Shown: positions 1 through 64,000 of the stretch, piece by piece
Layout of the letters: each line of letters begins with the position of its first letter
Position numbering within the stretch: position 1 is the stretch's first letter
NCBI RefSeq assembly: GCF_000426045.1
Contig: NZ_AUEP01000005.1
Span: 62,001 to 126,000, forward strand
DNA length: 64,000 nucleotides
Direction: 5' to 3'
DNA from: Marmoricola sp. URHB0036
GTDB taxonomy: Bacteria > Actinomycetota > Actinomycetes > Propionibacteriales > Nocardioidaceae
Notes under the pieces: model-generated
What the model saw: the letters and a program-made list of their open reading frames with translations, nothing else
Database searches by the model: none
What the model was told of the DNA's origin: nothing
Program-made: the position numbers and the translations under genes

Positions 1-1374
1 CAGCACCAGGGTCGCCTGCCCCGCGCGCTGGCTGGCGAACTCGACCAGGTCCTCCACCATGCCGAGCAGGCGGTCAGCGCTCGATTCGACCCTGTCGATC
101 AGATGAGCGCGCGTCTCGTCGTCGGCGTGGCGAATCGCGTCCACGAACCCCTTGATGGCGGTGACCGGCGTCCGGAAGTCGTGCTTGAAGGTGGCGTAGA
201 ACGCGTCCTGGGCATCCTCTAGCGCCTTGAGGTCGGTGCGGTCGCGGGTCACCTTGGCGAAGCCGGCGAGCTTGCCCCCCTCGTCGTGCAGAGCCGTGAT
301 GACCACGTCACCCCAGAACCGCGAGCCGTCCTTCCGGACCCGCCAACCGGTGTGCTCGACCCGGCCCCTTTCCTTGGCGATGGACAGGAGCTCGAGCGGT
401 AGCCCGCGTCGGCGGTCCTCCTCGGTGTAGAACATCGCGAAGCTGCGGCCGATCGCTTCATCGGCGGTGTAGCCCTTCACCCGCTCGGCGCCGAGGTTCC
501 AGGTCTCGATGACGCCCTGGGGGTCGAGGGCGATGATCGCGTAGTCGACGACCTGCCCGACCAGCAGACGCAGCCGCTCCTCGCTTGACCGCAGTGCGGT
601 CTCGAGGGCGTGCTGCTCCGTCAGGTCGCGCGTCACCTTGGCGTAGCCGGTGAGAGTGCCCCCCTCGTCGTGGAGGGCCGTGATGACCACGTCACCCCAG
701 AACCGGGTGCCGTCCTTGCGCACCCGCCAGCCGAGGTGCTCGACCCTGCCCTGCTCCCTGGCCTCGGTCAGCAGCTTCATCGGCAACCCGTCGCGCCGGT
801 CCTCCTCGGGGTAGAACGTCGCGAAGCTGCGCCCGATGATCTCCTCGGCGGTGTACCCCTTGACCCGCTCGGCGCCGAGGTTCCAGGTCAAGATGATGCC
901 CTGGGGGTCGAGGGCGATGATCGCGTAGTCGACGACCTGCCCGACCAGCAGCCGGAGCCGCTCCTCGCTGGACTTCAGGGCGGTCTCGAGGTGGTGCTGC
1001 TCGGTGAGGTCGCGCGTCACCTTCACGAAGCCGGTGTGGACGCCGGCCTCGTCGTGCAGGGCGGTGATGATCACGTCGCCCCAGAACCGGGTGCCGTCCT
1101 TGCGCACCCGCCAGCCGAGGTGCTCGACACGCCCGTCGTCCAGGGCCTGGGTGAGCAGAGTCAGTGGCAGGCCGTCGCGCCGATCCTCCTCGGGGTAGAA
1201 CATCGAGAAGCTGCGCCCGATCGCTTCCTCGCGGGTGTACTGCTTGAGCTTCTCGGCACCGAGGTTCCAGGACGTGATCGTGCCCTCGGGGTCCAGACCG
1301 ATGATGGCGTAGTCGGACACGTGCGCGACCATGTCGTTGGACGGCGCCTCAGCCGGTTCTGCCTCCCACCCCAC
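1..1374 (-). CDS. Sensor histidine kinase with three PAS domains (C-terminus cut off by window edge)
   Basis: Reading leftward, the protein shows three consecutive PAS domains, each starting near DYAII and ending near KVTRDLTEQ, and then an H-box reading KHDFRTPVTAIKGF at about residue 395. The H-box His is the expected autophosphorylation site; the ATP-binding domain would lie beyond base 1. No transmembrane segment is visible, so it is probably a cytoplasmic sensor. PAS domains of this type often bind heme, flavin or small ligands, but the ligand cannot be read here. The start is uncertain: GTG at 1374 or ATG at 1332, with no convincing ribosome site for either; an in-frame stop lies just upstream of 1374. 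The partner response regulator is not adjacent. Confidence 0.88.
   Translation of the reverse strand, partial: MGWEAEPAEAPSNDMVAHVSDYAIIGLDPEGTITSWNLGAEKLKQYTREEAIGRSFSMFYPEEDRRDGLPLTLLTQALDDGRVEHLGWRVRKDGTRFWGDVIITALHDEAGVHTGFVKVTRDLTEQHHLETALKSSEERLRLLVGQVVDYAIIALDPQGIILTWNLGAERVKGYTAEEIIGRSFATFYPEEDRRDGLPMKLLTEAREQGRVEHLGWRVRKDGTRFWGDVVITALHDEGGTLTGYAKVTRDLTEQHALETALRSSEERLRLLVGQVVDYAIIALDPQGVIETWNLGAERVKGYTADEAIGRSFAMFYTEEDRRRGLPLELLSIAKERGRVEHTGWRVRKDGSRFWGDVVITALHDEGGKLAGFAKVTRDRTDLKALEDAQDAFYATFKHDFRTPVTAIKGFVDAIRHADDETRAHLIDRVESSADRLLGMVEDLVEFASQRAGQATLVL
223..1374. repeat. Three tandem 384-nt units encoding the PAS domains
   Basis: The same landmark (a stretch encoding WGDVVITALHDE) recurs at 293, 677 and 1061, an exact spacing of 384 bases (128 codons). 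The two units nearest the kinase end are nearly identical over long stretches; the N-terminal unit is more diverged. The exact period shows in-frame tandem duplication inside the kinase gene. Confidence 0.85.
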
Positions 1375-1413
1375 CCGGACACCATAAGAGGAAACTCAGC
1401 CGTCCGGTGTGAT

Positions 1414-2217
1414 TCACCTCCGTGCTGCGACGTAGCAGGCGACGGCCGTCGCGGCGGCCACGTTGAGGGAGTCGATCCCACGCCCCATCGGGATCACCGC
1501 TCGCCGCTCGGCGGAGCGCTCCCACCGTGCCGACAGGCCGTGACCTTCCGACCCGACGACCAGGGCCATCCGGCCCAGGCCGGACACCGCCTCCTCCAGC
1601 GGGACGGCGTCGTCAGCCAGGGTGAGGGCGACGGTGTGGAGTCCCCTGTTGCTCAGGTCCGGTAGTGCGTCGTACCAGTCCGGCAGTCGCGTCCACGGCA
1701 GCGCGAAGACCGCGCCCATGGCCACCTTCACCGAGCGGCGGTAGAGCGGGTCGGCGCACCGCGGCGCCAGCAGCACCGCGTCGACACCGAGCGCTGCAGC
1801 GGACCTGAAGATCGCACCGACGTTGGTGTGGTCGACGACGTCCTCGCAGACGACGACGGTGCGGGCGTCGTCGAGCACCTCCTCGACCGTCGGCAGAGGA
1901 GTTCGTGCGAGGGAGGCCAGGGCGCCGCGGTGCACGTGGAACCCCGTGACGTGCTCGGCGAGGGCCTCGCTGACCACGTAGCAGGGCGCGTCGGTCCCCT
2001 CCAGCACGTCGGCCAGCCCGTCGAGCCAGCGCGGCGCCATCAGGAAGGACCTGATCGGGAAGCCGGCCTCGGCGGCCCGTCGTACGACCTTGGCGCCTTC
2101 GGCGAGGAACAGACCGTGCTCGGCCTCGAGCGACTGCCGCAGCTGTACGTCGCGCAGGTCGCGGTAGTCGGCGAGGCGGGGGTCGGCGGGGTCGTCGATC
2201 TCGACGTACGTCGTCAC
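1414..2217 (-). CDS. SpoU/TrmH family RNA 2'-O-methyltransferase
   Basis: A 267-residue protein with an N-terminal substrate-binding domain (SLEAEHGLFLAEGAKVVRR) and a C-terminal SPOUT knot. The three SpoU motifs are clear: NVGAIFRSAAALGVDAV, ALVVGSEGHGLS and IPMGRGIDSLNVAAA. The family methylates the 2'-OH of a ribose in tRNA or 23S rRNA using S-adenosylmethionine; the target nucleotide cannot be assigned. The GTG start at 2217 overlaps the stop codon of the siroheme synthase gene by GTGA, so the two are probably translationally coupled. An open frame continues upstream inside the neighbouring gene, but it has no homologous features and was not used. Confidence 0.88.
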   Translation of the reverse strand: MTTYVEIDDPADPRLADYRDLRDVQLRQSLEAEHGLFLAEGAKVVRRAAEAGFPIRSFLMAPRWLDGLADVLEGTDAPCYVVSEALAEHVTGFHVHRGALASLARTPLPTVEEVLDDARTVVVCEDVVDHTNVGAIFRSAAALGVDAVLLAPRCADPLYRRSVKVAMGAVFALPWTRLPDWYDALPDLSNRGLHTVALTLADDAVPLEEAVSGLGRMALVVGSEGHGLSARWERSAERRAVIPMGRGIDSLNVAAATAVACYVAARR

Positions 2218-3491
2218 GCTCGGTGCTGCTCCGGGGCCGGGTAGTCGTCGGGCCGGGCAATGGCCACGACCTCGCCGACGACGATGATCGCCGGGGGGTG
2301 CACGTCGTGCGTGACGAGGTCGTCCGCGAGGTCGCCGAGCGTGCTGAGCACGGTGCGCTCGGTCGGCATGGTGCCGTCGCAGATCACCGCCACCGGGGTG
2401 CGTGCGTCCCGGCCCCCGCGGAGCAGCACCTCGGCGATGAGCGGTGCGTTCTCGACCGCCATCATCAGCACGATCGTGCCGCGCAGGCTGGCCAGTGCGC
2501 CCCACTGCACGAGCGACTCGGGGTGACCGGGTGGGAGGTGCCCGGAGACGATGGTGAGGTCGTGGGTGATCCCACGATGCGTGACCGGGATACCGGCCAC
2601 GGCCGGCACCGCCAGGGGACTGCTGATGCCGGGGATGACGGTCACCGGGACACCAGCCTCCTGGCAGGCGATGACCTCCTCGTAGCCGCGGCCGAAGACG
2701 AAGTTGTCGCCGCCCTTGAACCGGGCCACCCGCTTGCCGGCCTTGGCCGCCTCGACGATGACCTCGTTGATCCGGTCCTGCTGGGCCGAGCGGCCGCGCG
2801 GGAGCTTGGCGACGTCGACGATCTCGGTGTCGGCCGGCAGCTCGGCCAGCAGCTCTCGCGGGGCGAGCCGGTCGGCCACCACGATGTCGGCCTCCATCAG
2901 CGCCTTGCGCCCGGCCACCGAGATGAGCTCGGGGTCCCCCGGTCCACCGCCGACGAGCACGACGCCCGGGCCGTGGTCGCGGTGGTGCCTGGTCGCGAGC
3001 GCACCCTCGCGCATCGCGGTCACGATCTCGTCGCGGAGGCTGGCGTGGCGGCGCGGGTCGCGCTCGCCCGCCGAGCTGCCCATCACCGCGATGGTGTCCC
3101 CGGCGTGGCGTCCGACGGCAGGCGTGAACGCTGTCGCGGCGTACGCGTCGTCGGCCCTGACGCAGAACACCCGCCGCTCCTCGGCCAGCTCGCTGACCCG
3201 CTCGTTGACCTCGTGGTCGTCGGTGGCTGCCATCACGTACCAGGCGCCCTCGAGGTCCTCGTCCTCGAAGCCGCGCTCGAGCCAGCGCACCTCGCCCGAC
3301 CCGACCAGGCCCTCGATGGCGGGGGTGACCTCCGGCGAGACCAGGTGTACGTCGGCCCCTGCGGCGATCAGCGTGGGCACCCGGCGCTGCGCGACGTTGC
3401 CTCCGCCCACCACCAGGACCTTGCGGCCCGCGAGCCGCAGCCCGACCGGGTAGATCGGGGGGTCGCCGTGCTCGTCGTGAGGTGTGTCCAC
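2214..3491 (-). CDS. cysG: Fused siroheme synthase (precorrin-2 dehydrogenase / uroporphyrinogen-III C-methyltransferase)
   Basis: A 425-residue bifunctional enzyme. The N-terminal part (about 1-170) has the NAD-binding motif [13 protein letters not shown] of precorrin-2 dehydrogenase/ferrochelatase. The C-terminal part (about 175-420) has the SUMT motifs [31 protein letters not shown] and [20 protein letters not shown]. It converts uroporphyrinogen III to precorrin-2 and onward toward siroheme, the cofactor of assimilatory sulfite and nitrite reductases; no reductase gene is in the window. The length is close to that of enterobacterial CysG. The start is GTG at 3491. Confidence 0.92.
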
Positions 3492-3562
3492 GGGTCCATT
3501 GTGTCCATCCCGGGCGGCCGACGGGTTTGCCCCTCCCAGCCTGCGGACTAACGTTCGCCTGC

Positions 3563-4090
3563 ATGAGCATCGAACGCCCCGTGAGCCCCGATCCCTACGA
3601 CCTGCTCCCGCCTGCCCCGAGCTTCACCGTCACCAGTGACGACGTCACCGACGGCCAGCCGCTCAAGGACGACCAGGTGAACGCCGCGGGCGACCGCTCC
3701 CCGCAGCTGTCGTGGAGCGACGTCCCCGAGGGCACCAAGAGCTTCACGGTGACCTGCTTCGACCCGGACGCTCCGACGCCCTCCGGTTTCTGGCACTGGG
3801 CGCTGGTCGACCTCCCGGCCGACGTGACCTCGCTGGAGGCGGGTGCCGGCGCCGAGGGGGCCACGCTGCCGGGCAATGCCTTCATGTGCCGCAACGACGG
3901 CGGCAGCAAGGCGTTCATGGGTGCCGCGCCGCCGGAGGGCGACCAGGTGCACCGCTACTACTTCGTGGTGCACGCAGTCACCGAGGAGTCGCTCGGAGTC
4001 GACTCCGAGGCCTCCCCCGCGGTGGTCAGCTTCAACCTCGCCTTCAAGACCGCCGGCCGAGCGATCGTGATGGGCACCTACCAGCACTGA
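3563..4090 (+). CDS. YbhB/YbcL-type Raf kinase inhibitor-like (PEBP) protein
   Basis: A 175-residue cytosolic protein of the phosphatidylethanolamine-binding superfamily. Family signatures are [20 protein letters not shown] near residue 50, [19 protein letters not shown] (ligand-pocket Asp and His) and the late [10 protein letters not shown] segment. The bacterial members have no settled function. The ATG at 3563 was chosen because the family sequence begins right after it; an open frame runs further upstream but overlaps the promoter region. It is followed by two strong hairpins and appears monocistronic. Confidence 0.87.
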
Positions 4091-4107
4091 GGACGCCTTC
4101 GGGTCCA

Positions 4108-4137
4108 GCGGTTTGGCCGGGCGACCGGCCAAACCGC
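4108..4137. terminator. Perfect 13-bp hairpin with GCGA loop after the PEBP gene
   Basis: The arms 4108-4120 and 4125-4137 are perfect inverted repeats around the tetraloop GCGA, which fits the stable GNRA class. There is no U-tract, as is common for actinobacterial terminators. It lies 18 bases after the PEBP stop codon. Confidence 0.7.
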
Positions 4138-4169
4138 CAGTGGAGGGTTGAAACATCACCCCTCCACTG
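4138..4169. terminator. Second hairpin, 10-bp arms and 12-nt loop, directly abutting the first
   Basis: The arms 4138-4147 and 4160-4169 pair perfectly around a 12-base loop. The hairpin starts at the base after the previous one ends, giving a tandem structure between the PEBP gene and catalase. Confidence 0.6.
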
Positions 4170-4291
4170 ACAGTTCAGGACATCCGGATGACGCTGTCTT
4201 GATTCATTCCAGTGTCGGTGGTTGTGTCGGACGGACGTGGGTACGCCCCGAGGGTGCCCACCACGGCACGAACGACTGACGAGGAGTGCGC

Positions 4292-5884
4292 ATGACCGAC
4301 CTGCCCCAGCCCGACGACGGAACCTCCATCGCGACGGCTCCGTCCTCCGAGGCCTCGATCGGCTCGACGACCGACACCGGCGCTCCGGCGCCCAGCGACC
4401 GCAACACCCTGACGATCGGTCCGGACGGGCCGATCCTGCTCCACGACGTGCACTTCCTGAACCAGATGGCGCACTTCAACCGCGAGCGCATCCCGGAGCG
4501 CAACGTGCACGCCAAGGGGTCCGGTGCCTTCGGTGAGTTCGAGACGACCGAGGATGTCTCGGCCTACACCAAGGCCGGGCTGTTCCAGCCGGGCGCGAAG
4601 ACCGAGATGCTGGCCCGCTTCTCGACCGTTGCCGGCGAGCAGGGCTCTCCCGACACCTGGCGTGACCCGCGCGGCTTCGCGCTGAAGTTCTACACCGACG
4701 AGGGCAACTACGACCTGGTCGGCAACAACACGCCGATCTTCTTCATCCGCGACACGATGAAGTTCCCGCACTTCATCCGCTCGCAGAAGCGCCGTGGGGG
4801 CAACGGCCTGCGCGACAACAACATGCAGTGGGACTTCTGGAGCCTCAACCCGGAGTCGGCCCACCAGGTGACCTACCTGATGGGTGACCGCGGGATCCCG
4901 AAGACCTACCGCCACATGAACGGCTACGGCTCGCACACCTACCTCTGGGTCAACGAGGCCGGCGAGAAGCACTGGGTCAAGTACCACTTCCACAGCAACC
5001 AGGGCGTCGAGGGCCTCACCGACGAGGACGCGACCCAGATCGCCGGCGAGGACGCCGACTTCCACCGCCGCGACCTCTACGACTCGATCGCCAAGGGCGA
5101 CTTCCCGAGCTGGACGCTGTCCATCCAGGCGATGCCGTACGCCGACGCGAAGACCTACCGGATCAACCCGTTCGACCTCACCAAGATCTGGCCGCACGGC
5201 GACTACCCGCTGATCAAGGTCGGCACGATGACGCTGAACCGCAACCCGGAGAACTTCTTCGCCCAGATCGAGCAGGCGGCGTTCGAGCCGAGCGCGCTCG
5301 TGCCCGGCATCGGGTTCAGCCCGGACAAGATGCTGCTCGGCCGCGCCTTCTCCTACTCCGACACCCACCGCCACCGGATCGGTCCGAACTACCTGCAGCT
5401 GCCGGTCAACCGGCCGCGCGTCGAGGTGAACACCTACACGCAGGACGGGCCGATGGCCTACGAGCACCGCGGCGACGACCCGGTGTACGCGCCCAACTCG
5501 TTCGGCCGCGGCTACGCCGACAACGTGGGTGAGGTCGACCCGGGTTGGGAGACCGACGGCGCCATGGTGCGCCAGGCCTACACGCTGCGCGAGGACGACG
5601 ACGACTTCTCGCAGGCCGGCACCCTGGTGCGCGAGGTGTGGACCGACGAGCAGCGCGAGGCGTTCGTGAAGACCGTCGCCGGCCACCTGCTCGGCGGGGT
5701 CGAGGGAGACGTGCTCGAGCGCGCCTTCCATTACTGGCACCACGTCGACGCCGACTGCGGCAAGAAGATCGAGGAGCTCGTCCGCGAGGGCGCCGACCTC
5801 GGGGCACCCGGCGCCCAGCCGGGTGACGCGCAGCAGGAGGCGTCCGACCCGATCGTCGAGCCGGAGACCCACGCGAGCTCCTAG
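4292..5884 (+). CDS. katA: Monofunctional heme catalase
   Basis: A 530-residue catalase that disproportionates hydrogen peroxide. The distal heme-pocket His is in [16 protein letters not shown], the distal Asn is in [11 protein letters not shown], and the proximal heme-ligand Tyr is in [17 protein letters not shown]. The first 35 residues are a low-complexity Ser/Thr/Ala/Pro leader and the last 30 an acidic tail, both dispensable in the family. The length fits small-subunit catalases. The ATG at 4292 was chosen because GAGGAG lies five bases upstream; a GTG at 4286 overlaps that site. It is a single-gene unit with about 120 bases of promoter region in which I could not identify a peroxide-regulator operator. 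Confidence 0.96.
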
Positions 5885-5929
5885 ACCCGGCGCACCAGCC
5901 ACCGGGCTCGGCCATGGCAGGATCGCGCC

Positions 5930-6886
5930 ATGGCCGAGCCCGACGTGTCCGCGGTGACCGATGCCCTGGGTCCGCCGTACACCGCCCAGACGCTGGAGCT
6001 GCGGCCCGACGACGAGGGCGAGGTGGTCGCGACCCTGGTCCGGCGGTCGGCCGGCTCGTCGACGAGGAAGGCCGTGCTGCACGTGCACGGGTTCGCCGAC
6101 TACTTCTTCCAGACCGGCTTCGCGGACTACTGGGTCGACCGGGGCTACGACTTCTTCGCGCTCGACCTGCGCAAGTACGGCCGTTCACTGCGACCGCACC
6201 AGACCCCGAACTACGTCGCCGACCTGAGCTCCTACTACGAGGAGCTCGACCTCGCGTACCGCCTGATCGCCGAGGAGCACGACCACGTCGTGTTCTCCGC
6301 GCACTCGACGGGCGGGCTCACCGTGCCGCTGTGGCTGCACGACCGGGGTCTGCCCGCTGCCGGGGTCTTCCTGAACGCTCCCTGGATCGACATGCAGGGG
6401 GATGCGTTCACCCGGCTGCTGGCCCTGCCGGTCATCCAGCGGCTGGGCGCGATCGACCCGAAGCGACAGATCCCACGCGAGGTGAGCGGGGTCTACGCGC
6501 GCAGCCTGCACCGGGACCACATCGGCGAGTGGGAGTTCAACCTCGAATGGAAGCCGCTGGCGTCCTACCCGGTGTACGCCGGCTGGATCCGCGCGATCCG
6601 CACCGGCCAGGCCCGGGTCGCCAAGGGGCTGGACATCGACTCGCCACTGCTGATGATCACCTCCGACCGGTCGTCGCTTCCCACGTCGGTCGACGACCCC
6701 GACCTCATCCGCACCGACGTGGTGCTCGACGTCGAACGCCTTCGTCGACGCGCCCCGGAGCTCTCCCACCACGTGACGATCGTCCAGGTGCACGGGGCGA
6801 TCCACGACGTGGTGCTCTCGGCCGAGCCGGCGCGGACCCAGGTGTACGACGAGCTGGGCCGGTGGCTCTCGGCGTACGTCGAGTGA
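5930..6886 (+). CDS. Alpha/beta hydrolase
   Basis: A 318-residue soluble hydrolase of the lysophospholipase/serine aminopeptidase S33 type. The oxyanion segment is VLHVHGFADY, the nucleophile elbow is FSAHSTGG (Ser near residue 125), and the C-terminal catalytic His is in HGAIHDVVLS near residue 290. No signal peptide is present. The substrate is unknown; the family cleaves esters and lipids. It starts 45 bases after catalase and is followed closely by a small membrane-protein gene. Confidence 0.82.
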   Translation: MAEPDVSAVTDALGPPYTAQTLELRPDDEGEVVATLVRRSAGSSTRKAVLHVHGFADYFFQTGFADYWVDRGYDFFALDLRKYGRSLRPHQTPNYVADLSSYYEELDLAYRLIAEEHDHVVFSAHSTGGLTVPLWLHDRGLPAAGVFLNAPWIDMQGDAFTRLLALPVIQRLGAIDPKRQIPREVSGVYARSLHRDHIGEWEFNLEWKPLASYPVYAGWIRAIRTGQARVAKGLDIDSPLLMITSDRSSLPTSVDDPDLIRTDVVLDVERLRRRAPELSHHVTIVQVHGAIHDVVLSAEPARTQVYDELGRWLSAYVE

Positions 6887-6903
6887 GGCGCTAGCCTCCC
6901 GTC

Positions 6904-7260
6904 ATGGATCCCATCACCGGCCTCGCCTATGGCCGCATCAGCGTCGGCGCCCTCTCCTTCCTGTTCCCGTCGCTCACGGCACGGCTCTTCCTGCTCGACC
7001 CGAGGTCGAACCCGCAGCTGGGCTACATGGGTCGCATGTTCGGCTCGCGCGAGATCGCCCTCGGTGCGATCACGCTCGCCTCCTCGGGCGAGGCACGTCG
7101 CCGGCTCGTCCAGCTCGGCATCGCGGTCGACGGCGCCGACGCCTTCACCGGCCTCGCCACGGCCGCCACCGGCTCGGTCCCCAAGAAGGCCGGCCTCCTC
7201 CTCACCGTCGTGGCCGCCGCCGCGGTGGCGACCGGCGTGCTGGAGCTCCAGGACTCCTGA
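6904..7260 (+). CDS. Small integral membrane protein (DUF4267-like)
   Basis: A 118-residue protein with hydrophobic segments near residues 13-30, 48-60 and 98-113, consistent with a three- or four-helix membrane protein. The arrangement, with RMFGSREIALG in the middle, resembles DUF4267 proteins of actinobacteria; this assignment is by general likeness only. It starts 17 bases after the hydrolase, so the two are probably cotranscribed. No function can be given. Confidence 0.55.
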   Translation: MDPITGLAYGRISVGALSFLFPSLTARLFLLDPRSNPQLGYMGRMFGSREIALGAITLASSGEARRRLVQLGIAVDGADAFTGLATAATGSVPKKAGLLLTVVAAAAVATGVLELQDS

Positions 7261-7320
7261 GCTTGCGCCCGTACGTCATACGAAGTGGCCGCTATGGCGA
7301 CCAACTCGTATGACGCAAGC
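7261..7320. terminator. Bidirectional stem-loop between convergent genes
   Basis: CGTCATACGA (7274-7283) pairs with TCGTATGACG (7306-7315). An inner stem around CGC/GCG and outer GCTTG/CAAGC bases add length. It occupies the whole gap between the rightward membrane-protein gene and the leftward permease gene, as expected for a shared terminator. Confidence 0.65.
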
Positions 7321-7325
7321 AGCGG

Positions 7326-8117
7326 CTAGAAGACGAAGGTGACCACCGCGACGATCCCGACGAGCACGATCACGGCGCGGAGGACGTTCGGGGGGAGGCG
7401 TCGGCCGACGGTGGCGCCGAGCTGGCCGCCGATGGTCGAGCCGATGGCGATGATCAGGGCCACCGCCCAGTCGACGTGGCCGCCCTCCAGCCCGGGGATG
7501 TGCACGAAGTCCAGGATGATGAACGCGACCGCAGCGATCCCGTTGACGATCAGCGCGAGCACGTTCTTGGTGGCGTTGTGCCGCTGCATCGAGTCGACGA
7601 CGCCGATGCCCAGGATCGCCATCAGCAGGACGCCCTGGGCGGCGCCGAAGTAGCCGCCGTACACGCCGGCCAGGAGTACGGCGGGCCAGACCCACCACAC
7701 GCCGTGCTCGGCCACCCCGCCGCGCTCCTCGGCCCGTGCCGCGACCCGGCGTTGGATCCGCGGACCGACGACCACGAGCACGCAGCCGAGCACGATCAGC
7801 ACCGGCACGATCGCGTCGAATGCCGACGACGGCAGCAGGAGGAGCAGCAGGGCTCCCGCGATGCCGCCGAGCAGCGACGCGCTCCCGAGTCGGATCAGCC
7901 GCGTGCGCTGGCCCTCGAGCTCGCGCCGGTAGCCGATGGCGCCGGACAGCGACCCCGGGGCGAGCCCGATCGTGTTCGAGACGTTGGCCGTCACCGGAGG
8001 GATGCCGAACGCGAGGAGGGTCGGGAACGTGATCAGCGTTCCCGACCCCACCACGGTGTTGATGGTCCCGGCCGCCATCCCGGCGAACAGGATGGCGACG
8101 ATCTCCCAGAAGCTCAC
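7326..8117 (-). CDS. TSUP (TauE/SafE) family membrane transporter
   Basis: A 263-residue protein with about eight hydrophobic helices. It carries the duplicated family signature: GTINTVVGSGTLITFPTLLAFGIPP near residue 17 in the first half and VYGGYFGAAQGVLLMAILG in the second. The family exports or imports sulfite, sulfoacetate and other organosulfur anions; the substrate here is not readable. The GTG start at 8117 overlaps the stop of the SPFH gene by GTGA, so it is the distal gene of a leftward unit. Confidence 0.88.
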   Translation of the reverse strand: MSFWEIVAILFAGMAAGTINTVVGSGTLITFPTLLAFGIPPVTANVSNTIGLAPGSLSGAIGYRRELEGQRTRLIRLGSASLLGGIAGALLLLLLPSSAFDAIVPVLIVLGCVLVVVGPRIQRRVAARAEERGGVAEHGVWWVWPAVLLAGVYGGYFGAAQGVLLMAILGIGVVDSMQRHNATKNVLALIVNGIAAVAFIILDFVHIPGLEGGHVDWAVALIIAIGSTIGGQLGATVGRRLPPNVLRAVIVLVGIVAVVTFVF

Positions 8118-9265
8118 TGCGCGGGCGGCGCCTCTCCGGTGGAGTCGGTCGGGTCAGTGGCGGGAGGTGTGGCCGGTGGCGGTGGGGTTGCGGCGGGAGC
8201 GCCGCCGGCCGTGGAGCGCGCGGCGCCTTCCGCGGCGGCGATCGCCTTTTCGACCTCGGCGTGCGTGTCCGCGAGGACCGAACCGGGATCGGTGCTCCGA
8301 GCCGCCTCGGGATTGGTGTCCACCCGCACCCGGGGACCACTCGAGGTCTTGGGGATCCCGGCGACCTCGTGGACCGCGGACCCGAGACCCTCGAGCGCCT
8401 TGGTGATCTCGGAGGGCACCACCCACACCTTGTTGGCGGAGCCTTCGGCGATCTTCGGCATCATCTGGAGGTACTGGTAGGCGAGCAGTGCCTGGTCGGG
8501 CTGCCCGTCGTGGATGGCCTGGAACACGGTCTGGATGGCCTGCCCCTCACCCTGGGCCTTGAGGATCGCGGCCTCCCGGTTGGCCTGTGCACGCAGGATG
8601 AGCGCCTCACGGTCACCCTCGGCCGACAGGATCGCGGCCTGCTTGTTGCCCTCGGCGGTGAGGATGGCGGACTGCCGCTGACCTTCTGCGGTGAGAATCA
8701 CCGCACGCTTGTCACGATCGGCGCGCATCTGCTTCTCCATCGAGTCCTTGATCGACGGCGGCGGGTCGATGCCCTTGATCTCGACACGTCCGACGCGCAC
8801 TCCCCATCGACCGGTCGCCTCGTCGAGCACCCCGGACAGCCCGCGGTTGATGTCCTCGCGCGAGGTCAGCGTCTGCTCGAGGTCCATGCCACCGACGATG
8901 TTGCGCAGGGTGGTCATGGTGAGCTGCTCGATGGCCGAGATGTAGTTGGCGATCTCGTACGTCGCCGACACCGGATCGGTCACCTGGAAGTAGATGACCG
9001 TGTCGATCGAGACGACCAGGTTGTCCTCGGTGATCACCGGCTGTGGCGGGAAGGAGACGACCTGCTCACGCATGTCGATGACGTAGCGGACCCGGTCGAC
9101 GAACGGGGTGACGACGTTCAACCCTGGCTGCAGGGTCGTCTTGTACTTCCCGAAACGCTCCACGATGCCGGCACGTGCCTGCGGGATGATCCTGATCGTC
9201 TTCGCGAGCACGAGGACGACGAAGATCAGGAGCAGTGCGAACACGACCAGTACTGCTGCACCCAT
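8114..9265 (-). CDS. SPFH/Band 7 (stomatin-like, QmcA-type) membrane protein
   Basis: A 383-residue protein: one N-terminal transmembrane helix (residues 3-20), the SPFH/Band 7 domain (about 25-190, with the signature IIPQARAGIVERFGKY), and a long Ala/Glu/Gln-rich helical region (about 190-260, with repeats such as ILTAEGQRQSA and ILSAEGDREA) typical of oligomer-forming coiled coils. The C-terminal 70 residues are Pro/Ala-rich and disordered. Such proteins scaffold membrane microdomains and often pair with NfeD proteins, and an NfeD gene lies directly upstream here. The ATG at 9265 has a GAGGGG ribosome site. Confidence 0.93.
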   Translation of the reverse strand: MGAAVLVVFALLLIFVVLVLAKTIRIIPQARAGIVERFGKYKTTLQPGLNVVTPFVDRVRYVIDMREQVVSFPPQPVITEDNLVVSIDTVIYFQVTDPVSATYEIANYISAIEQLTMTTLRNIVGGMDLEQTLTSREDINRGLSGVLDEATGRWGVRVGRVEIKGIDPPPSIKDSMEKQMRADRDKRAVILTAEGQRQSAILTAEGNKQAAILSAEGDREALILRAQANREAAILKAQGEGQAIQTVFQAIHDGQPDQALLAYQYLQMMPKIAEGSANKVWVVPSEITKALEGLGSAVHEVAGIPKTSSGPRVRVDTNPEAARSTDPGSVLADTHAEVEKAIAAAEGAARSTAGGAPAATPPPPATPPATDPTDSTGEAPPAQ

Positions 9266-9301
9266 CGCGACCCCTCTTCTCTTTCAGTTGTGCTCGAGCC
9301 G

Positions 9302-9763
9302 TCAGGACTCGAGCTTGTGGACGCGCAGCACGTAGGCCGTCGCGCCCTTGATCTGGACCACGTCGACGACCTCGCCGGCCTCGATGCGGTCATCTTCGTC
9401 GTAGGGCTCGGCCGTCCACTCCTCGCCGCCGATCTTCACCCGACCCGGCGTGCCGTGGGCCATCTCGCGCAGCACCCTCGCACGCTGCCCGATCAGCGCC
9501 TCGGCTCCGGTGCGCAAGGTGGGCCCACTGTGCAGGCGGCGTACGACGTTGGGCCGGATCACGGCCAGCAACGCCACCGCCGTGATCAGTGCGAGCACGA
9601 TCTGCAGGGCAACCGGCCCGCCGAGAAGCGCGGTGAGGGCGCCGACAACGGCACCGCCGGCCAGCATGATCAGGAAGAGGTCGAGACTGACCAGCTCCAG
9701 CGCACCGAAGGCGACGGCCAGCCCGAGCCAGCCGACCCACAGGTGATCGCTGAGCCAGTCCAT
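9302..9763 (-). CDS. NfeD-like membrane protein
   Basis: A 153-residue protein with an N-terminal membrane region (about residues 8-70, several hydrophobic helices with GGAVVGALTALLGG) followed by the C-terminal OB-fold NfeD domain (LIGQRARVLREM, GRVKIGGEEWTA and VVDVVQIKGATAYV). Short NfeD proteins are the usual genetic partners of SPFH proteins, and this gene sits 36 bases upstream of one in the same orientation. It probably assists assembly of the SPFH oligomer. Confidence 0.9.
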   Translation of the reverse strand: MDWLSDHLWVGWLGLAVAFGALELVSLDLFLIMLAGGAVVGALTALLGGPVALQIVLALITAVALLAVIRPNVVRRLHSGPTLRTGAEALIGQRARVLREMAHGTPGRVKIGGEEWTAEPYDEDDRIEAGEVVDVVQIKGATAYVLRVHKLES

Positions 9764-9802
9764 GTCTCGACCCTATCCAAGAGTTCGCAATTCGAACCGC
9801 GA

Positions 9803-10600
9803 TCAGGCGTGCCGACGCGCCAGCCGTCGAGCGCTGTAGCGGCCGTCCTCCTCGTGCAGGGTCAGTCGCATGCCGAAGGTCGCGGACAGCTGCTCGGCGT
9901 TCATCACGTGCGGGATCGGCCCGGCGGCCATGACCCGGCCCTCGCGCAGCAGCAACGCGTGCGTGAAGCCGGGCGGGATCTCCTCGACGTGGTGGGAGAC
10001 GAGGATGGTGGCGGGCGAGTACTCGTCGAGCGCGATCGCCGACAGCGTCGAGACGAGGTCCTCCCGACCGCCGAGGTCGAGCCCGGCCGCCGGCTCGTCG
10101 AGGATCAGCAGCTCGGGGTCGGTCATCAGTGCCCGGGCGATCTGGACCCGCTTGCGCTCCCCCTCGCTGAGGGTGCCGAAGGTGCGGTCGAGCAGGGCAC
10201 CGGCACCGACCTCGCGGAGCAGGGCAGCGGCTCGCTCGTGGTCGAGCTCGTCGTACCGCTCACGCCAGCGGCCGACCACGCCGTACGACGCCGACACCAC
10301 CACGTCGCGGACGATCTCGTGCCTCGGGATGCGCTCCGCCACCGCGGCACTGGTCCAGCCGATGCGCGGCCGCAGCTCGAAGACGTCGACCGTGCCGACG
10401 ACCTCGCCGAGGATGCCGACGACTCCGGAGGTGGGGTGGATCTGCGCCGAGCACAGCTGCATGAGCGTCGTCTTGCCGGCGCCGTTGGGGCCGAGGATGA
10501 CCCACCGCTCGTCCTCCTCGACGGCCCAGTCGACGCCGTCCAGCAGGGTGGCAGTCCCTCGCTTGACGGTGACGTCGGCGAGCTCGAGCACGGCATTCAC
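9803..10600 (-). CDS. ABC transporter ATP-binding protein
   Basis: A 265-residue ATPase with Walker A GPNGAGKTTL near residue 37, signature motif TLSEGERKRVQIARAL, Walker B LLILDEPAAGLDLG and switch His in VSHHVEEIP. The sequence resembles ModF/YlmA-like cytosolic ATPases that have no cognate permease, and no permease gene is adjacent. The start is GTG at 10600. A short hairpin (GTTCG-5-CGAAC, 9783-9797) follows the gene and may help to end it. Confidence 0.85.
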   Translation of the reverse strand: MNAVLELADVTVKRGTATLLDGVDWAVEEDERWVILGPNGAGKTTLMQLCSAQIHPTSGVVGILGEVVGTVDVFELRPRIGWTSAAVAERIPRHEIVRDVVVSASYGVVGRWRERYDELDHERAAALLREVGAGALLDRTFGTLSEGERKRVQIARALMTDPELLILDEPAAGLDLGGREDLVSTLSAIALDEYSPATILVSHHVEEIPPGFTHALLLREGRVMAAGPIPHVMNAEQLSATFGMRLTLHEEDGRYSARRLARRHA

Positions 10601-10716
10601 GACAGGGACCTCAGCGGCACATTCGGGATCAGGTGGAGTCGGACGTCAACCTACCCGGCCGCCTGCGCCGTCCCGCAGCGTGCTCCTCCCTGGCCGTCCG
10701 GATCTAGGCTGCCGCT

Positions 10717-11418
10717 GTGAGCACGCTGCCCATCGCCGCCGTCCTGGCCACCTGGCTGGACGCGTTCCGGTCCGGCGACGTCGGACCGGACGACCTGGCC
10801 GACGCCGTCCGGGGCGACGACCCCCGGCACCTGGTCAGTGGCGTCGATGACGATCGCATCCTCGAGCTGCACGAGCTGCCGGCCCTCCTGGACGGCCCGA
10901 TCTCGCTCGCCCTCCCCGCGCCGGGCGACCTGCTGGGGCTGGGCGGTCCCGAGGAGCTCAACCTCGCCGCGCTGGACGCCGGGCAGGCGGTGGTCGTCGG
11001 CAAGGTGGGTCTCGTCCCCGTCGAGGACGCACGCACGATCGTGTGGACCGCGTTCCCCGCAGAGCCGGCCCCGTGGGTCGACGAGCGCGAGACGTCCATC
11101 GAGCTGCGAACCACGCTGGCGGAGGTGACCCGCCGGCTGGTCGACCTCGACGTCGCCTCCTGGCAGCCGGACATCCCCGACCTGTTGATGAACCTGCGCC
11201 ACCGGCCACCACTCCCCCTGCCGCGCGGGTACGACGCACGGCGGATCGAGACCCTGGACCGTGCCCTGCTCTGTCTCGAGGTCGTCGCACTGGCTCGTTC
11301 GGGCGAGGGCGGCGCCGTGTCGTCGTACGAGATGCAGCAGCGGGCCGGTGCACTCGGTGAGCTCGACCGGGCGGCGCGGAGGGCTGTCGTCGGAGCCTGC
11401 TCGGGTCGCGCGGGCTGA
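10717..11418 (+). CDS. Hypothetical protein, actinobacterial
   Basis: A 233-residue soluble, acidic protein that I do not recognise. It has no signal peptide or membrane helix. The sequence is Leu/Ala/Asp-rich with a conserved-looking core (LALPAPGDLLGLGGPEELNLAALDAG as two adjacent stretches) and a C-terminal helical region. The coding bias matches its neighbours, so it is a real gene. It precedes serB by 28 bases in the same direction, which suggests cotranscription but does not reveal a role. The start is GTG at 10717. Confidence 0.7.
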   Translation: MSTLPIAAVLATWLDAFRSGDVGPDDLADAVRGDDPRHLVSGVDDDRILELHELPALLDGPISLALPAPGDLLGLGGPEELNLAALDAGQAVVVGKVGLVPVEDARTIVWTAFPAEPAPWVDERETSIELRTTLAEVTRRLVDLDVASWQPDIPDLLMNLRHRPPLPLPRGYDARRIETLDRALLCLEVVALARSGEGGAVSSYEMQQRAGALGELDRAARRAVVGACSGRAG

Positions 11419-11446
11419 GGAGCTCGAGGCCGGTTAACCTCGTGCC

Positions 11447-12673
11447 GTGCTGGACGAGAGCGACGGCGAGCAGCCGCGGACCCTGTTGATCACGCTGACC
11501 GGCAAGGACCGGCCGGGCGTCACCTCGATGGTCTTCGACACGCTGGCCCGCTTCGGCGTCGAGGTCATGGACATCGAGCAGATCGTGCTGCGCCGCCGGC
11601 TGATCCTCGGACTCCTGGTGAGCTCGCCGCGCGACTGGAAGCCGCTGCGTGCCGAGATGGAGCGGGTGGCCACCGAGCTGGGGATGACCCTCGAGCTCGA
11701 CCGCGGATCCGGCGACAACCGACCCCGCCCCGAGGGACGCAGCCACGTCACCGTGCTGGGTACGCCGCTGAAGGCACCCGCGGTCGCGGCCATCGCCGGC
11801 CGGATCGCGGACACCGGGGCGAACATCGACCGCATCGAGCGGATGGCCCGCTACCCGATCACGGCGATCGACCTGCACGTCTCAGGTGTCGACCCCGACA
11901 AGCTGCGCGACATCCTGGCCCGCGAGGCCGCCGAGCAGGGCGTGGACATCGCCGTACAGGCCGCGAACCTGCTGCGTCGCGGCATGCGCCTCATCGTGAT
12001 GGACGTCGACTCGACGCTCATCCAGGGCGAGGTCATCGAGATGCTCGCGGCCCACGCCGGATGTGAGGCCGAGGTCCGCCGCGTCACCGAGAGTGCGATG
12101 CGCGGGGAGATCGACTTCACCCAGAGCCTGCACGACCGGGTCGCCCTGCTGGCCGGGCTCGACGAGTCCGCCCTCGACCGGGTGTACGACGACCTCGACC
12201 TCGCCCCCGGCGCGCGTACGACGGTGCGCGTGCTCAAGCGGCTCGGCTACCGGTTCGCGATGGTCAGCGGTGGCTTCTCCCAGCTCACCGACCGGCTCGC
12301 CGAGGACCTCGGCATCGACTTCTCGGTGGCCAACCAGCTCGAGATCGTCGACGGCAAGCTCACCGGTCGGGTGGTCGGCCCGGTCGTCGACCGGGCGGCC
12401 AAGGCCGACGCGCTCCGGACCTTCGCCGAGCGCAGCGGCGTACCCGAGCACGCCACGATCGCGATCGGCGACGGCGCCAACGACCTCGACATGCTCAACG
12501 CCGCCGGCCTCGGCATCGCCTTCAACGCCAAGCCGGTCGTCCAGGAGGCGGCGCACGCGTCGGTCAACGTGCCCTACATGGACGCGATCCTCTACCTGCT
12601 CGGGATCAGCCGGGAGGAGGTCGTCGCGGCCGACGCCGAAGAGGGCGTCACCACTCCCGAGCCGCCTGTCTGA
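11447..12673 (+). CDS. serB: Phosphoserine phosphatase with N-terminal ACT domains
   Basis: A 408-residue HAD-family enzyme catalysing the last step of serine synthesis. The N-terminal half (about 1-170) carries ACT-type regulatory regions (LLITLTGKDRPGVTSMVFDTL and HVTVLGTPLKAPAVAAIAG), as in mycobacterial SerB2. The catalytic half shows motif I MDVDSTLIQGEV (nucleophile Asp near residue 187), motif II MVSGGF, and motifs III/IV with Lys in RAAKADAL and GDGANDLDML. Serine feedback through the ACT domains is likely from family knowledge. The GTG start at 11447 fits the family N-terminus. Confidence 0.96.
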   Translation: MLDESDGEQPRTLLITLTGKDRPGVTSMVFDTLARFGVEVMDIEQIVLRRRLILGLLVSSPRDWKPLRAEMERVATELGMTLELDRGSGDNRPRPEGRSHVTVLGTPLKAPAVAAIAGRIADTGANIDRIERMARYPITAIDLHVSGVDPDKLRDILAREAAEQGVDIAVQAANLLRRGMRLIVMDVDSTLIQGEVIEMLAAHAGCEAEVRRVTESAMRGEIDFTQSLHDRVALLAGLDESALDRVYDDLDLAPGARTTVRVLKRLGYRFAMVSGGFSQLTDRLAEDLGIDFSVANQLEIVDGKLTGRVVGPVVDRAAKADALRTFAERSGVPEHATIAIGDGANDLDMLNAAGLGIAFNAKPVVQEAAHASVNVPYMDAILYLLGISREEVVAADAEEGVTTPEPPV

Positions 12674-12857
12674 GGTTGGCTGGTGAGGGCTGTCCGGGCA
12701 CCCGAACGAGGGTCCTGGTGTGGCAATGACGGCTCGGATCGCGGCGAAGCGGTCAGGATTGGGGATCCGTCGCGAGCTGCGATGACATCGTGGCCCGGGT
12801 GATGGCGATCGCCTACGTGGCGGTGTGGGTGGTCGCCTTCGGGATAGGTCAGCGGCG
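12674..12857. other. Convergent intergenic gap, no gene seen
   Basis: This 184-base gap separates serB from the convergent sixA. It has short GC-rich inverted repeats but no strong hairpin, RNA gene or convincing reading frame. Confidence 0.5.
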
Positions 12858-13409
12858 TCATCCCGGCCCGGGGTAGAAGCCGACCAGCCGAGCGCTGGCG
12901 GCGTCGAGCTCGGCCCAGGGCACCTGTACGTCGAGCACGGCCATCGCCGAGGTCGGGAAGCCGGCGCTCATCGCGCGAAAGGCTTCGGGGTCGGCGTCGC
13001 CGTCGTCGAGCAGGTGGGCCAGCGAGGCCGCGGTCGGGTTGTGCCCGACGTACAGCACCACCTCGGCGTCCTCGGGCGCGGTGCGCAGGATGTCCAGGGC
13101 GCTGTCGGGTCCGGCGGTGTAGATGGCGTCGTCGATCACCGGGTCGACCCGGGTCCCAGTGGTCGTCACCAGCATGTCCCAGGTGTCCTGGGTGCGCAGG
13201 GCGGAGGACACGAAGGCGTGTGTCGGGACCAGCCCCTCCTCGGCCAGCCACTGGCCGGCACCCTGGACCTCACGAATGCCCCGATCGGTGAGCCGGCGGC
13301 GGTGGTCCTCCGGGGCGAACGACTCCGCCTTGCCATGGCGCATGACCACGAGCAGGCGTCGGCGCACCGAGGCAGCACCCGAGGACGAATCGGGCAAAGG
13401 TGGGCTCAC
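12858..13409 (-). CDS. sixA: SixA-type histidine phosphatase
   Basis: A 183-residue member of the histidine phosphatase superfamily. The catalytic RHG motif is in LLVVMRHGKAES near residue 22, a supporting Arg is in SSALRTQDTW, and the second catalytic His is in VVLYVGHNPT. E. coli SixA dephosphorylates His phosphotransfer domains; the partner here is unknown. The GTG at 13409 was taken as the start; an open frame continues upstream but overlaps the divergent cyanophycinase gene. The two genes are transcribed away from each other with only 34 bases between. Confidence 0.85.
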   Translation of the reverse strand: MSPPLPDSSSGAASVRRRLLVVMRHGKAESFAPEDHRRRLTDRGIREVQGAGQWLAEEGLVPTHAFVSSALRTQDTWDMLVTTTGTRVDPVIDDAIYTAGPDSALDILRTAPEDAEVVLYVGHNPTAASLAHLLDDGDADPEAFRAMSAGFPTSAMAVLDVQVPWAELDAASARLVGFYPGPG

Positions 13410-13443
13410 GTCAGTCAATCTCCCACCCCTTAGGCTTCCTGTC

Positions 13444-14424
13444 ATGCCAATGGGAGCCCACGGTCCAGCCCGGAGCGGTGTCGGCGACCTGCTCGTCATC
13501 GGAGGAGCCGAGGACAAGCTCGGGAAGCGCACCGTGCTGGCCGAGTTCGTGAAGCGCGCGGGCGGCCCGGACGCGCGCATCGCCGTGGTCCCGACGGCCT
13601 CCTCGCTCGGCCCCGAGATCGTCGACGTCTACGCCGCGCTGTTCCACAAGCTCGGGGCGGCCGAGGTGTACGGCGTCCGGCCCGAGGACCGCAGCCAGGC
13701 CTCCTCCCCCGACGTCGTGCGCCAGCTCGACGGAGCCACCGGCATCTTCATGACCGGTGGCAACCAGCTCAAGCTGTCCACGGTCATCGCCGGTACGCCG
13801 TTCGGGGACGCCATCGTCGAGGCACGGTCCCGCGGTGCGGTCGTCGGGGGTACGTCGGCCGGGGCGAGCATCCAGTCCTCGCACATGGTCGCCTTCGGAC
13901 CGGGTGGATCCACCCCCAAGCAGCGGATGACCCAGGTCGCCGCCGGTCTCGGACTCGTGCAGAACTGCGTCATCGACCAGCACTTCGCCCAGCGCAACCG
14001 CTACGGCCGGTTGCTGATGATCGTCGCCCAGAGCCCCCAGCTGCTCGGCATGGGCGTCGACGAGGACACCGGAGCCGTCATCTCCTGCGCCGGGGACCGC
14101 GAGATGCTGCGCGTGGTGGGCCGCGGATCGGTCACCCTGTTCGACGGCAGCCACATGGTCACCAACGCCCACGAGGCCAGGGAACGTCGTCCGATCCTGG
14201 CGTCGGGTGTCGTGCTGCACGTGCTGCCACCGGGTGCGGAGTTCGACCTGACCTCGCGAACCCTGGTCCCGCCGAGGCGCGAGGTGGACCCCGCGGAGGC
14301 CGACGAATTGGCCATGGCCAACCGTGATCTGCGCAAGATGGCACGAGACATTGCGGCCGGGGACGTCTCGCCCTCGGTACTGCGCCGCCGCATCGCCCGA
14401 CGAAGCAGAGGAGCATCGGAGTGA
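13444..14424 (+). CDS. cphB: Cyanophycinase
   Basis: A 326-residue peptidase of family S51. The nucleophile Ser is in GGTSAGASIQ (about residue 140), with upstream motifs DLLVIGGAEDK, MTGGNQLKLS and DQHFAQRNRYGRLL that match cyanophycinase. It degrades multi-L-arginyl-poly-aspartate to beta-Asp-Arg dipeptides. No signal peptide is seen, so it acts inside the cell. Its stop codon overlaps the GTG start of cphA by GTGA, giving a tight operon of degradation and synthesis enzymes. The ATG at 13444 was chosen; a second ATG follows two codons later. Confidence 0.94.
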   Translation: MPMGAHGPARSGVGDLLVIGGAEDKLGKRTVLAEFVKRAGGPDARIAVVPTASSLGPEIVDVYAALFHKLGAAEVYGVRPEDRSQASSPDVVRQLDGATGIFMTGGNQLKLSTVIAGTPFGDAIVEARSRGAVVGGTSAGASIQSSHMVAFGPGGSTPKQRMTQVAAGLGLVQNCVIDQHFAQRNRYGRLLMIVAQSPQLLGMGVDEDTGAVISCAGDREMLRVVGRGSVTLFDGSHMVTNAHEARERRPILASGVVLHVLPPGAEFDLTSRTLVPPRREVDPAEADELAMANRDLRKMARDIAAGDVSPSVLRRRIARRSRGASE

Positions 14425-17249
14425 CCGACAGCGTCCAGGACAGCCGGGACCCCCGCGCCACCTCGGTGAGCTCGGGAGGCCGCCCGACCGCCGACCTCAC
14501 GATCATCGAGACGCGGGTCTACCGCGGTGCCAATGTCTGGTCCTACGACAAGGCGATCCACCTGGTGGTCGACCTCGGGGTCCTCGAGGACTTCCCCACC
14601 AACACCATCCCGGGCTTCACCGAGCACCTGCTCGAGGCGCTGCCGGGGTTGCGCGAGCACTCCTGCTCACGCGGTCGTCGCGGTGGGTTCGTCGAGCGGC
14701 TCAACGAGGGCACCTGGCTCGGCCACGTCGCGGAGCACGTCGCGCTGGCGCTCCAGCAGGTCGTCGGGCACGACATCCGTCGCGGCAAGACGCGCGCTGT
14801 CAAGGGCCAGAAGGGTCGCTACAACATCATCTACGGGTACGTCGACGAGCAGGTCGGTCTCGAGGCCGGGCGGCTCGCCGTACGCCTGGTGAACCATCTC
14901 GTCGAGGCCGACCCCGACCTCGACTTCGAGCAGGAGCTCGACGACTTCATCCTCCGGGCCCAGCGCACGGCGTTCGGCCCCTCCACGCAGGCGATCATCG
15001 ACGAAGCCGTCTCGCGCGACATCCCGTGGATCCGGCTCAACAAGCACTCGCTCGTCCAGCTCGGCCAGGGCGTGCACGCCAAGCGGATCCGGGCGACGAT
15101 GACCTCCGAGACCAGCTCGATCGCGGTCGACATCGCCTCCGACAAGGACCTCACCACCCGCCTGCTCGGAGCGGCCGGCCTCCCGGTGCCCAAGCAGGAC
15201 TCCGTGCGTACGGCGGAGCAGGCAGCCAGCGTCGCCAAGCGCATCGGCTTCCCGGTCGTCATCAAGCCGCTGGACGGCAACCACGGCCGCGGGGTGTGCC
15301 TGGACCTGCAGAGCAAGCAGGACGTGCTCGATGCGTTCCCGATCGCCAAGGAGCAGTCGCGCCGTGGTTGGGTGATCGTCGAGTCGTTCATCACCGGCAA
15401 GGACTACCGGTGCCTGATCATCGACGGGAAGATGGCCGCCATCGCGGAGCGGGTGCCGGCCCATGTCATCGGTGACGGCAGCAGCACCGTGCAGGCGCTC
15501 GTCGACCTCACCAACGCCGACCCACGACGCGGTGTCGGTCACGAGAAGATCCTGACCCGCATCAAGGTCGACGCAGCCGCCGTCGAGGTGCTCGCCGACC
15601 AGGGACACACGCTCGACTCGGTGCCGGCCGAGGGCGAGATGGTCAAGCTCGCACTCACCGGCAACATGTCGACCGGCGGCATCTCGATCGACCGCACCTT
15701 CGAGGCCCACCCCGAGAACGCCGAGATCGCCGAGGAGGCGGCCCGGATGGTCGGCCTCGACATCGCCGGCATCGACTTCATCTGCCCCGACATCACCCAG
15801 CCGGTCCGTGAGACCGGCGGCGCGATCTGCGAGGTCAACGCCGCGCCCGGCTTCCGGATGCACACCCACCCGACCATCGGTGAGCCGCAGTTCATCTCCA
15901 AGCCGGTCGTGGACATGCTCTTCCCACCCGGTGCACCGAGCCGGATCCCGATCGTGGCCGTCACCGGTACCAACGGCAAGACCACCACCAGCCGGATGAT
16001 CAGCCACATCTTCAAGGGCATGGGACGCAAGGTCGGCATGACCTCCACCGACGGCGTGGTCATCGACGAACGGCTGCTGATCCGGGCCGACGCCTCCGGT
16101 CCGCGCAGCGCGCGGATGGTGCTCCAGAACCCCCGTGTCGACTTCGCCGTCTTCGAGGTGGCCCGTGGCGGCATCCTGCGTGAGGGTCTCGGCTACGAGC
16201 GCAACGACGTGGCCGTGGTGCTCAACGTGCAGCCCGACCACCTCGGCCTGCGCGGCATCGACACCGTCGAGCAGCTGGCCGACGTCAAGGCGGTCCTGGT
16301 CGAGGCGGTCCCCCGCGACGGCCACGCGGTGCTGAACGCCGACGATCCCCTGGTCCGCGAGATGCGACGACGCTGCTCGGGCCAGGTGGTGTGGTTCTCG
16401 ATGGCCGAGCCCGGCTCCGAGGAGCGCGACATGATCGACGCGCACTGCCGTCGTGGCGGCAAGGCACTGGTGCTCCAGCCGACCGAGCGCGGCGAGATGA
16501 TCGTCGTACGCCACGGAGCCCGCGACATGCAGCTGGCCTTCACCCACCTGCTGCCGGCGACCTTCTCCGGCCGGGCGCGGATGAACGTGCAGAACTCACT
16601 CGCAGCCGCGGCCGCGGCGTTCGCCATCGGGGCGCCGCTGCACGACATCCGCCAGGGACTGCGCACCTTCTCGACCAACTACTACCTCTCCCCCGGCCGC
16701 CTCAACGAGATCGAGGTCAACGGGGTCAACGTGATCGTCGACTACTGCCACAACGCACCCGGCATGCGGGCCCTCGGCGACTTCGTGGACCGCATCGGCG
16801 ACAGCCTCGACTCCGGCAGCGAGCTCGGCAAGCCGTCCCGCATCGGCGTCATCGCTACGGCAGGTGATCGACGCGACGAGGACATGCGCGAGCTGGGCGA
16901 GGCAGCGGCGGAGCACTTCGACGTGGTGATCGTGCGCGAGGACGTCAGCCTGCGCCGTCGCAAGCGCGGTGAGACGGCGACGCTGGTCGCCGAGGGCGTA
17001 CGCCGGGCCATGGACAAGGGCGTGCGGTGCAAGCAGCTCGAGGTGATCCACGACGAGATCGCGGCTGTGCACCACGCGATGAGCCGCGCCAACCGCGGCG
17101 ACCTGCTCGTGGTCTGCGTCGACCAGCACCCGCTGGTGATGTCGGAGCTGGAGAACTGGTCGCCGATGGCCCAGGCCGGTGCCACCGCAGGCAGCGACGA
17201 CGCCCCGGTGGCCGACCCGGACTACACGCCGCCCTCGACGGAGGCCTGA
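14421..17249 (+). CDS. cphA: Cyanophycin synthetase (CphA1 type)
   Basis: A 942-residue enzyme with the full CphA1 layout: N-terminal domain (about 1-165, with RVYRGANVWSYDKAIHL), ATP-grasp domain (about 210-480, with FPVVIKPLDGNHGRGV and ICEVNAAPGFRMH), and Mur ligase-like domain (about 500-900, with P-loop VAVTGTNGKTTTSRM at residues 512-526 and DYCHNAPGMRAL). It adds Asp and then Arg to a growing poly-aspartate backbone using two ATPs. Length and motif set match bacterial CphA1, and all visible active-site motifs are intact. It is translationally coupled to cyanophycinase. Confidence 0.96.
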   Translation: MTDSVQDSRDPRATSVSSGGRPTADLTIIETRVYRGANVWSYDKAIHLVVDLGVLEDFPTNTIPGFTEHLLEALPGLREHSCSRGRRGGFVERLNEGTWLGHVAEHVALALQQVVGHDIRRGKTRAVKGQKGRYNIIYGYVDEQVGLEAGRLAVRLVNHLVEADPDLDFEQELDDFILRAQRTAFGPSTQAIIDEAVSRDIPWIRLNKHSLVQLGQGVHAKRIRATMTSETSSIAVDIASDKDLTTRLLGAAGLPVPKQDSVRTAEQAASVAKRIGFPVVIKPLDGNHGRGVCLDLQSKQDVLDAFPIAKEQSRRGWVIVESFITGKDYRCLIIDGKMAAIAERVPAHVIGDGSSTVQALVDLTNADPRRGVGHEKILTRIKVDAAAVEVLADQGHTLDSVPAEGEMVKLALTGNMSTGGISIDRTFEAHPENAEIAEEAARMVGLDIAGIDFICPDITQPVRETGGAICEVNAAPGFRMHTHPTIGEPQFISKPVVDMLFPPGAPSRIPIVAVTGTNGKTTTSRMISHIFKGMGRKVGMTSTDGVVIDERLLIRADASGPRSARMVLQNPRVDFAVFEVARGGILREGLGYERNDVAVVLNVQPDHLGLRGIDTVEQLADVKAVLVEAVPRDGHAVLNADDPLVREMRRRCSGQVVWFSMAEPGSEERDMIDAHCRRGGKALVLQPTERGEMIVVRHGARDMQLAFTHLLPATFSGRARMNVQNSLAAAAAAFAIGAPLHDIRQGLRTFSTNYYLSPGRLNEIEVNGVNVIVDYCHNAPGMRALGDFVDRIGDSLDSGSELGKPSRIGVIATAGDRRDEDMRELGEAAAEHFDVVIVREDVSLRRRKRGETATLVAEGVRRAMDKGVRCKQLEVIHDEIAAVHHAMSRANRGDLLVVCVDQHPLVMSELENWSPMAQAGATAGSDDAPVADPDYTPPSTEA

Positions 17250-17252
17250 CCG

Positions 17253-18065
17253 CTACGACTCGCTGACGGCCTTCCGGGCGGTCTTCCTGGCCGTCTTCTT
17301 GGCCGGGGCCTTCTCGGCGGGAGTCTCGGCTCCGGTGCGCCGGCGCTTGAGCCGGACCCAGAGCTGGCCGCGACCGCTCGCGCCGGTGACGGTCTTGGTC
17401 TCCAGGAACGGCTGTCCCTTGACCAGGTCACCGAGCTTGGCGAAGCCGTAGTTGCGGGAGTCGAAGGACGGGTCGGTCCGGTTCAGGTGGTTGCCCAGGG
17501 CGCCCAGCGAGGTCCAGTCGTCGTCGTCGGAGTCGACCTTGTTCAGCGCCTTGGTGAGCACGCTCTGGATCGGGCGCGGCTGGTCGTCCTTGGACGGTTC
17601 GGTCGCCTGGCCGGGCGTTGCACTGTCGCCCTGCAGCACCTCGAGGAACACGAACCTCTCGCACGCCTCGACGAACGCCTTCGGCGTCTTGCGCTGCCCC
17701 ACGCCGATCACCCGCTTGCCGGACTCGCGCAGCCGCGTCGCCAGCGGCGTGAAGTCACTGTCGCTGGAGACGATCGCGAACCCCTCCACGTTGCCCGAGT
17801 AGAGGAGGTCCATCGCATCGATGATCAGCGCCGAGTCGGTCGCGTTCTTGCCCGAGGTGTAGGCGAACTGCTGCTGCGGGGAGATCGCGTTGGCCAGGAG
17901 GTGTTCCTTCCAGCCGGAGAGGTGGGTGTTGGTCCAGTCGCCGTACGCACGCTTGACCGTCAGGGTGCCGTAGCCCGCGAGCTCCTCGAACATCTCCTTG
18001 ATCAGCTTCGGCGAGGTGTTGTCCGCGTCGATCAGGACAGCGAGTCGGCTGTTGTCATCGGTCAT
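17253..18065 (-). CDS. NYN domain protein with C-terminal OST-HTH/LOTUS domain
   Basis: A 270-residue protein. The NYN (PIN-like) nuclease fold occupies about residues 8-160, with the acidic metal-site residues in LAVLIDADN, ATDSALIIDAMDLLYSG and IVSSDSDFTPLA. A LOTUS/OST-HTH-like domain follows (about 185-250, IQSVLTKALNKV to FAKLGDLVKG), then a Lys/Ala-rich basic tail (KAPAKKTARKTARKA). The combination suggests an RNA-binding nuclease; that role is inferred. Its ATG at 18065 overlaps the stop of the exporter gene by ATGA. It converges on cphA with three bases between. Confidence 0.85.
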   Translation of the reverse strand: MTDDNSRLAVLIDADNTSPKLIKEMFEELAGYGTLTVKRAYGDWTNTHLSGWKEHLLANAISPQQQFAYTSGKNATDSALIIDAMDLLYSGNVEGFAIVSSDSDFTPLATRLRESGKRVIGVGQRKTPKAFVEACERFVFLEVLQGDSATPGQATEPSKDDQPRPIQSVLTKALNKVDSDDDDWTSLGALGNHLNRTDPSFDSRNYGFAKLGDLVKGQPFLETKTVTGASGRGQLWVRLKRRRTGAETPAEKAPAKKTARKTARKAVSES

Positions 18066-19513
18066 GCTCTGTGGCTCTCCTCGATGGGTGGACGTCCAGT
18101 CTCCTGCAGCCTGCCCACCTCGTGCAGTCCGAACCAGGACACCACGCCGCCGACGACCAGCATTCCCGCGCAGAGCAGGAGCGCCTGGTGGTAGCCGGAC
18201 GTCAGGGCCGTGGGGTCGCGGTACTCCTCGCCCGACAGGCCCACGATGGCGGGCAGCGCCGCCACCGAGAGCAGTCCGCCGGCGCGCGCCACCGCGTTGT
18301 TGACCCCGCTCGCGACGCCGGCGTGGTTGCCCGGCACCGCGGCGAGGACGGCGACCGTGAGCGGAGAGACCAGCATGACGAGGCCGAGGGAGAACACTTG
18401 CACGCCCGGATAGACGCCCGTCCAGTACGACGTGCCCTCGTCCAAGCCGCTGAGCAGCAGCACGCCGACGGCGCACACGATCGGTCCGACCGTCATCGGC
18501 AGCCGAGGTCCGATGCGTGCAGCGACGATCGAGGTGCGGGCGGAGAGCAGCAGCATGGTCAGGGGCAGCACCAGGGTGGCGACACCCGCCTGCACCGCGT
18601 CGTACCCGAGCGTGACCTGGAGCTGGAGCACCAGGAAGAAGAGGACAGCCCCGAGGGCGCCGTAGACCAGGAGCGTCATCAGGTTGGCGGCGCTGAAGGT
18701 GCGGGACCGGAACATCGACAACGGGGCCATCGCACCCGGACGTTCCTCGAAGACGATGAAGGCCCACACCGCGGCCACCACGAGGACGCAGCCGCCGACG
18801 ATCACGAGCGGGGAGAGCTGCGGCCACGACGTCAGGAGGTACGTCGAGACACCGAACGCCACGATCCCGCTCAGCGCGCCCCTGTAGTCGAAGTGACGCG
18901 GGGCGTCCTCGTCCCGCGACTCGGGCAGCCGCGTGCCGAGCAGGAGCACGAGCGCGCACAGCGGCAGGTTGATGGCGAACACCCATCGCCATCCTGCGTG
19001 GACGATCAGCAGGCCGCCGATGAACGGGCCGATCGCCACCGCGATGCCGGACATGCCGGCCCAGGTGCCGATCGCCCCCGCGCGGTCCTCCTGCCGGAAG
19101 GACGACTGGATGATCGAGAGGGCTCCCGGCGTGAGCAACGCGGCCGCGACCCCCTGGAGGATGCGGAACGCCACCAGCTGCGTCGGTGACTGGGCGAAGG
19201 CACAGAGAGCGCTGCACACCGCGAAGCAGGCGACGCCGGTCAGGTAGACGCGCCGCCGGCCGAGGCGGTCGCCGAGCGCACCGCCGACGAGGATGAGCGA
19301 GGCCAGGCTGAGCAGGTAGCCGTTGGAGACCCATTGGAGCTGGGCGAGTGACGCCCCGAGGTCGATCCCGATGCGTCGCAGCGCGATGTTCACGATGGTG
19401 CCGTCGAGGATGGCGATCCCGGAACCCAGGGTCAGCGTGCCGATGACGACGCGACCGTGAGCGGTGCCTCGCCGGAGGAGCTCGGTGTCGGAGTCAGGCC
19501 CGTCCGTCGGCAC
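18062..19513 (-). CDS. MFS transporter, DHA2-type (14-helix drug/solute exporter)
   Basis: A 483-residue membrane protein with many hydrophobic helices. Major facilitator signatures include ALGDRLGRRRVYLTG between helices 2 and 3 and motif C in GAIGTWAGMSGIAVAIGPFIGG. IAILDGTIVNIALRRIG at helix 1 is typical of the DHA2 (EmrB/QacA) family. The substrate is unknown. The start codon is GTG at 19513, overlapping the 3' end of the upstream Mur ligase gene by 20 bases. It lies in an operon with dodecin, a CphA-like ligase and a NYN protein, so a link with amino acid or peptide efflux is possible but not shown. Confidence 0.88.
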   Translation of the reverse strand: MPTDGPDSDTELLRRGTAHGRVVIGTLTLGSGIAILDGTIVNIALRRIGIDLGASLAQLQWVSNGYLLSLASLILVGGALGDRLGRRRVYLTGVACFAVCSALCAFAQSPTQLVAFRILQGVAAALLTPGALSIIQSSFRQEDRAGAIGTWAGMSGIAVAIGPFIGGLLIVHAGWRWVFAINLPLCALVLLLGTRLPESRDEDAPRHFDYRGALSGIVAFGVSTYLLTSWPQLSPLVIVGGCVLVVAAVWAFIVFEERPGAMAPLSMFRSRTFSAANLMTLLVYGALGAVLFFLVLQLQVTLGYDAVQAGVATLVLPLTMLLLSARTSIVAARIGPRLPMTVGPIVCAVGVLLLSGLDEGTSYWTGVYPGVQVFSLGLVMLVSPLTVAVLAAVPGNHAGVASGVNNAVARAGGLLSVAALPAIVGLSGEEYRDPTALTSGYHQALLLCAGMLVVGGVVSWFGLHEVGRLQETGRPPIEESHRA

Positions 19514-21203
19514 GTCGTACTTTCTCGCGCAGCTGCTCGGGGGTGTCCGCGATCGCCCCTTGCGCGGCGAGCCAGTCGTAGACCTGCTGCCGCTCGGCGT
19601 GGCACATCAGCCCAACCACGTCGCCCGGCTCGGCCTGCTTGAGCAGCGCCTGCAGGGAGTCCAGCTCGGTCGGGTAGGCCTCGATGTCGGTCACGCCGAC
19701 CCGTTCGGCGCCGGCTCGCAGCAGACCCTCGAGCTCCTCCTGCGTGCGACCCCGGAGGTACTTCTCCTTGTGACCGATGGCCACGACGTCGGCGTCGCGG
19801 GCCGCGATCTCACCGAGCATCTCGAGCAGGTCGTCCTGCCGGTCGCCGACGGCCCCGAGACCGAGCAGCAGCCGACGTCCCGGGGCGCGGACCCCGCGCA
19901 TGATCTCGATCATCGCCTCGAGCCCGGCCTCGTTGTGGGCGAGGTCCATCACCACGGTGACCTCGCCCATCGAGAAGAGGTTCATCCGGCCCGGGTTGTG
20001 CTCGGGGTCGGGGCGGAACGAGGTGAGCCCGGCGACGACGTACTGGCGGTCGATGCCGGCAGCCAGCGCGGCCGAGGCCGCCGCGAGCGCGTTCTCGACG
20101 TTGAAGCGGGAGAGGCCGCTCAGGGTCATGGGCACGTCGGCGACCTCGACCAGCGCGTCGGCGCGGCTGCCCTCGAGGACGGTGATCCACCCGTCGATGA
20201 TCGTGGTCGCGCGTCCGTGCCCGTTGAGCACCTCGCGCAGGGCCGGTGAGTCCGAGTCGCGGGAGAAGACCCAGGGACGTGCGGGCGTGGTGAGCCGCAT
20301 CGCGAAGACGCGGGGATCGTCGGCGTTCAGCACGGCCCACCCGGTCTTCTTGGTGATCCGCGGCACGACTCCCTTGACCTCGGCCAGCTGGTCGACGGTG
20401 TCGATCCCCTGCTGGCCGAGGTGGTCGGCGGTCACGTTGGTCACCACCGAGACGTCGTTGCTGACCAGACCGATGCCCTTGAGCAGGATGCCGCCGCGGG
20501 CGGTCTCGGTGACCGCGAAGTCGACCTCCCGGTGCGCCAGCACGCGGCCGGCACCTGATGGCCCGGAGTAGTCACCCGACTCGACCTGGACGCCGTCGAC
20601 GTAGATGCCGTCGGTGTTGGACCAGCCCACGTGGTGGCCGGCCTCGCGCGCGATGTGCGCGATCATCCGCGAGGTCGTGGTCTTGCCGTTGGTGCCGGTG
20701 ACGGCCACCACGGGGACCCTGGGACGGATCGTGGTCGGCCCGGGGCCCCGCTCGGCGGAGGCGACGTGGCGAGCAGCCTCCTCGACCAGGACGCCGACGT
20801 CGGTGCTGCCGAGCCCGTCGATCACGGAGGCGACCGCCTCACCGAGCGCGCGAGCGCGGTTGCGGTCGCGCCAGGGGTAGGCGACGACGATGCGCTCGTG
20901 CTGCGACGTCGGCCGGACTCGTACGCCGAGCCGGGCGGTGCCGGACTCCGCGGCCACCTTCCTGACCAGGCGGGTCACCAGCCGGGCGAGCGATCGCTGG
21001 CGGAAGCCGCTCATCGGCGCATCGGCGCGCAAGGACCCGATGCCGAGGCGTTCCGCGAGCCGGCGTACCTCTGCTTCGGGGGCCTGCGCCAGAGCGGTCA
21101 CGTCCAGGGTGAGCTTGATGGCGGCCCGAGGGAAGTACAGGTTCGGTCCCTCGAGGACCCTCAGCTCGACCAGGGCCGCTGGTCGCTCTGACGTCTCCGA
21201 CAT
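19494..21203 (-). CDS. CphA-like Mur ligase lacking the ATP-grasp domain
   Basis: A 569-residue protein. Residues 1-160 resemble the N-terminal domain of cyanophycin synthetase (LRVLEGPNLYFPRAAIKL). A Mur ligase follows directly: P-loop VVAVTGTNGKTTTSRMIAH near residue 165, TARGGILLKGIG, NVTADHLGQQGIDTVDQLAEVKG, and a C-terminal domain with VVMDLAHNEAGLEAM. The ATP-grasp module found between these parts in CphA is missing. The central Mur part is clearly similar to the cphA product in this window. It likely ligates an amino acid to a carboxylate; the substrate is unknown. Its start is five bases from the dodecin stop codon. Confidence 0.85.
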   Translation of the reverse strand: MSETSERPAALVELRVLEGPNLYFPRAAIKLTLDVTALAQAPEAEVRRLAERLGIGSLRADAPMSGFRQRSLARLVTRLVRKVAAESGTARLGVRVRPTSQHERIVVAYPWRDRNRARALGEAVASVIDGLGSTDVGVLVEEAARHVASAERGPGPTTIRPRVPVVAVTGTNGKTTTSRMIAHIAREAGHHVGWSNTDGIYVDGVQVESGDYSGPSGAGRVLAHREVDFAVTETARGGILLKGIGLVSNDVSVVTNVTADHLGQQGIDTVDQLAEVKGVVPRITKKTGWAVLNADDPRVFAMRLTTPARPWVFSRDSDSPALREVLNGHGRATTIIDGWITVLEGSRADALVEVADVPMTLSGLSRFNVENALAAASAALAAGIDRQYVVAGLTSFRPDPEHNPGRMNLFSMGEVTVVMDLAHNEAGLEAMIEIMRGVRAPGRRLLLGLGAVGDRQDDLLEMLGEIAARDADVVAIGHKEKYLRGRTQEELEGLLRAGAERVGVTDIEAYPTELDSLQALLKQAEPGDVVGLMCHAERQQVYDWLAAQGAIADTPEQLREKVRRADGRA

Positions 21204-21207
21204 GGTG

Positions 21208-21420
21208 TCAGTCGTCCTCGAGACGGAACCCGACCTTGAGCCCGACCTGGAAGTGCTCGACGGTGCCGTCCTTGACCTGGCCGCGCACCTGCGTCATCTC
21301 GAACCAGTCCACGTGGCGCAGGGTGAGGGCGGCCCGCTCGACGGCGTTGCGGATGGCCTGGTCGATGCCGTCCGGCGAGGTGCCGACGATCTCGGTGACG
21401 CGGTACGTGCGGTTGGACAT
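21208..21420 (-). CDS. Dodecin family flavin-binding protein
   Basis: A 70-residue protein matching dodecin: TYRVTEIVGTSPDGIDQAIRNAV at the N-terminus, a central Trp in VDWFEMTQVRG, and a beta-strand VEHFQVGLKVGFRLE at the end. Dodecins form hollow dodecamers that store flavins or, in some species, coenzyme A. The ATG at 21420 was chosen because AAGGAG lies eight bases upstream. It is the first gene of a leftward operon with the Mur ligase, the exporter and the NYN protein. Confidence 0.9.
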   Translation of the reverse strand: MSNRTYRVTEIVGTSPDGIDQAIRNAVERAALTLRHVDWFEMTQVRGQVKDGTVEHFQVGLKVGFRLEDD

Positions 21421-21540
21421 CGGCGTACTCCTTGGGTGCTGGCTGGTCGTGGGTGCTGGACCCGTCAAGAATGCCATGTCGGTCACCGGTCGGGGCCGGG
21501 GCCCGGCGGCGGCCGGACAGGGCCGACGTAGGCTGGCAAG

Positions 21541-21837
21541 GTGGCCACATCACGCCGGGCGCGACATGAGACCGCACCGGTCCGCATCACCACCGCGCCG
21601 ACCAGTCATCACGACGACCTCGACCGTCGTCGGAAGCGTTATGTCTTCTCGATGGCGATCCGCACCGCCTGCTTCATCGGCGCCGTCGTGACCGACGGAT
21701 GGCTGCGGTGGGTGCTGGTCGTGGGCGCCTTCATCCTGCCCTACATCGCGGTCGTGATGGCCAACGTCGCCAGCCCGCGGATCGAGGGTGCCGACCTGGT
21801 CCCGCCCGACCAGGGTCGCCGGGAGCTCGGCGGATGA
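21541..21837 (+). CDS. DUF3099 membrane protein
   Basis: A 98-residue protein with a basic N-terminus (DDLDRRRKRYVFSMAIRT) and two hydrophobic helices (about 38-50 and 55-75). The RRRKRYVFSM segment followed by two helices is typical of actinobacterial DUF3099 proteins, which have no known function. The GTG at 21541 is the start. The stop overlaps the next small gene by ATGA. Confidence 0.75.
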   Translation: MATSRRARHETAPVRITTAPTSHHDDLDRRRKRYVFSMAIRTACFIGAVVTDGWLRWVLVVGAFILPYIAVVMANVASPRIEGADLVPPDQGRRELGG

Positions 21838-22016
21838 CGGAGGTCTGCTCGGCCAAGGGGTGTCAGGCACCCGCCGTACACGAGCTGCGGTGGAACAACC
21901 CCAAGCTGCACACCCCCGACCGCCGCAAGGTCTGGCTCGCCTGCGACGAGCACCGCCAGAGCCTCGCCGACTTCCTCTCCGCCCGCCAGTTCCTCAAGGA
22001 GATCGCGCCGCACTAG
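21834..22016 (+). CDS. Small Cys/His-containing protein, actinobacterial
   Basis: A 60-residue protein with CSAKGCQAPAVHELRW near the N-terminus and CDEHRQSLADFL later; Cys-x4-Cys and Cys-x2-His could bind a metal. It resembles short conserved actinobacterial proteins that databases leave uncharacterised. The ATG at 21834 overlaps the DUF3099 stop codon, so the pair is coupled. Confidence 0.7.
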   Translation: MTEVCSAKGCQAPAVHELRWNNPKLHTPDRRKVWLACDEHRQSLADFLSARQFLKEIAPH

Positions 22017-22023
22017 TCCCGCC

Positions 22024-22123
22024 GACCGGCCAGTTCTGGTTGGTCGTACGACGCCGAGCGGGCAGTTTTGGTCAGCCGAAAATGCCCTCTCGGCGTACTG
22101 GCGCCAACCAAAGGTGCCCGGTC
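22024..22123. terminator. Large imperfect palindrome between convergent genes
   Basis: The core stem has 15 base pairs: GCCGAG (22053-22058) with CTCGGC (22089-22094), GGGCA with TGCCC, and TTTT with AAAA, with single-base bulges. Outer segments GACCGG (22024-22029) and CCGGTC (22118-22123) also pair. It fills the gap between the small Cys protein gene and moaA and probably terminates both. Confidence 0.65.
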
Positions 22124-22133
22124 AGCGAGTTGC

Positions 22134-23156
22134 TCAGCCGCCGATGGCCGACATCGGACGTGTCGGCTGGAGGAAGGTCTGGTCGTCGATGCCGTGGCCG
22201 GGGCGCTTGGTCATCATCGCGAGCCGCCACTGGTCGGCGATCTCGGCGTCGGTGGCGTCGCTGCGCAGGGCCCGGCGCAGGTCGGACTCCTCGCGGGCGA
22301 ACAGGCAGTTGCGGACCTGTCCGTCGGCGGTCAGCCGGACCCGGTCGCAGTCGCCGCAGAACGGACGGGTGACCGAGGCGATCACGCCCACCGTGGCCGG
22401 TCCGCCGTCGACGAGGAAGGTCTCGGCGGGTGCGCTGCCCCGGTGTTCGGGGTCGGGCGTGAGCTCGAACTCGGACTCGAGCAGCGCGAAGATCTCCTCA
22501 GCAGTGACCATGCCCTCGCGCGACCACCCGTGCTGGGCGTCAAGCGGCATCTGCTCGATGATCCGCAGCTGGAAGCCCTGCTCGAGGCACCAGCTGAGCA
22601 GCTCGGGCGCGTGGCGGTCGTTGACCCCGCGGAGCAGCACCGCGTTGACCTTGACCGGGGTCAGGCCGGCGCTCTTCGCGGCCGCGAGTCCCTCGAGTAC
22701 GTCGTGCAGCCGGTCGCGCCTGGTGATCTCGTGGAACTGCTCGCGGTCGATGGTGTCGAGACTGACGTTGACCCGGTCGAGTCCGGCGTCGGCCAGGGTC
22801 TGCGCCGTACGGGCGAGGCCCAGTGCGTTGGTGGTCAACGAGACCTCGGGGCTCGGGCTCAGCGCCTTGGTGCGCTCCACGATCCCGGCCAGACCGCGAC
22901 GCAGGAGCGGCTCACCACCGGTGAAGCGGACCTCCCGGATGCCGAGATCCTCGACCCCGATGCGGACCAGCCGGACGACCTCGTCGTCGGTCAGCGTCTC
23001 CTCGGTCGGTAGCCAGTCGAGCCCCTCCGCCGGCATGCAGTAGTTGCACCGCAGGTTGCAGCGGTCGGTGAGCGAGACGCGCAGGTCGGTCGCGACACGG
23101 CCGTAGCTGTCGGCCAGTCCCGAGGTCGGTCCGGGGATCGGCATTGAGGGGCTCAC
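22134..23156 (-). CDS. moaA: GTP 3',8-cyclase (molybdenum cofactor synthesis protein A)
   Basis: A 340-residue radical SAM enzyme. The N-terminal Fe-S motif is CNLRCNYC within SLTDRCNLRCNYCMPAEG, the SAM region is FTGGEPLLR, and the C-terminal cluster Cys residues are in FCGDCDRVRLTADGQVRNC. It ends in Gly-Gly, which is essential in MoaA. The product is 3',8-cyclo-7,8-dihydro-GTP, the first intermediate of molybdopterin. No other moa gene is in the window. The start is GTG at 23156 or ATG at 23144. It is divergent from the SURF1 gene, 42 bases away. Confidence 0.95.
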   Translation of the reverse strand: MSPSMPIPGPTSGLADSYGRVATDLRVSLTDRCNLRCNYCMPAEGLDWLPTEETLTDDEVVRLVRIGVEDLGIREVRFTGGEPLLRRGLAGIVERTKALSPSPEVSLTTNALGLARTAQTLADAGLDRVNVSLDTIDREQFHEITRRDRLHDVLEGLAAAKSAGLTPVKVNAVLLRGVNDRHAPELLSWCLEQGFQLRIIEQMPLDAQHGWSREGMVTAEEIFALLESEFELTPDPEHRGSAPAETFLVDGGPATVGVIASVTRPFCGDCDRVRLTADGQVRNCLFAREESDLRRALRSDATDAEIADQWRLAMMTKRPGHGIDDQTFLQPTRPMSAIGG

Positions 23157-23198
23157 CCGGCCAGTCTAGGTACAGGTGCCACGAACTACCGTGGCCGC

Positions 23199-24005
23199 GT
23201 GGGATTCCTGCTGAGTCGGCGCTGGGTGCTGTTCGCCGTCACCGTGGTCCTGCTGGCCTGGGGGGCGTGGGCGCTGGGCCAGTGGCAGTTCCACCGGCTC
23301 GACCAGCGCAAGCACGACAACCGCATCGTGGCCACCAACCTGAACGCCGCTCCGGTGCCGGTCGACGACCTGCTCTCCACCCACCGATCGCCCTCCGAGC
23401 AGGACGAGTGGCGGCGCGTCACCGTCCACGGCACCTGGGACGACAAGCACACCGTCGTGCTGAAGTACCAGACCCGGGACGGCGGGGCCGGCGTCGACAT
23501 CGTCACCCCGCTGGTCACCCAGTCCGGCGCTGCGGTGCTCGTCGACCGCGGCTGGATGTCGACGGAGAACTCCGGGGCGTCGCGACCCAAGCTGCCGCCG
23601 GTCAGCGACGGGCAGGTCACCGTCACGGGGTGGGTACGACGGGACGCGACTGGTGGTGCCGCCCGGGTGAGCGACCTCTCGACGCGGGCCATCTCCTCGG
23701 CACGGATCGGAGCGGTCGTGCCGTACCCGCTCTACGGGGGGTTCCTCGACCTCGCCGCCGAGAGCCCAGCTCCCGCGAAGGCGCTCGGCGCCGTCGAGCT
23801 GCCGGACGACACCAGCAACGGACCGCACTTCTTCTACGGGCTGCAGTGGTGGTTCTTCGGAGCGCTGGCGATCTTCGGGTTCTGCTTCCTGGTCTGGGAC
23901 GAGCTGCGCCAGCGCCGCGTCCGGCGGGCGACGGACAGCACCGGGTCAGAGCGCTCGCAGCATGCCGCCGTCCACGGGCAGCATGGTGCCGGTGACGAAC
24001 GATGA
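23199..24005 (+). CDS. SURF1 family cytochrome oxidase biogenesis protein
   Basis: A 268-residue membrane protein with an N-terminal helix (residues 8-26), an external domain (about 30-220, with the family motifs GQWQFHRLDQRK, VTVHGTWD and VLVDRGWM) and a second helix near the C-terminus (FYGLQWWFFGALAIFGFCFLVW). SURF1 helps insert heme a into cytochrome c oxidase. The last 60 bases overlap the convergent SDR gene, where the tail is charged and probably disordered. The start is GTG at 23199. Confidence 0.9.
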   Translation: MGFLLSRRWVLFAVTVVLLAWGAWALGQWQFHRLDQRKHDNRIVATNLNAAPVPVDDLLSTHRSPSEQDEWRRVTVHGTWDDKHTVVLKYQTRDGGAGVDIVTPLVTQSGAAVLVDRGWMSTENSGASRPKLPPVSDGQVTVTGWVRRDATGGAARVSDLSTRAISSARIGAVVPYPLYGGFLDLAAESPAPAKALGAVELPDDTSNGPHFFYGLQWWFFGALAIFGFCFLVWDELRQRRVRRATDSTGSERSQHAAVHGQHGAGDER

Positions 24006-24701
24006 GGCCGGGCTGAGCAGGAACACCGCCGCCGCGGCGAACTCCTCGGGGCGTCCGTAGCGTCCGAGCGGGATGCCGGCGATCGCCTTCGCGCGAGCGG
24101 CCTCGGCGTCGCCGCTCGCCTCGTCCAGCTCGGCCACCCGTTCGGTGCCGACGCGACCAGGCAGCAGGCCGTTGACGCGGATGTCGCGCGGACCGAGCTC
24201 ATCGGCCAGCGTCTTGGCCGCCATCGCCAGACCGGGACGCAGCCCGTTGGAGATGGCCAGGTTGGCGATCGGGGCTCGCACCGAGCTGGACAGCACGAAG
24301 GCGATCGACCCCGGCCCGTCGATCCCGTTGGCCACCGCCCGGGCCACGCGCAGCCCGCCGACGAACACCGACTCGAAGCTGCTGGTCCACACCTCGTCGG
24401 GGGTGTCCATCACGGTGCCCGTGGGCGGACCGCCGACGGAGATCAGGGCGCCGTCGAGACGACCCCAGAGATCGGTGGCCGCCGTGACCAGCCGGTCGGC
24501 GGTCTCGGGGTCGGCGTTGTCCCCGACCTGGGCGACCGCACCCTCGCCGAGGTCGGCCACGGCCGCCTCGAGGCTGTCCCGGTTGCGACCCGAGAGCACC
24601 ACGCGGGCGCCTTCTGCGACGAGAAGCTCGACCGTCGCGCGACCCAGCCCGCGGGCCCCTCCGGTGACGATGTAGACGCGATCCTTGAGTCCGAGGTCCA
24701 T
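23946..24701 (-). CDS. Atypical SDR family oxidoreductase
   Basis: A 251-residue Rossmann protein with the cofactor motif VTGGARGLGRAT and a typical C-terminus ending FVTGTMLPVDGGML. At the position of the usual catalytic Tyr-x3-Lys, after the serine in FVLSSSVR, the sequence reads ISNGLRPGLAMAAK, so the standard Tyr is absent. Some actinobacterial SDRs share this LSN-x2-R pattern, but their reactions are poorly known. It converges on and overlaps the SURF1 gene by 60 bases. Confidence 0.85.
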   Translation of the reverse strand: MDLGLKDRVYIVTGGARGLGRATVELLVAEGARVVLSGRNRDSLEAAVADLGEGAVAQVGDNADPETADRLVTAATDLWGRLDGALISVGGPPTGTVMDTPDEVWTSSFESVFVGGLRVARAVANGIDGPGSIAFVLSSSVRAPIANLAISNGLRPGLAMAAKTLADELGPRDIRVNGLLPGRVGTERVAELDEASGDAEAARAKAIAGIPLGRYGRPEEFAAAAVFLLSPASSFVTGTMLPVDGGMLRAL

Positions 24702-24712
24702 GCTCCCCGAGC

Positions 24713-26599
24713 CTAGGACACCGGATCAGGCTGGACGGCGTCCTCGACGAACTGGGTGCGGTAGAGGTCGGCGTAGAGACCGCCCTGGGCGAGCAGTTCG
24801 TGGTGGGTGCCGCGCTGCACGATCCGGCCGCCGTCGACGACGAGGATCTGGTCGGCGTTGCGCACCGTGGAGAGCCGGTGGGCGATCACCAGCGAGGTGC
24901 GGCCCTCGAGCGCCTGGTCGAGCGCGCGCTGCACGGCGTACTCCGACTCGGAGTCGAGGTGGGCAGTCGCCTCGTCGAGCACGACGATCCCGGGAGCCTT
25001 GAGCAGCAACCGGGCGATTGCCAGCCGCTGCCGTTCGCCACCCGAGAGCCGGTAGCCCCGGTCGCCGACCACCGTGTCGAGCCCGTCGGGCATGGTGCGC
25101 ACGAGGGTAGAGATGCGTGCCATCTCGAGCGCCGACCAGATCTCCTCGTCGGTCACCTCGGGTCGGGCGTAGCGCAGGTTTTCCCGGATCGTGTCGTGGA
25201 ACATGTGGGCGTCCTGCGTGACGTAGCCGACGGCGTCCTCGAGCGACTGCAGGGTCACGTCGCGGACGTCGTGGTTGTTCACCAGCACGGCTCCGCCCGT
25301 GACGTCGTAGAGCCTGGCGACCAAGTGGGTCATCGTGGTCTTGCCAGCGCCGGACGGGCCCACGAGGGCGATCATCTGGCCCGGCTGGGCGATGAAGCTG
25401 AGGTCGTGGAGCACCTGCCCGTGGTCGCGGCTCTCGGCCCGCGCCACGGTCTCGAGGCTGGCGAGCGAGACGTCCTCGGCCCGCGGGTAGGTGAAGTCGA
25501 CGGCGTCGAACTCCACGCTGGATGCCGTGGGCGGGACGGACACCGCGTCGGCCTTCTCGACGACGGTCGAGGGCAGGTCGAGCACCTCGAAGACACGGTC
25601 GAAGCTGACCAGTGCGGTCATCACGTCGACACGCACGTTGGAGAGCCCCTGCAGCGGGCCGAGCAGTCGGAGCAGCAGCGTGGCGAGCGCGGTCAACGTG
25701 CCGATGGTGAGGGCACCGTTGATGGTGAGGGCACCGCCGATGCCGTAGACGAGCGCAGTGGCCAGCGCCGGGATCAGCATCATGGTCGCCATGAACACCC
25801 GCGTGACCAGGGAGATGCGGATGCCGAGGTCGCGGACCAGGCCGGCCTTCTCGGCGTACTTGGCGTCCTCCTCCTCGCGCCGCCCGAACACCTTGAGCAG
25901 CAGCGCGCCACCGACGTTGAAGCGCTCGGTCATCAGGTTGCCGAGGTCGGCGTTGCCGTCCATCTGGGTGCGGGTCAGCCCGCTGATCTGGCGACCGACC
26001 CAGCGCGAGGCGAGCAGCAGCAGCGGGAACAGTGCGAGGCAGGCCAGGGTGACCTGCCAGCTCAGCGCGAACATGGTGATGCCGACGACGACCACGCTGA
26101 TCGAGTTGGAGACCGTGCCGGACAGCGTCGAGGTGAACGCGCGCTGCGCGCCGATGACGTCGTTGTTGAGCCGCGAGACCAGTGCACCGGTCTGGGTGCG
26201 GGTGAAGAACGCCAGCGACATCCGCTGGACGTGGGCGAACACACGCGTGCGCAGGTCGAAGATGAGGCTCTCGCCGATGCGGGAGGAGAGGTAGCCGGTC
26301 GCCACGCCGAGCCCGGCATCGAGGATCGAGGTGACCGCCATCGCCAGGGCGAGCCACAGCACGAGGCTGGTGTCCTTGCCGATGATGCCGTCGTCGAGCA
26401 GGTGCTTGATCAGCAGCGGGTTGACGACCACGAGGGCCGCGTCGATGACGACGAAGAACAGGAAGCTCGCGATCAGCGAGCGATGGGGCAGTGCGAAGCC
26501 GACGATTCGACGAACCGTGTCGCGCGAGACCTTCTGCTCGACGACCGAGCGGTCACGACGCGCGGAACCGAGCATGGCCCAGGGACTCATGCCGCTCAT
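24713..26599 (-). CDS. ABC exporter, fused membrane and ATPase domains
   Basis: A 628-residue half-transporter of the MsbA/LmrA type. About residues 35-330 form six transmembrane helices. The nucleotide-binding domain has Walker A VGPSGAGKTTMTHL near residue 405, signature LSGGERQRLAIARLLL, and Walker B GIVVLDEATAHLD. It would act as a homodimer exporting lipids, peptides or drugs; the substrate is not visible. GGAAGGGGGC precedes the ATG at 26599. It follows the enoyl-CoA hydratase-like gene in the same direction. Confidence 0.93.
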   Translation of the reverse strand: MSGMSPWAMLGSARRDRSVVEQKVSRDTVRRIVGFALPHRSLIASFLFFVVIDAALVVVNPLLIKHLLDDGIIGKDTSLVLWLALAMAVTSILDAGLGVATGYLSSRIGESLIFDLRTRVFAHVQRMSLAFFTRTQTGALVSRLNNDVIGAQRAFTSTLSGTVSNSISVVVVGITMFALSWQVTLACLALFPLLLLASRWVGRQISGLTRTQMDGNADLGNLMTERFNVGGALLLKVFGRREEEDAKYAEKAGLVRDLGIRISLVTRVFMATMMLIPALATALVYGIGGALTINGALTIGTLTALATLLLRLLGPLQGLSNVRVDVMTALVSFDRVFEVLDLPSTVVEKADAVSVPPTASSVEFDAVDFTYPRAEDVSLASLETVARAESRDHGQVLHDLSFIAQPGQMIALVGPSGAGKTTMTHLVARLYDVTGGAVLVNNHDVRDVTLQSLEDAVGYVTQDAHMFHDTIRENLRYARPEVTDEEIWSALEMARISTLVRTMPDGLDTVVGDRGYRLSGGERQRLAIARLLLKAPGIVVLDEATAHLDSESEYAVQRALDQALEGRTSLVIAHRLSTVRNADQILVVDGGRIVQRGTHHELLAQGGLYADLYRTQFVEDAVQPDPVS

Positions 26600-26634
26600 G
26601 GCGCCCCCTTCCGTGCTCCCCGACTGAGAGTGTC

Positions 26635-27426
26635 TCAGCCGCCTCCGACAAGATCGCGGAACCGACGTACCTGTGCCTGCCGCTCAGCCAGCCGCTGTGC
26701 CTCGAGGTCTCGCTCCCCCGCCTGCTGCACCAGCGCCTTGGTCTCGCGTACGGCGCCCGTGTTGCTGGCGATGATCGCGTCCACCAGGTCCGAGGTGGTG
26801 GCGTCCAGCTCCGCACGAGGTACGACGACGGTGGCGATGCCCAGCTCCAGGGCCTCGTCGGCCTCGACGAACCTCGCAGTGGCGCACATCTCCAACGCCC
26901 GCGAGGGACCAACAAGCTCGACGAGCGGTTTTGTTCCCGCCAGGTCGGGCACCAGCCCGAGCGCCGGCTCCTTCATGCAGAACTGCGCGTCGTCGGCGAC
27001 GACCCTCAAGTCGCAGGCGAGGGCGAGCTGGAAGCCGGCGCCGATCGCGTAACCGTGCACCGCCGCCACCGACACGATCTGCGGGTCGGCGAGCCAGGTG
27101 AACCCGCGCTGGTAGCCGTCGATCGTCTCGAGGATCTGCTCGTCGCTCGCTCTCATGAGATCGGCCACCGAGTCCTCGCCGTCGACACCTTCACCGGTCA
27201 GCAAGCGGGTGTCGATGCCGGCCGAGAAGCACTCCCCCGCACCCTTGATGACCACGACCCGCACCTCGTCGGAGAGCGACGCTCCGATCCCGGCGAGCGC
27301 GTGCCACATCCGCGGCGTCTGGCTGTTGCGGCGCGCAGGCTTGTCCAGCGTGATGGTCGCGACGGCCCCCTCGAGGTCCAGCCGGAGACCGGCCTGCTCG
27401 AGCTGTTCCGGCTCCGGGGTGGTCAT
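26635..27426 (-). CDS. Enoyl-CoA hydratase/isomerase family protein
   Basis: A 263-residue crotonase-fold protein. The oxyanion-hole segments are VVIKGAGECFSAGIDTRLL near residue 65 and VAAVHGYAIGAGFQLALACDL near residue 120. The usual second catalytic Glu position reads FCMKEPALGLVPD, which keeps a Glu. It probably hydrates or isomerises an acyl-CoA, but crotonase substrates cannot be predicted from sequence alone. The ATG at 27426 was chosen as the family start. Confidence 0.88.
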   Translation of the reverse strand: MTTPEPEQLEQAGLRLDLEGAVATITLDKPARRNSQTPRMWHALAGIGASLSDEVRVVVIKGAGECFSAGIDTRLLTGEGVDGEDSVADLMRASDEQILETIDGYQRGFTWLADPQIVSVAAVHGYAIGAGFQLALACDLRVVADDAQFCMKEPALGLVPDLAGTKPLVELVGPSRALEMCATARFVEADEALELGIATVVVPRAELDATTSDLVDAIIASNTGAVRETKALVQQAGERDLEAQRLAERQAQVRRFRDLVGGG

Positions 27427-27450
27427 GTGAGAACTGTAGGGCGGGCGCCA

Positions 27451-27474
27451 GTTTCCCCGGGCGCCCGGGGAAAC
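27451..27474. terminator. Perfect 24-bp palindrome upstream of the enoyl-CoA hydratase gene
   Basis: Bases 27451-27462 and 27463-27474 are exact reverse complements (GTTTCCCCGGGC and its mirror), with no loop in DNA form. It lies 25 bases from the hydratase start and about 105 bases past the end of the leftward ABC-F gene. It may be a terminator for ABC-F or a protein-binding site. Confidence 0.5.
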
Positions 27475-27541
27475 CTCCCTCGTGTCACAGGAGGGTTCCC
27501 CACACCCCATCAGGAGCGCCCTGGTGTGGCACGAGCACGAT

Positions 27542-27564
27542 CACCCAGGTTCCAGACCTGGGTG
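27542..27564 (-). terminator. Hairpin after the ABC-F gene
   Basis: CACCCAGGT (27542-27550) pairs perfectly with ACCTGGGTG (27556-27564) around a five-base loop. It lies 16 bases beyond the ABC-F stop codon on the minus strand. Confidence 0.7.
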
Positions 27565-27580
27565 CCTCGCGACGCCGAGA

Positions 27581-29179
<1,599 letters not shown>

Positions 29180-29292
29180 GACAGGGGCTTTCGCAGTTGG
29201 GTCGGCGCCTCCTGATGAGGGGTGCCGCGGCGGGGTACTCGGACCGCGCACCCCTAGTCTACGAGGGCGTACGGGGGCGAAAGGACGCGGCA

Positions 29293-30201
29293 ATGCGGTT
29301 CAACCCGAAAGCCAGGATCGACCAGAGCCAGATCGAGACCCGCAGCGGCGGTGGCCTCGGAGGCGGCGGCATGCGACTGCCCATGCCCAGCGGAGGCGGC
29401 GGCAAGATCGGCATCGGCACGATCGTCGTCGTGGTGCTGTTCGTCGTACTCACCCAGTGCACCGGTCTGCTGGGCGACGGGTCCGGCGGCGGTGGCGGGA
29501 CGACCACGACGCAGAACTCCTGCCAGAGCGGCGCCGACGCCAACAAGTCGGAGGACTGCGCGGTCGACCTCTTCACCAACTCGGTGCAGAGCTTCTGGTC
29601 CCAGGCCTATCCCGACCAGACCGGCAAGCAGTACGACGTGGTCAAGACGGTGCGCTTCCAGGGGTCCACCGCCTCGGGGTGTGGCCAGGCCAGCACCGAG
29701 ATGGGGCCCTTCTACTGCCCCAACGACCAGTTGGTGTACCTCGACACGACCTTCTTCGACGACATGCTGCAGGGCCAGCTCGGGGCCAAGGGCGGACCGT
29801 TCGCGATCGGCTACGTGATCGCCCACGAGTACGGTCACCACATCGAGGACCAGCTCGGCATCCTCGGCAGGATGCGCACCGTCCGCGGCCCCAAGAGCGA
29901 CTCGGTGCGCGCCGAGCTGATGGCCGACTGCCTCGCAGGGGTGTGGGCCGGGGCGGCCCAGAAGACCACCGACGCCGACGGCAACGCGATCATCACCGAG
30001 CTGACCCCCGACGACGTCAAGCGCGCCATCGACGCTGCCCAGGCCGTGGGCGACGACCGCATCCAGAAGCGCACGTCGGGCCGCGTCGACACCGACTCCT
30101 TCACCCACGGCACGGCCGCCCAGCGCGTCCGCTGGTTCAACCGCGGCATGGAGCAGGGCACGATCAACGGCTGCAACACCTTCGACACCGACAACCTCTG
30201 A
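29293..30201 (+). CDS. Membrane-anchored neutral zinc metallopeptidase (YpfJ family)
   Basis: A 302-residue protein. A Gly-rich N-terminal region (GGGLGGGGMRLPMPSGGGG) leads into one transmembrane helix near residues 43-57, followed by a Gly/Thr linker and the peptidase domain. The zinc site is HEYGHH in VIAHEYGHHIEDQLGIL near residue 178, with a further ligand likely in ELMADCLAGVWAG. The opening MRFNPKARIDQSQIETR matches the YpfJ/KPN_02809 family. The biological substrate is unknown. The domain is predicted to face outside. Confidence 0.92.
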   Translation: MRFNPKARIDQSQIETRSGGGLGGGGMRLPMPSGGGGKIGIGTIVVVVLFVVLTQCTGLLGDGSGGGGGTTTTQNSCQSGADANKSEDCAVDLFTNSVQSFWSQAYPDQTGKQYDVVKTVRFQGSTASGCGQASTEMGPFYCPNDQLVYLDTTFFDDMLQGQLGAKGGPFAIGYVIAHEYGHHIEDQLGILGRMRTVRGPKSDSVRAELMADCLAGVWAGAAQKTTDADGNAIITELTPDDVKRAIDAAQAVGDDRIQKRTSGRVDTDSFTHGTAAQRVRWFNRGMEQGTINGCNTFDTDNL

Positions 30202-30232
30202 GCGCCGCGGCCCGTCCGGACCGTGCCAACCT

Positions 30233-30721
30233 GTGGCCATGGACCTCGACGACACCCATCGACACCACCTGCGGCGTTGCGTCGAGCTGGCCCGGGAGGC
30301 GCTCGAGGCCGGGGACGACCCGTTCGGGTCGGTGCTGGTCGGGGCGGACGGGAGCGTGCTCGCCGAGCGACGCAACCGGGAGCGCACCGACCAGCCGCTC
30401 GCGCACCCCGAGATCGACCTAGCCGTGTGGGCGGGCCGGCACCTCTCGCCCGACGAGCGGGCGGGTGCGACCGTCTACACCTCCGGCGAGCACTGCGCGA
30501 TGTGCTCGGCCGCCCACGGGTGGGTCGGACTCGGCCCGATCGTGTACGCCGTCTCATCCCGCCGGCTCGACCAGTGGCGTCGCGAGTGGGGCGCCGGGGC
30601 TTCTCCGGTGGTGACGTTCTCGGTCAACGAGGTCGTGCCCGACCTGCCGGTCCTCGGTCCCGATCCCGAGCTCGAGGGTGAGATGCGCGAGCTGCACGAG
30701 CGGGCCTTCCGCCGGGGCTGA
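30233..30721 (+). CDS. Nucleoside/cytidine deaminase-like zinc enzyme
   Basis: A 162-residue protein of the CMP/dCMP deaminase fold. The zinc ligands appear as His and the catalytic Glu in [11 protein letters not shown] (near residue 62) and two Cys in [15 protein letters not shown]. The usual HAE is replaced by HPE and the usual Pro-Cys by His-Cys, so it belongs to a divergent branch; a purine or pterin substrate is possible. The start is GTG at 30233 or ATG at 30239. It stands alone before the bio operon. Confidence 0.8.
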
Positions 30722-30792
30722 CCGGACACCGAGCGGCTTGTGACCGTCCAGTACTCACCCGTGTCCGTACGACGAGCCCGACGTGGGCAACA

Positions 30793-31827
30793 ATGACTGC
30801 CATGTCAGTGCACATCGAGCCGTCCCTTCACGACCCGAGCCAGCTGGCCGACCTCCGGGAGCAGGTGCTGGAGCGGGGTGAGGGTCTCAGCGAGGAGCAG
30901 ATCCTCTCCGTGCTCACCTCGCCCGACGAGCTGCTCCCTGACCTGCTCGAGCTCGCGCACGCCGTACGGATGAAGTGGTGCGGCCCCGAGGTCGAGGTCG
31001 AGGGCATCGTGTCGCTGAAGACGGGCGGCTGCCCCGAGGACTGCCACTTCTGCAGCCAGAGCGGTCAGTTCACCTCGCCGGTGCGCTCGGTGTGGCTGAA
31101 CATCCCCGAGCTGGTCAAGGCCGCCGAGCAGACGGCCGCGACCGGCGCGAGCGAGTTCTGCATCGTCGCCGCCGTGCGGGGGCCCGACGAGCGGCTGATG
31201 AGCCAGATGCGCGACGGAGTGAAGGCGATCAAGGAGGCCGTCGACATCGAGGTGGCCGCCTCTCTGGGGATGCTCACCCAGGAGCAGGTCGACGACCTCG
31301 TCGCGATGGGCGTGCACCGCTACAACCACAACCTCGAGGCCGCCCGCTCCTACTTCCCCAACGTCGTCACCACCCACTCCTGGGAGGAGCGGTGGGACAC
31401 CTGCGAGATGGTCCGCAACTCCGGCATGGAGCTGTGCTGCGGCTGCCTGGTGGGCATGGGCGAGACCATCGAGCAGCGCGCCGAGCTCGCCGCGCAGCTG
31501 GCCGAGCTCCAGCCCGACGAGGTGCCCCTGAACTTCCTCAACCCGCGTCCCGGCACCCCCTTCGGCGACCTGCCGCTGATGGACAGCAAGGACGCCCTGC
31601 GCACGATCGCGGCCTTCCGGCTCGCGATGCCCCGCACGATCCTGCGGTACGCCGGCGGCCGCGAGCTCACCCTCGGCGACCTCGGCACGCGCGACGGACT
31701 GCTCGGCGGCATCAACGCCGTCATCGTGGGCAACTACCTCACCACGCTCGGGCGCAACCCCGAGGAGGACCTCGAGCTCCTCGAGGACCTGAAGATGCCG
31801 ATCAAGGCCTTGAGTGAGCAGATCTGA
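30793..31827 (+). CDS. bioB: Biotin synthase
   Basis: A 344-residue radical SAM enzyme that inserts sulfur into dethiobiotin. The 4Fe-4S motif CPEDCHFC lies near residue 79 in [13 protein letters not shown]. The partner motifs [34 protein letters not shown] and [12 protein letters not shown] are typical. The Cys pair in [10 protein letters not shown] includes candidates for the auxiliary cluster. The actinobacterial lineage is also indicated by the small bsaP-like gene that follows. ATG codons at 30793 and 30802 are both possible starts. Confidence 0.96.
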
Positions 31828-31831
31828 CGTC

Positions 31832-32023
31832 ATGGCCGAGCCCGGGTTCTGCGGACACTGCGGTCGCGGGCTCGACGAGGTCGACCACGACGTCTGCCGG
31901 GCGCGGCTCCGGCTCGAGCCACCGCGTTACTGCGCGCAGTGCCGCCGCCGGATGGTGGTGCAGGTGATCCCGCGTGGGTGGAGCGCGACCTGCGTCGAGC
32001 ACGGGACCGTCTCCGGTGGGTGA
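31832..32023 (+). CDS. bsaP: Biotin synthase auxiliary protein (BsaP-like)
   Basis: A 63-residue Cys-rich protein with [23 protein letters not shown] and TCVEHG, giving six Cys that could hold an Fe-S cluster or zinc. Actinobacterial bio operons carry BsaP, a small iron-sulfur protein reported to support BioB activity, in this position. The identification rests on size, Cys spacing and context. The ATG at 31832 lies four bases after the bioB stop. It overlaps the bioA start by eight bases. Confidence 0.72.
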
Positions 32024-33284
32024 CGAGCTGCTCTCCTGGGACCGGGAGCACCTGTGGCACCCGTACTCCTCGGCGACCGCACCCTCGCTCGTGCACGAGG
32101 TCGAGTCCGCGAGCGGCGTACGGCTGAGGCTGAAGCGGGGCGGTGAGCGCGTCGAGGTGATCGACGCGATGTCGTCGTGGTGGGCCGCCATCCACGGGTA
32201 CGCCGTACCCGAGCTCGACGCCGCCGTCCGCGACCAGGTCGGCCGGATGAGCCACGTGATGTTCGGTGGCCTGACCCACGAGCCGGCCGTCGAGCTCGGC
32301 CGCCGCCTGGTCGAGCTGAGCGGACTCCCTCACGTCTTCCTGGCCGACTCCGGCTCGGTCTCGGTCGAGGTGGCCATGAAGATGGCCTGGCAGGCCCAAG
32401 CCGGCACCGGTCGGACGAGGTTCCTGACCATCCGCGGCGGCTACCACGGCGACACCTTCTCGCCGATGAGCGTGTGCGACCCCGACGGTGGGATGCACAG
32501 CATGTACGCCGGCATCGTGCCCGAGCACGTCTTCGCCCCCCTCCCACCGACCGAGCCGACCGACGAAGAGGGCTTCGATGCCTGGGCCACAGAGGTCGCT
32601 GACCTGTTCGAGTGGCACGCCACCGGGATCGCTGCGGTGATCGTCGAGCCCCTCCTCCAAGGCGCGGGCGGCATGCGTCCGTGGCCGGCTCGGTGCGTCG
32701 ACCACCTCAGCCGTCTGGCCCGTGAGCACGGGGCCCTGGTCATCCACGACGAGATCGCCACCGGCTTCTGGCGCACCGGCACCGCGCTCGCCCAGGACCG
32801 GCTCGAGGAAAGGGCCGACATCGTCTGCGTGGGCAAGGCGCTGACGGGCGGCTACCTGACCCTCGCGGCCACGCTCTGCACCGCCGAGGTGGCGCAGCGG
32901 GTGAGCTCGTCGCCGGCCGGGGCGATGATGCACGGGCCGACGTTCATGGGCAACCCGCTCGCCTGCGCGGTGGCCAACGCGAGCCTCGACCTGCTGGCGT
33001 CGTACGACAACGACACCAACATCCGACGGATCGAGTCGGGATTGCGCCGGGGCCTGGCACCTGCGGCGGCAGCGCCCGGAGTGGTCGACGTACGCACCCT
33101 CGGCGCGGTGGGCGTGGTCGAGCTCGACAGCGCCGTGGACGTGCAGAAGGTGACCGAACGCGCCCTCGACCACGGCGTGTGGCTGCGGCCGTTCCGCAAT
33201 CTCGTCTACACGATGCCGCCGTACGTCACCACCGACGACGACCTGGCCGCCATCACGGCCACCATCTGCGAGGTGGTGGCGTGA
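32016..33284 (+). CDS. bioA: Adenosylmethionine-8-amino-7-oxononanoate aminotransferase
   Basis: A 422-residue PLP enzyme of class III aminotransferases that makes 7,8-diaminopelargonic acid. The N-terminal [12 protein letters not shown] and [11 protein letters not shown] are diagnostic of BioA. The PLP Lys is in [15 protein letters not shown] near residue 278, and the supporting Asp is in [14 protein letters not shown]. The GTG start at 32016 overlaps the bsaP frame. It is coupled to bioF by GTGA. Confidence 0.95.
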
Positions 33285-34399
33285 CCGACTTCGAGCGGTG
33301 GCTCTCCGAGCAGGCCCAGCAACGTGACGAGGCCGGGCTGACGCGGCGGCTGGTCCCCCGACACCCGTCGGAGCAGGGCATCGACCTGGCCGGCAACGAC
33401 TACCTCGGTCTGACCCGGCACCCGCGCGTGGTCGAGGGGGCCGTCGCGGCCGCCCAGGAGTACGGCGCCGGTGCCGGCGCCTCGCGTCTCGTCACCGGCA
33501 CCCTGACCCTGCACGAGGAGCTCGAACGGGCCCTCGCCAGCTTCACCGGCTTCCCGACCGCCCTGGTCTTCTCGACCGGCTACCACGCCAACCTCTCCGC
33601 GGTGTCGGCGCTCACCGACGCCGACACCCTGGTCGTCTCGGATGCCCACGTGCACGCCTCGATGATCGACGCCTGCCGGCTGAGCCGGGCGCGGGTGCAG
33701 GTGGTCCCGCACAACGACGTGGCAGCCGTCGACGCCGCCCTGGCCGCCCGCAGCCAGCCGCGTGCCGTGGTGCTGGTCGAGACCATCTACTCCGTGCTCG
33801 GCGACGCCGCTCCCGTGCGCGAGCTGGCCGAGGTCTGCGCTGCCCGAGGCGCGGTCCTGGTCGCGGACGAGGCCCATGCCCTCGGCGTGGCCGGTCCCCA
33901 GGGCCGCGGCCTGCTGCACGCGGCCGGCCTCGGCGGTCGGTCCGACGTCGTCGGGACGCTGACCCTCAGCAAGTCGTTGGGCGCCCAGGGCGGTGCGGTG
34001 CTGTCCTCACCCGCGGTGCGCGAGCACCTCGTCAACCGGGCCCGTCCGTTCATCTACGACACCGGCCTCGCGCCGGCCGCTGCCGGTGGTGCGCTGGCGG
34101 CGCTTGGCGTCGTGGAGGACGAGCCCGGGCGGGTGGCTCGCGTCAACGAGGTCTCCGGAGTGCTTGCCGAGGCCTGTGGCGTCGAGCAGCCGGCCGGTGC
34201 GGTGCTGGCGGTGCCGATGGCCGGCCCGCTCGAGGCCGTCGCGGCTGTCGAGAAGGCCGCTGGCAACGGCGTACGCATCGGCTGCTTCCGGCCCCCATCG
34301 ACGCCCGACGGCATCTCGCGGCTCCGGCTGACCGCTCACGCGCAGCTCGACGACGACGAGCTCGCCCGGGCGGTCAGGGTGCTGGACGAGCTGCTGTGA
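33281..34399 (+). CDS. bioF: 8-amino-7-oxononanoate synthase
   Basis: A 372-residue PLP enzyme of the alpha-oxoamine synthase family that condenses pimeloyl thioester with alanine. Motifs include LAGNDYLGLTRHP, GAGASRLVTGTLTLHEELE, ADEAHALGVAGPQGRG and the PLP Lys in TLTLSKSLGAQGGAVL near residue 231. The start GTG at 33281 overlaps the bioA stop, and the stop overlaps the bioD start. All gene junctions from bsaP onward overlap, which suggests one transcript with coupled translation. Confidence 0.95.
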   Translation: MTDFERWLSEQAQQRDEAGLTRRLVPRHPSEQGIDLAGNDYLGLTRHPRVVEGAVAAAQEYGAGAGASRLVTGTLTLHEELERALASFTGFPTALVFSTGYHANLSAVSALTDADTLVVSDAHVHASMIDACRLSRARVQVVPHNDVAAVDAALAARSQPRAVVLVETIYSVLGDAAPVRELAEVCAARGAVLVADEAHALGVAGPQGRGLLHAAGLGGRSDVVGTLTLSKSLGAQGGAVLSSPAVREHLVNRARPFIYDTGLAPAAAGGALAALGVVEDEPGRVARVNEVSGVLAEACGVEQPAGAVLAVPMAGPLEAVAAVEKAAGNGVRIGCFRPPSTPDGISRLRLTAHAQLDDDELARAVRVLDELL

Positions 34400-35076
34400 G
34401 CGTCCTCTTCGTCACCGGCACGGACACCGAGGTCGGCAAGACGGTGGTGACCGCCGCCCTGGCCGCCGTGCAGCTCTCGCTCGGACGCACCGTCGCGGTG
34501 GTGAAGCCGGCACAGACCGGCATCGGCCCGGACGAGGACGGCGACCTGGCAGAGGTACGCCGCCTGGCCGGGGACGTGGCGACGTACGAGGGGGTGCGGT
34601 TGCCCGACCCGCTCGCCCCGGACACCGCCGCCCGGGTCGCGGGGCTGGAGCTGCCCGGCCTGGCCGAGCAGCGCGGCCTGGTCGACCGGGTCGCTGCCGC
34701 ACACGGTGTGACGCTCGTGGAGGGCGCCGGCGGTGTCCTGGTCAACCTCGGTGAGAACTGGAACCTGATCGACCTCGCCGACTCGGTGCGGTACGCCGGC
34801 CACCAGGTCGTCTTCGTGGTGGTGGCCCGGGCCGGGCTCGGCACCCTCAACCACGCGGCACTGACGGTGCAGGCGATCCAGGCGCGCGCGCTCGAGGTCG
34901 CCGGTGTGGTCGTCGGCGCCTGGCCGGCCGAGCCGGGTCTGGCCGAGGAGCAGAACCTGCTGGACCTCCCCCGGGTCACCGGCGTCCCGCTGATCGGCCG
35001 GGTCCCAGAGGGCGCCGCCGCACTACCGGTGCGCGCCTTCCGCCGCGGCGCCCTCGACTGGGTTCCGGACCTCTGA
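34396..35076 (+). CDS. bioD: Dethiobiotin synthetase
   Basis: A 226-residue ATP-dependent carboxylase that closes the ureido ring of dethiobiotin. The P-loop is FVTGTDTEVGKTVVTAAL near residue 5, the Lys of the substrate site is in VAVVKPAQTG, and EGAGGVLVNL is the conserved acidic motif. The GTG start overlaps bioF. It ends the bio operon, five bases from the convergent ABC permease gene. No bioC or bioH is seen here, so pimeloyl supply must lie elsewhere. Confidence 0.95.
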   Translation: MSVLFVTGTDTEVGKTVVTAALAAVQLSLGRTVAVVKPAQTGIGPDEDGDLAEVRRLAGDVATYEGVRLPDPLAPDTAARVAGLELPGLAEQRGLVDRVAAAHGVTLVEGAGGVLVNLGENWNLIDLADSVRYAGHQVVFVVVARAGLGTLNHAALTVQAIQARALEVAGVVVGAWPAEPGLAEEQNLLDLPRVTGVPLIGRVPEGAAALPVRAFRRGALDWVPDL

Positions 35077-35081
35077 CCCGA

Positions 35082-36677
35082 CTAACCGATGTCACGGGTG
35101 CGGTAGCGCTGCCACGAGACCGCGACCAGGGCCGCCGCGATCGCGGTCAGCACCACCGCCGGCCCGAGCTCGAAGTCCTCGAGCGGCATCCGCGGGACAT
35201 GGGTGTACGGCGAGAGGTCCAGCACCCAGCTCGGCAGGTCGAGCAGCTCGCCGATCTGGCCGAGCGTGCCGAACAGCACCACGATGCCCCAGCCCAGGAG
35301 CGCCCACCTGCTGCGGACGGCGAAGCAGAGGACCGCCAGGGCGACCACCGTCCACACGGCCGGTGCCTGGGAGAGGGCCGAGGCCACCAGCCGACCGAAA
35401 GAGTGGTCGGTGTCGTTGCCGACCCCCAGGGCGATCGCGACCCCGCACACCAGCAGCAGCCAGGTGACCGCGCCCAGCGCCACCAGGGCGGTGGCCAGGA
35501 ACGCCCGTGAGCGCGAGGTCGCGGTGGCGAGCACCTGCTCGGTGCGGCCGTCGTGCTCGTCGCTGCCACCGTGGTTGACCACCGCGACCGCGAAGCAGGT
35601 CACCACCAGGGCCAGCACCGAGATGACCGCCCCCAGGAGGGTGTCGCGAAAGGCACCGGGGCCGCCGATGCGTTGCAGCAGGTCCTGGACGGTCCCGGAG
35701 TCGAAGGCGTCGAAGCTGGGGGTGATCGCACCGAACACGAGCCCGCTGACGGCGACACCGATCGTCCAGCCGACGATCATCGGCGTGTGCAGCCGCAGGC
35801 TCAGGGCGATCGCGTCGGCCAGCCTCGGCGAGCCGGTCGCCGGCCCAGGCCGTGGCGCGAGCATGCCGGCGCCGAGGTCACGACGGGCTCGGAGCAGACG
35901 GGCGGTCCCGACCAGGGCGCCTGCCAGGCCGGCGTACAGCAGCAGCACCCACCACCGGGTGTTGCTGTAGGCGCGCAGCTGGGTGTTCCAGCCGAACGGC
36001 GTCAGCCAGCTGAGCCAGGAGGCCTCGGTGGTGTCCCCGACCGCGCGGAGCACGAAGAGCACCCCGATGGCGCCGGACGCGATGCCGGCACAGGTGCGCG
36101 AGCTGGCCGAGAGCTGGCAGGCCACCAGGGTGAGTCCGACGGCGACGAGGGCGATCCCGGCCCAGGACGCGCCGAAGGCGACCGACCCGGCGAACCCGAG
36201 TCCGGCCGCCGTGTTGACGACAGCCGTGAGGATGCCGAGCAGCACGGCCACACCGGCTCCGAAGGTGAGAGCCGCGGTGAGCGGCGCCTCACTGGTGACG
36301 GCGGTGCCGCCGAGCAGCTCCGCCTGACCGTTCTCCTCGTCGAGCCGCGTGTGCCGGCGTACGACGAACAACATCATGATCGCGACGAAGACTGCGTACA
36401 GGACCGTCATCTTGGTCATGGCCAGCTCGCCGGTGCTGTGCACGTCGAGGATCGGCCCGTAGAGCGCGACGATCCCGGGACTGGCGTTGATCGCCTCGGC
36501 CGCCTTCACCCGCTCGGCCTCGGTGGGGTAGAGCCCGGGCACGGACGCGGCCGATGCCAGGTCGACGAGCAGCAGCACCCCGAGCCAGACCGGGACCAGC
36601 ACCCGGTCGCGTCGTACGGCCAGACGGACCAGCAGACCTGTGCCGGGGCCACGGCCGGTCATCGCGAGGGTGCTCAT
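35082..36677 (-). CDS. ABC-2 type exporter permease (polyketide antibiotic exporter family)
   Basis: A 531-residue membrane protein with about 12 hydrophobic helices in two halves, which fits the large TetR-linked antibiotic exporter permeases of actinobacteria. Soluble loops carry few motifs (SDEHDGRTEQVLATATSRSRAFLA between halves). Its ATG at 36677 overlaps the ATPase stop codon by ATGA, so they form one exporter. The substrate is unknown; drug or toxic peptide efflux is the usual role. Confidence 0.87.
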   Translation of the reverse strand: MSTLAMTGRGPGTGLLVRLAVRRDRVLVPVWLGVLLLVDLASAASVPGLYPTEAERVKAAEAINASPGIVALYGPILDVHSTGELAMTKMTVLYAVFVAIMMLFVVRRHTRLDEENGQAELLGGTAVTSEAPLTAALTFGAGVAVLLGILTAVVNTAAGLGFAGSVAFGASWAGIALVAVGLTLVACQLSASSRTCAGIASGAIGVLFVLRAVGDTTEASWLSWLTPFGWNTQLRAYSNTRWWVLLLYAGLAGALVGTARLLRARRDLGAGMLAPRPGPATGSPRLADAIALSLRLHTPMIVGWTIGVAVSGLVFGAITPSFDAFDSGTVQDLLQRIGGPGAFRDTLLGAVISVLALVVTCFAVAVVNHGGSDEHDGRTEQVLATATSRSRAFLATALVALGAVTWLLLVCGVAIALGVGNDTDHSFGRLVASALSQAPAVWTVVALAVLCFAVRSRWALLGWGIVVLFGTLGQIGELLDLPSWVLDLSPYTHVPRMPLEDFELGPAVVLTAIAAALVAVSWQRYRTRDIG

Positions 36678-37588
36678 CGACGCGCTCCCGAGGGCTCCGT
36701 CCGGTAGACGTCGAGGAACAGCTCCTCCAAGGTCGGCGGTGTGCTGGTCAGCGACTGCACGCCGGCGTCGCTGAGTGCCGCGAGCACGGCTGCCATCCCG
36801 TCGGGCTCGACGGAGCAGGTGACCACCTGGCCGTCGACCTGGACGTCGTGCACTCCGGGGAGGGGCCCGAGGTCGGGCACCGGGCCGGAGACCTCGGCCC
36901 GCACCTTGTTGCGACGCAGGTGGCGCAGGTCCTCGAGCGTCCCGGACTCGACGGCACGGCCGTCGCGGATGATCGTCACCCGGTCGGCGAGGCGTTCGAC
37001 CTCACTCAGGATGTGGCTGGACAGCAGCACCGTCGCACCGGCCGCGGTGTGCTCGGCGACGCACTCGTTGAAGACCTGCTCCATCAAGGGGTCCAGCCCC
37101 GAGGTCGGCTCGTCGAGGATGAGCAGGTCCGAACGGGTCGCGAATGCGGCGACCAGCGCGACCTTCTGCCGGTTGCCCTTGGAGTAGGCGCGCCCACGCT
37201 TCGTCGGGTCCAGCTGGAACCGTTCGAGCAGCTCCGCGCGCCTGGAGTCCGGCGCCTCGGGGTCGGCCCCGCGCATCCGCACCAGCAGGTCGATGGTCTC
37301 CCCACCGCTGAGGTTCGGCCACAGGGCGACGTCGCCGGGGACGTAGGCGAGGCGGCGGTGGATCGCGACGGCGTCGCGCCAGGGGTCGAGGCCGAAGACC
37401 TGCGCCGTACCCCCGTCGATGCCGAGCAGGCCCAGCAGCGACCGGATGGTGGTCGACTTCCCGGCCCCGTTGGGGCCGAGGAAACCGTGCACCTCACCCG
37501 GGGTGACGGTGAGGTCGAGTCCGTCGAGAGCGCGGAACCGGCCGAACTTCTTGACCAGGCCGCTGACCGAGATGACAGGCGAGTCCAT
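36674..37588 (-). CDS. ABC transporter ATP-binding protein, drug exporter type
   Basis: A 304-residue ATPase with Walker A FLGPNGAGKSTTIRSLLGLL near residue 34, signature YSKGNRQKVALVAAFATRSD (Lys in place of the usual Gly), Walker B LLILDEPTSGLDPL and LLSSHILSEVERLADR. The C-terminal extension after residue 215 is typical of DrrA-like exporters. The gene is divergent from a MarR/GbsR-type regulator 53 bases away, with a palindrome between them, which suggests regulation of the pair by that protein. Confidence 0.92.
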   Translation of the reverse strand: MDSPVISVSGLVKKFGRFRALDGLDLTVTPGEVHGFLGPNGAGKSTTIRSLLGLLGIDGGTAQVFGLDPWRDAVAIHRRLAYVPGDVALWPNLSGGETIDLLVRMRGADPEAPDSRRAELLERFQLDPTKRGRAYSKGNRQKVALVAAFATRSDLLILDEPTSGLDPLMEQVFNECVAEHTAAGATVLLSSHILSEVERLADRVTIIRDGRAVESGTLEDLRHLRRNKVRAEVSGPVPDLGPLPGVHDVQVDGQVVTCSVEPDGMAAVLAALSDAGVQSLTSTPPTLEELFLDVYRTEPSGARR

Positions 37589-37608
37589 GGCGCCACCGTA
37601 CTCCTACT

Positions 37609-37624
37609 TTCAGACAATTCTGAA
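37609..37624. promoter_or_regulatory. Candidate operator of the MarR/GbsR-type regulator
   Basis: The palindrome TTCAGA-CAAT-TCTGAA lies in the 53-base AT-richer gap between the divergent exporter and regulator genes. Its position 17 bases before the regulator start and 21 before the ATPase start fits an operator shared by both promoters. Confidence 0.5.
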
Positions 37625-37641
37625 TCTTGTAACATTGCTGT

Positions 37642-38109
37642 ATGAGCCGCGAGACACACGCCTTCGTCGAGCGGATGGGTGGTGCCCTGACCCAGGCCGG
37701 CCTCCCGCGCCTCCCCTCCCTCGTGTTCTCGGCCCTGCTCGTCGACGACGACGGGCGGATGACCTCCGCCGAGCTGGCCGAGACCCTCGCGGTCAGCCCG
37801 GCGTCGGTCTCCGGAGCGGTGAACTACCTGGCCCAGCTCGGCATGCTCCGCCGCGAGCGCGAGCGCGGCTCACGTCGGGACGTGTACGTCGTGGACGACG
37901 ACGCCTGGCACGGCGCAATGATGCGCCGCGACCAGCTCTACGCACCGATGATCGCGGCCCTCACCGCGGGGATCCGCGACCTCGGGGACGACTCCCCCGC
38001 CCACGAGCGGCTGCTGCTGACCCGGGAGTTCCTCAACTTCGTCGACGACGAGATGTCCGGCCTGGCGGAGAAGTGGGAGCAGCGTCGCGCCGAGATCACC
38101 GGCTCGTGA
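37642..38109 (+). CDS. MarR/GbsR family transcriptional regulator
   Basis: A 155-residue winged-helix protein. The DNA-binding region spans about 38-85: MTSAELAETLAVSPASVSGAVNYLAQLGMLRRERERGSRR read as two helices plus wing. The opening HAFVERMGGALTQAGLPRLPSLVFSALLV is typical of the GbsR-like group that controls neighbouring ABC exporters in actinobacteria. It probably represses the divergent exporter and itself; the inducer is unknown. Its stop codon directly abuts the stop codon of the convergent PKD protein gene. Confidence 0.88.
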   Translation: MSRETHAFVERMGGALTQAGLPRLPSLVFSALLVDDDGRMTSAELAETLAVSPASVSGAVNYLAQLGMLRRERERGSRRDVYVVDDDAWHGAMMRRDQLYAPMIAALTAGIRDLGDDSPAHERLLLTREFLNFVDDEMSGLAEKWEQRRAEITGS

Positions 38110-40350
38110 CTAGGACACGCCCGCGAGCAGGACGCTGACGCTGACTCCACGCGTGCTCGAGGAGTTCGCGGTCGCGGTCTTCTGACCGCTCGCGCCTGCT
38201 GCTACCGGGGCGTTGCTGTCGGCGAGGAGCCCCGAGATGTGGGCCGAGGACGAGCCGAAGGTCTTCGCGCGGACGATCTGGCCACCGGGGGCGGTCCAGG
38301 CCGTCGTCGAGGTGGACTTGTCGGCCCAGTACGTCACCAGCCAGTTGCCGCTACCGGCCGCACTGACCGCCGGGCTGGTGTGAGCGGCGCCGGTGGTGTT
38401 GTCGACCTTCGAGGCCGAGGCTGCGACCGGGTTGGACGCGTTGGTGTTGCGGTAGGCCACCACCGTGAGGTCGGACTTCACGTACGCCGAGGAGGTGATC
38501 TTGACGGTGCTGCCCGCGTCGGTGGCGGTCGCCACCTTGCGATAGGCACGGACGACCATGCCGTCGCCGTTCTTGCTCTGGAGCATGGTCCAGCCGCTCG
38601 GGTTGGTGTACGTCGAGGTCGACGAGTTGGTGGCGAAGAACAGCATCAACGTGTCCCCGGACCGCACGCTGGAGGGCACGACCACGGTGTGACTGGTCCG
38701 GTTGGCGTTGGTGGCCGCTGCCGCCACCAAGGTGACCGGGGTGGCCGGAGCCGTGGTGGTGGCGAGCACGGTGTCGGTGTCGGAGTTGCCGTGGTCGTCG
38801 GTCACGGTCAGCGTCACCGTGCGGGAGGCGGCCGTCGCATAGCTGTGCGTGGTGCTCACGCCCGACCCCGGCAGGCTCCCGTCACCGAAGTCCCAGCCAT
38901 AGCTGAGGGTCTCGTTCTCCGGGTCGGAGGAGTCGCCGGCGCTGAAGCTGCACGAGAGGTTTGCGCACGTCGCAGCGGCGTGGGCGACCGGTGGCTGGTC
39001 GACCACCGGGTCGGTGGTGGTGACTTCTACGGTGTCGGTGTCGGAGTTGCCGTGGTCGTCGGTCACGGTCAGGGTCACGGTGCGCGTGCCGGCGGCGTAC
39101 GAATGACTCGTCTGCGCCCCCGAGCCCGGGTCGCTGCCGTCGGCGAAGTCCCAGGAGTAGGTCAGCGGGTCGTTGTCGGGGTCGGTCGAGTCGAGGCCGC
39201 TGAACGAGCAGTCCAGGTCAGTGCAGACGACCGATGCGACGGCATCCGGCGCCTGGTTCGGAGGGGGATCCACAGGGTCCTCGGGGTCCACCGGGTCGGT
39301 GGTGGTGGCTTCCACGGTGTCGGTGTCGGAGTTGCCGTGGTCGTCGGTCACGGTCAGGGTCACGGTGCGCGTGCCGGCGGCGTACGAATGAGTCGCCTGC
39401 GCCCCCGAGCCCGGGTCGCTGCCGTCGGCGAAGTCCCAGGAGTAGGTCAGCGGGTCGTTGTCGGGGTCGGTCGAGTCGAGGCCGCTGAACGAGCAGTCCA
39501 GATCAGTGCACGTTGCCGACGCGTGTGCCACCGGTGGCTGGTTCGGCGGCGGGGTGAGGGGAAGTCGGTTGGCCCACACGCCGGCGACCGCGCCGTTGAA
39601 CTGGTCGGTGGCGCTGGAGACGATGCTTCCGGACGGGTTCAGCTTCCCGCCGATGGAGGCCGGCGTGCCGGCCGGGAACGACAACGTCCCTGACGATCCG
39701 GTCGCGACCGTGGTGACGGGCGTCGCCGTGCTGCCGTACGGCGCCCACGCCACCGTGACCTTGGTGCCGACCCGCGAGCAGGTGACGCGGTACCACGCGC
39801 CCGAGACCACCTTGGTCGGCGAGCTGGCGAACACCTGTCCGGCCGAGCCACGCACCAGGCACGAGGGATAGCCATGATCGATCTGCAGCTTGAACTGCGA
39901 CGGGTCCTGGTAGAGCCCCCGCTGGAACAGGTTGTCCCCGTTGTCGATCGAGCGCGTCGACGTAGTGGTGTCGACGCGGAAGACAGCGCCGTACTCGAAG
40001 TCGGAAGCGCCCGGCGACAACCCGCCGCCCGAGGTCGGGACCGCCCCGACGACCGCGCGCGGGTAGGTGCCCGACGTGACGTACGCCGGGAACTGCAGCG
40101 CCCTGGTCGAGCTGTCCGGCCCGGCGACCACCGTGGCCTTGCCGCTGCTGATGGACGCGACCGACACGCTCACAGGGGTGTCGCCGCCGATGGCGAACTG
40201 GCTGGGACCCGTTGCCACCGTTCCCGGCGTGCCGATCACCGACATGGTGAGGCTGTTGGCAGCCGCGTCAGCGCTGGCACCACCGGCGAGACCGAGCGCG
40301 GCCACGGAGAGCGCGAGCAGTACACCGAGGTGCCGCGCCCCACGCCCCAT
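38110..40350 (-). CDS. Secreted protein with three PKD domains
   Basis: A 746-residue exported protein. A signal peptide covers residues 1-31 (hydrophobic LGVLLALSVAALGLAGGASA). An N-terminal beta-rich domain (about 32-265) resembles the LamG/concanavalin A-like fold. Three PKD domains follow (about 275-355, 370-450 and 455-540), each with PLTYSWDFADGS or YGWDFGDGS and TVTLTVTDDHGNSDTDTV. The C-terminal region (about 545-746) is Ser/Thr/Ala-rich and beta-predicted, and I do not recognise it. No catalytic motif, sortase signal or membrane anchor is seen. It may bind polysaccharide or surfaces, by inference from its domains. Confidence 0.88.
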   Translation of the reverse strand: MGRGARHLGVLLALSVAALGLAGGASADAAANSLTMSVIGTPGTVATGPSQFAIGGDTPVSVSVASISSGKATVVAGPDSSTRALQFPAYVTSGTYPRAVVGAVPTSGGGLSPGASDFEYGAVFRVDTTTSTRSIDNGDNLFQRGLYQDPSQFKLQIDHGYPSCLVRGSAGQVFASSPTKVVSGAWYRVTCSRVGTKVTVAWAPYGSTATPVTTVATGSSGTLSFPAGTPASIGGKLNPSGSIVSSATDQFNGAVAGVWANRLPLTPPPNQPPVAHASATCTDLDCSFSGLDSTDPDNDPLTYSWDFADGSDPGSGAQATHSYAAGTRTVTLTVTDDHGNSDTDTVEATTTDPVDPEDPVDPPPNQAPDAVASVVCTDLDCSFSGLDSTDPDNDPLTYSWDFADGSDPGSGAQTSHSYAAGTRTVTLTVTDDHGNSDTDTVEVTTTDPVVDQPPVAHAAATCANLSCSFSAGDSSDPENETLSYGWDFGDGSLPGSGVSTTHSYATAASRTVTLTVTDDHGNSDTDTVLATTTAPATPVTLVAAAATNANRTSHTVVVPSSVRSGDTLMLFFATNSSTSTYTNPSGWTMLQSKNGDGMVVRAYRKVATATDAGSTVKITSSAYVKSDLTVVAYRNTNASNPVAASASKVDNTTGAAHTSPAVSAAGSGNWLVTYWADKSTSTTAWTAPGGQIVRAKTFGSSSAHISGLLADSNAPVAAGASGQKTATANSSSTRGVSVSVLLAGVS
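39005..39225. repeat. 221-nt direct repeat, copy encoding PKD domain 2
   Basis: This segment matches 39290-39510 with about five base differences by eye, at an exact offset of 285 bases (95 codons). It covers most of the second PKD domain. Confidence 0.85.
39290..39510. repeat. 221-nt direct repeat, copy encoding PKD domain 1
   Basis: This is the partner of the copy at 39005-39225. The linker between copies is unlike the repeat and encodes a Pro/Asp-rich hinge, so the duplication included a whole domain plus linker. Confidence 0.85.
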
Positions 40351-40561
40351 GCCACTCGTCTTCCGGTTCGCTCCGACCCCCCGGTGCAGACAGCAATTTA
40401 CGGGCTGTGCACGCTCGCGACGGCTCGTCGTCCAGGGACGACGGCGTCAGGTCTGGTCCGGCAGCTCATTTGCCCCGGTTGAGGGCGAAATTCGGGGCGG
40501 CACGTCGGCACCCGCGCCCAGATTCCGAGACGACGTGGGCTGTACCAGTGCGCGTCCACGC

Positions 40562-41005
40562 CTAGGCGTCGGCGAACGGCTCCCGGTAGCCACCATTGCT
40601 CCGGCCCGGCACCCCGAACTCCCGCGCCAGCACGCCGCGGAGCTCCGCGATCATGGCCTCCACGCCGCCCTTCTCGATGTAGCCGTGGGCTCCGAGAGCC
40701 ATCGCGCGCTCGATGGCGCCGCTGGAACCGGTGAAGGCGGACAGCATCACCACGATCGACCCCGGTGACTCCTCGCGGATCAACGTCAGCGCCTGGAGCC
40801 CGTCCATCACCGGCATGGCGATGTCCAGCAGCACCAGGTGCGGCTTGTGGGCCGCCACCGCCGCCACGCCCGCGTCTCCGTCAGCGGCCTCGGCCACGAT
40901 CGTGAAGTCGGCCTCTCGCTCGAGGGCGAGCCGCACCAGCAGCCGCAGATCGGACGAGTCGTCGACCAGGACGACGCGAATCGGACTCGCGACCTTCGAC
41001 GTCAC
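40562..41005 (-). CDS. Single-domain response regulator (receiver protein)
   Basis: A 147-residue CheY-like receiver. The acidic pair is in VVLVDDSSDLRLL, the phosphorylation Asp is in LVLLDIAMPVMDG near residue 60, the conserved Thr/Ser position is in VVMLSAFTGSS, and the Lys is in GYIEKGGVEAM. No output domain follows. The GTG at 41005 was chosen since AAGGAGG lies upstream at suitable spacing. No sensor kinase is adjacent; the truncated PAS kinase at the left edge is 39 kb away. Confidence 0.88.
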   Translation of the reverse strand: MTSKVASPIRVVLVDDSSDLRLLVRLALEREADFTIVAEAADGDAGVAAVAAHKPHLVLLDIAMPVMDGLQALTLIREESPGSIVVMLSAFTGSSGAIERAMALGAHGYIEKGGVEAMIAELRGVLAREFGVPGRSNGGYREPFADA

Positions 41006-41146
41006 CCAGACCCCTCCTTGAGCCCTCAACGAGATGCGCCCACGCTAGCGGCGCTGGGACCAACGAGGTAGCCAAACAGAGATGATGGGTCGGGCGGGAG
41101 CCTTCTCATGGTGTGGTCGGGGGCGCAGGCACTACCGTGACGGGCA

Positions 41147-41164
41147 GGTCGCCTTCTGGCGACC
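41147..41164 (+). promoter_or_regulatory. Hairpin in the leader of the SerA fusion gene
   Basis: GGTCGCC (41147-41153) and GGCGACC (41158-41164) pair perfectly around the loop TTCT, ending about 12 bases before the GGGGAGG ribosome site. It may affect mRNA stability or expression. No known riboswitch fold was recognised. Confidence 0.4.
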
Positions 41165-41188
41165 GGCTCAGGCGCGGGGAGGTGTCGG

Positions 41189-43555
41189 ATGCCGGAAGGC
41201 CGCCCGGACGTACGCCGGGACGACCGAGCGGGCGCGGGACTGCGCATCCTCGTGGCCGACTCGCTGCCGCAGACCGCCATCGACGAGCTCGAGACCCGCG
41301 GGCACGAGGTGGTCGTTGACGCGGGCCTGACCGAGTCCGACCTCGCGGACCGCATCCACGGGTTCGACATCCTGGTCGTCCGCAGCACCAAGGTGAAGAA
41401 GGGTGTCTTCGCCAACGCCGACCAGCTGGGCCTGGTGATCCGCGCCGGCGCCGGCACCAACACCATCGCCACCGGCGCCGCGGCAGCCAGGGGCGTGCTC
41501 GTGGCCAACGTCCCAGGCCGCAACTCCGCCGCGGTCGCCGAGCTCACCATGGGGCTGCTCCTGGCCCTCGACCGCCGCATCCCGGACAACGTCGCCGACC
41601 TGCGCGCCGGTCGCTGGGACAAGAAGGCCTACGGCAAGGCCGAGGGCTTGCTCGGCAAGACCATGGGCATCGTCGGTCTGGGCTCGATCGGGTTCGCCGT
41701 CGCCGAGCGGGCGGTCTCGTTCGGCATCACGGTGCAGGCGCTGGACAAGCCACGCGAGCCGTACGCCGAGGCGCGGGTCGCCGAGCTCGGGATCGTGACG
41801 TGCTCCTCGCTGGAGGAGCTGCTGACCACCTCCGACATCGTCTCCCTGCACGTGCCGTCGGCCTCGGAGACCAAGCACCTCGTCGACAAGACCTTCCTCG
41901 GCCACCTCCGCCCCGGCTCGATCCTGCTGAACACCTCGCGCGGGGACGTCATCGACGAGGTGGCCCTGCTGGAGGCGCTCGACGCAGGGACGTTGCGCGC
42001 GGGTCTGGACGTCTACGACGACGAACCCGGGTCGGGCCGGGCGGAGTGGAGCTCCACCCTGGCTCAACACCCCGGCGTCGTGGGGACGCACCACATCGGT
42101 GCCTCCACCGAGCAGGCCCAGGTCGCGACCGCCGCCGGCGTGGTCGAGATCGTGGACGCGTTCGTCGAGGGCGAGGCACGCAACTGCGTCAACCTCGCGC
42201 CCAGCCGGCTCGGCTCGGTGACGCTGACCGTCCGCCACCTCGACCGTCCCGGAGTGCTGGCGCGGGTGCTGGACCTGCTCAGCGTGGCCCGGTTGAACGT
42301 CGAGCAGATGGAGAACCGCGTCTTCCGCGGCGGCGAGGCCGCGATGGCCACCATCGATGTCGCGGGAGCGCTTCCCGACGGGCTGCTCGCCGATCTGCAG
42401 GCCATCCCCAACGTGCTCGGTGTCTCCGCCGCTCCGTTCGCGGGGTCGGCCGGGCCGGAGCGGGTCGAGTCCGCCTCCGCCGTACGTCCTCTCCAGGCGC
42501 GGATCGTCCGCCAGGACGATGCCGCCGCGCACGTGTCGCAGATGCTCGATGCGCTGCCGCCCTCCGAGCGGTCCTCGGACACCCACGCGGACACCCGGCG
42601 GCCACGCGAGTTCGACCCCCGGTCCTACGAGGGCGGCCCGGCCGCGCTCTTCCTCTACCGGCTCCGCCGCGGCGACGAGGAGCACGTCGGCGTGGTCAGC
42701 GACGTCAGTGCCGAGGCGTTCGTCGACGGACAGGTCCGGGGCCACGAGGCGGTCCAGCCTGACCGCGTCGAGGCCCTGGTGCGGCACTTCACCTCGGCAG
42801 CGGTGCGGTCGGAGCTGGTGGCGCTGCTGCACCGACCCGGCCCGGCCGTCGAGGCCGCCAAGGCCGAGACCCTCGGCACATCACCGCTCGTCCAGTTCAC
42901 CGGACCCGACGCGTGGGAGCAGACCGTGTGGCGGGTGCCTGACTCCCTGGGCGCGGTGCTGGCGGCCGAGCTGGGCAGTGGCGTCCACTACATCGCCGAC
43001 GGGCACCACCGCGTCGCGGCGAGCCTCGACGTGTGGCGTGCGGCCGGGCAACCGGCGGAGGCCGGAGTCATGTGCGTGATCTACCCGTTCGACGGGCTAC
43101 GGCTGCTGGCCTTCCACCGCCGCGTCACCGGCCCGGTCCGCCCGCAGACCCTGCGCACCTTGCTGTCGGCCGACTTCGAGCTCCGCGACATCGCCGGTCC
43201 GGACGACGCGCACGGCTGCTTCGCGGTCTACGTCGAGGGCCGGTGGTACGACGCGTCCTACACCGGCATCCGCCTCCCCGGTGCCGCCGGGCTGGACATC
43301 GCCGTCCTCAACGAGCACGTCATCGATCCCCTGCTCGGCCTCGACGAGCTGGCCGGCAACCGGCTCGAGATCGTCTCGGCACTCTCGAGCGTGCCGGACC
43401 AGGCGCGCGCCTGTGACGAGGACGGCGGTGCGCTGTTCGTGCTGCGGCCGCCCCCGATGGAGCAGCTGACCGACGTCGCCGACCGGGGCGAAGTGATGCC
43501 CCCGAAGACGACGTACTTCGACCCGAAGCCGTACGCCGGGATCTTCCTGCGTTAG
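41189..43555 (+). CDS. serA: D-3-phosphoglycerate dehydrogenase-ACT-DUF1015 fusion protein
   Basis: A 788-residue protein. Residues 20-340 form the 2-hydroxyacid dehydrogenase: NAD motif MGIVGLGSIGFAVAERA near 160, the Arg region SILLNTSRGDVIDE, and catalytic His in VGTHHIGASTEQAQ. Residues about 345-415 form an ACT domain (LTVRHLDRPGVLARVLDLL). Residues about 430-788 match DUF1015, with signature HYIADGHHRVAAS near 600 and FDPKPYAGIFLR at the end. The first part would make 3-phosphohydroxypyruvate for serine synthesis. DUF1015 genes are often beside serA in other bacteria, but here the two are one frame with no stop between. GGGGAGG precedes the ATG at 41189. Confidence 0.92.
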   Translation: MPEGRPDVRRDDRAGAGLRILVADSLPQTAIDELETRGHEVVVDAGLTESDLADRIHGFDILVVRSTKVKKGVFANADQLGLVIRAGAGTNTIATGAAAARGVLVANVPGRNSAAVAELTMGLLLALDRRIPDNVADLRAGRWDKKAYGKAEGLLGKTMGIVGLGSIGFAVAERAVSFGITVQALDKPREPYAEARVAELGIVTCSSLEELLTTSDIVSLHVPSASETKHLVDKTFLGHLRPGSILLNTSRGDVIDEVALLEALDAGTLRAGLDVYDDEPGSGRAEWSSTLAQHPGVVGTHHIGASTEQAQVATAAGVVEIVDAFVEGEARNCVNLAPSRLGSVTLTVRHLDRPGVLARVLDLLSVARLNVEQMENRVFRGGEAAMATIDVAGALPDGLLADLQAIPNVLGVSAAPFAGSAGPERVESASAVRPLQARIVRQDDAAAHVSQMLDALPPSERSSDTHADTRRPREFDPRSYEGGPAALFLYRLRRGDEEHVGVVSDVSAEAFVDGQVRGHEAVQPDRVEALVRHFTSAAVRSELVALLHRPGPAVEAAKAETLGTSPLVQFTGPDAWEQTVWRVPDSLGAVLAAELGSGVHYIADGHHRVAASLDVWRAAGQPAEAGVMCVIYPFDGLRLLAFHRRVTGPVRPQTLRTLLSADFELRDIAGPDDAHGCFAVYVEGRWYDASYTGIRLPGAAGLDIAVLNEHVIDPLLGLDELAGNRLEIVSALSSVPDQARACDEDGGALFVLRPPPMEQLTDVADRGEVMPPKTTYFDPKPYAGIFLR

Positions 43556-44448
43556 AGCAACGGCTCGATCTGTGGGAACTGCCGCTGGAGCGCGCGCAGG
43601 TGCGGAGCCACGGCGGGGTGGCGGTACTTGCCGGCCAGGGCGCCCTCACCCCTGGCCACCTGGGCCAGCGCCCACTCGGCTCGGGTGACGACGCTGTAGA
43701 CGGCGGTCACCCGGGCGGCGAGAGCGACCACGTCTGCGTCGACGCCGGGTCCGGCGCCGTCGAGGAACGTCTCGAGCAGCACACCGAACTCCTCGCGGCT
43801 CGACAGCGCGAAGTAGCCGAGGTCGGCCCCGACCGGTCCCGTGCCGAAGCACTGCCAGTCGACCGCCACGACGTCCTCACCGCGAGCAGCGACGAAGTTG
43901 GTCGGTACGGCGTCCCCGTGCACCCGACCCTGGGGCGCCTCCGCGCAGAGCGAGAGCCAGTGGCCGCGACGTTCCCACAGCCGGTCGGTCACGTCGGCGA
44001 GGGTCGTCCTCGCCAGGGTCGGCCAGCCCCCGCGCTCGGCGGCCATCGCCAGCCGGTTCTCCAGCAGCCGGCGGGCGGCCCAGGCGGGTGCGTCGTACGG
44101 CGCGGCAGCGAAGCGCCCGAGTGCGCGTGCGACGAACAACCCCGGCGGCGACTCGCCGGCCATCTCGGCACTCCACACGGTGAGGCCCTCGTCGTCCTCC
44201 TCCACCGGCCCGAACTCCGGCGGCACCAGTCCGACGCGGCCGAGCACGGCGGGGTCACGGGCGACCTCGGCCTCGCGTCGCCAGTAGCCGGCGTGGGCCG
44301 GATCGAGCAGCGCGGGGGTGGTCCCGTCCGGGGCCTCGAGCCGCTTGACCACCCAGGTGCGGCCGTCGTCGTCGGCCAGCCAGACACCCGCGCTCGAGGG
44401 TCCCCCGGCGCCCGGAAGCCTGCGCCACGAGGGGTCCGGCTCCCACAT
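43552..44448 (-). CDS. Aminoglycoside phosphotransferase-fold kinase
   Basis: A 298-residue protein of the APH/choline kinase superfamily. The N-lobe has WVVKRLEAPDG (candidate ATP-binding Lys). The catalytic loop is GRVHGDAVPTNFVA near residue 175, the Brenner motif, with metal-binding Asp in VVAVDWQCFGTGPVGADLGYF. The target could be a small-molecule alcohol, a sugar or an aminoglycoside; resistance is not implied. It converges on the SerA fusion gene with a four-base overlap of their ends. Confidence 0.87.
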   Translation of the reverse strand: MWEPDPSWRRLPGAGGPSSAGVWLADDDGRTWVVKRLEAPDGTTPALLDPAHAGYWRREAEVARDPAVLGRVGLVPPEFGPVEEDDEGLTVWSAEMAGESPPGLFVARALGRFAAAPYDAPAWAARRLLENRLAMAAERGGWPTLARTTLADVTDRLWERRGHWLSLCAEAPQGRVHGDAVPTNFVAARGEDVVAVDWQCFGTGPVGADLGYFALSSREEFGVLLETFLDGAGPGVDADVVALAARVTAVYSVVTRAEWALAQVARGEGALAGKYRHPAVAPHLRALQRQFPQIEPLL

Positions 44449-44544
44449 GGCCCCGCTCCCCTCGTGCGTCCGTCGCGCTCATCCTGACAGAGCAAGCGAG
44501 CGCCGGACGGTTTCAGGCCGGCACCGGCCGGGCACGGGTGCCAC

Positions 44545-46383
44545 ATGACCCAGGCGACCGACTCCCCCGCACCGGCCCTCCAGAAGGGGCTCAAGCAGCG
44601 TCACCTGACGATGATCGCGATCGGGGGTGTCATCGGGGCCGGCTTGTTCGTCGGCTCGGGCGCGGTGATGAAGGACGCGGGACCAGCAGCGTTCCTGAGC
44701 TATGCGATCACCGGTCTCCTGATCATCCTGATCATGCGGATGCTCGGCGAGATGGCCACCGCCAACCCGTCGACCGGGTCGTTCGCCGACTACGCACGCC
44801 GCGCCCTGGGCGGGTGGGCAGGCTTCTCCGTCGGCTGGCTCTACTGGTACTTCTGGGTGATCGTGGTCGGCTTCGAGGCCGTGGCCGGTGCCGGGATCCT
44901 GCGCTACTGGTTCTCGGGCGTGCCGCTGTGGATCTTCGCGCTCGTCCTGATGGCGCTGATGACGGCGACCAACCTGTTCTCGGTCTCGTCGTACGGCGAG
45001 TTCGAGTACTGGTTCGCCGGCATCAAGGTCTTCGCCATCATCGCCTTCCTGATCCTCGGCACGCTCTTCGTCATCGGCCTGTGGCCGAACCAGAGCTTCG
45101 ACGTCAGCAACCTCACCGACCACGGCGGCTTCCTGCCCAACGGCGCCGGCGCGATCTTCTCCAGCATCGTCGTGGTCGTGTTCTCGATGGTGGGGGCCGA
45201 GATCGCGACGGTCGCGGCGGCCGAGTCGCACGACCCGGCGAAGGCGATCGCCAAGGCGACCCAGTCGGTGATCGTGCGGGTGGGCACCTTCTACGTCGGC
45301 TCCGTGTTCCTGCTGCTGTGCATCGTGCCCTGGACCCAGGGCAAGCCCGACAAGTCGCCCTACGTCGACGCCTTCAAGGAGATGGGCATCCCGTACGCCG
45401 ACGACATCATGAACGCCGTCGTCCTCACCGCGGTGCTGTCGTGCCTGAACTCCGGGCTCTACACCGCCTCGCGGATGCTGTTCGTGCTCGCCGCCCGACG
45501 CGAGGCGCCGATGCGACTGATCACCGTGAACGGCCGTGGCGTTCCCGTCTGGGCGATCCTCGCCTCGACCGTGGTGGGCTTCCTGAGCGTGGTGGCGGCG
45601 TACGTCTCCCCCGACACCGTCTTCGACTTCCTGCTGAACTCCTCCGGCGCCGTGATCCTGTTCGTCTACTTCCTGATCGCGGTCTCCCAGTTCGTGCTGC
45701 GGCGTCGTACGCCGGAGGAGGACCTCACCGTGAAGATGTGGTTCTTCCCGGTGCTCACCATCCTCGCTGCAGCCGGCATCGTCGGTGTGCTGGTGCAGAT
45801 GGCGTTCAAGTCCGACACCCGCTCACAGCTGCTGCTGAGCCTGCTGTCGTGGGCCGTCGTGCTCGTCCTCTACGCCGTCACCCGCTGGCGCGGCGGCTCG
45901 GTCTCCGTGGAGGAGATGGAGGCCGGCGCCGACGACCACCGGCCCGCCAAGAAGGTCATCGTCCTGGCGAACCGCACCATGGCCGAGGACGAGCTGCACG
46001 ACGCCCTCGAGCGCATCGACGGCAGTGGTGACGCGTCGTACCTCGTCGTGGTGCCGGTCAACCCGGTCGACACCGGCACCGCCGACCGAGAGGGCGCTGC
46101 CTTCGTCTGGCAGGCCACGACCGAGGCGGCCCAGCAGCGGCTCGACGAGACCCTCTCGGACCTGCGCGGTCGCGGCCTGACGGTGGAGGGCGAGCTCGGT
46201 GACTACCGACCCCTGGTCGCCCTCGACTCGGCGTTCAAGGAGTTCGAGGCCGACCACGTGGTGATCGCGACCCAGCCCGAGGACCGCTCGTCCTGGCTCC
46301 GGCACGGCATCGTCGCCGACGCCAGGGAGCGCTACGACGTCCCCGTCCAGCACGTGGTGGTGCACGCCTCGGTGCCGTCCTGA
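44545..46383 (+). CDS. Amino-acid permease (APC family) with C-terminal USP-like domain
   Basis: A 612-residue protein. Residues 18-455 form about 12 transmembrane helices of the amino acid-polyamine-organocation family; the opening LKQRHLTMIAIGGVIGAGLFVGSG is diagnostic of the GabP/AnsP/RocE group. Residues about 469-612 form a soluble Rossmann-like domain, beginning KKVIVLANRTMAEDE and ending DVPVQHVVVHA, which resembles universal stress proteins. The substrate could be GABA, Asp/Asn or an aromatic acid. The added domain may sense a nucleotide or regulate transport; that is inferred. Confidence 0.9.
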   Translation: MTQATDSPAPALQKGLKQRHLTMIAIGGVIGAGLFVGSGAVMKDAGPAAFLSYAITGLLIILIMRMLGEMATANPSTGSFADYARRALGGWAGFSVGWLYWYFWVIVVGFEAVAGAGILRYWFSGVPLWIFALVLMALMTATNLFSVSSYGEFEYWFAGIKVFAIIAFLILGTLFVIGLWPNQSFDVSNLTDHGGFLPNGAGAIFSSIVVVVFSMVGAEIATVAAAESHDPAKAIAKATQSVIVRVGTFYVGSVFLLLCIVPWTQGKPDKSPYVDAFKEMGIPYADDIMNAVVLTAVLSCLNSGLYTASRMLFVLAARREAPMRLITVNGRGVPVWAILASTVVGFLSVVAAYVSPDTVFDFLLNSSGAVILFVYFLIAVSQFVLRRRTPEEDLTVKMWFFPVLTILAAAGIVGVLVQMAFKSDTRSQLLLSLLSWAVVLVLYAVTRWRGGSVSVEEMEAGADDHRPAKKVIVLANRTMAEDELHDALERIDGSGDASYLVVVPVNPVDTGTADREGAAFVWQATTEAAQQRLDETLSDLRGRGLTVEGELGDYRPLVALDSAFKEFEADHVVIATQPEDRSSWLRHGIVADARERYDVPVQHVVVHASVPS

Positions 46384-46420
46384 GCCGCGGACAGTCCCCG
46401 TGCGCCCTAGGATCCACGAC

Positions 46421-46612
46421 ATGAGGAACGCTCTCGTGGTCGCTGTGGTCGTCTTTTTCGCCTGCGGCATCGTGCTCGCGGTCGGCCAACCTGACCTGCT
46501 GGTGCGGCTGCTGGGGCTGGTCTCGACCATCGCCGGACTGACCTTCGGCGTGATGGCCGTGGTCGAGACCGTGCAGTGGGTCGCCGCGAAGCACGCTCCG
46601 CGCGACGCGTGA
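46421..46612 (+). CDS. Small two-helix membrane protein
   Basis: A 63-residue hydrophobic protein with two likely helices (about 3-22 and 30-50) and a charged end. No family is recognised. The ATG at 46421 was chosen; a GTG at 46400 is an alternative. It follows the permease by 37 bases in the same direction. Confidence 0.6.
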   Translation: MRNALVVAVVVFFACGIVLAVGQPDLLVRLLGLVSTIAGLTFGVMAVVETVQWVAAKHAPRDA

Positions 46613-46656
46613 GCTGGCGGCACACCGCTGGTTCGCGGCACCTCTCGCAGCGCTAT

Positions 46657-46682
46657 GTAGACGTGCCACGTGGAACCTCTAC
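46657..46682. repeat. 26-nt palindromic repeat, copy 1
   Basis: Bases 46657-46682 (beginning GTAGACGTGCCACG) match 46738-46763 at all but four positions. The GTAGA/TCTAC ends pair, and an inner CGTGCCACG can also fold. Confidence 0.6.
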
Positions 46683-46732
46683 GCAGTCCCCGATCAACGA
46701 GTCTCCGGGTCTCGTGGCCCGTCTCCCAACGC

Positions 46733-46768
46733 ACTCAGTAGACCTGCCACCTGGAAGGTCTACCGAGT
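46733..46768. terminator. Palindrome containing copy 2 of the 26-nt repeat
   Basis: ACTCAGTAGACC (46733-46744) pairs with GGTCTACCGAGT (46757-46768) with one mismatch, around a 12-base loop. It lies between the convergent small membrane gene and the acVLRF1 gene and probably terminates one or both. Confidence 0.6.
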
Positions 46769-46804
46769 CTGCGGCGGACTGCTCCCCGCCGCTGCCGGAC
46801 AGCG

Positions 46805-47410
46805 TCAGGCGTTGACGACGCTGATCCGGACGTTCCCGGCGTCCAGGATCGCCTGCTCCAGCACGCCTCGGCGCGGGTCGGGGACGGGGAGGAACGGCTG
46901 CAGGACGGCGATCCCGGCCAGCCGCCGGTCGGTCAGCACTGCCTCGACCGCGGCATGGTCGCCGCCGGTCACGATCAGCGGAGCACCCCCCAGGATGCGA
47001 CTGGCATGCTCGGCGGCCGCCTCGTAGGCCATCCGGGCCTGGTTGTCGCGACGCCGGGCGAACCGCTGCTGGCTCTGGCCGCCGGCCTTGGTCCGCCCCT
47101 GCACGTGTCGCTGTCCGACCTTCGACTCGACGATCGTCTCCGCGTTGAGGCGGGCGATGGCGAAGCCGCCCTTGCGGACGAGCAGCACTCCCCAGTCGTC
47201 CGGCGGTGCGCAGGACTCGACGAAGGTCGCGACCGACGCCGCTCCGTCGTAGAGACGGTCGAACGGGGCCTGGGCGACGAACGTCGATCCGTCGGCGGCG
47301 AGTCCGGCCAGCGTTCCCGACGTCACCGAGAGCGCCACCTCGCCGTGCCGGGAGCCGAAGTTCTCGACCCAGCGCGTCAGTCGCGCCGGCGGGACGGCGA
47401 CCTCGGACAC
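46805..47410 (-). CDS. Actinobacterial VLRF1-type peptidyl-tRNA hydrolase (acVLRF1)
   Basis: A 201-residue protein of the Vms1-like release factor 1 family, related to eukaryotic eRF1 and Vms1. The key catalytic segment is GRTKAGGQSQQRFARRRDNQ near residue 105, where a GGQ-like loop is followed by QRFARRR. The second half (EHASRILGGAPLIVTGGD) forms the C-terminal fold. Members are expected to release nascent chains from peptidyl-tRNA on stalled ribosomes; action in this organism is by family knowledge. The GTG at 47410 is the likely start, four bases after the preceding stop. Confidence 0.82.
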   Translation of the reverse strand: MSEVAVPPARLTRWVENFGSRHGEVALSVTSGTLAGLAADGSTFVAQAPFDRLYDGAASVATFVESCAPPDDWGVLLVRKGGFAIARLNAETIVESKVGQRHVQGRTKAGGQSQQRFARRRDNQARMAYEAAAEHASRILGGAPLIVTGGDHAAVEAVLTDRRLAGIAVLQPFLPVPDPRRGVLEQAILDAGNVRISVVNA

Positions 47411-47414
47411 GTGG

Positions 47415-48278
47415 TCAGGACCAGCTGACCCGCGCCGTCCGACGCCACAGGTCGTATCCCTCACCGGTCACCTCGTCCGACCGGTTCCAGAGCGCGAGGT
47501 AGAGCTGTTCCGCAGTGCCTTCGAGGACCAGGTCGGCGTCGTCACGACCCCAGCGGCGCTGACGCCCGGCCCCGCGCTCGACGACCGGTGGTTGGTCGCT
47601 GACCCGCACCAGCCAGGAATGCTGTACGTCGGTGGGCCGGATCGACAGGCTGACCGGGTGGTCGCTCCGCAGCTGGGACTTCGCGCGGGTCATGAACCCC
47701 GTGAGCAGCTCGTCGATACCGTCGAGGGCGACCTGCTGGGTCACCCAGGTCTCGTCGGCGGTGGGGGTGCGACCGAGCCTGGCGGCGAGGGCGTCGACGG
47801 AGTGGATGGTGGTCTCGTGGCACTGGCGCCGGGCCCAGAACAGCCGGGGTGGTGGGGCGCTGTCGAGGAAGACGAAGGCATCGAGGTCGACGGGCGCCTC
47901 CTTGAGCGCCTTGATCAGGCGCAGCCCGCCGTCGCGCAGCCAGATGACCGGGTCAGCCGACTCGACGCCCTCGGTCTCGTAGGCGCTGGGGTCGACCCGC
48001 TTGCCCAGGATGCAGTCGGTTGCCCACCGGTGGACCATGCCCTGGTGGGCGATCAGCCGGCGTACGTCCCACTCCGGAGCCGTGGGCACGGGCGCGTCGA
48101 GACCGGCCTTGCGCGCATCCGCGATGAAGGAGTCGAGCGACTGGCGGAGCGCCTCGAGGTACTCGGAGAAGTCGACGTCGAAGTCGACCGACATCTCCTC
48201 GTCCTCGGCGATGTGCTCCCGGATGGCCCCGAAGAGGCCGCGGCGTCGTCGTGGGGTCTGGTCGCTGGGATCCGTCAC
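47415..48278 (-). CDS. DinB-fold protein of the mycothiol/maleylpyruvate isomerase type
   Basis: A 287-residue protein with a four-helix DinB-like domain (about 35-180; metal-binding His candidates in RRLIAHQGMVHRWA and RRQCHETTIHSVDAL) and a C-terminal domain (about 195-285, with DADLVLEGTAEQLYLALWNR). It matches the TIGR03083-like actinobacterial family, some members of which use mycothiol. The reaction is unknown. The start is GTG at 48278. It is followed after four bases by the acVLRF1 gene. Confidence 0.82.
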   Translation of the reverse strand: MTDPSDQTPRRRRGLFGAIREHIAEDEEMSVDFDVDFSEYLEALRQSLDSFIADARKAGLDAPVPTAPEWDVRRLIAHQGMVHRWATDCILGKRVDPSAYETEGVESADPVIWLRDGGLRLIKALKEAPVDLDAFVFLDSAPPPRLFWARRQCHETTIHSVDALAARLGRTPTADETWVTQQVALDGIDELLTGFMTRAKSQLRSDHPVSLSIRPTDVQHSWLVRVSDQPPVVERGAGRQRRWGRDDADLVLEGTAEQLYLALWNRSDEVTGEGYDLWRRTARVSWS

Positions 48279-48316
48279 CCCCGGATCCTCTCAGACCGGT
48301 GACGGCGGGACGAGCC

Positions 48317-48685
48317 TCAGACGTTGAAGCCCAGGGCCCGCAGCTGCTCGCGTCCGTCGTCGGTGATCTTGTCCGGACCCCACGGCGGCATCCAGACCCA
48401 GTTGATGGTGACGTCGCCGACCAGACCCTCCAGCGCGGAGTTGGTCTGGTCCTCGATCACGTCGGTCAGCGGGCAGGCGGCCGAGGTGAGCGTCATGTCG
48501 AGCACCGCGTTGGAGTGCTCGTCGATGTGCACGTCGTACACCAGGCCAAGATCGACGACGTTGATGCCGAGCTCGGGGTCGACGACGTCCTTCATCGCCT
48601 CGACGACGTCGTCACGGCTGGCGGTCGCGGTCGCGGCGCCGGACGCGGCGGGTACGTCGGGAAGATCCGAGTGGTCAGCAGTCAT
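48317..48685 (-). CDS. sufT: MIP18/DUF59 family Fe-S assembly protein
   Basis: A 122-residue protein. After a Ser/Ala-rich leader of 25 residues, the DUF59 domain shows MKDVVDPELGINVVDLGLVYDVHID and the conserved Cys in LTSAACPLTD, ending in WMPPWGPDKITDDGREQL, which is typical of SufT. It helps load Fe-S clusters onto target proteins. The ATG at 48685 overlaps the sufU stop (ATGA), and GGAGG precedes it. It is the last gene of the suf operon. Confidence 0.92.
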   Translation of the reverse strand: MTADHSDLPDVPAASGAATATASRDDVVEAMKDVVDPELGINVVDLGLVYDVHIDEHSNAVLDMTLTSAACPLTDVIEDQTNSALEGLVGDVTINWVWMPPWGPDKITDDGREQLRALGFNV

Positions 48686-49140
48686 GCTTCCTCCTTGGTG
48701 GCGACCTGTGCGGTGGCGTCCTTGAACGCCATCCATGAAAGTAGAGCGCACTTGATGCGTGCAGGGAACTTCGCGACTCCGGCGAAGGCGATCCCGTCCT
48801 CGAGCACCTCTTCGTCGGGCTCGACCTGTCCGCGTCCCTGCATCAGCTCCAGGAACGCCTCGTGGGCCGCGAACGCCTTGTCGACCGGCTGGCCGATGAC
48901 GAGGTCGGTCATCACCGAGGCCGCGGCCTGGCTGATCGAGCAGCCCTCGGCGTCGTAGGACACGTCGGTCACGATCAAGTTGTCGGGATCACCGTCGAGG
49001 TGCACCCGCAGGGTGATCTCGTCGCCGCAGGTCGGGTTGACGTGGTGCACCTCGGCCTCGTACGGCTCCCGCAGGCCCGCGTGGTGGGGGCTGCGGTAGT
49101 GGTCGAGGATGATCTCCTGGTAGAGGCTGTCGAGGTCCAT
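48682..49140 (-). CDS. sufU: SufU, sulfur-transfer/zinc scaffold-like protein
   Basis: A 152-residue protein with the three Cys of SufU in NPTCGDEI (near 38), AEGCSISQAA (near 64) and RIKCALLSW (near 128). SufU-type proteins accept persulfide sulfur from SufS via a zinc site. The SufU-specific insertion between the second and third Cys is present. The ATG at 49140 overlaps the sufS stop; a GTG one codon upstream is an alternative. Confidence 0.93.
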   Translation of the reverse strand: MDLDSLYQEIILDHYRSPHHAGLREPYEAEVHHVNPTCGDEITLRVHLDGDPDNLIVTDVSYDAEGCSISQAAASVMTDLVIGQPVDKAFAAHEAFLELMQGRGQVEPDEEVLEDGIAFAGVAKFPARIKCALLSWMAFKDATAQVATKEEA

Positions 49141-50402
49141 CACGTCACCTTGAAGTACTTCTTGGTGTAGTTGATTCCCTCGATCAGCGCGTCGATCTCC
49201 GCCGGGGTCGTGTAGAGGTACGACGAGGCACGCGTCGAGCTCTGCACCCCGAACCGCTTGTGGGCGGGCTTGGCGCAGTGGTGCCCGGCGCGTACGGCGA
49301 TCCCGCCTGCGTCGAGGGTCTGGGCCACGTCGTGCGGGTGGATGCCGGCGATCTCGAAGGACACCGCTCCCCCGCGCTGGGCCGGGTCGGTGGGACCGAG
49401 CACGCTCACGCCGCCGATCGTGGCGAGTCCGTCGAGCAGGTAGCCGGTGACCGCCTGCTCGTGCCGGTGGATGTTCTCCAGCCCGATCTCGGTCAGGTAG
49501 TCCACTGCGGCGCCGAGACCGACGGCCTCGACGATCGGCGGGGTGCCGGCCTCGAACTTGTGCGGGATGCCGGCGTAGGTCGACTTCTCCATCGTGACCG
49601 TGGTGATCATCTCGCCACCGCCGAGGAACGGCGGCAGCTGGTCGAGCAGCTCGGTGCGGCCCCAGAGCACGCCGATGCCGGTCGGACCGGTGACCTTGTG
49701 GCCGGTGAAGGCCAGGAAGTCCGCGTCGACCGCCTGCACGTCGACCGGCAGCTGCGGCGCGGCCTGCGAGGCGTCGACGACCACGACAGCGCCGACCTCG
49801 TGGGCACGACGGGCGATCTCGGCGATCGGGTTGACCGTGCCGAGCATGTTGGAGACCCAGGTCAGCGCGACCACCTTGGTGTTCTCAGTGATCAGCTCGT
49901 CGATGTTCGACAGGTCGAGGTGGCCGTCGTCGGTGAGCCCGAACCAGCGCAGCTCGGCGCCCTTGCGCTCGGTCAGCAGCTGCCACGGCACGATGTTGGA
50001 GTGGTGCTCCATCTCGGTGATCACCACGCGGTCGCCGGCCTTGACCTCGAGCGGTCCGGCCCACGCCATCGTGTTGGCGACCAGGTTGAGCGCCTCGGAG
50101 GCGTTCTTGGCGAAGATGACCTCGTCGCGCGACGGGGCGTTCAGGAAGCGGGCGACCTTGTCGCGGGCCTCCTCGAACGCGGCCGATGACTCCGCACCCA
50201 GCTGGTGCATCGCCCGGGCCACGTTGGCGTTGTGCCGCTCGAGGTGGTCGACCATCGTGTCGATGACCACCTGCGGCTTCTGCGAGGTGTTGGCGCTGTC
50301 GAGGTAGACCAGCGGCAGGTCACCGCTGAGTCGACGCTCCAGGATCGGGAAGTCCTTGCGGATGACCTCCAGACCGGGCAACAGGCCAGTCAGCTCGGAC
50401 AT
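49140..50402 (-). CDS. sufS: Cysteine desulfurase SufS
   Basis: A 420-residue class V PLP enzyme that removes sulfur from cysteine as a persulfide. The PLP Lys is in FLAFTGHKVTGPTGIGVLWG (first 20 residues quoted) near residue 231, and the catalytic Cys is in VRAGHHCAKP near residue 370. The loop STRASSYLYTTPAEID marks group II desulfurases. It is one base from sufC and overlaps sufU. Confidence 0.96.
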   Translation of the reverse strand: MSELTGLLPGLEVIRKDFPILERRLSGDLPLVYLDSANTSQKPQVVIDTMVDHLERHNANVARAMHQLGAESSAAFEEARDKVARFLNAPSRDEVIFAKNASEALNLVANTMAWAGPLEVKAGDRVVITEMEHHSNIVPWQLLTERKGAELRWFGLTDDGHLDLSNIDELITENTKVVALTWVSNMLGTVNPIAEIARRAHEVGAVVVVDASQAAPQLPVDVQAVDADFLAFTGHKVTGPTGIGVLWGRTELLDQLPPFLGGGEMITTVTMEKSTYAGIPHKFEAGTPPIVEAVGLGAAVDYLTEIGLENIHRHEQAVTGYLLDGLATIGGVSVLGPTDPAQRGGAVSFEIAGIHPHDVAQTLDAGGIAVRAGHHCAKPAHKRFGVQSSTRASSYLYTTPAEIDALIEGINYTKKYFKVT

Positions 50403-50403
50403 G

Positions 50404-51162
50404 TCAGACCGCGCTCTTCACGTACTTGTCGTAGCCCTCGGCCTCGAGCTGCTCGGCGAGCTCGGGCCCGCCCTCCTCGACCATCCGACCGTCGACGAAG
50501 ACGTGCACGAAGTCGGGAGTGATGTAGCGCAGGATCCGCGTGTAGTGCGTGATCAGCAGGACGCCCTTGTCGCCGTCCTCCTTGAAGCGGTTGACGCCGT
50601 CGGAGACGATCTTCAGCGCGTCGATGTCGAGCCCGGAGTCGGTCTCGTCGAGCACCGCGACCTTCGGGTCGAGCAGCTCGAGCTGCACGATCTCGTGACG
50701 CTTCTTCTCACCGCCGGAGAAGCCCTCGTTGACCGAGCGCTGCGACATGGCGGGATCCATCTTCACCTGCTCCATGGCGGTGTTGACGTCCTTGACCCAC
50801 GTGCGGAGCTTGGGCGCCTCGCCGTCGATGGCCGTCTTCGCCGTACGCAGGAAGTTCGCGACCGAGACGCCCGGCACCTCGACGGGGTACTGCATCGCCA
50901 GGAACAGCCCGGCGCGCGCCCGCTCGTCCACCGACATCGCGAGCACGTCCACGCCGTCGAGCGTCACGGAGCCCTGGGTGACGGTGTACTTCGGGTGCCC
51001 GGCGATCGAGTAGGCGAGGGTGGACTTGCCGGACCCGTTGGGGCCCATGATCGCGTGCGTCTCGCCGTCCTTGATGGTCAGGTCGACGCCCTTGAGGATC
51101 TCCTTGGGTCCGTCCTCGGTGTCCACCGAGACGTGCAGGTCCTTGATCTCCAGCGTTGCCAT
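50404..51162 (-). CDS. sufC: Fe-S assembly ATPase SufC
   Basis: A 252-residue ABC-type ATPase with Walker A MGPNGSGKSTLAYSI near residue 35, the signature GFSGGEKKRHEIVQLELL (typical of SufC) and Walker B VAVLDETDSGLDIDAL. It powers the SufBCD scaffold complex in the cytoplasm. It sits between a Rieske ferredoxin gene and sufS with one-base gaps. Confidence 0.97.
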   Translation of the reverse strand: MATLEIKDLHVSVDTEDGPKEILKGVDLTIKDGETHAIMGPNGSGKSTLAYSIAGHPKYTVTQGSVTLDGVDVLAMSVDERARAGLFLAMQYPVEVPGVSVANFLRTAKTAIDGEAPKLRTWVKDVNTAMEQVKMDPAMSQRSVNEGFSGGEKKRHEIVQLELLDPKVAVLDETDSGLDIDALKIVSDGVNRFKEDGDKGVLLITHYTRILRYITPDFVHVFVDGRMVEEGGPELAEQLEAEGYDKYVKSAV

Positions 51163-51163
51163 G

Positions 51164-51490
51164 TCAGTTCTCTCCCAGGTTCTTGTCAGGGTCGATCAGT
51201 ACGTCGTCCCCGTCGATCTGCACGGGGTAGATGGGGACCGGCTCGGTGGCCGGAGGACCGGTGGGCTTGCCGGTCCGGAGGTCGAAGCGCGAGCCGTGCA
51301 TCCAGCACTCGATGGTGCAGTCGTCCACGTCCCCCTCGGACAGGGCGACCGCAGCGTGGCTGCACTCGTCCTCGATCGCGAAGACCTCGTCGCCGTGCTT
51401 GACCACCGCCACGTCGAGGCCGTCGACCTCGACCCGCAGCGGGGTGCTGTCGACGAGCTCGGCGAGCGAGCAGGCGCGCTGGAGGCTCAC
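51164..51490 (-). CDS. Rieske [2Fe-2S] ferredoxin in the suf operon
   Basis: A 108-residue protein with the Rieske cluster motifs Cys-x-His in EDECSHAAVALSEG and Cys-x2-His in IECWMHGSRFDLRTGKP. It resembles small ferredoxin components of non-heme iron oxygenases. Actinobacterial suf operons often carry it between sufD and sufC; the role is not settled, and it could be an early cluster recipient or electron carrier. The GTG start overlaps the sufD stop by GTGA. Confidence 0.92.
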   Translation of the reverse strand: MSLQRACSLAELVDSTPLRVEVDGLDVAVVKHGDEVFAIEDECSHAAVALSEGDVDDCTIECWMHGSRFDLRTGKPTGPPATEPVPIYPVQIDGDDVLIDPDKNLGEN

Positions 51491-52695
51491 GGGACCTCCA
51501 CGGGCGCCGTGGCCCCGGTGATCCGGTGGACGTTCTTCTCCAGCTCCGCCTCGACGGTGCCGACCAGCTGCTCCTCGAGCTCGGGCACGCCGATCTTGCG
51601 GATCAGGTCGTTGAAGAACCCGTGCACCACCAGACGGCGGGCCTCGGACTCCTCGATGCCGCGCGAGCGCAGGTAGAACAGCTGGTTGTCGTCGAACCGT
51701 CCGGTCGCGGACGCGTGGCCGGCGCCCTCGATCTCGCCGGTCTCGATCTCGAGGTTGGGCACCGAGTCGGCCTGGCAGCCGTCGGTGAGCACGAGGTTGC
51801 GGTTCTCCTCGTAGGTCTCGATGCCCTCGGCCTCCTTGCGGATCAGCACGTTGCCGATCCAGACCGCGTGGGCACCCTGCCCCTGCAGCGCACCCTTGTA
51901 GTTGACGTTGCTGCGGGTGTGCGGCTGGTTGTGGTCGACGAAGAGCCGGTGCTCGATGTGCTGGCCCTCGTCGGCGAAGTACATGCCGAGCATCTCGACC
52001 GAGCCGCCCGGTCCGGCGTACTCCGCCGTCGCGTCGTGGCGCACCACGTCACCGCCGAAGGAGACCGCCACGTGGCGCAAGGTCGCGTCGCGGCCGATCC
52101 GGGCGTGCTGGGTGGAGTGGTGCACGGCGTCGTCGTCCCAGTCCTGCAGCGAGACCACGGTGAGCTCGGCGCCGTCGCCGACGACGATCTCGACGTTCTC
52201 GGCCAGCGTCGCGGTGCCCTGGAAGCGGATCACCACGGTCGCCTTGGCGAAGGCGCCGGCCCGGATCACGAGGTGTCCTGCTGAGGCGACGTCGTTGCCG
52301 GTGCCGGTCAGGGTGACGGTGGTGGCCTCTTCGCCGACGTGCTCCTTGGGTACGTCGACCAGGAACACCGAGTCAGCGGCCGCCCACGCCCGGGCGCTGA
52401 CCCGGTCGGGCGGAACGATGCCGGACGTGCCGCGCGACTCGTGGTCGACGCCCACCGCCTCGGCCGTCACGCCGTCAGCCGCGTGCACCTCGACGGTGAA
52501 GGAGTGGCCGTCCAGCGGCGCGTCCTGGTGGATCCCGCGGAGCCGCTTGAGCGGCGTGAACCGCCAGACCTCTTCGCGGCCCGTCGGTACGACGTGGTCG
52601 GCGATCTCGAACGACCCCTCCGGGTGCAGGTGGCTGACCACCTTCTCGGGGGATTGTTCGAGCGCGTTTCGCACGCTGTCGGTTGCAACAGTCAC
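51487..52695 (-). CDS. sufD: Fe-S assembly protein SufD
   Basis: A 402-residue beta-helix protein. The central SufBD core carries repeated strands, with diagnostic segments VDHNQPHTRSNVNYKGALQ and YLRSRGIEESEARRLVVHGF at the C-terminus. The N-terminal region (about 1-110) is less conserved. SufD pairs with SufB and SufC; it has been linked to iron acquisition by the scaffold. The start is GTG at 52695, 45 bases after sufB. Confidence 0.94.
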   Translation of the reverse strand: MTVATDSVRNALEQSPEKVVSHLHPEGSFEIADHVVPTGREEVWRFTPLKRLRGIHQDAPLDGHSFTVEVHAADGVTAEAVGVDHESRGTSGIVPPDRVSARAWAAADSVFLVDVPKEHVGEEATTVTLTGTGNDVASAGHLVIRAGAFAKATVVIRFQGTATLAENVEIVVGDGAELTVVSLQDWDDDAVHHSTQHARIGRDATLRHVAVSFGGDVVRHDATAEYAGPGGSVEMLGMYFADEGQHIEHRLFVDHNQPHTRSNVNYKGALQGQGAHAVWIGNVLIRKEAEGIETYEENRNLVLTDGCQADSVPNLEIETGEIEGAGHASATGRFDDNQLFYLRSRGIEESEARRLVVHGFFNDLIRKIGVPELEEQLVGTVEAELEKNVHRITGATAPVEVP

Positions 52696-52740
52696 AGATT
52701 CAGGACCTTCTGGTTCTCGGGAACGTGGGAACGGCGGGCG

Positions 52741-54159
52741 TCAGCCCACAGCACCTTCCATTTGCAGCTCGATGAGCCGGTTGAGCTCGAGGGCGTACTC
52801 CATCGGCAGCTCCTTCGCGATCGGCTCGACGAAGCCGCGCACGATCATCGCCATCGCCTCGTCCTCCTGCATGCCGCGCGACATCAGGTAGAACAGCTGG
52901 TCGTCTGAGACCTTGGAGACGCTGGCCTCGTGGCCCATCGAGACGTCGTCCTCACGGATGTCGACGTAGGGATAGGTGTCCGACCGGCTGATCTGGTCGA
53001 CCAGCAGGGCGTCGCACAGCACGTTGCTCTTCGAGCCGTGGGCGCCCTCGTTGATCTGGATCAGTCCGCGGTACGACGTACGGCCACCGCCGCGCGCCAC
53101 CGACTTGGACAGGATCGAGCTCGACGTGTTGGGCGCCGCGTGCACCATCTTGGCGCCGGCGTCCTGGTGTTGGCCCTCGCCCGCGAACGCGATCGAGAGC
53201 GTCTCGCCCTTGGCGTGCTCGCCCATCAGGTAGACGGCGGGGTACTTCATCGTCACCTTGGAGCCGATGTTGCCGTCGACCCACTCCATCGTCGCGCCGG
53301 CCTCACAGGTCGCACGCTTGGTGACGAGGTTGTAGACGTTGTTCGACCAGTTCTGGATGGTCGTGTAGCGACACCGGCCGCCCTTCTTCACGATGATCTC
53401 CACGACCGCGGAGTGCAGCGAGTCGGAGCTGTAGATCGGCGCGGTGCAGCCCTCGACGTAGTGCACGTAGGCGCCCTCGTCGACGATGATCAGGGTGCGC
53501 TCGAACTGGCCCATGTTCTCGGTGTTGATCCGGAAGTAGGCCTGCAGCGGGATCTCGACGTGGACGCCCTTGGGCACGTAGATGAACGAGCCGCCCGACC
53601 ACACCGCGGAGTTGAGCGCGGCGAACTTGTTGTCGCCGACCGGGATGACGGTGCCGAAGTACTCCTGGAAGATCTCCGGGTGCTCCTTGAGCGCCGTGTC
53701 GGTGTCGAGGAACAGGACGCCCTGGGCCTCGAGCTCCTCGTTGATCTTGTGGTAGACGACCTCGGACTCGTACTGAGCCGCGACACCGGAGACCAGACGG
53801 GCCTTCTCGGCCTCGGGGATGCCGAGCTTGTCGTAGGTGTTCTTGATGTCGGCCGGGAGGTCGTCCCAGGTCTGGGCCTGCTTCTCGGTCGAGCGCACGA
53901 AGTACTTGATGTTGTCGAAGTCGATGCCGCCGAGGTCGGAACCCCAGGTGGGCATGGGCTTGCGACCGAACAGCTTGAGGCCCTTCAGGCGCAGGTCGAG
54001 CATCCACTGGGGCTCGCTCTTCTTCGAGGAGATGTCGCGGACGACGTCCTCGTTGAGGCCGCGCGTGGCGTTGGCGCCGGCGTCGGTCTCGTCGGCCCAC
54101 CCGAACTCGTAGCGACCGATGCCCTTGATCGTGGGGTTGAGCTCTTCGATGGAAGTCAT
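52741..54159 (-). CDS. sufB: Fe-S scaffold protein SufB
   Basis: A 472-residue protein with the SufB signatures [38 protein letters not shown] (contains a conserved Cys) and [20 protein letters not shown] near the end. It is the main scaffold on which [4Fe-4S] clusters are built with SufC and SufD. The ATG at 54159 overlaps the sufR stop codon by ATGA, so sufB translation is linked to the regulator gene. No intein interrupts it, unlike mycobacterial sufB. Confidence 0.96.
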
Positions 54160-54842
54160 CTGGTGACCGTCTCCTTGGGTTCGGGGCTCTTCAGGTCGGG
54201 GATGCAGGTGGTGCAGACACCGTCGCCGTGCGCGATCGTGGCAAGGCGTTGGACGTGGCGACCGAGCATCCGGCTGATGGCGGCCGTCTCGGCCTCGCAC
54301 AGCTCGGGGAACTCGTGGGCCACATGGGAGACCGGGCAGTGCTGCTGGCACAGCTGCTCACCGACCGGGATGTCGCGCACCGCGGCGGCGTACCCCTCGT
54401 CGGTGAAGACCTGCGCCAGCGCCTCGACCCGGTCGATCTCGGGATGGGCCGCGACGACGGTCTCGAAGCGCTGCTCGATCTTGGCCGCGCGGCGGTCGGC
54501 GAACTGGCGTACGGCGTCGTCCCCGCCGGTCTCGGCGAGGAAGCGGATCGCCTGGACGGCCAGGTCGTCGTAGGCCTGGTCGAGGCTGTCGCGACCGGCG
54601 TCGGTCAGCACGAACACCTTGGCCGGCCGGCCCCGTCCACGGCTCGCGGTGGCGCGCGGCTCACGGGCCTCGAGGGTGCCGTCCTCGATCAGCTGGTCGA
54701 GGTGGCGGCGTACGGCGGCCGGGGTCAGCTGCAGGCGTTCGGCCAGCGCGGCGGCCGTCGAGGGACCGTTGACCATGACCGACCGCACCACACGCTCACG
54801 CGTGGGCTGGTCGTGCCCGGACAACGACTGCTCGATTTCCAC
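54156..54842 (-). CDS. sufR: SufR, Fe-S-sensing repressor of the suf operon
   Basis: A 228-residue winged-helix protein. The DNA-binding region is [20 protein letters not shown] near residues 33-52. Cluster-binding Cys candidates are in [22 protein letters not shown] and [12 protein letters not shown]. SufR of mycobacteria and cyanobacteria represses suf genes when it holds a cluster. As first gene of the operon it is likely autoregulated. The GTG at 54842 is the start. Confidence 0.94.
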
Positions 54843-54850
54843 AACATCAG

Positions 54851-54896
54851 TGTGCCCTTAATGCCACAGCCCTTTCAAATAAGGCTCCCCTTACTT
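54851..54896 (-). promoter_or_regulatory. Promoter/operator region of the suf operon
   Basis: The region just upstream of sufR has an inverted repeat AAATAAGG (54877-54884) and CCTTACTT (54889-54896) with one mismatch and a four-base gap. Closer to the gene, TGTG and CACA frame 54851-54868. It is AT-richer than its surroundings. Either element could bind SufR or an iron regulator. Confidence 0.4.
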
Positions 54897-54903
54897 GCCC
54901 GGT

Positions 54904-54986
54904 GGTTGAGTAGCGAGGGCCAGCGAGCGTCTCGAAACCACCAGATCATGTGGTTTCGAGACGGTTGCAGCCCAACCTCCTCAACC
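54904..54986. repeat. Palindromic repeat with CGTCTCGAAACCAC arms
   Basis: The 14-base arms 54928-54941 and 54950-54963 pair perfectly around an eight-base loop. Outer GGTTGAG (54904-54910) and CTCAACC (54980-54986) also pair. From memory, sequences with this GGTTGAG...TCTCGAAACCA pattern occur in many copies in Nocardioides and related genomes. The element lies between the divergent suf operon and a DinB gene. Confidence 0.65.
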
Positions 54987-55040
54987 AGCGAGAAACAGCA
55001 AGCCTTCGGGTGCCTGCGGAGCGTGAGTACCGTCAGTTCC

Positions 55041-55547
55041 ATGGACGCACGAAACCTGCTGGTGGACCAGTTCGGCCGGATCCGGGAGCTCTTCACCGAT
55101 CTGCCCGAAGGACTCGACCAGGACACCGCCCATCATCGCCTCGGTGGCACCGGCAACCCGATCGCCTGGCTGCTCTGGCACACCGCCCGGGTGCAGGACG
55201 ACCACATCGCCGGGCTCAGCGGCGGACAGCAGGCCTGGCAGGACGGCTGGGCCGAGCGGTTCGGCTTTCCGTTCGACGACCACGACATCGGCTACGGCCA
55301 CTCCTCGGCCGACGTGGACGCGGTGCGGGTCGACGACCCGCAGGTCCTGGTGGACTACCACGCGGCGGTCCACCAGCTCACCCTCGCGTACCTCGACTCC
55401 GCCGACGCCGACGAGCTCGACCGGGTGATCGACCGCAACTGGGACCCGCCCGTGACGGCCGGGGTGCGCATCGTCAGCCTGGTGGGTGACTGCCTCCAGC
55501 ACCTGGGTCAGGCAGCCTACGTGAGGGGGCTGCTCACCGATTCGTAG
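55041..55547 (+). CDS. DinB family protein (DUF664-like)
   Basis: A 168-residue four-helix protein. Metal-ligand candidates are in PIAWLLWHTARVQDDH (near 42) and VGDCLQHLGQAAYVRG (near 150), which fits the DinB/YfiT-like fold. Actinobacterial relatives include mycothiol-dependent enzymes. The ATG at 55041 was chosen because the family begins MDARNLLVDQFGRI. It precedes an ABC exporter pair by nine bases. Confidence 0.84.
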   Translation: MDARNLLVDQFGRIRELFTDLPEGLDQDTAHHRLGGTGNPIAWLLWHTARVQDDHIAGLSGGQQAWQDGWAERFGFPFDDHDIGYGHSSADVDAVRVDDPQVLVDYHAAVHQLTLAYLDSADADELDRVIDRNWDPPVTAGVRIVSLVGDCLQHLGQAAYVRGLLTDS

Positions 55548-55556
55548 ACTCTGCGG

Positions 55557-56498
55557 GTGCCCACGCCCGTTCCGTCGTCGCCCGCGGTAGCGGTCAGCGG
55601 GCTGGTGATGAGGTACGGCGAGAAGGTGGCCGTCGACGACCTCGACCTCGTCGTCGACCGGAACACGATCACCGCCGTGCTGGGGCCCAACGGTGCCGGC
55701 AAGACGACCACGCTGGAGACCTGCGAGGGCTATCGCAAGGCGCAGCAGGGGTCGGTGTCCGTGCTCGGTCTCGATCCCCAGCGGCAGCGACGTGACCTGC
55801 TCCCCCGCATCGGCGTGATGCTCCAGGACGGCGGTGCCTGGTCCGGCGTACGCGCGATGGAGATGCTGCGGCACATCTCCCGGCTGCACGCCGACCCGCT
55901 CGACGTCGACGTGCTCGGCGAACGCCTCGGGCTCGGCGACTGCGGACGCACCCCCTACCGACGGCTCTCCGGAGGGCAGCAGCAGCGGCTCAAGCTGGCG
56001 ATGACCATCGTCGGCCGACCTGAGCTGGTGTTCGTCGACGAGCCGACCGCCGGGATGGACCCGGCTGGTCGTCGTACGACGTGGGAGCTGCTCGAGCAGC
56101 TGCGCACCGACGGCGTGACCGTCGTACTCACCACGCACCACATGGACGAGGCCGAGCGCCTCGCCGACCGCATCCACATCATCGACCGCGGGCGGATGAT
56201 CGCCTCCGGCACTCCGCTCGAGCTCACCCGCGGCGGCAGCTCGACGATCCGGCTGGTCGTCACCAAGCCGTTCCCTGACGGCGCTCCCGAGTCGTTGAGG
56301 CAGGCCCTCGGCCACCACCTCGAGGTGACCACCATCAGCGACGTCAGCCTGCTGATCACGGGCCCCGCCGACAGCACCACCCTGGCCACGGTCTCGGGCT
56401 GGTGCGAGCAGCAGGGCGTGCTTCCGGAGTCGCTCAACCTCGGGCAGCGGACCCTCGAGGACACGTTCCTGGAGATCACCGGACGTGAGCTGTCGTGA
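55557..56498 (+). CDS. ABC-2 exporter ATP-binding protein
   Basis: A 313-residue ATPase with Walker A LGPNGAGKTTTLETCEGY near residue 42, signature RLSGGQQQRLKLAMTIVG and Walker B LVFVDEPTAGMDPAG, then the H-loop LTTHHMDEAERLADR. The C-terminal domain (about 220-313) is typical of drug or lipid exporters. The GTG start lies nine bases after the DinB gene and the stop overlaps the permease start by GTGA. The order ABC, permease, ctaA suggests a tie with heme or oxidase assembly. Confidence 0.92.
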   Translation: MPTPVPSSPAVAVSGLVMRYGEKVAVDDLDLVVDRNTITAVLGPNGAGKTTTLETCEGYRKAQQGSVSVLGLDPQRQRRDLLPRIGVMLQDGGAWSGVRAMEMLRHISRLHADPLDVDVLGERLGLGDCGRTPYRRLSGGQQQRLKLAMTIVGRPELVFVDEPTAGMDPAGRRTTWELLEQLRTDGVTVVLTTHHMDEAERLADRIHIIDRGRMIASGTPLELTRGGSSTIRLVVTKPFPDGAPESLRQALGHHLEVTTISDVSLLITGPADSTTLATVSGWCEQQGVLPESLNLGQRTLEDTFLEITGRELS

Positions 56499-57268
56499 AT
56501 CAACCGACGGGCACCTTCACCCCCCGCCCCGGAGCCGCTCCCCTGGCCCGCCAGGTGCTGGCCCAGGCCTCGATGGAGTCGAGGCTGATGCTGCGCAACG
56601 GCGAGCAGCTGCTGCTGGCCGTGGTGATCCCGGTGATCGTGCTCATCGGCGCCGTCACCGCGGCCGACCACCTCGACCTCGGTCTCTCGCACCGTCCGAT
56701 CGATGAGTTCACCCCTGGCGTCCTCGCGCTCGCGGTGATGTCCACGGCGTTCACCTCACTGGCCATCGCGACCGGCTTCGAGCGGCGGTACGGCGTGATC
56801 AAGCGACTGGGGTCCTCCCCCCTGCCGCGCTCGGGACTGCTGCTCGGCAAGGTCGGCGCCCTGCTGCTGGTCGAGCTGCTCCAGATCGCGATCATCTCGG
56901 CCGTCGCCCTCACCCTCGACTGGCAGCCGCATGCCTCGCTGCTCGCAGCCCTGCTCGCGATCGTGCTGGGCACCGCAGCCTTCGCGGCGCTCGGGCTCTT
57001 CGTGGCCGGAGTCATGCGTGCCGAGGCGACGCTCGCGCTGGCCAACCTGGTCTACCTGTTGCTGCTGGCGGGTGGGGCCGTCGTACTCCCCGCGTCGGCC
57101 TACGGCGGGTTCGGCACGGTCGCCAAGCTGCTGCCGTCGGGTGCCCTCGGCAACGCCCTGCGGCACGCCCTCTGGTCGGGCGGCTACGCGTGGAGCTCGA
57201 TGCTGGTGCTGCTCGTGTGGGCCGCCGTCGGCGCCGTGCTCACTGCGAGGACGTTCACGTGGGAGTGA
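56495..57268 (+). CDS. ABC-2 type exporter permease
   Basis: A 257-residue membrane protein with six likely helices. ATGFERRYGVIKRLGSSPLPRSGLL in the second loop is a hallmark of ABC-2 permeases. It is coupled to the preceding ATPase by GTGA and to ctaA by a four-base overlap. The substrate is unknown; the position next to ctaA recalls the actinobacterial ABC pair linked with heme A synthesis. Confidence 0.9.
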   Translation: MNQPTGTFTPRPGAAPLARQVLAQASMESRLMLRNGEQLLLAVVIPVIVLIGAVTAADHLDLGLSHRPIDEFTPGVLALAVMSTAFTSLAIATGFERRYGVIKRLGSSPLPRSGLLLGKVGALLLVELLQIAIISAVALTLDWQPHASLLAALLAIVLGTAAFAALGLFVAGVMRAEATLALANLVYLLLLAGGAVVLPASAYGGFGTVAKLLPSGALGNALRHALWSGGYAWSSMLVLLVWAAVGAVLTARTFTWE

Positions 57269-58143
57269 GCCAGGGGCTGGGCGACCGGACCTGGCTGCGT
57301 CGTCTGGGCTGGGCCACGCTGCTCGCCAACATGGGCATCGTGCTCACCGGCGGTGCGGTGCGCTTGACCGGATCCGGGCTCGGTTGCCCGACGTGGCCGC
57401 GGTGCCACGGCAGCTCGTTCACGCCGCACGGCGCCCTCGACGCCCACTCGGTGATCGAGTTCGGCAACCGGACCCTGACGTTCGTCCTCACCGCCATCGC
57501 GATCGCGACCTTCGTGAGCGCGTGGCGCTCGGGTCGGGCCGAGCTGCGGCGCCTCGCCCTCTGGCTGGGCCTGAGCGTCCCGGCGCAGGCGGTGCTGGGC
57601 GGCATCACGGTGCTCACCGACCTGAACCCCTGGGTGGTGGCCTTCCACCTGCTGTTCTCGATGGCGATCATCAGCCTGGCGGTGCTCTACCTCTGGCGGA
57701 TCGACCATCCCCACAGCGACCCTGCGCTGCCGCCCCGGCTCGGCGCACTCGCGTGGGCGACGTACGCCGCAGGATGGCTGGTGCTCGCGCTCGGGACCGT
57801 CGTGACCGGCTCGGGCCCGCATGCCGGCGACGCCACTGCACCCCGCAACGGCCTCGACCCGCTCCAGCTCTCCCAGGCCCATGCCGACGCCGTCTTCCTG
57901 TTCGTGGGGCTCTCGCTCGGCCTGCTGCTAGCGCTGCGCGGGTTCGGGGCGCCGGCAGTCGTGGTGCGTGCCGCTGCCGTGCTGGTGGCCGTGGAGCTCG
58001 GCCAGGGGCTGATCGGCTTCGTGCAGTACGTCACCGACCTGCCGATCGTGCTGGTCGAGTTCCACCTGCTCGGCGCCACGCTGGTCGCCGCGACGCTCAC
58101 CTGGGTGCTGCTGCAGGTGCGAGCGGCCGTCTTCCCCCGCTGA
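57265..58143 (+). CDS. ctaA: Heme A synthase (CtaA/COX15)
   Basis: A 292-residue membrane protein with about eight helices. Heme-ligand His candidates are in DAHSVIEFGNR, FHLLFSMA, QAHADAVFLF and EFHLLGATLV, and a Cys pair lies in GLGCPTWPRCHG, as in bacterial CtaA. It oxidises heme O to heme A for aa3-type oxidase. The GTG at 57265 overlaps the permease stop by GTGA; GTG at 57259 is an alternative. Confidence 0.93.
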   Translation: MSQGLGDRTWLRRLGWATLLANMGIVLTGGAVRLTGSGLGCPTWPRCHGSSFTPHGALDAHSVIEFGNRTLTFVLTAIAIATFVSAWRSGRAELRRLALWLGLSVPAQAVLGGITVLTDLNPWVVAFHLLFSMAIISLAVLYLWRIDHPHSDPALPPRLGALAWATYAAGWLVLALGTVVTGSGPHAGDATAPRNGLDPLQLSQAHADAVFLFVGLSLGLLLALRGFGAPAVVVRAAAVLVAVELGQGLIGFVQYVTDLPIVLVEFHLLGATLVAATLTWVLLQVRAAVFPR

Positions 58144-58277
58144 CGGCCAGAGTGTCCTTCCGCGGACTGGGTCGTTGAACGGTCGCGGCGCCGGCCGTGC
58201 CCCGCGCCGGCCGGCGTCGCCTGTGGTGGAATGTGGCCCGTCGAATCAGCCAGGACGAGTCAGAAGGAGGGCAGCTG

Positions 58278-58829
58278 ATGCCCCGGACGGCACCCAGCCG
58301 CACTCGACTCGGACTCGTCGCGGCCGGTCTGCTGCTCCTCTCCGGCTGCGGTGGCTCGGAGCCCGAGGCGCTCAAGCCGATGGAGCCCGAGGTGCCCGCC
58401 GACCTCTGCGCGACGGTGCCCGCGGCCGCCAAGGCGGGGCTGGTGACGAACTCCGACTCCGACACCGACGGCAACCCGATCGCAGCCTGCTCGCTCCGCT
58501 CGCCCGACGGCTCCAAGGGGCAGGTCCGGGCCGTGATCACCTGGCTGCAGCTCGACGACGACGTCACCGCCGAGGACGTTCTGGCGAGCCAGTGCCGTGC
58601 GATCAACCGCACGGAGTTCAAGGAGCAGGCCGGCTTCACCGCGCAGGGTGCCGACAAGGCCTGCGCCGCGAGCGCCGCTGCCGCCGGCACCGACTCGGCC
58701 ACCATGGCGGCGGTCAAGGACCGCGAGGTCGTGACGGTGCGCTACACCTCGGACCCGCCCGGCACTCCCGCGGCGCTGCAGCGTTCGCAGCAGATGCTGG
58801 AGGGCGTGCTCTCCTCGGTCGCCGGATAG
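58278..58829 (+). CDS. Lipoprotein, DUF3558-like
   Basis: A 183-residue lipoprotein. Signal peptide residues 1-24 end in the lipobox LLLLSGC, with Cys as the predicted lipidated residue. The mature part has two later Cys pairs (DLCATVPAA with AACSLRS, and ASQCRAIN with KACAASA) likely to form disulfides. It resembles DUF3558 lipoproteins of actinobacteria; the role is unknown. AAGGAGG precedes the ATG at 58278. Confidence 0.75.
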   Translation: MPRTAPSRTRLGLVAAGLLLLSGCGGSEPEALKPMEPEVPADLCATVPAAAKAGLVTNSDSDTDGNPIAACSLRSPDGSKGQVRAVITWLQLDDDVTAEDVLASQCRAINRTEFKEQAGFTAQGADKACAASAAAAGTDSATMAAVKDREVVTVRYTSDPPGTPAALQRSQQMLEGVLSSVAG

Positions 58830-58842
58830 CCACCGGCTCCCC

Positions 58843-60027
58843 ATGAGCGGCGGTCTCCCCGCGGTCCCGTGGCACCGGCCGATGTCGGGCCGGGACCCCG
58901 AAGAGGAACATCGGGCCTCGACGCCGCTCGAGCTGTTCTTCGACCTCTGCTTCGTGGTCGCAGTCGCTGCCGTGGCCGCGACTCTCCACCACGACCTCGC
59001 GCACGGTCACCTGGCCGGTATCGCCGGCTACGCCATGGTGTTCTTCGCGATCTGGTGGGCGTGGGTCAACTACTCGTGGTTCGCCAGCGCCTACGACACC
59101 GACGACATCATCTTCCGGCTGCTCACCTTCGTGGTGATGACAGGTGTCCTCGTGCTCGCCGCCGGGGCTCCCCGTGCCGCTGGGGCGGAGCACAACTTCT
59201 GGGTCGTGGTCATCGGCTACCTGATCATGCGGGTCGCGATGATCCCGCTCTGGCTGCGCGTGGCCCGCGAGCACGCGGACGTCCGTCGTACGGCGCTGCG
59301 GTACGCCGGGGCGGTGGCGTTCATCCAGCTGCTGTGGGTGCTCCGGACGATCTTCCTGGCCCACGGCACGGCCAGCTGGGTCTCGTTCGTGGCGCTGGCA
59401 GGGCTGGAGATGCTCGGACCATGGTGGGCGGAGCGGACCGGATCGACACCGTGGCACCGGCACCACATCGCCGAGCGCTACGAGCTGTTCACGATCATCG
59501 TGCTGGGCGAGGTGATCCTCGCGACCACGACGGCGATCTCCGGTGCCCTCGACACCCACGGGCTGGACACGCAGCTGCTCCTGCTGATCGTCGGAGCGCT
59601 GCTCATGGTCTTCTCGATGTGGTGGATCTACTTCAAGCAGCCGATGGTCGACTCGCTCACGCGGGAGGACTCGTTCGTGTTCGGCTACGTGCACGGCTTC
59701 GTCTTCGCCAGCATCGCGGCCGTCGGCGCCTGCCTCGCGACCCTGGTCGACCTCGTCGAGGGCAAGGCCCACATCCACGCGCAGACCGGTGTGCTCCTGC
59801 TCGTGGGGGCCGTCAGCATCTACCTGCTGGTGATCGCCGGCCTGCACTCCCTGGCCGACGCGGGACTGCGCAACGCGCTCCCGGCGCTGCTCGTCGTCGC
59901 CGCGCTGTGGGTGGTCGGGCTGCTCGGGCTGGCGCCCGGCACGAGCGTGCTGCTCGTCGGCGTGGCCCTGGCGGCGAGCCTGGCCGACCACGTACGGCGT
60001 ACGAACCGCGCGGTGCTCACCGCTTGA
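58843..60027 (+). CDS. Low-temperature-requirement A (LtrA) family membrane protein
   Basis: A 394-residue membrane protein with about 11 hydrophobic helices. Family motifs are [20 protein letters not shown] near residue 28, [16 protein letters not shown] near 70 and [20 protein letters not shown] near 206. LtrA was named for cold growth in Listeria; its biochemical role is unknown. The ATG at 58843 follows the lipoprotein gene by 13 bases. Its end overlaps the convergent ctaB gene by 11 bases. Confidence 0.9.
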
Positions 60028-60958
60028 TGAGCGGGTCCAGCGCGACGGCCACGAACAACAGCGAGAGATACATGTTGGACCAGTGGAACAGCCGCATCGG
60101 GCGTACGTCGCGCAGCTCGTTGCTGCGCTTGGCCCGCTGCCACATCAGGTGCGCCTCGACGAGGAACCCGGCGCCGAGCACGACGGCGACGACCGGGTAG
60201 AGCAGGTGGGTGTCGGCGATCGGCCAGAGCGCCAGGGAGACCGCCACCATCACCCACGAGTAGGCGACGATCTGCTTGGCCACGCCCTCGGCGTCCTTGA
60301 CCACCGGGAGCATCGGCACATCGACGCGTGCGTAGTCCTCGCGGTAGCGCATCGCCAGCGCCCAGGTGTGCGGCGGAGTCCAGAAGAACACCACCAGGAA
60401 CAGCACCACCGGCGGCCAGGCGAGCTCGTTGGTGACGGCGGTCCAGCCGATCAGCGTCGGGAAGCAGCCGGCGAGGCCGCCCCACACGATGTTCTGGGTC
60501 GTACGACGCTTGAGCACCATCGTGTAGCCGAAGAGGTAGAAGGCACTCGCCGCGAGCGCCAGACCCGACGAGAGCCAGTTGACCCAGAAGCCGAGGACCA
60601 GGGTCGAGACCACGACGAGCACCAGCCCGAAGACCAGGGCCGCCCGGGGGGTGACGATGTGGCGGGGCAGCGCACGACGGCGCGTGCGGCGCATCTGCTC
60701 GTCGATGTCGCGGTCGTAGACGCAGTTGAGCGCGTTGGCGCTGCCCGCGGAGAGGGTGCCACCGACGACGGTCGCGACCACCAGCCACAGCGGCGGCACT
60801 CCGCGCTGGGCGAAGAACATCACCGGCACGGTGGTGAGCAGGAGCAGCTCGATGACCCGGGGCTTGGTGAGCCCGACGTAGGCCCCGATGACGTCACGCA
60901 GCGTCGACCGACCCGAGGGGTGTGCCCGGACGGACACCTCGGAATCGAGGGCGGTCAC
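60017..60958 (-). CDS. ctaB: Heme O synthase (protoheme IX farnesyltransferase)
   Basis: A 313-residue membrane prenyltransferase of the UbiA superfamily with about nine helices. The first Asp-rich motif is [18 protein letters not shown] near residue 76; the second-site region is [16 protein letters not shown]. It adds farnesyl to heme B for heme O, the substrate of CtaA encoded 3 kb away. The GTG at 60958 was chosen. It is divergent from transketolase with a 148-base promoter region between. Confidence 0.95.
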
Positions 60959-61106
60959 TGCGCCTCGCCTTCGGGATTGGGGGTACAGACCGAGTGAGTC
61001 TATCTCCGGGCTGCCGCCCACCCCGCATCGACCGGGGTGACCGGGGTACCCGCTGCGGACTAGGCTCGATCCTGTCGACGTACCCCCTGGGAAGGACGCT
61101 CTCTCC

Positions 61107-63209
<2,103 letters not shown>

Positions 63210-63263
63210 ACAGCACGGTCGGGACCACCGGCAACCGATCAACGACGACAGGGAGTGCATCAC

Positions 63264-64000
63264 ATGACTGACCACCTGCAGGAGCTGACGGAGGCTGGGG
63301 TCTCCATCTGGCTCGACGACCTCTCACGCGAGCGCCTCGAGACCGGCAACCTCGCCGACCTGGTCCAGGACGACCACGTCGTGGGCGTGACCACCAACCC
63401 CTCGATCTTCGCCGCGGCCATCGCCGACGGCGAGCGGTACACCGACCAGGTCCGCCAGCTCGCCGCCGAGGGCGCCGACGTCGACCGGACGGTCTTCGCC
63501 CTGACGACGACCGACGTACGCAACGCCTGCGATGTCCTCAAGCCGGTGTTCGACGCCACCAACGGGGTCGACGGGCGGGTCTCGATCGAGGTCGCGCCTG
63601 ATCTCGCCTTCGACACCGACGAGACCCTGGGCTCCGCCAAGGAGCTGTGGAAGGAGGTCGACCGGGAGAACCTCTTCATCAAGATCCCGGCCACCACCGA
63701 GGGCGCCCCAGCGATCAGCGACGCGCTCGCGGAGGGGATCAGCATCAACGTCACGCTGATCTTCGGCCTCGACCGCTACCAGGGGGTCATGGAGGCCTAC
63801 GCCGCCGGCCTCGAGAAGGCGCTCGACGCCGGGCTGGACCTCTCCAAGATCCACTCGGTCGCGTCGTTCTTCGTCTCGCGGGTCGACACCGAGATCGACA
63901 ACCGGCTGAACAAGACCGGCGCCCCGGACGACCTGCGCGGCAAGGCCGGTGTCGCCAACGCCCGGCTCGCCTACGAGGCCTACGAGAAGTTCTTCTCCGG
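63264..64000 (+). CDS. tal: Transaldolase (3' end beyond window)
   Basis: The first 245 residues of transaldolase. The N-terminal [20 protein letters not shown] and [13 protein letters not shown] are typical of the actinobacterial form, and the Schiff-base Lys lies in [17 protein letters not shown] near residue 140. [14 protein letters not shown] follows. It transfers a dihydroxyacetone unit between sugar phosphates and would be cotranscribed with tkt. GGGAG precedes the ATG at 63264. Confidence 0.96.

Follow-up and report, generated by a model that had tools for sequence, protein, structure and literature searches.

A SerA-type dehydrogenase fused to a DUF1015 domain of predicted SerK fold in Marmoricola

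The nearest solved relatives of the domain described here are free serine kinases. SerK of Thermococcus kodakarensis (PDB 5x0b-5x0k) is ADP-dependent and converts ADP and serine to AMP and phosphoserine. SbnI (PDB 5uje, 5ujd, and 6nr6), likewise a free serine kinase, belongs to the staphyloferrin B pathway, and its gene sits in a siderophore operon, not with serA or serC. The HAD-type phosphoserine phosphatase SerB, a member of an unrelated family, catalyzes the step that we propose for DUF1015 (PF06245). We detected DUF1015 in 258 of 396 sampled actinobacterial genomes and in many other phyla. No paper assigning it a reaction was found in the open-access literature; a first-pass annotation of this DNA had also described the domain as lacking an assigned reaction. 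Mentions of the domain are scattered: within the portions of these papers available to us, serC, an NAD(P)-binding protein, and DUF1015 are neighbors in two Porphyromonas species (PMC11316588), DUF1015 is placed under "electron transport chain" (PMC12828279), and a single mention lists "DU1015" with the domains found fused to ParB-CTPase folds (PMC12704722).

Here, we analyzed a 64,000-nucleotide stretch of the genome of Marmoricola sp. URHB0036 (the window), which encodes a SerA-type dehydrogenase and a DUF1015 domain within one protein. The component families are known; as far as our search of the open-access literature reaches, the fusion and the reading of DUF1015 as SerK-like are new. The explanation we consider best, and hold with moderate confidence, is that SerA has been joined to a SerK-fold enzyme that exchanges phosphate between phosphoserine and serine.

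Domain layout of the fused protein

The fused gene occupies positions 41189-43555 of the plus strand as a single frame of 788 codons without internal stops, and a GGGGAGG run lies immediately 5' of its ATG. The dehydrogenase domains span residues 20-335 (41246-42193, +), where Pfam reports 2-Hacid_dh (PF00389; residues 20-335, 90.6 bits) and 2-Hacid_dh_C (PF02826; residues 121-304, 151.3 bits). Phosphoglycerate dehydrogenases are the closest PDB chains, and the half carries GLGSIG (163-168), SRGDVIDE (250-257), DVYDDEPG (274-281), and THHIGAST (300-307), which we take to be SerA-type signature stretches (R/E/H). Among NCBIfam families, the two that match it best both describe phosphoglycerate dehydrogenase, and both score below cut-off (TIGR01327, 286.3 bits against 454; NF008759, 226 bits against 404), so we name this half SerA-type only. 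From its sequence we infer that it works like SerA; the substrate is not proven. An ACT domain follows at residues 345-407 (42221-42409, +), with a weak Pfam score of 23.7 bits that falls under the cut-off of 27. The first-pass annotation had read one uninterrupted frame with dehydrogenase and ACT domains, all of which stands, the ACT domain only weakly.

The junction and a mostly disordered linker lie at 42419-42643 (+); in the closest relatives, stop and start codons overlap here as RTGA. In an AlphaFold2 model of residues 426-788 (mean pLDDT, 84.6), every residue but one between 435 and 482 has a pLDDT below 50, and the two halves are accordingly predicted to be connected by a flexible linker. 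DUF1015 matches residues 486-691 with 91.9 bits against a cut-off of 25.8, covering profile positions 85-307 of 325, and a conserved C-terminal PPKTT...PK stretch extends beyond the Pfam match toward residue 788. Pfam, the model, and structural matches together delimit a SerK-like DUF1015 domain at residues 486-788 (42644-43552, +). The profile search thereby upheld the earlier assignment of the C-terminal half to DUF1015 and corrected its boundary, as the domain proper begins near residue 486 rather than 430. Profile positions 1-84 are unmatched, and PYDV, which marks an N-terminal region typical of canonical members, is absent from residues 426-485; that region is not part of the curated criterion for DUF1015 membership.

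Downstream, a minus-strand gene for an APH-family phosphotransferase lies tail to tail with the fused gene, overlapping it by four bases (43552-43555), and an amino-acid permease gene lies just downstream at 44545-46383; a related permease gene is found near serA-serC-DUF1015 in one relative (locus L108). No RNA family reached its gathering threshold around the fusion (positions 38000-47000 of the window).

Origin from an overlapping gene pair

At E < 1e-30, the DUF1015 subfamily of the fusion was retrieved from 22 of 341 Nocardioidaceae genomes searched, the window genome included; in an order-level sample, 10 of 391 genomes matched it, all Nocardioidaceae. None of the other 21 subfamily loci contains a SerA-DUF1015 fusion. 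An upstream SerA on the same strand, 56-73% identical to the N-terminal half of the fusion, is encoded in 19 of them, and at each of the 15 closest loci (L093-L107), the end of serA overlaps the beginning of DUF1015 by 4 nt (stop and start as ATGA or GTGA), the two frames being different. Locus L109 shows a 4-nt overlap as well, L110 has a 30-nt gap, and two more distant loci (L108 and L111) have the order serA-serC-DUF1015 with 4-nt overlaps, the middle gene encoding a class V aminotransferase. Beyond the pair, and leaving aside frames overlapping or antisense to it, no family recurs in more than 7 of the 21 loci plus the window; larger shared neighbor groups were not identified individually. 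In the tree, the fused copy groups within the subfamily with five gene-pair loci (support, 97/98).

Further SerA-DUF1015 fusions were absent from 30 loci with serA within reach (among the best 80 diverse loci introduced below) and from 15 loci chosen for long open frames (L194-L208). The survey of such fusions that the first-pass annotation had suggested thus found the arrangement in a single genome, as a derived form, with two-gene pairs in the relatives. A serA-DUF1015 pair whose ends overlapped gave rise to the fusion. Separately, locus L195 holds a 928-aa frame (1967-4753) in which DUF1015 is C-terminal and the preceding ~500 residues have no Pfam match; it may be a fusion or a chance frame.

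A single frame could also result if two overlapping genes had been joined by a mistake in sequencing or assembly. The closest relatives carry their 4-nt overlap in different frames, so that an indel could join such genes, and the fusion is present in just 1 of 22 subfamily genomes. We simulated 650 single-base indels at offsets 1200-1329 of the open reading frame. Four of them introduce a SerA-frame stop at offsets from 1225 to 1340. The 4-nt overlap of the relatives is restored by none, and a single wrong base is therefore no explanation for the fusion. The DUF1015 frame has no start codon (ATG, GTG, or TTG) between residues 410 and 448, and the linker is longer than in the relatives. Moreover, of the positions that never vary among 18 relatives, the fused copy keeps 111 of 112 in SerA and 43 of 45 in DUF1015 (L093, L112, and L113 were left out before counting). 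Although no raw reads were available, the missing start codon, the failure of the indels to restore the overlap, and the retained invariant positions make an assembly error unlikely, and we give the erroneous joining of two genes very little credence. The fused gene product looks like a working protein, the activity of both halves being inferred from residue conservation. The fusion is also physical evidence that DUF1015 works with SerA.

A SerK-like fold and a serine-pathway context

When the fused DUF1015 model was compared with the PDB using Foldseek, all nine chains at E <= 0.001 were SerK, SbnI, or the SerK-like protein 1vk1. These align with Z scores of 12.2-14.4 across 211-218 residues; the next match is a sulfiredoxin (Z, 6.4), with sulfiredoxin and Noc entries at about 6 and lower. 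A canonical DUF1015 protein from Agathobacter ruminis, modeled with a pLDDT of 96.9, retrieved the identical nine chains at E <= 0.001 (Z, 10.6-12.3; next match, 2.2). The two models share most of their alignment rows and are therefore not fully independent. Profile searches of 177,635 PDB sequences agree: for a profile of 81 DUF1015 proteins, the top four are 1vk1 and three forms of SerK, with weak scores (E, 0.047-0.15), and a profile of the fusion's subfamily ranks the same four highest (1vk1 at E, 0.0021; SerK at E, 0.011). The SerK fold of DUF1015, resting on these predicted models, is the firmest step of our argument, and we hold it with high confidence.

The residues invariant in the DUF1015 alignment (HE, ADGHHR, K-T, and PK) are all present in the fusion. 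H519-E520 (42743-42748, +) aligns with H29-E30 of SerK, in an alignment that rests on a chimeric query. In the profile matches, A603-R608 (ADGHHR; 42995-43012, +) aligns with VDGHHR of SerK and the C-terminal PPK(S/T)T with SPKTT; the latter is PPKTT at residues 771-775 of the fusion (43499-43513, +), with K773 and T775 invariant in the alignment. The SerK entries E30A and E30Q in the PDB differ at the letter corresponding to the Glu of HE, which marks it as a residue picked for mutation. C-terminal to HE, canonical DUF1015 members additionally conserve T-R-x-x-K-E-x-D-R, which is missing from the subfamily of the fusion. This absence would fit a DUF1015 half that is non-catalytic in the fusion, binding serine or phosphoserine together with a nucleotide and regulating the dehydrogenase; ParB-fold proteins can serve as nucleotide switches or scaffolds, according to the part of PMC12704722 that was accessible. 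We regard such a purely regulatory role as improbable, given that all 22 subfamily rows keep HE, DGHHR, and both the Lys and the Thr of PK-T unchanged, among them the site matching the catalytic Glu of SerK (E30), and that the fused protein already possesses a weak ACT domain.

A short, 249-aa form of DUF1015 occurs in the genus of the window (L113, 7451-8200, genome G010; also L029, 1378-2127), matching PF06245 with 81.8 bits; much of the second domain is missing, and HE, DGHHR, and PPKTT are kept. At L029 it adjoins an open reading frame that we read as argC-like.

Across bacteria more widely, we inspected the best 80 matches of a scan of species genomes, drawn from many phyla, with 5-kb flanks. 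Of these 80 loci, 32 have serA and/or serC (or a related aminotransferase gene) no more than 5 kb from DUF1015 and, without exception, on its strand, usually in the order serC-serA-DUF1015 or DUF1015-serA-serC; for 29 of them, the distance to the nearest such gene is at most 1 kb. The next commonest neighbor families occur in six loci. Many contigs end early, and the count of 32 is therefore a lower bound. In 21 other actinobacterial DUF1015 loci (L016-L028 and L085-L092), neither serA nor serC was present within flanks of 1.5 kb or less. Seven of those 21 were placed in the tree, where they form a separate clade whose role may differ.

Regulatory RNA elements precede two of the Bacillota operons. 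A T-box leader lies before the Lutispora DUF1015 operon (L127; 97.6 bits, above the cut-off) and another before that of Peptococcaceae CEB3 (L170; 81.3 bits, below the cut-off of 93; E, 5.2e-18). The specifier of each appears to be UCC, for serine, a reading that we made from the alignment and that no tool named. T-boxes turn on when the cognate tRNA is uncharged, and with a serine specifier, both operons would be expected to make serine. L127 alone was above the gathering threshold among 27 Bacillota loci scanned, with none in the 25 loci other than these two; rescanning six of those 25 at E <= 0.001 yielded no T-box, and a motif scan of the best 80 loci matched L127 and L170 only. A second antiterminator motif resembling that of a T-box follows the first upstream of both operons (2482-2520 in L127; 1795 in L170). 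We take COG4198 to be the same family as DUF1015. A glycine riboswitch before COG4198 genes is reported in the section of PMC2211319 at hand; none was among the matches in the 27 Bacillota DUF1015 loci scanned. A tetrahydrofolate riboswitch lies just downstream of a Lachnospiraceae DUF1015 gene (L161, 1979-2075), perhaps a link between one-carbon and serine metabolism.

Because of the SerK fold, the SerK motifs, and the operon context, we think it probable that DUF1015 acts on phosphoserine or serine, the reaction itself being inferred. The first-pass inference from the fusion, that the two proteins cooperate, perhaps on an intermediate of the serine pathway, gains support from the gene pairs, the serC-serA-DUF1015 loci, and the fold and motifs, which point to O-phosphoserine/serine as that intermediate. 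This reading gives a widespread family testable chemistry.

Direction of phosphate exchange and comparison with known enzymes

In the mechanism that we propose, the SerA-type half would begin the phosphorylated serine pathway, SerC (whose gene lies elsewhere in the genome) would carry out the middle step, and the DUF1015 half would perform the last, moving phosphate between O-phospho-L-serine and L-serine. Fusion of the overlapping serA-DUF1015 pair would have fixed two enzymes at 1:1, with the flexible linker tying the dehydrogenase and ACT domains to DUF1015. In serC-serA-DUF1015 operons without canonical SerB, DUF1015 would strip the phosphate from phosphoserine, transferring it to water or a nucleotide.

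The distribution of SerB bears on the direction of this exchange. The window genome encodes separate canonical SerA, SerB, and SerC proteins, all over their cut-offs (the matched part of SerB at 11945-12601, +, by profile), so the fusion is not the sole serine route there. Every one of the 22 genomes that carry the fusion's subfamily has SerB (TIGR00338) over cut-off, and we reject replacement of SerB by DUF1015 within that subfamily. Across 50 DUF1015 genomes examined, whose completeness is not given, TIGR00338 is over cut-off in two, both among the 32 with serA or serC nearby (L114, of the fusion's subfamily, and L131) and none among the 18 others; in control genomes, it is over cut-off in 7 of 14. 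Three controls contain DUF1015, of which Bacteroides ihuae and Methanosarcina acetivorans have SerB and Thermotoga maritima does not. In the 396 actinobacterial genomes, 45 have both DUF1015 and SerB, 213 only DUF1015, 48 only SerB, and 90 neither (odds ratio, 0.40; p, 1.7e-4); neither this nor any other co-occurrence count was corrected for ancestry. Within one genus, six DUF1015 genomes lack SerB, one genome (G418) has SerB and no DUF1015, and another (G410) has SerB and a weak DUF1015. SerB was not seen to take the operon place of DUF1015 in that genus, neither serA nor serC being found around SerB in G418 and G410 (L209 and L210).

Absence of a TIGR00338 match is not absence of the activity, since histidine phosphatases may supply it. 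Neither Corynebacterium glutamicum nor Bacillus subtilis has a match over cut-off, and both make serine. Genome G276, one of the six SerB-less DUF1015 genomes of that genus by TIGR00338, has a histidine-phosphatase gene (PF00300, 134.8 bits) near DUF1015 and on the strand opposite to it (L211, 2445-3092), a possible alternative phosphoserine phosphatase. A simple pattern for the histidine-phosphatase motif found none near DUF1015 in the 32 operon loci. Two of those loci (L140 and L148) are from Peptoniphilus, where a histidine-phosphatase SerB2 is proposed beside serA in the available part of PMC9026213. The same source, to the same extent, reports 450 gut genomes that have SerA and SerC and lack all four phosphoserine phosphatases considered, a stated gap for which DUF1015 is a candidate.

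For the serC-serA operons of SerB-less genomes, we consider dephosphorylation the likelier direction, if only moderately so. That DUF1015 is the unrecognized phosphoserine phosphatase, or phosphoserine-to-nucleotide phosphotransferase, of many bacteria with SerA and SerC and no known SerB remains a tentative idea that falls somewhat short of even chances. It is made less probable by the two DUF1015-bearing controls with SerB and by the histidine phosphatase of L211. The presence of SerB throughout the subfamily and in those two of the three DUF1015-bearing controls counts against dephosphorylation, as does the kinase activity of SerK and SbnI, which are the closest relatives of solved structure and work in the opposite direction. 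If the phosphatase idea is true, a SerK-fold kinase has been turned to the biosynthetic direction, and the fusion would be a bifunctional enzyme for the first and last steps of serine synthesis.

A rival reading makes the DUF1015 half, in the fusion and its subfamily, itself a free serine kinase that forms phosphoserine from serine and ADP or ATP. It would then either return serine to 3-phosphoglycerate, with SerA operating backward, or provide phosphoserine for cysteine synthesis. Phosphorylation of serine by ATP is the downhill direction, the fold matches are kinases, and the subfamily already has SerB. The permease gene just downstream of the fusion, with its relative near DUF1015 in L108, could also fit, although it is common to only 1 of 21 relatives. 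In Desulfurococcales, serK adjoins serA and aminotransferase genes, and serine assimilation is proposed (PMC5120207, from the text available). Against a kinase stand the operons of the related canonical clade, two of them with predicted serine T-boxes and most in SerB-less genomes, and we rate it as possible but doubtful. For the fusion itself, dephosphorylation and phosphorylation are nearly level: the canonical clade favors the same dephosphorylating chemistry, whereas the redundancy with SerB and the missing canonical stretch keep the kinase strong. The preferred reading, phosphate exchange between phosphoserine and serine, leaves direction, like substrate, as an inference.

Set beside known systems, DUF1015 resembles SerK and 1vk1 of Pyrococcus furiosus in fold over most of its length, in HE/DGHHR/PK-T, and in a gene neighborhood with serA and an aminotransferase, found for those proteins in some archaea. 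It differs in size (~400 against 242 residues), in the extra N-terminal region with PYDV of canonical members, in its 14-17% identity over structural alignments, in being widespread in bacteria, and in that any activity is only inferred for it. SbnI shares the fold of the fused domain (Z, 12.2-13.8) at 11-13% identity. Canonical DUF1015 proteins of serC-serA operons belong to the same Pfam family and to a neighboring clade in a midpoint-rooted tree; unlike the fusion, they stand alone, retain extra conserved residues, and co-occur with SerB in only 2 of 32 genomes. Compared with SerA that has an ACT domain, the fusion resembles the SerA proteins of the gene pairs in its N-terminal half, at the identities given above. 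This half is 30-40% identical to three further SerA-like proteins encoded in its own genome, and the fusion carries an added C-terminal enzyme-like domain.
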